DNA of 34,833 nt from an uncultured Alphaproteobacteria bacterium (GTDB taxonomy: Bacteria; Pseudomonadota; Alphaproteobacteria; UBA8366; JADFVY01). Positions within the stretch are counted from its first letter, which is position 1, and each line of letters starts with the position of its first letter. Below, one piece after another: positions 1 through 34,833 of this stretch. The DNA lies in assembly GCA_947259795.1 (NCBI GenBank), contig CAMYNJ010000148.1:1-34833 (forward strand), given 5' to 3'. A program made the position numbers and the translations under genes. Below the pieces are notes generated by a model. The model saw nothing but the letters and a program-made list of their open reading frames with translations. It had not been told where the DNA came from and made no database searches.

Positions 1-1240
<1,240 letters not shown>

Positions 1241-1523
1241 CTAGCCCCACGGAACGCTGCTTTCAACGGGCAATGACCCCGCAACCGGTCATTTTCGAAG
1301 ATAAATGATCCGGCAGACCAGCGCCTGGAAGCCCGCGCCGCCGATGACATTACCCGAGGTCACGGGGGAAGAGGTTGCCCGGGGAAGGCAGGCGCGCAGT
1401 CATGGCCGCGGAAGGTCGGTGCTGGTCACGTCGTGCGGCAGCGGGATAAACACCGGCGTCCGGCCCTGGGCAATTTTACCCGCTGACGGTGACGGCAGCG
1501 ACCGGCTGGACTATATTGGCGAC

Positions 1524-3692
<2,169 letters not shown>

Positions 3693-3716
3693 CAGGCGCA
3701 CCGAGGGAATCGAATC

Positions 3717-5495
3717 ATGGCGTTTCTGATACAGGTGACGATTTTTCTCGCCGCCGCGGTGATCGCCGTGCCGGTATTCCGGCGGCTTGGGCTTGGCGCG
3801 GTACTCGGCTATCTGGCGGCGGGGGTGGCGGTCGGGCCGCGGGGGCTGGGCCTGGCCGGCGATGTCGACAGCATCCTCCATTTCGCCGAATTCGGGGTGG
3901 TGCTGCTGTTGTTCGTGATCGGGCTGGAGCTGCAACCGACCCGGCTGTGGACCATGCGGCGGTCTGTGTTCGGACTGGGCGGCGCGCAGGTGCTGGTCAG
4001 CGCTGCGGTGATCGCGCTGGCCGGATATGCGCTCGGCGTCCCGGCGCTGGCTGCGATCATCGCCGGGCTCGGCCTGTCGCTGTCGTCCACCGCCTTTGCC
4101 TTGCAAACCCTGGCCGAAAAGGGTCAGCTTACAGCGCGACACGGCCGCGCCGCCTTTTCCGTGCTGCTGTTCCAAGACCTCGCGGCGATCCCAATGCTGG
4201 CCGTCGTGCCACTGCTCGGTGGCGGGATGGACGGGGCAAGCGGCGGCGATATCGCGCTGGGGATCGCCAAGGTCGCCGTTGTGCTGGCGGCGGTGGTGGT
4301 CGGCGGCCGGCTGCTGCTCAATCGGCTGCTGCGGCTGGTCGCGGCCAGCGGCGTCCGCGAGGCCTTCACCGCCATGACGCTGTTGACCGTCGTCGTCACC
4401 GCGCTGCTGATGCAGCTCGTCGGCCTGTCGATGGCGCTGGGCGCATTCTTGGCCGGGGTTCTGCTGGCCGAGTCGGAATATCGCCATGCGCTGGAGGCCG
4501 ATATCGAGCCGTTCAAGGGCCTGCTGCTGGGCCTGTTCTTCATTGCTGTCGGCATGTCGATCGATCTCGGCCTGATCGTCGACGAACCGCTCACCGTCAT
4601 CGGCCTGACGGCCGGCCTCGTCTCGCTGAAGGGCGCCGTCCTGTTTGGCCTCGGGCGGCTCTCCGGCGCACGCCCGATGGTGGCGCTCCGCCTCGCCGCG
4701 ACCATCGCCCAGGGCGGGGAATTCGCCTTCGTGATCTTCGGCGCCGCGGTCTTGGCCGGCACCATGCCGGAAGACTTGTCCAACCTGCTGATCCTCGTGG
4801 TCGGGCTGTCGATGGCGGTGACGCCGCTGCTGATGGCCGCCGCCGAGCGGCTGGCCGCACGCGGCGAGACGCCCGCGGCGAGGGACATGGAACTGCCGCC
4901 GGTCGAGGAGAACCAGGTCATCATCGCCGGCTTCGGCCGCTTTGGCCAGATGGTGGGACGCCTGCTGCGCGCCCGCAAGATCGGTTTCACGGCGCTCGAG
5001 ATCAGCCCCGACCAGGTAGACTTCGTGCGCCGCTTCGGCAACAAGGTGCATTACGGCGATGCCTCACGCCTCGACCTTCTGCGCGCCGCCAAGGCTGACG
5101 CGGCGAAAATCTTCGTACTCGCGATCGACGATGTGGAAGCGTCGCTGCGCACCGCCGAAACCGTGCGGCAGAACTTCCCGCATCTCAAGATTTACGCGCG
5201 CGCCCGCAACCGCCAGCATGCCTACCGGTTGATGGAGGTCGGCGCCCAGGTGATCCAGCGCGAAACCCTGCTGTCGTCGCTGGATGTCGGCCGGCGGGTG
5301 CTCGAAGGGCTGGGCTTCTCTGCCGGCGAGGCGGCGCGCACGACCGATATGTTTCACGACCACGACGTCAAGCGGCTCGAAGAACATTTCGAGATGCGCC
5401 ACGACGAAGAACGCATGGCCCGCCTCGCCCGCGAATGGGCCCTTGAGCTGGAAGAGTTGTTCGAACAGGACGCGGCCGAGGAAAGGGCGGAGTGA
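3717..5495 (+). CDS. Monovalent cation:proton antiporter-2 (CPA2) with TrkA-N domain, KefB/KefC-like
   Basis: Multi-TM N-terminal region (GLGAVLGYLAAGVAVGPRGLGL, FLAGVLLAESEYRHALEADIEPFKGLLLGLFFIAVGMSIDL), then a Rossmann TrkA-N domain (QVIIAGFGRFGQMVGRLLRARKIGFTALE). Confidence 0.93.
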   Translation: MAFLIQVTIFLAAAVIAVPVFRRLGLGAVLGYLAAGVAVGPRGLGLAGDVDSILHFAEFGVVLLLFVIGLELQPTRLWTMRRSVFGLGGAQVLVSAAVIALAGYALGVPALAAIIAGLGLSLSSTAFALQTLAEKGQLTARHGRAAFSVLLFQDLAAIPMLAVVPLLGGGMDGASGGDIALGIAKVAVVLAAVVVGGRLLLNRLLRLVAASGVREAFTAMTLLTVVVTALLMQLVGLSMALGAFLAGVLLAESEYRHALEADIEPFKGLLLGLFFIAVGMSIDLGLIVDEPLTVIGLTAGLVSLKGAVLFGLGRLSGARPMVALRLAATIAQGGEFAFVIFGAAVLAGTMPEDLSNLLILVVGLSMAVTPLLMAAAERLAARGETPAARDMELPPVEENQVIIAGFGRFGQMVGRLLRARKIGFTALEISPDQVDFVRRFGNKVHYGDASRLDLLRAAKADAAKIFVLAIDDVEASLRTAETVRQNFPHLKIYARARNRQHAYRLMEVGAQVIQRETLLSSLDVGRRVLEGLGFSAGEAARTTDMFHDHDVKRLEEHFEMRHDEERMARLAREWALELEELFEQDAAEERAE

Positions 5496-5603
5496 CGGAC
5501 TGAGAGAGGCCCTGCAACTGCGTCCCTTGCGCTTGCCCTCCGGCGATCACGACACTAGACATAGATCATCGCCACCCGCAGTTACAGGATACGCCCCGCC
5601 CAG

Positions 5604-6341
5604 ATGTTCGCCGGCATCCTTTCCCTTCTTCGCCTGATTCTTGGAAGCCTGCGGGATCTTGCGCCTATTGTACTGGTGATCTTTTTCTTCCAGGTTTTCG
5701 TGCTGCAGCAGCCCTTCCCCCATCTGGAACGGGTTATCGTCGGCATCCTGCTGGTAATGCTGGGGCTGACGCTGTTTATCCAGGGCCTCGAGATGGGGCT
5801 GTTCCCGATTGGCGAGGCGATGGCGCATGCCTTCGCCCGCAAGGGCAGCCTGTTCTGGCTGCTGGCCTTCGCCTTCTGCCTGGGTTTCGGCACCACCGCG
5901 GCCGAACCGGCCCTGATCGCGGTCGCGGCCGAGGCCGCCAAGGCCATGGCAGAGGCCGGGATGGTGGCGAGTGACGAGGCGGCGCGGGAGGCCTATGCGC
6001 TGGGCCTGCGTATGACAGTGGCGGTCTCGGTCGGCGCATCGCTGGTGCTGGGGGTGTTCCGCATCCTGAAGGGCTGGCCGGTGCATCTGCTGATCATCGG
6101 CGGCTATATCATCGTGGTGATCCTGACCTTCCTGGCGCCGCCGGAGATTATCGGCGTGGCCTACGATTCGGGTGGCGTGACCACATCCACCGTTACCGTA
6201 CCACTGGTCACCGCGCTGGGCGTCGGGCTGGCTTCGACGATCCGCGGGCGAAACCCGCTGACCGACGGTTTCGGGCTGATCGCCTTCGCCAGCATGTTCC
6301 CAATGATCTTCGTCCTTTTGTACGGGATGGCGATGCGATGA
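5604..6341 (+). CDS. DUF1538 family integral membrane protein, copy 1
   Basis: Highly hydrophobic 245 aa; motifs [59 protein letters not shown]. Stop overlaps next start (ATGA, 6338-6341). Confidence 0.85.
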
Positions 6342-7138
6342 ACCTGCTGTTCCATATTTCGGATGTCGGCCTGGCTACGATGCTGGACGTGTTACCGATC
6401 GTCGCGGTTCTGGCCTTCTTCCAGATCGCGGTAATTCGCAGGAAACCGGCCAGCCTTCGGCGCATCGTTACCGGCTTCCTTTACGTGCTGCTTGGCCTGA
6501 CGCTGTTCCTGGTGGGGCTGCAGGAGGCTCTGTTCCCGATCGGCGAGATCATGGCGACGCAACTGACCGATCCCGTCTTTCTGGGCGTCGAGGCAATCAC
6601 CGTCGACTGGCGCGATTACGGCTGGGTCTATGCCTTCGCCTTCGCCATCGGCTTCGCCACGACCATCGCCGAGCCGTCGCTGATCGCGGTCGCCGTCAAG
6701 GCGAACCAGGTATCGGGCGGCGCCATTTCGGTCTGGGGCCTGCGCCTCACCGTGGCCCTGGGCGTCGCTGTCGGCGTGTCGTTGGGAACCTTCCGCATTG
6801 TCACAGGCACGCCGCTGCACTGGTACATTATCGCCGGTTATGCGGCGCTTATCCTGCAAACATGGCGCGCCGTGCGCGTGGCGGGCAGCATCGTGCCGCT
6901 GGCTTACGATTCGGGCGGGGTCACCACATCGACCGTGACCGTGCCGCTGGTCACCGCGCTGGGCCTTGGCCTGGCCTCGACCATACCGGGCCGCAGCCCG
7001 GTGATTGACGGATTCGGGCTGATCGCCTTCGCAAGCCTGTTTCCGATGATTTCCGTATTGGGGTACGCTGAATTGTCTGCCTGGAAGGCTAAGCGGTTAA
7101 AGCAGCGTGCCCGGGACAACAATGGGAGTGAACAATGA
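6338..7138 (+). CDS. DUF1538 family integral membrane protein, copy 2 (paralogue of preceding gene)
   Basis: Shares [32 protein letters not shown] and [27 protein letters not shown] with copy 1. Stop overlaps next start (ATGA, 7135-7138). Confidence 0.85.
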
Positions 7139-7485
7139 GGTTCAAACTGATCATGGCGCTGGTGGATGACGCCCATACCGAGGGCATCCTTGCCGCCGCG
7201 CGCGAAGCCGGCGCCACGGGCTGCACAGTCATCACCAGCGCCCGCGGCGAGGGACTGAAGCCCGAGAAGACTTTCCTGGGGCTCGATCTGGCGGTACAGA
7301 GGGACCTGCTGCTATTCCTGGTGGCCGAACCCTTGAGCCGCGATATTCTCGAGACCATCGCCGCCACAGGGGAATTCGACGAACAGCCTGGCACCGGAAT
7401 CGCGTTCCAGGTTGGGATAGAAGACGCCGTCGGCCTGTCGTCGCAGATGGAGACCCTGACTCAAGAGATCGAAGAACAGATATGA
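7135..7485 (+). CDS. PII-like (GlnB-type fold) signalling protein
   Basis: 116 aa; [40 protein letters not shown] resembles the PII core, with a C-terminal GTGIAFQVGIEDAVGL segment; no canonical T-loop tyrosine evident. 4-nt overlaps at both ends. Confidence 0.75.
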   Translation: MRFKLIMALVDDAHTEGILAAAREAGATGCTVITSARGEGLKPEKTFLGLDLAVQRDLLLFLVAEPLSRDILETIAATGEFDEQPGTGIAFQVGIEDAVGLSSQMETLTQEIEEQI

Positions 7486-7904
7486 AACAGGAACCCTATA
7501 TCAAGGTCGCCGAGGTCATGACCCGCGACCTGCACACCATCGACAGCATGGCGACGGTGCGCGAGGCGATGGAGAAAATGACGCGTGAGCGGGTCAGTTC
7601 ACTGATCGTGGAGCGTCGCGACGAGAAGGATGAGTATGGCGTGATCGTGGTCAACGACATCGCCCGCAAGGTGGTGGCGGCGAACCTCTCCTTCGACCGG
7701 GTGCAGGTCTATGAGGTGATGAGTAAACCCGTCGTCTACGTCGATCCGGAGATGGACCTCCGCTACGCGATCCGGCTGCTGGTGCGCATCGGGCTCAACC
7801 GTGCGCTGGTTCTGGGCGCCGACCGGCAGATCCAGGGCATGGTGACCCTGCGCGACATGGTGCTGCGCTATGCCGGTTCGCGCGACGGGGAGGCCATGTC
7901 TTGA
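7482..7904 (+). CDS. Tandem CBS-domain protein
   Basis: Two CBS-like repeats: VAEVMTRDLHTIDSMATVREAMEKMTRERVSSLIV and VYEVMSKPVVYVDPEMDLRYAIRLLVRIGLNRALVLGADRQIQGMVTLRDMV. Confidence 0.9.
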   Translation: MKQEPYIKVAEVMTRDLHTIDSMATVREAMEKMTRERVSSLIVERRDEKDEYGVIVVNDIARKVVAANLSFDRVQVYEVMSKPVVYVDPEMDLRYAIRLLVRIGLNRALVLGADRQIQGMVTLRDMVLRYAGSRDGEAMS

Positions 7905-8689
7905 GCGACGGCGCTGTCCCGGCAAAGTCCATCCCGCGCGTAGCCCTGGTCACCGGTGCGGCGCACCGCATCGGCCGCGCCATTGCGCTGGACCTGGCGG
8001 AACAAGGCTTTGACGTTGCGATTCATTACAATCGCTCGGGCGAAGCGGCCGAGAACCTGGCGACTCACATCCGCGGGATGGACCGGCGTGCCGTGACCCT
8101 GGCAGCCGATCTTGGGCGCGAAGAGGAATCCGCAAGCCTGATTGGGCGCGCGGCGGAGACGCTGGGGCCGGTGGGGGTTCTTGTTAACAACGCCTCGCGT
8201 TTCGAATACGACGTCTGGGACAAGGCCACGCGGGAAAGCTGGGATATCCATATGGAGGCCAACCTGCGCGCACCGTTCCTGCTATCGCAAGGCCTGGCGC
8301 GCGCCCTGCCGGATGAGGCGGAAGGCGTGATCGTCAATCTGCTGGATCAGCGCGTGTGGAATCTTACCCCCTATTTCATAACCTATACGCTGTCGAAAGC
8401 CGGTTTGTGGACATTAACCCAGACATTGGCGCTGGCGCTGGCGCCGCGCATTCGGGTCAACGCGATCGGACCGGGGCCGACGCTCAAGAGCGAACGCCAA
8501 AATGAAGACCATTTCCGCATGCAATGGGACGCGACCCCGCTGCAGCACGGCGCCACCCCGGAAGAAATCGCCGCGGGCATCCGCTATATCCTGGCGGCCC
8601 ATTCCATGACCGGCCAGATGATCGCGCTGGATGGTGGCGAACATCTGGGTTGGGCGCAGCCATCACGCGGCTTTGTTCCCTTTGAGTAG
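7901..8689 (+). CDS. SDR-family oxidoreductase (FolM/pteridine-reductase-like)
   Basis: VALVTGAAHRIGRAIALDLAEQGFDVAIHYNRS, LVNNAS, Y-x3-K (YTLSKAGLWTLT), RVNAIGPGPTL. TTG start overlaps the CBS gene stop (TTGA). Confidence 0.88.
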   Translation: MSDGAVPAKSIPRVALVTGAAHRIGRAIALDLAEQGFDVAIHYNRSGEAAENLATHIRGMDRRAVTLAADLGREEESASLIGRAAETLGPVGVLVNNASRFEYDVWDKATRESWDIHMEANLRAPFLLSQGLARALPDEAEGVIVNLLDQRVWNLTPYFITYTLSKAGLWTLTQTLALALAPRIRVNAIGPGPTLKSERQNEDHFRMQWDATPLQHGATPEEIAAGIRYILAAHSMTGQMIALDGGEHLGWAQPSRGFVPFE

Positions 8690-8757
8690 TAGTGGTCCAA
8701 TCAACCGAACTACTTTTTGTAGATTTTCAACTGTTCATGTTGAGGCATTTTGCGAAC

Positions 8758-9038
8758 GAATCGCGAATATTTTTACACAGTTGTCGCGCCGGTCATTTTT
8801 TCCCGATTCCATCCGAGTCGGTCCCGCCTGCCGGGTACAACCGCAGCTGTATGTGCATTGGTTAACATAGTTATTTCAATAAGTTAGGGACTGTGCCTAT
8901 TTTTTGTGCAACTGTCGCGAATCTGTGAGATTCCTGCGGACCGCGCGCCGAGTCGCAAAGTTGTGTACAGACTTATCCACAGGAATCGTGGATTGATAGG
9001 TAAAGGCCTGAATTTGCAGCCTGTTAATGGGTTGTTAA
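8758..9038. promoter_or_regulatory. AT-rich intergenic element: DnaA boxes, GANTC cluster, CtrA-like site
   Basis: DnaA-type TTTTACACA 8771-8779 and TTATCCACA 8973-8981; GANTC at 8758, 8805, 8815, 8919, 8929, 8950, 8983; TTAA-N7-TTAA at 9024-9038. Motifs read directly; function not established. Confidence 0.55.
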
Positions 9039-9098
9039 ATCATGCCGGCGGCGTTTCCGCCATTGACGGGACCTAAGGCGACCCCGAAATTAGGGGCA

Positions 9099-11021
9099 AT
9101 GAATAGCGATACAACAAGTCAGCGGGACAAACGGGCCCGCGATTATACCGCCAAGGTCAGCCTGGCCGACGGCGCGGCCCTGATCCGCGGCAAATTGAAG
9201 AGCATGCCGGGCAGCCCCGGCGTCTATCGAATGGTCGGCGCGCGCGGCAAAGTGCTTTATGTGGGAAAGGCGCGCAATCTGAGGAAACGCGTGGCGACCT
9301 ATGCGAACGCCGGCCGCCTGCCGGTGCGGTTGCAGCGCATGGTCGCCGAGACCTGCGAGCTGGAGATCGTCACTACGCATACCGAGGTCGAGGCGCTGCT
9401 GCTTGAGGCGAACCTGATCAAGACGCTGAAGCCGCACTACAATATCCTGCTGCGCGACGACAAATCCTTCGCCGACATCCTGATTGCGGCCGACCACGAT
9501 TTTCCGCAGCTCATCAAGCATCGCGGCGCGCGCAAGCGGCCCGGCAAATATTACGGCCCCTTTGCGTCGGCCGGCGCGGTGAACCGGACGATCACCGCGC
9601 TGCAGCGCGCCTTCCTGCTGCGCAATTGTTCGGATTCGATCTTCGCCAGCCGCACCCGGCCCTGCCTGCAATACCAGATCAAGCGTTGCAGCGCGCCCTG
9701 CGTCGGCCGGATCGACGCGGCGGACTATGGCGCGCTGGTCCGCCAGGCCCATGAGTTCCTGATTGGACGGTCGCACGCGGTGCAGAAGGAGCTGGCCCAC
9801 CAGATGCAGGAGGCCAGCGACGGCCTTGAGTTCGAGCGGGCCGGCGCCCTGCGCGACCGCATCAAGGCGCTGACCATGGTGCAGTCGCACCAGGACATCA
9901 ACCCGATGGGCATCGGCAATGCCGACGTCATCGCGCTGGCCCAGGAAGGCGGCCAGTCCTGCATCCAGGTCTTCTTCTTCAGGGACGGCCGCAATCACGG
10001 TAACCGGGCCTACTATCCAAGCCATGACCGCAAGGCGGAACCCGCGGAAATCATGTCCGCCTTCATCGGACAGTTCTACGATGGCCGGTCGGCGCCGCGG
10101 CTGGTGCTGACCAGCATCCAGTCGGCCGAGGCGGACCTGCTGGCCGAAGCCCTGTCGATCAATGCTGAACACAAGGTGGAAGTCCGCATGCCGCAACGCG
10201 GCCGTTTCCGTAAACCCGTGGAGCATGCGCTGGCCAACGCACGCCAGGCGCTGGCGCGGCGCATGTCGGAGAGCGCCTCGCAGCGCCGCCTGCTCGAAGG
10301 GCTGGCTGAGGCGCTGGGACTGGAATCCCCGCCCGAACGCATCGAAGTGTACGACAACAGCCATATCCAGGGATCGAATGCCGTCGGCGCGATGATCGTC
10401 GCCGGACCGGAAGGGCTGAACAAGGGCGCCTACAGGAAGTTCAACATCCGCACGGCGGGCGGGCCCAAGGGCGAAGCCGCGGCCGGCGACGATTACGCGA
10501 TGATGCACGAAGTGCTGGGCCGCCGGTTTGCCCGTGCGCTGAAGGAAGATCCCGACCGCGAGGAAGGCGGCTGGCCCGACCTAGTGGTGATCGACGGCGG
10601 GCAGGGCCAATTGACGGCGGCGCAGGAAGCCCTGGAGGAACTGGGCATCAAGGATGTGGAACTGCTGGCCATCGCCAAGGGGCCGGACCGCAATGCAGGA
10701 CGCGAGCGGTTCTTCCGCCCGGACCGCCCCTCTTTCATGCTGGAGCCCCGCGACCCCGTGCTCTATCTCCTGCAGCGGCTGCGCGACGAATCCCACCGCT
10801 TCGCGATCGGCGCCCACCGGACCCGCCGGACCAAGGGCATTGCCGCATCGCCGCTGGATGAAATTCCCGGCATCGGGGCGGCGCGCAAGCGGGCCCTGCT
10901 GCGGCATTTCGGTTCGGCCAGGGCTGTGGGCCAAGCGGGACTCAGTGATCTGGAGGCGGTCGGCGGCATTAGCCGCGCGGTGGCCCGGAAAATTTATGGC
11001 CATTTCCACGATGATCGCTAG
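9099..11021 (+). CDS. uvrC: Excinuclease ABC subunit UvrC
   Basis: GIY-YIG-like N-terminus (PGSPGVYRMVGARGKVLYVGKARNLRKRV), UVR segment, IEVYDNSHIQGSNAVGAMIV, C-terminal HhH (IPGIGAARKRALLRHFGS). ATG 9099 (MNSDTTSQ) has an upstream AGGGG; ORF track begins at 9042. Confidence 0.96.
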   Translation: MNSDTTSQRDKRARDYTAKVSLADGAALIRGKLKSMPGSPGVYRMVGARGKVLYVGKARNLRKRVATYANAGRLPVRLQRMVAETCELEIVTTHTEVEALLLEANLIKTLKPHYNILLRDDKSFADILIAADHDFPQLIKHRGARKRPGKYYGPFASAGAVNRTITALQRAFLLRNCSDSIFASRTRPCLQYQIKRCSAPCVGRIDAADYGALVRQAHEFLIGRSHAVQKELAHQMQEASDGLEFERAGALRDRIKALTMVQSHQDINPMGIGNADVIALAQEGGQSCIQVFFFRDGRNHGNRAYYPSHDRKAEPAEIMSAFIGQFYDGRSAPRLVLTSIQSAEADLLAEALSINAEHKVEVRMPQRGRFRKPVEHALANARQALARRMSESASQRRLLEGLAEALGLESPPERIEVYDNSHIQGSNAVGAMIVAGPEGLNKGAYRKFNIRTAGGPKGEAAAGDDYAMMHEVLGRRFARALKEDPDREEGGWPDLVVIDGGQGQLTAAQEALEELGIKDVELLAIAKGPDRNAGRERFFRPDRPSFMLEPRDPVLYLLQRLRDESHRFAIGAHRTRRTKGIAASPLDEIPGIGAARKRALLRHFGSARAVGQAGLSDLEAVGGISRAVARKIYGHFHDDR

Positions 11022-11072
11022 AATGCCGCAACCCGCAACCCTGTCGCCAACACCGCAGTTGCCCTGGAGCCG

Positions 11073-11660
11073 ATGCTTTACAGCCTGCCCAACATCCTGA
11101 CGATTTCGCGCATTCTTGCGATTCCGTTGATCGTGGCGCTGTTCTGGGTCAAGGGCGATGCCGCGCGCTGGGCGATGCTGGCGCTTTTCGCCCTTGCCGG
11201 CGTCACGGATTATTTCGACGGCATGCTGGCGCGCTCCATGGGTAATATTTCCAGCCTCGGGCGGTTCCTGGATCCGGTGGCCGACAAGCTGCTGGTTTCG
11301 GCGCTGCTGATCATGCTGGTCTGGTCGGACAATATTTCCGGGCTGGTCATTCTGCCGGCGCTGGTTATCCTGTGCCGCGAAATCCTGGTTTCCGGCCTGC
11401 GCGAATTCCTGGCCGGCATAAAGGTCGGCGTCCCGGTCAGCAATCTGGCCAAATGGAAAACGGCCGTGCAGATGTTCGCGCTGGGGTTCCTGATCGTTGG
11501 CGCGGCGGGACCGGACTTCTGGCATCCCGAGATCACGACCACGGCCGTTGGCGAGGCATTGCTGTGGCTTGCGGCGCTGCTGACGATGATTACCGGATAC
11601 GACTATCTTCAGGCCGGCCTCAGGCATATGGCGGAAGATGACAGCGCGTCCGATGAATGA
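11073..11660 (+). CDS. pgsA: CDP-diacylglycerol-glycerol-3-phosphate 3-phosphatidyltransferase
   Basis: MLYSLPNILTISRILAIPLIVAL and CDP-alcohol phosphatidyltransferase motif (DYFDGMLARSMGNISSLGRFLDPVADKLLV). Confidence 0.95.
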   Translation: MLYSLPNILTISRILAIPLIVALFWVKGDAARWAMLALFALAGVTDYFDGMLARSMGNISSLGRFLDPVADKLLVSALLIMLVWSDNISGLVILPALVILCREILVSGLREFLAGIKVGVPVSNLAKWKTAVQMFALGFLIVGAAGPDFWHPEITTTAVGEALLWLAALLTMITGYDYLQAGLRHMAEDDSASDE

Positions 11661-12216
11661 GGCGAGCCGATTGCCGGTTACGAACGATGTTTCCATGAAG
11701 ATATTCGGACTGGCTGGCTGGAGCGGCAGCGGCAAGACGACCCTGATGGTGCGCCTGCTGCCGGAGCTTGTAGGGCGCGGCCTGTCGGTCTCGACGGTCA
11801 AGCATGCGCATCACAATTTCGAAATCGACCGGCCGGGCAAAGATTCCTATGAACATCGCGAGGCGGGCGCGACGGAGGTCATGATAACCGGCGGCAAACG
11901 CTGGGCGCTGATGCATGAAATACGCGAGAAGGCGGAGCCGCGCGTCAGCGACCTGATGCACCATATGACGCCGGTGGATCTGCTGATGATCGAAGGGTTC
12001 AAAAACGACGAGCACTTCAAACTGGAGGTCTTTCGCTCCGCCACGGGCAAGCCGCTGATCTGCAGGCAGGACCCGAAGATCGTCGCCGTGGCAAGTGACG
12101 AAATTCTTGATGGGCTGGATATTCCGCAGTTGGACTTGAACGACATCCCGGCGATCGCAGATTTCATTATCGATTATTGCGATTTGAAGAGCGGAACGAA
12201 GCATGGCGCAGCTTAG
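11653..12216 (+). CDS. mobB: Molybdopterin-guanine dinucleotide biosynthesis protein MobB
   Basis: [59 protein letters not shown]. Start uncertain (11638, 11653 or 11695). Confidence 0.93.
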   Translation: MNEASRLPVTNDVSMKIFGLAGWSGSGKTTLMVRLLPELVGRGLSVSTVKHAHHNFEIDRPGKDSYEHREAGATEVMITGGKRWALMHEIREKAEPRVSDLMHHMTPVDLLMIEGFKNDEHFKLEVFRSATGKPLICRQDPKIVAVASDEILDGLDIPQLDLNDIPAIADFIIDYCDLKSGTKHGAA

Positions 12217-13459
12217 CGACGATTGTTTCGCCCATGGCGGCGCGCTGATGCCGCTGGACGAGGCGCTGGCGATGCTGGCGGAGCGGATCGGCCCGGTCGC
12301 GGAGACCGTGCGCCTGCCGCTGGCGGAGGCCGGCGGATGCCTGCTGGCCGAAGACGTCACGGCCGCGGTCGATGTGCCGCCGCACGACAATTCGGCGGTC
12401 GACGGATATGCGCTGTTTTTCGACGATCTCGACCCGGATGGGGAAACCCGCCTGCCGGTTACCGGCCGGGTGGCGGCGGGCCATCCGCTGGGCCGTGCGG
12501 CGGTGCGCGGCGAGGCGATCCGAATTTTCACCGGCGCGCCGATGCCCGAAGGGCCGGACACGGTGATGATGCAGGAGGACTGCCGCGAGGACGGCGATGA
12601 TGTGGTGGTTATGCCGGGCATCAGGCAGGGCGCGAACCACCGCCACGCCGGCGAGGATGTGCACGAGGGTGACGTCGTGCTGCGGCGTGGCCGACGGCTG
12701 AAACCCCAGGATATCGGTCTGGCCGCCGCTGTCGGGCGAACCGAACTGGCGGTCTATGAGCCAATCCGGGTGGCGGTGTTCTCCACCGGCGACGAGGTGC
12801 GCGAACCCGGCCAGCCCCTGCCCGATGGGGCGATCTACGACGCCAACCGCTATACGCTGATGAGCGCGGCCGCCCGGCTGGGCTGCAGGGTCAGCGATCT
12901 CGGCATCCTGCCCGACGACGAGGCGGTCATCGGCAAGGCGTTGGCCCAAGCCGCCGAAAGCCACGATCTGCTGTTGACCTCCGGCGGCGTGTCGGTCGGC
13001 GAGGAGGACCATTTGCGGGCCGCCGTCGAGGCCGGGGGCAACTTGCATTTCTGGCGGCTGGCGATCAAGCCCGGCCGGCCGGTGGCGATGGGCCAGATCG
13101 CCCGCACGCCGATCGTCGGCCTGCCGGGCAACCCGGGCGCGGTGCTGGTGACCTTCCTGCTGATCGCCCGGCCGATCCTGCTGCGGCTGGCCGGGATGGA
13201 GGATGTGACTGCACATCGTTTTGCGGTGCGGGCCGGATTCGACCACAAGAAAAAATCGGGCCGCCGGGAATTCGTTCGTGCCAGACTGACGGCGGGCGAG
13301 GACGGCGCGGCGGTGGTGCTCAAGCATGGGGCCAGCGGGGCGGGGATACTGTCTTCCCTGGTCGAGGCCGACGGGCTGGTGGATTTGGGGCCCGACTTGA
13401 CCTATCTAGAGTCAGGTAGCAGTGTTGATTTCCTGCCCTTCAGCGAGGTTTTGACATGA
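12203..13459 (+). CDS. moeA: Molybdopterin molybdenumtransferase MoeA
   Basis: DVPPHDNSAVDGYAL, GAPMPEGPDTVMMQED, FSTGDEV, LTSGGVSVGEEDHLR, GLPGNPGAVLVTF. Confidence 0.95.
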   Translation: MAQLSDDCFAHGGALMPLDEALAMLAERIGPVAETVRLPLAEAGGCLLAEDVTAAVDVPPHDNSAVDGYALFFDDLDPDGETRLPVTGRVAAGHPLGRAAVRGEAIRIFTGAPMPEGPDTVMMQEDCREDGDDVVVMPGIRQGANHRHAGEDVHEGDVVLRRGRRLKPQDIGLAAAVGRTELAVYEPIRVAVFSTGDEVREPGQPLPDGAIYDANRYTLMSAAARLGCRVSDLGILPDDEAVIGKALAQAAESHDLLLTSGGVSVGEEDHLRAAVEAGGNLHFWRLAIKPGRPVAMGQIARTPIVGLPGNPGAVLVTFLLIARPILLRLAGMEDVTAHRFAVRAGFDHKKKSGRREFVRARLTAGEDGAAVVLKHGASGAGILSSLVEADGLVDLGPDLTYLESGSSVDFLPFSEVLT

Positions 13460-13707
13460 AGATCCTCTATTTTGCCTTTCTGCGCCAGCGCACCGGCCTG
13501 GGCGAGGAAACCGTCAACGCACCGGACGAGATTCAGGATGTCGCCGGCCTGGTGGAATGGCTGAAGACGCGCGGCCCCGGCCATGCGGAGGCATTGCGGG
13601 ACGTCTCGGCGATCCGCGTCGCCGTGAACCAGGAATTCGCCGGCATGGACACGGCCATCGCCGCCAATGACGAGATCGCCTTCTTCCCGCCGGTAACGGG
13701 CGGCTGA
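13456..13707 (+). CDS. moaD: Molybdopterin synthase small subunit MoaD
   Basis: 83 aa ubiquitin-like, KILYFAFLRQRTGL, C-terminal FFPPVTGG. 4-nt overlap with moeA. Confidence 0.95.
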   Translation: MKILYFAFLRQRTGLGEETVNAPDEIQDVAGLVEWLKTRGPGHAEALRDVSAIRVAVNQEFAGMDTAIAANDEIAFFPPVTGG

Positions 13708-13710
13708 GCA

Positions 13711-14184
13711 ATGACCGTGAAGGTCCAGCGAGAGGATTTCGACGTCGGCGCGGAGATCGCGGCGCTGACGGCGGGCCGCTCCGATATCGGCGGCGTAGCG
13801 ACCTTCCTGGGCCTGGTGCGCGACATCGCCGGCGACGAAGAGATCAGCGCCATGACGCTGGAGCATTATCCCGGCATGACCGAAAAAATGCTGGCCGATA
13901 TCGAGGCTCAGGCGCTGGTACGTTGGCCGCTGGACGAAACCCTGATCATCCACCGCTACGGCCGGCTGGAGCCCGGCGACCGCATCGTTCTGGTCGTCAC
14001 CGCCAGCGCCCACCGCAAGGCCGCGCTTGAATCCTGCGAATTTCTGATCGACTGGCTGAAGACCAGGGCGCCCTTCTGGAAGCTGGAAGAAACCGGCCAG
14101 GGCGAACATTGGGTCGAGGCTAGGGAGAGCGACGACGAAGCCGCCACGCGCTGGAACAAAACGCCGGCAAAGGCAGCGCAATAG
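13711..14184 (+). CDS. moaE: Molybdopterin synthase catalytic subunit MoaE
   Basis: ATFLGLVRDIAGDEEISAMTLEHYPGMTEKML, HRYGRLEPGDRIVLVVTASAHRKAALESCEFLIDWLKTRAPFWKLE. Confidence 0.95.
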   Translation: MTVKVQREDFDVGAEIAALTAGRSDIGGVATFLGLVRDIAGDEEISAMTLEHYPGMTEKMLADIEAQALVRWPLDETLIIHRYGRLEPGDRIVLVVTASAHRKAALESCEFLIDWLKTRAPFWKLEETGQGEHWVEARESDDEAATRWNKTPAKAAQ

Positions 14185-14246
14185 CCGTGGCGGCAACCAA
14201 AATGCTTCACTGACCTCCGGTAAAGGGAGGCTGTATCGAGGGTTCA

Positions 14247-15134
14247 ATGGTGGCTGCACCCGGCAATCCAGAACGAGTCGCCATCGCGCGAATGGCCGTC
14301 TCCGCCGCCATATGGACGGCGTTCGTCCTCGTGGCCCACGAAGTGACCCACCGTTTCCTGCCGGTAACGGAGCCGGTTCCGGGGCCCGGGCTAAAGATGC
14401 TAGCCGTCCAGGCGGTGGCGATTACGCTGGCCACCCTGGCCCTGCTGGCGGTGCGCCAGCCGACCCACCTAATCACCCTGCGGGCGGTGCTAGCGACCGC
14501 GATCTGGGTCAGCCTGATCGTGCTGGGGCACTATCTGGCGCGTCTCGATGCGGCGGCGATCCGCGATACGCTGACGGCCCTGCGCGAGAGCCTGGGCATG
14601 GGCGCCCTGGTGGCGAGCGCGCTCATGCTGGCGGTGCTGCTGGGTCTGCCCTTCGTGCCCAGCGTCGAGATGGGATTATTGATGATGACGGTGTTCGGCC
14701 GCGAGGGCGCCGTCGCGGCTTGGCTGGCGACCATCGCCGGGCTGTCACTGGCCCATGCGGCGGGCCGCTACATGCCGGCCGACCGGGTGCATCACTGGCT
14801 GGACCGGCACGGGCTACTTCCAGCTAACCGGGATCCTGATAAATCCCCCATGGCCGATATGCTGGACCGCCTGCATCTGTCGAAAAAAAAGGGCCACCGC
14901 ATCGCCGCCTTCCTGCTGCGCCACCGCTACCTGTTGTTCGCGGCGCTGATCAACATGCCGGGCAATTCGGTGCTGGGCGGCGGCGGCGGCATCGCGCTGG
15001 TCAGCGGCTTCGCCCGCCTTTATCGCTGGCCCTGGTTCCTGCTGACCGCGGCACTGGCCTCGACGCCGATTCCGCTGCTGGTGTTTTTCGGCCTGATCCG
15101 CGTCGACGAATGGCTCGCCGCGTTGGGCGGGTGA
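14247..15134 (+). CDS. Multi-pass membrane protein, DedA/TVP38 (SNARE-associated)-like
   Basis: Several TM segments; GLPFVPSVEMGLLMMTVFGREGAVAAWLATIAGLSLAHAAGRY and INMPGNSVLGGGGGIALVSGFARLY are consistent with DedA-like proteins. Confidence 0.55.
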   Translation: MVAAPGNPERVAIARMAVSAAIWTAFVLVAHEVTHRFLPVTEPVPGPGLKMLAVQAVAITLATLALLAVRQPTHLITLRAVLATAIWVSLIVLGHYLARLDAAAIRDTLTALRESLGMGALVASALMLAVLLGLPFVPSVEMGLLMMTVFGREGAVAAWLATIAGLSLAHAAGRYMPADRVHHWLDRHGLLPANRDPDKSPMADMLDRLHLSKKKGHRIAAFLLRHRYLLFAALINMPGNSVLGGGGGIALVSGFARLYRWPWFLLTAALASTPIPLLVFFGLIRVDEWLAALGG

Positions 15135-15141
15135 ACAAGCT

Positions 15142-15852
15142 CTACACGACCAGGTATTTCGTGAGTTCCGGTATGTCCGTCGTGGCGAAGAGCGCTTCCG
15201 TTTGCTTGACGGTCAGGATTCGCCCCTGGTGGACGAAGGCGGTGCGGCTTGCCGCGTAGCGGGCATCGTCGGGCTGGTGGGAAACGACCAGCACGGTCAT
15301 CGCCTTTTCGCGGTGAATTTCACGAACCAGATCCAGCATCTCCCGGCGCAGGGCGGGTCCGAGCGCCGCGAAGGGCTCGTCGAGCAACAATACGGGCTTG
15401 TCGCGCACCAGGGCGCGCGCAATGGCGACGCGCTGGCGTTCGCCGCCCGACAGCTGCCCCGGCAGGCGGCGTTCGAACCCCGTCAGGCCCACCCGGTTCA
15501 AGGCAGTCGCAATTCGTTCGCGATCGGCCGCAGTCAGTTTCAGGGCAGGCGAAATGCCCAGGCCGACATTGGTCTTCACGTCGAGATGGGCGAACAAATT
15601 ATGCTCCTGAAACACCATGGTGACCGGGCGCATGCTGGGCGGCAGCGCCGTCACGTCCAGACCGCCGAGCCGGATGCTGCCGGAGAGCGGGGGCTCGAAG
15701 CCGGCGATCAGGTTCAAAAGCGTGGTCTTGCCCGACCCGCTCGGCCCGATGATGGCCAGGAAATCGCCCGGCCCGACCGTAAGGTCGAACCTCATATCCA
15801 TGTCTTCATATCTGAACCGGACATCGGACAGTTCGATCGCAGCGTCTGTCAT
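15142..15852 (-). CDS. thiQ: Thiamine ABC transporter ATP-binding protein ThiQ
   Basis: [25 protein letters not shown] Walker [17 protein letters not shown] signature, [12 protein letters not shown] Walker B. ATG at 15852 ([11 protein letters not shown]) overlaps thiP stop by 4 nt; upstream extension in the ORF track is spurious. Confidence 0.93.
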
Positions 15853-17480
15853 CTTCGGCCTTCCGGTTTCGCCGTTGCGCGTTCGGCGGCAAGGATCAGG
15901 AGCAGGCAAAACACCGCAAGCATGAGGGCTAGCCCCGCGGCGTCGGTCGTCCGGTAGCTGCCCATGCGCTGCAGGATCAGCAGCGGCAAGGTGGTCAGGT
16001 CTTCCGACCCGAACAGCGCCACCGCCCCCAGATCGCCAAGGGACAGCGCCATGGCGAAGGCGAAGGCCACCCCGAAGGCCGGCCGCAGGACGGGCCAGTC
16101 CGCCAGGCGCCATCGGTTCCAGCCGGACATCCCCAAGCTTTCGCACAGCCGGTCATGGGCGCCGGCGGCGTTGGCGTGCGCGGGGCCGAGAATGCGTAGC
16201 GTATAGGGCAGAGCCATCAGCCCGTTGATCGTCACCACCACGGCCGGCGCCAACGCAAAACCCTCGCCCACTCCGCGCAGCAGCACGAACCACCCCGCCC
16301 CCAGAAGTATCGGGGGCATCACCAGGATCAGGCTTCCACCCGATTCGCAGGCCATGACGAAACCGGTATGCCACCAGGCCTTGCCATTGGAGCGCTTCGC
16401 CGCGTGGGCGGCGATCAGCAGTGACCAGGCCAGGGCGATGCACAGCACCGCCGCCGCGGCGCCGATGGACAGGCTGGTCAGCACGGCTTGCCAGACGATG
16501 GCTTCATCCAGCAGCTTGCGAAACGGCGCGGTCAGGGCCGAGACCGTCAGCGCCACCAGCGGCAGGATTATAAATATCGCCGCCGAGGCGATGACGGCGC
16601 CGTCGCCGATCCGGCCGCCGAGCCCGGCGCAATCCGGCCGCGCGACCGCGCGGTTGAGGCTGGGCGTGGCGACCGTCGGCATGGTCAGGCGCATGCCGAT
16701 GGCAATCAGAAGGGCCGTCACGCCGAGCTGAACAAGGGCGAGAATCACCGCCCGGCCGGGATCGAAATCGAAGCGCAAGGCCTGGTAAATCGCAACTTCG
16801 ATAGTCGTCGCAGCCGGCCCGCCACCCAGCGTCAGCACGACGGTGAAGCTGGCGATGCACAGCATGAAGATCAGGCCGGCAATTCCCGGCAGGCCGGCGC
16901 GCAAGACCGGCCATTCGATAAAACGGAAGATGGCGCCGGATTTCATGCCGAGCTGGCTGGACAGGCGCCAGCTCTCGCCCGGGATGCGTTCCAGATGCAT
17001 GATCATCAGCCGGGCCGCCAGCGGCAGATTGAAAAATACATGGGCCAGCAGAATGCCGGTCAGGCCGTAAATATTGGGCATGCCATCACTGACCCCCAGC
17101 GCCCCCAAGCCGACGGAGATCCATCCGTGACGGCCCCAGACATCGACGACGCCAAGCACCACGACGAGGGCGGGCAGGGCCAGCGGCAGGGCGAACAGCC
17201 TCAACAACAGGCCGCGCCCCGGGAAAACCTGCCTCCGCGCAATGGCCCGCGCAACCGGGATGGCCAGACCGACCGACAGAACCGCCGAAAGACCGGCCTG
17301 CCACAGGGTGAAGCGCAGGACCCGCCACAGATAATCGTCCCACAATTCGCCGCCGGCGCCGGGAGAGGTAAGCGCCGTCACGGTCAGCGCGCCAAGCGCG
17401 CCGGCCATGACGACCGCAAGGCCCGCCAGGGCAACAGAACCGGCGAACAGACTCGGCAAATTCCGGTTTCTCGGAACCAA
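15849..17480 (-). CDS. thiP: Thiamine ABC transporter permease ThiP
   Basis: 543 aa double-domain binding-protein-dependent permease; TTG start immediately follows thiB stop; located between thiB and thiQ. Confidence 0.93.
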
Positions 17481-18476
17481 CTACTTACTCATGGATTCGA
17501 GCCACTCGCCGACCCAGGCGCGGCGATTTTCGGCCACGATTTCGGGTGAATAAAGCAGCGTCTTCGATGGCTTGACCAGCCGGCCGAATTCGTCGGGCAA
17601 AGGTTTCGACAACGCCCCGGCCGGGAACATCCAGTTGTTCGTCGGGATGTGATCCTGGAAACCGGGACCGGTCATGAACGCCAGAAAGCGTCTGGCCAGC
17701 GCTTCGTTCGGTGTTGCCTTCAGCATGGCCGCCACCTCCACCTGCAGATAATGCCCCTCGGCGAATGACGCGGCGGCGTACTTTTCCGATTTCTCGGCGA
17801 TCCGGTGATAGGCCGGCGAGGTGGTGTAGCTCAGCACCATTTCCGCCTCGCCCTTGGTGAACAGGCCGTAGGCCTCGCTCCAGCCTGGGGTGACGGTGAG
17901 CACGCGTGGCCGCAACCGCGCCCAGGCTTCGCCCGCCTTGTCGCCGTAAACCGACTTCATCCACAACAGGAAGCCCAGCCCCGGGGTCGAGGTTCGTGGA
18001 TCCTGCAGAACGATCTTCTGCCCGGGGTCGCCCTCGACTAGTTCCTTCAGGCTGGCCGGCGGGTTGGCCACCTTCTCGGTATTATAGATCACCGCGAAAT
18101 GGGCGAAATCGTAGGGCACGAAGATGTCGTCCTTCCAGTCGATCGGCAGGGTAAGCTTCGACGTGTCCGTGCCATGGCCGGCGAACAGGTTCGTGGCCTT
18201 GGCCTCGGCGATCAGATTGGTGTCGAGGCCGAGCACGATGTCGGCCTTGGCGGACGCCCCTTCCAGTTTCAGGCGATTGAGGATGGCGACGCCGTCCTGG
18301 ATACCGACCCAGTTCAGCGTGCAGCCGCATTCAGCCTCGAAGGATTTCTTGATGGCGGGGCCCGGGCCCCAATCGGTAACGAAGCTTTCGTAGGTATAGA
18401 CGTTCAATGTCTCGGCGGCTTTCGCCGTTCCGGCAAAGGCGAGAAACATTGCAATGACGGCAATCAGATTACGCAT
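17481..18476 (-). CDS. thiB: Thiamine substrate-binding periplasmic protein ThiB
   Basis: Signal peptide [20 protein letters not shown], then [39 protein letters not shown] at 18476 with AGGAG upstream. Confidence 0.95.
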
Positions 18477-18538
18477 CGGCGTCTCCTTCCATGTGACCGG
18501 AACGGATGAAGGGGCCGACTTTGCTAGGCGGACTCCTG

Positions 18539-18633
18539 CTCCCTCCGCCGGCATTACCCGGATCAGGTTCATCGGGTTGGCAGGCCGCCTATTGCGTACA
18601 ACCTGCCTCTCAGCCGTTTCCGGCACCCCGTAG
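18539..18633 (-). ncRNA. TPP riboswitch (THI element)
   Basis: Reverse strand CTACGGGGTGCCGGAAACGGCTGAGAGGCAGG...CAACCCGATGAACCTGATCCGGGTAATGCCGGCGGAGGGA matches the THI-box core, upstream of thiB. Confidence 0.95.
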
Positions 18634-18733
18634 AGTGAATGCGACCATAAACCGTCGGGCCGGCGGGAACAAAGGGAAATTACCCAAACATGAACTGGAC
18701 TGATCGTCGCCGCTGTGCTTTACGGTCCCGGTC

Positions 18734-19360
18734 ATGACCCGTTTCAGCATTCTTCTCGACGGCACGCTCAATCCGACCGACAGGCTCCGTGACCAGGTCG
18801 CCGGCAGCCGTGTTATTGCCGCCGATGGCGGGATACGGCATGCGCAGGCGCTCGGTCTCGATGTCGAGTTGTGGGTCGGCGATTTCGATTCCTCTGAACC
18901 CGGCCTGATCGCGCATAACGGCAATGTCGAACGCCAGACCCACCCGGCGGCGAAGGACAAGACCGATGGCGAGATCGCCATCGACGAGGCCCGGCGGCGC
19001 GGCGCCCGCGAAATTGCGCTGGTCGGCGGGCTGGGCGGTCAGAGCGACCATGCGCTGGCCCATATCATGCTCGGCCTCGGGCTGGAGCGCGAGGGCATCC
19101 GAGTCGTCATCACCAGCGGCGGGGAAGAGGCCTATCCCCTGCTGCCCGGCGTGCGGGCGCTGGACCTTCCGCCGGCCAGCCGGATGAGCATCATCGCCCT
19201 CGCCGATCTGGTCGGGCTGTCCCTGACCGGGGTGGAATGGCCGCTTGCCGACCGGACGGTCAAGCTGAGCAGTAGCCTGACCCTGTCGAACGTCGTTGTC
19301 GGGCCGCTGGAAATTACGCTCGGACAAGGCTATGGGGTGGTCGTCGCCTATCCCGGTTGA
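18734..19360 (+). CDS. Thiamine pyrophosphokinase (thiamine diphosphokinase)
   Basis: RVIAADGGIRHAQALGLDVELWVGDFDSSEP, KDKTDGEIAIDEARRRGAREIALVGGLGGQSDHALAH; divergent from thiBPQ. Confidence 0.92.
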   Translation: MTRFSILLDGTLNPTDRLRDQVAGSRVIAADGGIRHAQALGLDVELWVGDFDSSEPGLIAHNGNVERQTHPAAKDKTDGEIAIDEARRRGAREIALVGGLGGQSDHALAHIMLGLGLEREGIRVVITSGGEEAYPLLPGVRALDLPPASRMSIIALADLVGLSLTGVEWPLADRTVKLSSSLTLSNVVVGPLEITLGQGYGVVVAYPG

Positions 19361-20409
19361 TCCGTGTCTCCAGCCACCCTGTCCCGCTCTCCCAGCCAGT
19401 CGCGGCGCCAGACCGCCCATTCCTCGTTGTCGGTGGTCCAGCCTGCATAGATGGCGGCGCCGAATTTCGACCCGGCCGGCTGGCCGTCGAACCACTGGCC
19501 GATGCCGACGCCGCGCAGCCCTGAGGCCATATTCTCGGCCGCCGGGTGGAAGCCGAAATGCTCGTCTTCGTAGGTCGGCACACCCATAAACAGCGTCGTA
19601 TCAGGCCCGACGATTTCCCGAAGCCGCCAGGTTTCCCAAGCGACGATCGTGCCGTAGAGCCAGTCGAACGGCATCGCGGTGTCGTACATCATGACGGCGA
19701 CCTGGTCGGTTCGGGCCGCCACATCGCGATAATAGGGCGCGCGCCACAGGCCCGCCTGCCGGAAGAACAGCCTGGCCACATATTCCAGGCCGGGGAGGGG
19801 CGCCAACTCATCCGTCGCCATCGACAGCAGCTTGCCGCGTTCGCGCGTTACCGGCGCGGTTTCGTCCAGCAGCGCCAGAAGGTCGGGGTCGCCGGAATAG
19901 ACCGGCTCTATATTATAGTGAATACCGTCGAAGCCGAGGTTGATGAAATCACCTGCGGTTCGCGCGATGTTGGCCCGCGTGCCGGCATTCGTCAGGTCCA
20001 GCGGCCCACCGCCCCGGCGTTCCACCTGACCAATCCAGGCATGCAGCCGGATCGAAGGCGCGCGCCGGCGCATGGCGGCGATCAAGGCGCGGGCGTTCGG
20101 GTATTTCGCTTGCGGGATCGATCCATCGCCGGTCAGCGGCCCGACATGGAAATAGACATCGGTGATGCGGTGGCGCGTCAACAGCCCGGCGAATTCGTCA
20201 TAGACCTCTTCGGAATGGCTTTCGCCCACCCATTTATGCGCCGCCCAGATGGCGTTCGGCGTATCCGGGCCGGCGGCCGATACCGGCGCGTACCGGTAGA
20301 ACAGCCACGCGCCGGCCAGCAGCAGCAAACCGGTCGTGGCCAGGCCGGCGCAAAGGACTAGCAGGATCCGGGCGAGCCGTCCGGAGAACAGCCGCGATAT
20401 TTTCGCCAT
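19348..20409 (-). CDS. Putative membrane-anchored TIM-barrel/glycoside-hydrolase-like protein, function unknown
   Basis: N-terminal TM anchor (ILLVLCAGLATTGLLLLAGAWLFY), then RITDVYFHVGPL, IRLHAWIGQV, NLGFDGIHYNIEPVYSG, VAVMMYDTAM: strands resembling a GH18-like barrel. Confidence 0.55.
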   Translation of the reverse strand: MAKISRLFSGRLARILLVLCAGLATTGLLLLAGAWLFYRYAPVSAAGPDTPNAIWAAHKWVGESHSEEVYDEFAGLLTRHRITDVYFHVGPLTGDGSIPQAKYPNARALIAAMRRRAPSIRLHAWIGQVERRGGGPLDLTNAGTRANIARTAGDFINLGFDGIHYNIEPVYSGDPDLLALLDETAPVTRERGKLLSMATDELAPLPGLEYVARLFFRQAGLWRAPYYRDVAARTDQVAVMMYDTAMPFDWLYGTIVAWETWRLREIVGPDTTLFMGVPTYEDEHFGFHPAAENMASGLRGVGIGQWFDGQPAGSKFGAAIYAGWTTDNEEWAVWRRDWLGERDRVAGDTDQPG

Positions 20410-20507
20410 TCCTTTTCACCCCCATTTGGCCTGGCGGTGATCCTGCAAGCCAACCTTGCCGTCGGCAGGGCGAATTAGGGCGATGGCGTGGCTTTCGCGC
20501 AAAGAAA

Positions 20508-20532
20508 AGGCTGGGAGAAAGGTCCCCAGCCT
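20508..20532 (-). terminator. Rho-independent terminator of ilvE
   Basis: Inverted repeat AGGCTGGG...CCCAGCCT (8-bp stem, 9-nt loop) followed on the minus strand by TTTTCTTT. Confidence 0.85.
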
Positions 20533-20557
20533 CATCAACTTGAACGCTCTTCGCCGA

Positions 20558-21457
20558 TTACGCGGCGTTCAGCGTCGCCGGCACCTCGCGGCGGACTTCG
20601 GCATCATAGTCTTCCATCAGCGTCCTGGTCAGCTCACCAGGGGTGAATTTGTACTCGCCGATTTCGCTGACCGGCGTGACCTCGACCGCGGTGCCCGTCA
20701 GGAACACCTCGCTGGCTTGGGCCAGTTCCTCCGGCATGATGGCGCGCTCGACCACTTCGATCTGGCGGGCCTTGGCCAGCGCAATCGTGGTTCGTCTTGT
20801 GATGCCGTCCAGGAAACAGTCCGGCGTGGGTGTATGCAGCTTGCCGTCGATATTCAGGAAAATATTGGCCCCGGTCGCCTCGGCGATCCGGCCGCGCCAA
20901 TCCATCATCAGGGCATCGTTGTAGCCCGCGGCCTCGGCCTTGTGCTTGGACAGGGTGCAGATCATGTAGAGGCCCGCCGCCTTGGATTTGCACGGGATCG
21001 TCCGCGGATCCGGCCGCCGCCAGTCCGACCACTGCATGCGGATGCCCTTCATGCGGGCCTCGGGCGCGAAGTAGGCCGGCCATTCCCAGGCGGCGATCGC
21101 CAGATGGATTTTGGTGTTCTGGGCCGAGACGCCCATCATTTCCGCCCCGCGCCAGGCGACCGGGCGGACATAGCCGTCGGTGATGCCCTGATGGGCGACG
21201 ACCTGCCTGCAGGCTTCGTCAACCTGTTCCGTTGTCCAGGGGATCGTGAAGTCCAGCATCCTGGCGGAGCTGTGCAGGCGCTCGGTATGTTCCGTCAGCT
21301 TGAAGATACGGCCGTCATAGACGCGCTCGCCCTCGAATACCGACGAGGCATAATGCAGGGCGTGGCTGAGAACATGCAGATTCGCATCCTTCCAGTCGAT
21401 CAGTTCGCCATCGTACCAGATGGAACCCGGGCGGTCGTCGAAGGGCATCATGGACAT
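20558..21457 (-). CDS. ilvE: Branched-chain amino acid aminotransferase
   Basis: IWYDGELIDWKDANLHVLSHALHYASSVFEGERVYDGRIF, YMICTLSKHKAEAAGYNDALMMDWRGRIAEATGANIF. Confidence 0.95.
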   Translation of the reverse strand: MSMMPFDDRPGSIWYDGELIDWKDANLHVLSHALHYASSVFEGERVYDGRIFKLTEHTERLHSSARMLDFTIPWTTEQVDEACRQVVAHQGITDGYVRPVAWRGAEMMGVSAQNTKIHLAIAAWEWPAYFAPEARMKGIRMQWSDWRRPDPRTIPCKSKAAGLYMICTLSKHKAEAAGYNDALMMDWRGRIAEATGANIFLNIDGKLHTPTPDCFLDGITRRTTIALAKARQIEVVERAIMPEELAQASEVFLTGTAVEVTPVSEIGEYKFTPGELTRTLMEDYDAEVRREVPATLNAA

Positions 21458-21606
21458 TTGGTATCCCCAGAGGCTGTAATATTGTTGTTGCGTCAGGGCC
21501 TTTTCGCGACCTGAATGAACAAAAACACCGGAAAATCACCGCTCGTTGTTCGATTATGTCGTTTAACCCTTGCATCTTGATATCATTCCGTAGCATATAA
21601 GTCAAT

Positions 21607-22134
21607 ATGGCTGACGTAAAATCTCCGCCGCATGGCGGCCCGACAAAGTTTACCGCCAATCCGCTGTTCCTGCGTGACGAGGAATTGCGCCAGGCGATCG
21701 AGATGCTGTTCTTCGCCTATCGCGATTTCACCGGCGTCGCCGACGAAATCCTGGGCGACTACGGGTTCGGCCGCGCCCATCACCGGGCAATCTATTTCAT
21801 CAGCCGTCATCCCGGCATGACGGTCAGCGGCCTGCTCAGGATACTCAGGATCACCAAGCAGAGCCTGAACCGCGTCTTGAGCCAACTGGTTGAAGAGGGC
21901 TATGTGTCGCAGCAGAAGGGGGTGCAGGACCGGCGCCAGCGCCTGCTGCGGTTGACCGACAAGGGACGCGCGCTGGAGGAGCGCCTGTCGGCAGCCCAGC
22001 GCGCCCTGATCGCCGGCGCCTACCGCGAAGTGGGCGCCGACGCGGTGGAAGGCTTCCGGAAGGTCCTGCTGGGGATCATGGGCAATGAAGAAGACCGGGA
22101 ACGCTTCGAGCGCCCGGCGCCGCCACGCCGCTAG
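21607..22134 (+). CDS. MarR-family transcriptional regulator (PetP-like)
   Basis: Winged-helix segment HHRAIYFISRHPGMTVSGLLRILRITKQSLNRVLSQLVEEGYVSQQKGVQDRRQRLLRLTDKG; precedes a response regulator/kinase pair, as in the petPR arrangement. Confidence 0.9.
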   Translation: MADVKSPPHGGPTKFTANPLFLRDEELRQAIEMLFFAYRDFTGVADEILGDYGFGRAHHRAIYFISRHPGMTVSGLLRILRITKQSLNRVLSQLVEEGYVSQQKGVQDRRQRLLRLTDKGRALEERLSAAQRALIAGAYREVGADAVEGFRKVLLGIMGNEEDRERFERPAPPRR

Positions 22135-22167
22135 CAGACCCGTGCCCAGCGTCCTATAATCGCGCCT

Positions 22168-22863
22168 ATGGACGAACTTCAGCATATTCTGGTGGTGGAC
22201 GACGATAACCGTCTGCGCGAGTTGCTGCGCAGTTACCTCAGCAAGAACGGTTTTCGCGTAACCGCGGCCGAGGATGCCGGCAGCGCGCGGCGCCACCTGG
22301 AATCCATGGAGTTCGACCTGATCGTGCTGGATGTGATGATGCCCGGCGAAACCGGGCTGGAATTGGCCCGCGCGCTTCGCGAGATCCACAATGACGTTCC
22401 GATCCTGATGCTGACCGCCATGGGCGAGGCGTCGGACCGGATCGGCGGGCTGGAGGCCGGCGCCGACGATTACCTGCCCAAACCGTTCGAGCCACGCGAG
22501 CTGCTGCTGAGAATCCAGACCATTCTGCGCCGCGCCGCGATGCCTTCGCCCGAACGGGACGCCGCGCCTGCCCATGTGAAGCTGGGTGGCCACATTTTCG
22601 ACCGCGAACGGGCGATCCTGCATAATGACGGCATGATCGTGCGCCTGACGACGGCCGAGGCAAGCCTGCTGTCGGTGCTGTCCGAAACCCCCGGCGAGAT
22701 CATGAGCCGCGAGGCCCTGACGGAACGTTGCATGATCGATGGCGGCGACAGGGCTATCGACGTCCAGGTGACCCGGCTGCGCCGCAAGATCGAACCCGAT
22801 CCCAAGACGCCCCGTTACCTGCAGACAGTGCGCGGCCGCGGCTATGTGCTGCGGCCCGATTGA
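22168..22863 (+). CDS. OmpR-family DNA-binding response regulator (PetR-like)
   Basis: ILVVDDDNRLRELLRSYL, DLIVLDVMMPGETGLE, C-terminal winged helix DVQVTRLRRKIEPDPKTPRYLQTVRGRGYVL. Confidence 0.95.
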   Translation: MDELQHILVVDDDNRLRELLRSYLSKNGFRVTAAEDAGSARRHLESMEFDLIVLDVMMPGETGLELARALREIHNDVPILMLTAMGEASDRIGGLEAGADDYLPKPFEPRELLLRIQTILRRAAMPSPERDAAPAHVKLGGHIFDRERAILHNDGMIVRLTTAEASLLSVLSETPGEIMSREALTERCMIDGGDRAIDVQVTRLRRKIEPDPKTPRYLQTVRGRGYVLRPD

Positions 22864-22869
22864 CCCGGC

Positions 22870-24192
22870 ATGCTGCTGAATCTGCTTAAAAACAACATCC
22901 TGCCGCGCTCGCTGTATGGCCGGTCGCTACTGATCATCATCATGCCGCTGATTCTGCTTCAGGTGGTGTCGGCCTGGATTTTCTACGACCGCCACTGGGA
23001 CACCATCACAAAGCGGCTTTCCTCCTCGATCGTCGGCGACATCTCGCAGGTCGTCGAACTGCTGGGAGAAGAACCGTCGGTGGAGCTGCGGAAAACCGTA
23101 TTCGACATGGCGTGGCGCAATTTCAGCCTGCAGATCGAATGGCGGGAAGGAGAGCGCCTGCCCGAGACACTCGCGGGGCCGGAGTCGCGAATCGACGATT
23201 TTCTCGGCCAAACGCTGCAGTCCCGATTTCAGGGTCCGGTGCGAATCGACGATTCGTCCTACCGCGAGCGGGTTATCGCCGATATCCAGCTTGAAGGCGC
23301 GGTGATGTCGGTCACCATTCCGGGTAAACGGCTGTTCAGTGTCACCACTTATATTTTTATCATGTGGATGGTGGGAACCTCGCTGATCCTTTTCGCTGTC
23401 GCCTCGATTTTCATGCGTAACCAGGTGCGCCCGATCCAGCGGCTGGCCGAGGCGGCCGACCAGTTCGGCAAGGGGCGCGAGCTCGATGAGGATTTCAGGC
23501 CCGAGGGCGCACTGGAAGTCCGCCGCGCCGCGGCCGCCTTCAACGTCATGCGCCAGCGCCTGAGGCGCCAGATCCGCCAGCGCACCGACATGTTGTCGGG
23601 GGTTAGCCACGACCTGAGAACCCCGATCACCCGCATGAAATTGCAGCTCGCCATGTTGCCGGAGGATTCGCAGATGGCCGAGTTGCAGGACGACATCGCC
23701 GAGATGGAGCGGATGATCGAAGGCTATCTGACCTTCGCCCGCGGCGAGGGCGATGAACCCACCAAGCATGTCGACCTCGGGAGCATGGTAGAGGATATCG
23801 TAGCGGTGTGGCGGCGTAACGGCGTGAAAATCGACAGCCACGTGGAAGGCAGGCTGATGGCCTGGTTGCGGCCCGACGCCATCAAACGCGGCATCGAAAA
23901 TCTGGTGGCGAATGCGTCGCGCTATGGCGAACAATTATGGGTCCGTGCGGGCCGGCGGGGGGACGCCATCGAAATCACGGTGGACGATGATGGCCCAGGC
24001 ATACCGGAATCCCATCGCGAGGACGTTTTCCGGCCGTTCTACAGGCTGGACGAGTCGCGCAACCCGCAAACCGGCGGCACCGGCCTGGGCCTCGCCATCG
24101 CGCGCGACCTGTTGCGCAGCCACGGCGGCGACATATTACTGGAAGACTCGCCGCACGGCGGATTGAGGGCGCGGATTCGAATCCCGGTTTGA
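22870..24192 (+). CDS. EnvZ-like sensor histidine kinase
   Basis: Two TM segments, HAMP-like linker, H-box GVSHDLRTPITRMKLQL, N-box NLVANASRYG, G-box DDGPGIPES, GGTGLGLAIARDLLRSHGG. Confidence 0.95.
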   Translation: MLLNLLKNNILPRSLYGRSLLIIIMPLILLQVVSAWIFYDRHWDTITKRLSSSIVGDISQVVELLGEEPSVELRKTVFDMAWRNFSLQIEWREGERLPETLAGPESRIDDFLGQTLQSRFQGPVRIDDSSYRERVIADIQLEGAVMSVTIPGKRLFSVTTYIFIMWMVGTSLILFAVASIFMRNQVRPIQRLAEAADQFGKGRELDEDFRPEGALEVRRAAAAFNVMRQRLRRQIRQRTDMLSGVSHDLRTPITRMKLQLAMLPEDSQMAELQDDIAEMERMIEGYLTFARGEGDEPTKHVDLGSMVEDIVAVWRRNGVKIDSHVEGRLMAWLRPDAIKRGIENLVANASRYGEQLWVRAGRRGDAIEITVDDDGPGIPESHREDVFRPFYRLDESRNPQTGGTGLGLAIARDLLRSHGGDILLEDSPHGGLRARIRIPV

Positions 24193-24198
24193 AATATC

Positions 24199-24533
24199 TC
24201 AATACATCCTTCCGCCGTCCGGCACCTTTCGGTCCGGGGCCAGCAACACGACCTCGCCGTCCTCGTCCGGTATGCCGAGCACCAGGATTTCCGACATGAA
24301 CCTGCCGATCTGCTTGGGCGGGAAGTTGGTGACGGCGACCACCTGTTTACCGACAACGCTGTCCGTGTCGTAATACCGGGTAATCTGGGCGGAGGTCTTG
24401 CGTTCCCCGATCTCCGGTCCGAAATCGACCCACAGCTTGATCGCCGGATGGCGCGCTTCCGGATAGGGTTCCGCGCGCACGACCGTGCCGACCCTGATAT
24501 CGACCCTCAGGAAATCGTCGAAAGTGATGGCCA
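24199..24533 (-). CDS. csaA: tRNA-binding domain protein, CsaA-like
   Basis: MAITFDDFLRVDIRVGTVVRAEPYPEARHPAIKLWVDFGPEIGERKTSAQIT...VVAVTNFPPKQIGRFMSEILVLG. ATG at 24533; the longer ORF to 24666 is unlikely. Confidence 0.9.
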
Positions 24534-24609
24534 TGATTCCTCTCGCGTCGCCGTCTCTCGTGCCGGGCGACGCTAACACCGGGCGCGGATCATTAAAAGG
24601 GCAGGCTGG

Positions 24610-24652
24610 CGCAGAAAAGAGAACGGCCGCCCCGTTTTCACGGAAGCGGCCG
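24610..24652 (-). terminator. Terminator-like hairpin downstream of phasin gene
   Basis: CGGCCGC (24624-24630) and GCGGCCG (24646-24652) inverted repeat, followed on the minus strand by a pyrimidine-rich TTCTCTTTTCT. Confidence 0.75.
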
Positions 24653-24699
24653 GAGTCTCCGGACAAGGGAGGACATGCCCGAAGAAGGCTCTTGCAGCG

Positions 24700-25128
24700 T
24701 TACTTCTTGGCGGGGTTCACGAAGCTCTGGGCTTCGTTGAGGCTCTCCACGAAACGCTTGTTCAGGATGTCGAAGACCTGCTTGTTGGTCTTGGTCGCCG
24801 CGGCGGCGAGCTCCTTGAAGTTGGCGACGCCGCGCTCGATGCCCTCGCGGGTCAGCTCGGCCTGGCGGGCCATCTTGTCCTTCGGCTCGCCGGCGGCCAG
24901 CATCTCTTGGAAAGCGGCCGTGAACTCTTCGGCGCTCTCACGGGCGATCGCGGTCTGGCGCTGGAAGATCTCCTGCGCACTCTCGGCGGCCAGCTTGTTG
25001 GCGCTGGCAAGGGTCTCGACATTCTTGGTCTGGGCGGCAACGACCTTCTCGACGTCGAATGCCGGAACTTTGAAATCGCCAGTGAATTTGCTGAAATCGA
25101 AACCGGCGAAGGGATTGGCAGTGGCCAT
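24700..25128 (-). CDS. Phasin family (PHA-granule-associated) protein
   Basis: NPFAGFDFSKFTGDFKVPAFDVEKVVAAQTKNVETLASANKLAAESAQEIFQRQTAIARESAEEFTAAFQEMLAAGEPKDKMARQAELTREGIERG: typical amphipathic phasin. Confidence 0.93.
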   Translation of the reverse strand: MATANPFAGFDFSKFTGDFKVPAFDVEKVVAAQTKNVETLASANKLAAESAQEIFQRQTAIARESAEEFTAAFQEMLAAGEPKDKMARQAELTREGIERGVANFKELAAAATKTNKQVFDILNKRFVESLNEAQSFVNPAKK

Positions 25129-25149
25129 TTTATGTCTCCTGTGAATTCC

Positions 25150-25258
25150 GTGCGCCGCACAACACTATTGTTGCGCTGCAGCATGACCGTAATATACGCT
25201 CTTTCCTCACAGGGTCAAGAAGTTTTTTGTGCGCTGCACCATTTTTTGTGCGATGCAG
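25150..25258. promoter_or_regulatory. Four TGC-N3-GCA boxes upstream of phasin (candidate PhaR-type operators)
   Basis: GTGCGCCGCAC 25150-25160, TTGCGCTGCAG 25171-25181, GTGCGCTGCAC 25229-25239, GTGCGATGCAG 25248-25258. Confidence 0.65.
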
Positions 25259-25292
25259 TATTTCGGCGGTTTTACAGGCTTCCAACCGGTGG

Positions 25293-25943
25293 TCAGGCGG
25301 CCTCGGCGCTTGTCCCCTCGGCAATGCGGCGGCGGCAGAACAGGATTTCGGCCCAGCGGTCGGCCCGTTTCAGGCTGCGGTCCAGTTCCGCCATGGTCCG
25401 CGACATGTCCTTGCTGTCGTCTTCGACCCAGACCGACACGCAGCGCAGCCACAAGCCGGTCAACCCGGCGATCTTGACCTTGCCGGCGACGCCGTCGGAC
25501 GACAGGCCAGCGGCCTCCAGCATCCAGGCCATGGAACAACCCAGCTGGCGCATCATGGCCGCGGAGGCGGCAGGGTTGCGCGCCGCACCCGCACGGATCC
25601 GTCGCACCGCCTCGCGATGCGGCTGCAGGGCGTCGAAACGGCGCATCAACACCTCGAACAACCGGTCGCGCACCGTGTCTTCCGGCGCGAAGGCGAAATC
25701 AGTCTCGACGACCTCGCGGTCGATGCGGCGCATAAAGGCCACCAGCACCGCCATCCGCGAGCGCCAGGCGGGGTAGAGTTCCGACAGTTTCGCGCCGGCG
25801 CCCTCGGCAATTGCGGGTAACGTGACGCCTTGCCAGCCCTCGCGCGCCACGAGCGCCAGCATCGCATCGATCAACCTGGATTCGAGGTCCTTGGGGGCGG
25901 CCTTGCGGGCGCCGCCCTTACCCGTGGAAGGCTTCTTCGCCAT
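25293..25943 (-). CDS. TetR-family transcriptional regulator (divergent HTH)
   Basis: N-terminal LESRLIDAMLALVAREGWQGVTLPAIAEGAGAKLSELYPAWRSRMAVLVAFM resembles a TetR HTH. Confidence 0.75.
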   Translation of the reverse strand: MAKKPSTGKGGARKAAPKDLESRLIDAMLALVAREGWQGVTLPAIAEGAGAKLSELYPAWRSRMAVLVAFMRRIDREVVETDFAFAPEDTVRDRLFEVLMRRFDALQPHREAVRRIRAGAARNPAASAAMMRQLGCSMAWMLEAAGLSSDGVAGKVKIAGLTGLWLRCVSVWVEDDSKDMSRTMAELDRSLKRADRWAEILFCRRRIAEGTSAEAA

Positions 25944-26099
25944 GGGTCGACTCCTTCAACTGGGTATCGGTGTCTGTCCAATCCTCATCATACGCTTTTT
26001 TGGCGATTGGCGCGAATCGAGCTAGGGGCAGATAGCCGGATAGACTGTAACTCTGATTTGTGGCACAACCGCCCAAAAATGGCTTGAGGATCGGGAGAA

Positions 26100-26837
26100 G
26101 TGAAAGTGGTGATCCGGGCACGACCGTTCTTACTGGCAGTAGTTTTCATGGCGATGGCAATGGCGGCCTGTACAAAATCCACGCCTCAAACAGGAGCAGT
26201 ATCTACGCCTCAGACCGGAACCATTCCCGAGTGCGGGCGGGTCGATGGAGACGGGCTCATTGCCTTCGTTGGAGAGAAGGTCGAAGTTACAGAGGTCCCG
26301 CCCGAGCCAATAACTGATAGCTCCAGCGGAGGGTCCTTAGTTATTATAATGGATCAGCATTACCGCGCTCGTTATCAGGTCCTTGAGAAACTTTGCGGGG
26401 ACTTTTCCGGAGACGTGATCGAATTTGATGCATATGACCACTATGGGTTCCCTTATTTCGCAAGGTACGAGACTGTTCTTTTGTTCGTATCGCGTTACGG
26501 TGATCACTACGTCCATCAAAAGTACCAGTTTCATGATGTTTACAAGACACGTTCCGGCGAATGGGTGGGCTGCGGGGATCCTAATCTAGGCGAACGGCCC
26601 GGCCGAAGAGTAGACTTTCGCCCCGTTCCGCTTGAATTTGACGAGCCGCCGGTATTCTCGGTCGCAGCCCTCACAGAAGTAAAGATCACCCAAATATACC
26701 CTCCGGAATATTATTCGCGCGATGGCGATCGCGTGACCTGCAAGGCGGGTGCGCCGGTGGAGTTTCTGTATACTATAAAACGTAACGGCGTGCTGAAGGC
26801 CCGTGAGGAACTCAGGTATCGGGCTGGGCCTGAATAA
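26100..26837 (+). CDS. Hypothetical lipoprotein
   Basis: GTG start after GGGAG; signal peptide with lipobox (LLAVVFMAMAMAAC); no family recognised. Confidence 0.65.
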   Translation: MKVVIRARPFLLAVVFMAMAMAACTKSTPQTGAVSTPQTGTIPECGRVDGDGLIAFVGEKVEVTEVPPEPITDSSSGGSLVIIMDQHYRARYQVLEKLCGDFSGDVIEFDAYDHYGFPYFARYETVLLFVSRYGDHYVHQKYQFHDVYKTRSGEWVGCGDPNLGERPGRRVDFRPVPLEFDEPPVFSVAALTEVKITQIYPPEYYSRDGDRVTCKAGAPVEFLYTIKRNGVLKAREELRYRAGPE

Positions 26838-26855
26838 GCAGTGCGCTGGTGTGTA

Positions 26856-27344
26856 TTACGCCCGCGCGTCGACCACCTTCGCGACTGTGCCGCCGGTCAG
26901 GGCCGCCAGCGAATGCGGGTCGAGGCGGAAAACGGCGAAGGGCGTATCGGCCGCGGCCCAGATCTCGTCGAACGCCAATATGTCCTCGTCGATTAAGGTA
27001 ACGATCGGCTTGTCGTGCCCGACTGGCGGAACGCCGCCGATCGCGAAGCCTGTCTCGCGGCGCACGAAATCGGCGTCGGCTTTGTTCGGCTTCTCGCCCA
27101 GCAGCGCCGCCACCGCCTTTTCGTCGACGCGGTTGATGCCGCTGGCGATCACCAGGACCGCGCGGCCACTGTCTTTGCCTCTGAACAGGATGGATTTGGC
27201 GATTTGGGCCGCTTCGCAGCCGATCGCCTTCGCGGCCTCGCCCGCCGTGCGGGTCGACTGGTCGAGTTGCTGGACGTCGAAGGAAAATCCCCGCGCGCCA
27301 AGCGCCGCCTGAACCTTCGCGGCACTGGCGCTGAGGGCGATCAC
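26856..27344 (-). CDS. YbaK/EbsC (prolyl-tRNA editing-like) domain protein
   Basis: GCEAAQIAKSILFRGKDSGRAVLVIASGINRVDEKAVAALLG, ETGFAIGGVPPVGHDKPIVTLIDEDILAFDEIWAAA. GTG start in TAGTG overlap with proC stop. Confidence 0.9.
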   Translation of the reverse strand: MIALSASAAKVQAALGARGFSFDVQQLDQSTRTAGEAAKAIGCEAAQIAKSILFRGKDSGRAVLVIASGINRVDEKAVAALLGEKPNKADADFVRRETGFAIGGVPPVGHDKPIVTLIDEDILAFDEIWAAADTPFAVFRLDPHSLAALTGGTVAKVVDARA

Positions 27345-28174
27345 TAACCCGCCAGCTCCCGCCCGCGCCTCGTGGCGGCGGCAACCGCGCGGGTCATCAA
27401 TTGCTGCAGCCCGTCTTCGGCCATCAGCACTTCCAGCGCAGCCTGGGTGGTGCCGCCCGGGCTGCTGACGTTCTTGCGCAACTGCGCTGGCACATCCTCG
27501 CCGCGCAGCGCCAGTTGGCCCGCACCGGCGACCGTGACCAGCGCCAACCGGTCGGCGAGGTCGCGCGGCAGGCCGGCCTCGACGCCCGCCTCGGCCAGAC
27601 ACTCGATCAGCAGAAAGACATAGGCGGGGCCGCTGCCGGAGACCGCCGTCACCGGGTCGATCAATGTCTCGTCATCGACGCTCAGCGCCTCGCCGATGGC
27701 GCCCAGCAGCACCGTACACATGGCCATCTGCGCATCCGATACATTGGCGTTGGGGCAGGCGACGGTAATACCCTGGCCAATTGCCGCAGGCGTGTTCGGC
27801 ATGGCGCGCACGATAGCCGCGCCGGCGCCCAGTTGGCCCTCGAAAAAGCCGATGGTCGTGCCGGCCGCGATCGACATGAAGACCGTGCCCGGCCCGGCAT
27901 AGCGGGCCGCAAAGGGCGCCGCGTCGGCCATCTGCTGCGGCTTGACCGCGAAGACCACGACTTCCGGATCGAGATCGGCCGGCAGCGTCGCCAGGTCGGT
28001 ATGGAGCGTGACGCCGGCGCGCCCTTCGAAAGCCACCGCGCCCATCGGGTCCAGCACGGCCACGCCGCCGGCGGCGATGCCGTTTTCCAGCCAGCCGGAC
28101 AGCATGGCGCCGCCCATCTTGCCGCAGCCGATCAGCAGCAGGGGACGGGAAAGACGATTGTCGCCGCCGCCCAT
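27344..28174 (-). CDS. proC: Pyrroline-5-carboxylate reductase
   Basis: LLLIGCGKMGGAMLSGWLENGI, VFAVKPQQM, RAMPNTPAAIGQGITV, VTAVSGSGPAYVFLLIECLAEAG. ATG at 28174. Confidence 0.95.
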   Translation of the reverse strand: MGGGDNRLSRPLLLIGCGKMGGAMLSGWLENGIAAGGVAVLDPMGAVAFEGRAGVTLHTDLATLPADLDPEVVVFAVKPQQMADAAPFAARYAGPGTVFMSIAAGTTIGFFEGQLGAGAAIVRAMPNTPAAIGQGITVACPNANVSDAQMAMCTVLLGAIGEALSVDDETLIDPVTAVSGSGPAYVFLLIECLAEAGVEAGLPRDLADRLALVTVAGAGQLALRGEDVPAQLRKNVSSPGGTTQAALEVLMAEDGLQQLMTRAVAAATRRGRELAG

Positions 28175-28184
28175 GATCCTTGCC

Positions 28185-28688
28185 TCAGGCTTCGCCGACG
28201 GTTTCCAGCAGCGCGGCCGAGATTGCCTCGTCGGGCCGCCGGCCGCCCCACAGCACGAACTGGAAGGCGGGATAATAGCGGTCGCATTCGTCGAGCGCGA
28301 CATCCACCAGTTCTTCCAGCTGTTCCGGGCCGGGCGCGAACTGCCCGCGTGTCAGCAGGGTATGGCGGAAAGTCGGGTTGGGGTCGTCGGCCGCCACCTC
28401 GAAATGACCGAGCCACAGCCGTTCGTTGATCGACGCCAGCAGGTCGTTGATGTCGCGGCGTTTTTCGCCCGGCACCTTGGCGTCGATGCCGCAGTGCATA
28501 TGCAGCGCCTGCATGTCTTCCTGCCAGATGAAATGCAGCCGGTAGGCGCACCAGCGCCGCGGCGGTTCGGTGACCAGTTCGTCATCGGCCGCCCGCATGT
28601 GGGGCCAGCCGTGGACGTTTGCGAGTTCTTCCAGAAGATCCAGCGGATTGATCGTCCGGTCGCCGGACTGCTCAAGCCTCATTCCCAT
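28185..28688 (-). CDS. YbjN domain-containing protein
   Basis: INPLDLLEELANVHGWPHMRAADDELV...FIWQEDMQALHMHCGIDAKVPGEKRRDINDLLASINERLWLGHFEV. Confidence 0.88.
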   Translation of the reverse strand: MGMRLEQSGDRTINPLDLLEELANVHGWPHMRAADDELVTEPPRRWCAYRLHFIWQEDMQALHMHCGIDAKVPGEKRRDINDLLASINERLWLGHFEVAADDPNPTFRHTLLTRGQFAPGPEQLEELVDVALDECDRYYPAFQFVLWGGRRPDEAISAALLETVGEA

Positions 28689-28884
28689 TCGCGCCCCCTT
28701 AGAGCCACAGGCCCGGCCGATAACCCGCCGTTATCGGGGCCGGATGCGGCGCAAGAATGCGAAAATTCGCTTCCCTACAAAATATGGCAACGAATCACTC
28801 ATGCACCACAATACCTAGGATGCCACAGGGGGATTCCGCAGTGCAACCCCGCAATAGCCAAACGGAAGAAATATCTGTGGATAA

Positions 28885-29172
28885 TCAGGCTTTGGTTTTG
28901 CGAGAGGCCTTGGCCCTGGGCTTCTGCGCCGCAAGGGCGGCTTCCAGCGCGGCGACCCGCTTTTCAAGGGTCTCCTGTCCCATGCGGGCCTTCGCGGCCA
29001 TGGCCTTGACGGCCTCGAATTCCTCGCGCGAGACCATGTCCATCTCGGACAGGATGCGTTCGAACTGCTGCTTGAGGCGCGCTTCCACCTCGCCGCGCAC
29101 GCCGGCAAGCGCGCCGAAGGCACCACCGGCCACCCGGGCCAGATCGTCGAGCAATCGGTTGTCTACCTGCAT
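28885..29172 (-). CDS. ubiK: UbiK-family (BMFP) accessory factor
   Basis: MQVDNRLLDDLARVAGGAFGALAGVRGEVEARLKQQFERILSEMDMVSREEFEAVKAMAAKARMGQETLEKRVAALEAALA. Confidence 0.88.
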   Translation of the reverse strand: MQVDNRLLDDLARVAGGAFGALAGVRGEVEARLKQQFERILSEMDMVSREEFEAVKAMAAKARMGQETLEKRVAALEAALAAQKPRAKASRKTKA

Positions 29173-29332
29173 GGGTCTGCTCCGTCGCAAGTTGATTCCC
29201 CCATCCTATACGCCGCGTGCCGGATGCGCGCAACCGCTGGCGCATCTTGAACGGGCCGGGGACCGACCCTATAACATGGCGAGCGGGCGCGGCGCGCCAT
29301 ACGGTAAAACCGCGTATAAGGACAGGGCGCGC

Positions 29333-30148
29333 ATGGAATATTTCGTCTTCCCCGATTTCGACCCGATCGCCATCCAGCTGGGGCCGTTCGCCATTCGCTG
29401 GTACGCGCTTTCCTATGTCGTGGGGCTGCTGCTGGCTTGGCGCTATTGCCTGCGCCTGGCGAAGAAGCCGCCGCATCTGGTCACCGCCGAGCAACTCGAT
29501 GATTTCCTGACCTGGGCGGTCGTGGGCGTCATCCTGGGCGGGCGGCTGGGCTTCGTGCTGTTCTACAATCCGGATTTTTATCTGGCCAATCCCGGCGCCA
29601 TCCTGAAGGTCTGGGAGGGCGGCATGGCCTTCCATGGCGGCCTCGCCGGGGTGACGCTGGCGATGATCATCTTCGCCCGGCGCCGTCACATCAAATTGCT
29701 GGCGCTGACGGACATGATCGGCGCCGCCGCACCCATCGGCCTGTTCCTGGGGCGCATCGCCAACTTCATCAACGGCGAACTTTACGGGCGGATCACCGAC
29801 GTGCCCTGGGCCGTCATCTTCCGCCATGCCGGCGACCAGCCGCGCCATCCCAGCCAGTTATACGAGGCGGCGCTGGAGGGGCTGGTGCTGTTCGCCATCC
29901 AGGCCTGGATGATCTTCGGTCCCTGGAAATCACTGCGCCGACCGGGCCTGACCACCGGCGTTTTCATCGGCGGCTATGCACTGGCGCGCATGTCGGTGGA
30001 GTATTTCCGCCAGCCCGACGATTATGTCGGCGAAGGCGGGTTCCTGGTGCTGGGCACCACGATGGGGCAGTGGCTGTCGGTGCCGCTGCTGCTTGGCGGC
30101 GCGTATCTTGCCTGGCGCGCGATACGCCGCCCGCCGGCGGACGAGTGA
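29333..30148 (+). CDS. lgt: Prolipoprotein diacylglyceryl transferase
   Basis: FAIRWYALSYVVGLLLAWRY, GGMAFHGGLAGV, GLFLGRIANFINGELYGR, RHPSQLYEAALEG. Confidence 0.96.
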   Translation: MEYFVFPDFDPIAIQLGPFAIRWYALSYVVGLLLAWRYCLRLAKKPPHLVTAEQLDDFLTWAVVGVILGGRLGFVLFYNPDFYLANPGAILKVWEGGMAFHGGLAGVTLAMIIFARRRHIKLLALTDMIGAAAPIGLFLGRIANFINGELYGRITDVPWAVIFRHAGDQPRHPSQLYEAALEGLVLFAIQAWMIFGPWKSLRRPGLTTGVFIGGYALARMSVEYFRQPDDYVGEGGFLVLGTTMGQWLSVPLLLGGAYLAWRAIRRPPADE

Positions 30149-31245
30149 CGAGCCCGCTGGCAGAGCTGCTGCGCCGGCGCATTCGCCTGACCGGTCCCAT
30201 AACCGTCGCCGACTTCATGGCCGAGGCGCTGGGCCATCCGGAGTACGGCTATTACAAGACCCGCGACCCGTTCGGGACGCGCGGCGATTTCACCACCGCC
30301 CCCGAAATCAGCCAGATGTTCGGCGAACTGATTGGACTGTGGTGCGCCGAGGTCTGGCGCACTGTCGTCGCGCCCCAATCCGTTCAGCTGGTGGAACTGG
30401 GCCCGGGGCGCGGCACGCTGATGGCCGACGCGCTGCGCGCCACCCGGATGGCGCCGGAGTTCCTGACTGCCGCCTCGGTCCATCTGGTGGAAACCAGTCC
30501 GGCGCTGACCGCGATGCAGCAAGAGGCCCTGGCCGGGCACGATGCACAATGGCACGGTTCGCTGGCAGAGGTTCCGGTAGGGCCGATGCTTCTGGTCGCC
30601 AACGAGTTCTTCGACGCGCTTCCCATTCGCCAGTTCGAAAAAACCGGCGAGGGCTGGCGCGAACGCATGGTGGGACTGGACACAAACGGCGAAACCTTCC
30701 GGCTGGGCCTGGCGCCCGGCGGATCGGTGGGCGAAGCCCTGATCCCGGACGTGGTCCGGAGGACGGCCGGCGAGGGCGAAATCGCCGAAGTCTGCCCGGC
30801 CGGGCTGTCGATCGCGCACGCCATCGCCAGGCGAATCGCGCGGCATGGCGGCGCGGCGCTGATTGTCGATTACGGCCATGCCGCCAGCGGCGCAGGCGAT
30901 ACGCTGCAGGCGCTTAGCGGCCATAAATACAGTAACCCGTTGCAGGACCCCGGCGCGGCTGACCTGACGGCACATGTGGATTTCGCCGCTCTCGGCATCG
31001 CCGTGCGAGAAGCCGGTGCGGCGGCCCACGGCCCGATCACCCAGAGCGAATTTCTGACCCGCCTGGGAATCGAAACCCGGGCCGCGCAGTTGCTCGCCAA
31101 GGCGACGCCGGATCAGGCGGCGGACATCGAAGCCGCCCTTGCACGCTTGATTGGCGAGGAGGGAATGGGGTACCTGTTCAAGGCAATGGCCCTAACGGCG
31201 CCGGGCGAGGCTGTACCCCCAGCTTTCGAGGAAACAGCAGGCTGA
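30145..31245 (+). CDS. MidA/NDUFAF7-family class I SAM-dependent methyltransferase
   Basis: GPITVADFMAEALGHPEYGYYKTRDPFGTRGDFTTAPEISQMFGELIGLW, LVELGPGRGTLMADALRAT, VANEFFDALPIRQF. GTG start in GTGA overlap with lgt. Confidence 0.93.
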   Translation: MTSPLAELLRRRIRLTGPITVADFMAEALGHPEYGYYKTRDPFGTRGDFTTAPEISQMFGELIGLWCAEVWRTVVAPQSVQLVELGPGRGTLMADALRATRMAPEFLTAASVHLVETSPALTAMQQEALAGHDAQWHGSLAEVPVGPMLLVANEFFDALPIRQFEKTGEGWRERMVGLDTNGETFRLGLAPGGSVGEALIPDVVRRTAGEGEIAEVCPAGLSIAHAIARRIARHGGAALIVDYGHAASGAGDTLQALSGHKYSNPLQDPGAADLTAHVDFAALGIAVREAGAAAHGPITQSEFLTRLGIETRAAQLLAKATPDQAADIEAALARLIGEEGMGYLFKAMALTAPGEAVPPAFEETAG

Positions 31246-32042
31246 TGACAACGCCGCTTCCAGTGCATATCACCGAACCCGCGCTCGACGGCATGCCGGG
31301 CGTCCAACACGCCTTCTTCACGCGCCAGGGCGGGGTCAGCCAGGGCGTATATGCGTCATTGAATGTGGGCTATGGCTCCGACGACGACCGCCAGGCGATT
31401 ACGGAGAACCGCCAGCTGGCGATGGCGGCGTTCGACCTGCCGGTCACGGCCCTGAACACGGTCTATCAGGTGCACGGAACGGAGGTCGCGATGGCCGACC
31501 GCAACTGGGACCCGGCGGATGCGCCGCGCGCCGACGCGGTGGTGACCGACCGTCCCGGCATTGCCATCGGGATACTGACGGCAGATTGCGTCCCGGTGCT
31601 GTTCGCCGGTCAAACGCCCGACGGCCGGAAAATTATCGGCGCGGCCCATGCCGGCTGGCGCGGCGCGATGTCCGGCATTCTCGAAAGCACGGTGGCGACC
31701 ATGGAAAATCTTGGCGCGACCCGCGATACGATACGGGCAGCGATCGGCCCCTGCATAGGGTCGAAATCGTATGAGGTCGGCCCCGAATTTCCAAAGCCCT
31801 TCCTGGACCAGGATCCGCAAAACGCCCGTTTCTTCCGTCCGGGCATCCGCAAGGGGCATCCGATGTTCGATATCGCGGGCTATGTGGAAAGCCGGCTGGC
31901 GGCGGCATTTATTAAAAAAGTTGGCCGGATCGACGCAGATACCTGCGCCGACGAGGCGCGCTTTTTCAGTTACCGGCGCAAAACGCTGACCGGCGAACCC
32001 GACTATGGCCGGGAATTGTCGGCAATCGCGATCGAGGCATAG
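31245..32042 (+). CDS. pgeF: Peptidoglycan editing factor PgeF (YfiH, laccase-domain)
   Basis: QHAFFTRQGGVSQGVYASLNVGYGSDDD, TADCVPVLFA, GAAHAGWRGAMSGILE, IGPCIGSKSYEVGPEF. TGATG overlap with midA. Confidence 0.94.
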   Translation: MTTPLPVHITEPALDGMPGVQHAFFTRQGGVSQGVYASLNVGYGSDDDRQAITENRQLAMAAFDLPVTALNTVYQVHGTEVAMADRNWDPADAPRADAVVTDRPGIAIGILTADCVPVLFAGQTPDGRKIIGAAHAGWRGAMSGILESTVATMENLGATRDTIRAAIGPCIGSKSYEVGPEFPKPFLDQDPQNARFFRPGIRKGHPMFDIAGYVESRLAAAFIKKVGRIDADTCADEARFFSYRRKTLTGEPDYGRELSAIAIEA

Positions 32043-32050
32043 GGAAGAAA

Positions 32051-33214
32051 ATGGGTTTGCATATCCATTTCAGCGAGGAAGAACTCGCCGACCGGCGCCG
32101 ACGCGCCTGTGAAGCGATGCAGCGGGACGGGCTGGACGGATTGCTGGTCTTCCGCCAGGAAAGCATGTACTGGCTGACGGGCTATGACAGCTTCGGCTAT
32201 GTCTGGTTCCAGTGCCTGTATCTGGGGGCGGACGGGGAAATGTTCCTGCTGACGCGGGCGCCCGATCTGCGACAGGCGCAGTTTACCTCGATCATCCCGC
32301 CTGACCGGATTCATGTCTGGAAGGACCGCGAAGGCGCCGATCCCGTCGGCGAGCTCAGGGTGCTACTGGACCGGCAGGGCGGCAGGGGCAAGAGGCTTGG
32401 CGTCGAATGGGAATCCTACGGGCTGAACGCCCGCAACGGCTTCGTGCTCCGCGATGCGATGGATGGCTTCGCCACACTGGAGGATGCCTCCTTTCTGGTC
32501 AGCCGCCTGCGCCTGGTCAAGAGTCCGGCCGAACTCGACTACGCCCGGAAGGCCGCCGAATTGGCCGACACATCCTGGGACGAAGCGGTGCGCCTGGCGA
32601 AACCCGGCGCCTTCGAGGGCGACATCCTGGCTGCCATGCAGGCCGCCGTGTTCAGCGGCGGCGGCGACGACCCGGCCAACGAGACCATCATCGGTTCCGG
32701 CCCCGGTGCCCTGATGTGCCGTTACTACACCGGCCGACGCACGCTGGAAGCGCGGGACCAGCTGACCCTGGAATTCGCCGGTGTCTATCGCCACTACCAC
32801 GCCGCCATGATGCGCACCATCGTGATCGGCGAGCCCGACCCGAGGCATATTTCCATGCACGCCGCGGCCAGCGCCGCCTTGATGGCCTGCGAGGAAGCCT
32901 TGCGGCCCGGCAAACCGGTGGGCGAGGTGTTCGACGCCCATGCCAGGGTGCTGGATGCGGCCGGCATGGGGGAATTCCGTCTCAACGCCTGCGGCTACAG
33001 CCAGGGCACGACCTATGCCCCGAACTGGATGGATTGGCCGATGCTGTATCATGGCAACCCGGTGGTGGCCGAGCCGGGCATGGTGTTCTTCATTCATATG
33101 ATCCTGTTCGATTCCGGCAACGATCTGGCCATGACCCTGGCGCGCACCTCGGTCGTCACTGAAACCGGCAGCGAGCCCCTGTCGAAGGCGTCGCTGGACC
33201 TGGTGGTGAACTGA
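32051..33214 (+). CDS. M24-family Xaa-Pro peptidase/ectoine-hydrolase-like protein
   Basis: Creatinase-like N-domain (RRRACEAMQRDGLDGLLVFRQESMYWLTGYDSFGYVWFQ) and M24 C-domain. Confidence 0.88.
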   Translation: MGLHIHFSEEELADRRRRACEAMQRDGLDGLLVFRQESMYWLTGYDSFGYVWFQCLYLGADGEMFLLTRAPDLRQAQFTSIIPPDRIHVWKDREGADPVGELRVLLDRQGGRGKRLGVEWESYGLNARNGFVLRDAMDGFATLEDASFLVSRLRLVKSPAELDYARKAAELADTSWDEAVRLAKPGAFEGDILAAMQAAVFSGGGDDPANETIIGSGPGALMCRYYTGRRTLEARDQLTLEFAGVYRHYHAAMMRTIVIGEPDPRHISMHAAASAALMACEEALRPGKPVGEVFDAHARVLDAAGMGEFRLNACGYSQGTTYAPNWMDWPMLYHGNPVVAEPGMVFFIHMILFDSGNDLAMTLARTSVVTETGSEPLSKASLDLVVN

Positions 33215-33217
33215 ACG

Positions 33218-33289
33218 ATGCCCTGGCTGATCTCCATGACCGCGCTGCTCCTGTTTGGCCTGATGGCCAGCTGCGTCATCATGGCATGA
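33218..33289 (+). CDS. Possible 23-aa single-TM microprotein
   Basis: ATG at 33218 gives MPWLISMTALLLFGLMASCVIMA*, 3 nt after the M24 gene stop; almost wholly hydrophobic. Too short for the ORF track. Confidence 0.35.
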   Translation: MPWLISMTALLLFGLMASCVIMA

Positions 33290-33448
33290 CAAAAGACCGG
33301 ATTTTGCGGGTTTGAACGTTTACAGCAGGCACACCAGTTGATATAGAGTGCGCGCCCTGATGGCCGCCCGGCGGAATCGGGGCTTATGTGTTGGAGCATT
33401 GGCGTCGGCCAGGGGCCGGATTTTAGCGGGAATCAATCGGGACAGGAC

Positions 33449-34384
<936 letters not shown>

Positions 34385-34480
34385 AGCGGAACAGGCCCGT
34401 GCCGCCCGGTTCGGCGGCAAACGGCCGTATCGGCACCCCTGGAGGCCGTACGGCATTTTAAACCTGGTAAGGAGACTCTT

Positions 34481-34833
34481 ATGAGTGACCAGAGTGTGAT
34501 CAGCGCTGAGATGCGCGACCGGGCCGGAAAGGGGGCCGCCCGGGCCGTACGGCGCGCCGGCCGTGTGCCGGCGGTGATTTACGGTGACAAGAAGGACCCC
34601 ATCATGGTTTCGCTGGAGCCGCGCGAGCTTCGCAAGCAACTCAACACTGGCGGCTTTTTCGCCACCGTCTATTCGGTGGACATTGCCGGCGGCGACAAGG
34701 TGCGGGTCCTGCCGCGCGACGTGCAGTTCCACCCCGTCAAGGACGAGACGCTGCATGTCGATTTTCTGCGCGTCAGCAAATTGACCCGTACCAACGTCAT
34801 GGTGCAGTGTAGCTTCATCAACGAAGAGGAGTC
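34481..34833 (+). CDS. rplY: 50S ribosomal protein L25/general stress protein Ctc, truncated by window edge
   Basis: ISAEMRDRAGKGAARAVRRAGRVPAVIYGDKKDPIMVSLEPRELRKQL...FHPVKDETLHVDFLRV; AAGGAGA ribosome-binding site upstream. Confidence 0.95.
   Translation, partial: MSDQSVISAEMRDRAGKGAARAVRRAGRVPAVIYGDKKDPIMVSLEPRELRKQLNTGGFFATVYSVDIAGGDKVRVLPRDVQFHPVKDETLHVDFLRVSKLTRTNVMVQCSFINEEE

Follow-up and report, generated by a model that had tools for sequence, protein, structure and literature searches.

A probable DARS-type (DnaA-reactivating) element in the intergenic region upstream of uvrC in Alphaproteobacteria

What is the function of the AT-rich intergenic region that precedes uvrC in this alphaproteobacterial genome, and does the chromosome begin to replicate there? 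The region lies between an SDR-family oxidoreductase gene and uvrC (Table 1). It has a GC content of 48%, compared with 64% for the window (the whole stretch of 34,833 nucleotides, or 34.8 kb, that was analysed), and this is the lowest value in the window, in agreement with the AT-richness claimed by a sequence-only reading of the same DNA. That reading had also listed two DnaA boxes fitting TTWTNCACA, seven GANTC sites within 230 bp and a CtrA-type site (TTAA-TGGGTTG-TTAA), and had proposed an oriC-like or cell-cycle control region. All of these sites are present: TTATCCACA and TTTTACACA lie on the forward strand exactly where it had placed them, the GANTC sites start at 8758, 8805, 8815, 8919, 8929, 8950 and 8983, and the CtrA-type sequence is the only TTAA-N7-TTAA in the window. 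Judged against first-order Markov sequences from the same segment, TTWTNCACA occurs twice in the segment where 0.05 occurrences are expected (P about 0.001) and TTAA-N7-TTAA has a P of about 0.01; GANTC occurs seven times where 1.1 are expected, a number reached by 0 of 2000 Markov sequences. Elsewhere in the window, TTWTNCACA is found only at 28876, and the GANTC cluster is the densest among a total of 80 GANTC sites.

The weaker boxes of the same reading fared unevenly. The one at 8961 (+) is conserved and corresponds to box III below, while those at 8852 and 8903 are not recognisable as conserved DnaA boxes; the latter falls within a conserved palindrome. Three sites were absent from that reading, namely an inverted box at 8987, an IHF-type site at 8874 and the palindrome itself. 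We took 9099, the point from which the sequence resembles that of same-genus relatives, as the start of uvrC; with the in-frame ATG at 9042, the gene would be 19 codons longer (9042-9098).

Table 1. Features in and around the region upstream of uvrC (window coordinates)
Feature	Position	Strand	Remarks
SDR-family oxidoreductase gene	7901..8689	+	NF006597, E = 2.4e-113 (NCBIfam); upstream of element
AT-rich intergenic region	8690..9098	.	between SDR gene and uvrC; contains whole element
Cluster of seven GANTC (CcrM-type) sites	8758..8987	.	230 bp
Distal fourth DnaA box TTTTACACA	8771..8779	+	202 bp upstream of box II
IHF-type site TTTCAATAAGTTA	8874..8886	+	consensus WATCAANNNNTTR, 1 mismatch
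Palindrome TGCCTATTTTTTGTGCA (TGC-N11-GCA)	8894..8910	.	matches Fis consensus GnnYAnnnnnTRnnC
DnaA box III TTGTGTACA	8961..8969	+	tandem with box II
DnaA box II TTATCCACA	8973..8981	+	strong box; TTWTYCACA in 45/50 uvrC-upstream regions
DnaA box I CGTGGATTG, inverted	8987..8995	-	head-to-head with box II, 5-bp spacer between 9-mers
TTAA-N7-TTAA (CtrA-type)	9024..9038	.	not conserved
uvrC (excinuclease ABC subunit C)	9099..11021	+	TIGR00194, E = 3.4e-155 (NCBIfam); downstream of element

To locate the origin, we sampled GC skew from 20-kb stretches of complete relatives and searched seven genomes for hemE; the source genome is a fragmented, 66%-complete metagenome-assembled genome (MAG) of 3.04 Mb, which searches with UvrC and with the core assign to the class Alphaproteobacteria. 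The element is found upstream of uvrC with the same layout in the relatives G014, G017 and G052 (with a degenerate box I in G052), whose GC skew is clean, and in all three the skew minimum is at hemE, not at uvrC. The minimum spans 450-670 kb in G014 (hemE at 626 kb, uvrC 0.96 Mb away), 1655-1890 kb in G017 (hemE at 1655 kb, uvrC 0.81 Mb away) and about 3.56 Mb to the contig end in G052 (hemE at 3604 kb, uvrC 1.09 Mb away). In all complete relatives, hemE is away from the uvrC element; it was not found in the incomplete MAG. In the complete genomes G014, G017, G038 and G052, uvrC is found at 32-58% of the half-chromosome that begins at hemE/oriC. The closest complete genome, G005 of the same family, has a weak and irregular skew, too scrambled to place an origin. 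A minimum near its uvrC was seen in the first sampling and was gone with denser sampling. The single contig of G005 also gives two equal-scoring RAMA methylase hits (G005:C1:100867 and G005:C1:3287746), which, together with the scrambled skew, makes a duplication or misassembly possible.

The proposal that this region is the chromosomal oriC of the lineage has in its favour the AT-richness, DnaA boxes, GANTC cluster and IHF-type site, the first three of which are also features of the Caulobacter-type oriC in the hemE neighbourhood. However, unlike that origin, the element sits off the GC-skew minimum, has no hemE and carries a CtrA site that is unconserved. With the skew minimum 0.8-1.1 Mb from uvrC in the three relatives, and with the core of the element shared by a non-origin, DARS1 of E. 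coli, the oriC reading is not borne out and appears highly improbable; chromosome copying that starts at the AT-rich stretch before uvrC is likewise very unlikely. DnaA-box and AT-rich criteria alone can take a DARS for an origin.

What the region does contain is a rigid array of DnaA boxes. We searched for UvrC in 60 related genomes and compared the upstream regions of 50 genomes. In 46 of these 50, the same core layout occurs upstream of uvrC: box III, 3 bp, TTATCCACA, 5 bp and an inverted box I, which in the window reads TTGTGTACA-GAC-TTATCCACA-GGAAT-CGTGGATTG. The core score is 16-19 of 19 in these 46 regions, compared with a maximum of 15 in 1000 shuffled regions. In 34 of 45 loci, the gap between [AC]ACA and box II is exactly 3 bp, and any other gap is seen in at most three; GTGGAT follows box II at a gap of exactly 6 bp in 36 of the 45 and at no other gap from 0 to 24. 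When conservation of the DnaA boxes in relatives was checked, it was boxes II, III and I that proved to be conserved, as a unit of fixed spacing. Relatives of the same genus and family also retain the core, palindrome and distal box better than the remaining intergenic DNA; compared with G005, 9/9 positions of the distal box, 14/17 of the palindrome and 26/35 of the core are conserved, vs 142/336 in the rest of the intergenic region. Box I is a poor 9-mer in the window (CAATCCACG on its own strand) and is degraded elsewhere, for example in L054 and L029-L031. The core is absent from three of the 50 regions (L055, L062 and L066), and in S. meliloti the pSymB copy of uvrC overlaps the SDR gene, leaving no intergenic gap. 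These cases indicate that the element is dispensable in some lineages.

In E. coli, the DARS core consists of three DnaA boxes, of which box I is oriented against boxes II and III, with equal spacing in DARS1 and DARS2, both of which lie between oriC and terC (PMC5742627). Upstream of uvrB in E. coli K-12 (NC_000913), on the minus strand and facing away from uvrB, we find TAATACACA-TGG-TTATCCACA-GGAAT-AGTGGATAA; we take this to be DARS1 from its box arrangement and from the map position given in a review (0.81 Mb, PMC5742627). This element, in the bioD-uvrB intergenic region, shares with the window a three-box core of identical order, orientation and spacing, the 5-bp spacer GGAAT, an adjoining excinuclease gene and a position away from oriC. 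It differs in that the adjoining gene is uvrB there and uvrC here, and in that the window adds an IHF-type site, a palindrome and a fourth, distal box, each at a set distance, whereas DARS1 needs no added factor to work in vitro (PMC5742627). E. coli DARS2 (rppH-mutH) has the same frame near mutH, with weaker boxes I and III (box I deviates, TTATCCCAG), and resembles the window in its core geometry, upstream IHF site and Fis-type site(s). However, relative to box II, its IHF site is at about -109 on the minus strand, compared with -99 on the plus strand in the window, and its upstream TTTTNCACA box (there TTTTCCACA) is at -127, compared with -202. In the window, the palindrome has the IHF site on one side and the core on the other, whereas the Fis sites of DARS2 are elsewhere and no palindrome is present at -78.

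By its anatomy (three boxes with box I opposite, fixed spacing and an intergenic position between oriC and terminus), the region would belong among the DARS, and comparison with E. coli indicates that it is probably a DARS-type element (DnaA-reactivating sequence), in an alphaproteobacterial form with its own accessory layout. The DARS2 core has been described as limited to gammaproteobacterial relatives of E. coli (PMC4245941), DARS-like sequences have been described in V. cholerae (PMC6090056), and a review remarks in one sentence that DARS-like sequences occur in many proteobacterial species (PMC10380432). Our literature search found no DARS described in an alphaproteobacterium, with descriptions only in gammaproteobacteria apart from that general remark.

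The accessory blocks were found by aligning the loci that have a distal box, and 28 loci outside this discovery set served as a hold-out. About 40 of 46 loci (hold-out 22/28) carry the Fis consensus GnnYAnnnnnTRnnC (PMC8682772) at -77/-78 relative to box II, and most of the 46 (hold-out 21/28) an IHF consensus match at -97 to -100 (about -99). Position histograms for the 46 loci peak at 40 Fis-type matches (bin -80 to -71) and at 39 IHF matches (bin -100 to -91); no other bin holds more than four. The distal box is less widespread; in 16 loci (about a third), TTTTNCACA precedes box II by 198-203 bp and points the same way, and 10 of the 28 hold-out loci have it within 190-215 bp.

The 17-bp palindrome has the form TGCC-TATTTTTTA-GGCA, and its inner 15 bp fit the Fis consensus. 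We know of no Fis in the host, and no stand-alone Fis was seen, as every HTH_8 match belongs to an open frame of 180 residues or more. TGC-N11-GCA is also the form of NtrC sites, and the DNA-binding domain of Fis is related to that of NtrC; these two points hint at a possible NtrC-family binder. In alphaproteobacteria, the palindrome may be read by a non-Fis protein, possibly of the NtrC/NtrX family or an undescribed nucleoid protein, and its invariance points to a specific regulator.

To see how the core is distributed, we searched ten genomes for the dyad with at most one mismatch, and eight of them contain exactly one, always before uvrC. An exact dyad with any gap of 4-7 occurs in 74 of 289 sampled genomes of the class; in the 30 loci fetched, the 6-bp-gap form is directly before uvrC, on the same strand, wherever the locus includes uvrC. 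The source genome has 12 copies of TTATCCACA and a sole dyad, at 8973; the second copy in the window (28876-28884, minus strand) is without DARS partner boxes.

The stricter pattern ACA-N3-TTATCCACA-N6-GTGGATA (19 fixed bases) matches at least 118 stretches in a collection of 84,980 species. Among the matches listed, 79 of 80 loci belong to Pseudomonadota, among them enterobacteria and vibrios with the core beside uvrB and alphaproteobacteria with it beside uvrC, and the named alphaproteobacterial genera are Pelagibius and Paracoccus. As a positive control, the known DARS1 loci (uvrB) of Citrobacter, Kosakonia, Erwinia, Photorhabdus, Vibrio and others were recovered. The lone match outside Pseudomonadota among those listed (L192, labelled Planktophila) has a hemW-type neighbour, as in Woeseiaceae, and its contig is probably misbinned gammaproteobacterial DNA. 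Other neighbours also occur: the core is upstream of priA in Acidovorax, Ralstonia and Lysobacter (L178, L236, L239), downstream of hemW in L187, L230 and L192, with citrate synthase on the other flank in the former two (in Woeseiaceae, the core is between hemW and the citrate synthase gene, gltA), and next to coq7 in Mariprofundus. In the non-alphaproteobacterial loci, an opposite-strand IHF match clusters at -109 to -112, and a Fis-type palindrome is again present at -78, in a minority only.

Could the array simply be a promoter control region, in which DnaA, IHF and a Fis/NtrC-type regulator adjust the transcription of uvrC over the cell cycle and no nucleotide is exchanged? This would explain the constant linkage, as the alphaproteobacterial array invariably precedes uvrC and keeps one orientation relative to it, and the homologous core of E. 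coli is upstream of uvrB. However, the same core precedes priA in Acidovorax, Ralstonia and Lysobacter and separates hemW from the citrate synthase gene in Woeseiaceae, and the core may stand anywhere from about 0 to 290 bp before the uvrC start, compared with the rigid spacing inside the element. That the geometry is kept while the downstream gene changes is better explained by a role of the DNA element as such than by control of one gene, and we consider promoter control alone unlikely. A datA-like site, a negative element that titrates DnaA or promotes hydrolysis of DnaA-bound ATP, seems less likely still. Like datA of E. coli, the region combines a non-origin cluster of several DnaA boxes with an IHF-type site, although datA is not described with a head-to-head DARS core, and the head-to-head pair with its 5-bp spacer and tandem third box is precisely such a core. 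In minimal datA, moreover, the IHF site lies between the key boxes (box 7 - box 2 - IHF site - box 3; PMC5742627), whereas here it is separated from the core by about 75 bp and, in loci that have the distal box, lies between that box and the core.

The dyads might also be read as the stems of a structured RNA or terminator, since TATCCAC...GTGGATA and TGCCTA...TAGGCA can pair. The region has no Rfam match, however, and the T-run lies within the loop rather than after the stem. Changes in box I (GGGGATA, GTGCGAA, AAGTGAA) also come without matching changes in box II, and a box II that is unchanged where box I has decayed argues against an RNA stem kept by compensation. We give this reading almost no weight.

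To our knowledge, the conversion of ADP-DnaA to ATP-DnaA has been worked out only in E. coli. If the DARS-type element works as its counterparts do there, ADP-DnaA would bind boxes III, II and I, and the DnaA pair facing on boxes II and I would make a head-to-head contact through which ADP is lost. The freed DnaA would then take up ATP and could fire oriC, which is at another place (close to hemE in the relatives tested). By analogy with IHF and Fis at DARS2 of E. coli, bending at the IHF site and a protein at the palindrome may together time the activation of the element, and an additional effect on uvrC transcription may exist. The comparison suggests that the DnaA recharging step extends well beyond the relatives of E. 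coli. More tentatively, the IHF site, palindrome and three-box core may form an ancestral, Pseudomonadota-wide DnaA-recharging module that stayed together while its neighbouring gene changed (uvrC in alphaproteobacteria, uvrB in enterobacteria, priA in betaproteobacteria and Lysobacter, hemW/gltA in Woeseiaceae), with the alphaproteobacterial palindrome read by a non-Fis protein that couples replication to nutrition or the cell cycle; we regard this broader scenario as conceivable but somewhat doubtful. With a named, single-copy and easily deletable locus by uvrC in much of Alphaproteobacteria, the question of DnaA recharging can be tested directly in alphaproteobacterial cell-cycle models.

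The cell-cycle half of the original proposal fits these results, with conserved DnaA boxes in a DARS-type array and a CcrM-type (RAMA domain) methylase encoded in the genome. GANTC sites occur at the same positions in three same-genus genomes (7, 7 and 6 sites), so that both same-genus relatives retain the cluster, and are fewer elsewhere, with few at the locus in most relatives outside the family. As the genome encodes the methylase, the GANTC cluster may matter, and we conjecture that CcrM methylation could add cell-cycle control in this genus. The CtrA part of the proposal did not hold up, as the site is absent from both same-genus relatives with data (G001 and G003; loci L003 and L004); the CtrA-type sequence is probably incidental.

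Two further observations concern other loci. In an Alcaligenaceae MAG and in Duganella (L243:2483-3108 and L200:824-1286), two to three strict DARS cores occur within a few hundred bases, spaced by about 300 bp in the former and 435 bp in the latter, and these are possible tandem DARS arrays. The window also contains a TPP riboswitch aptamer on the minus strand at 18521-18640 (Rfam RF00059, 66 bits).
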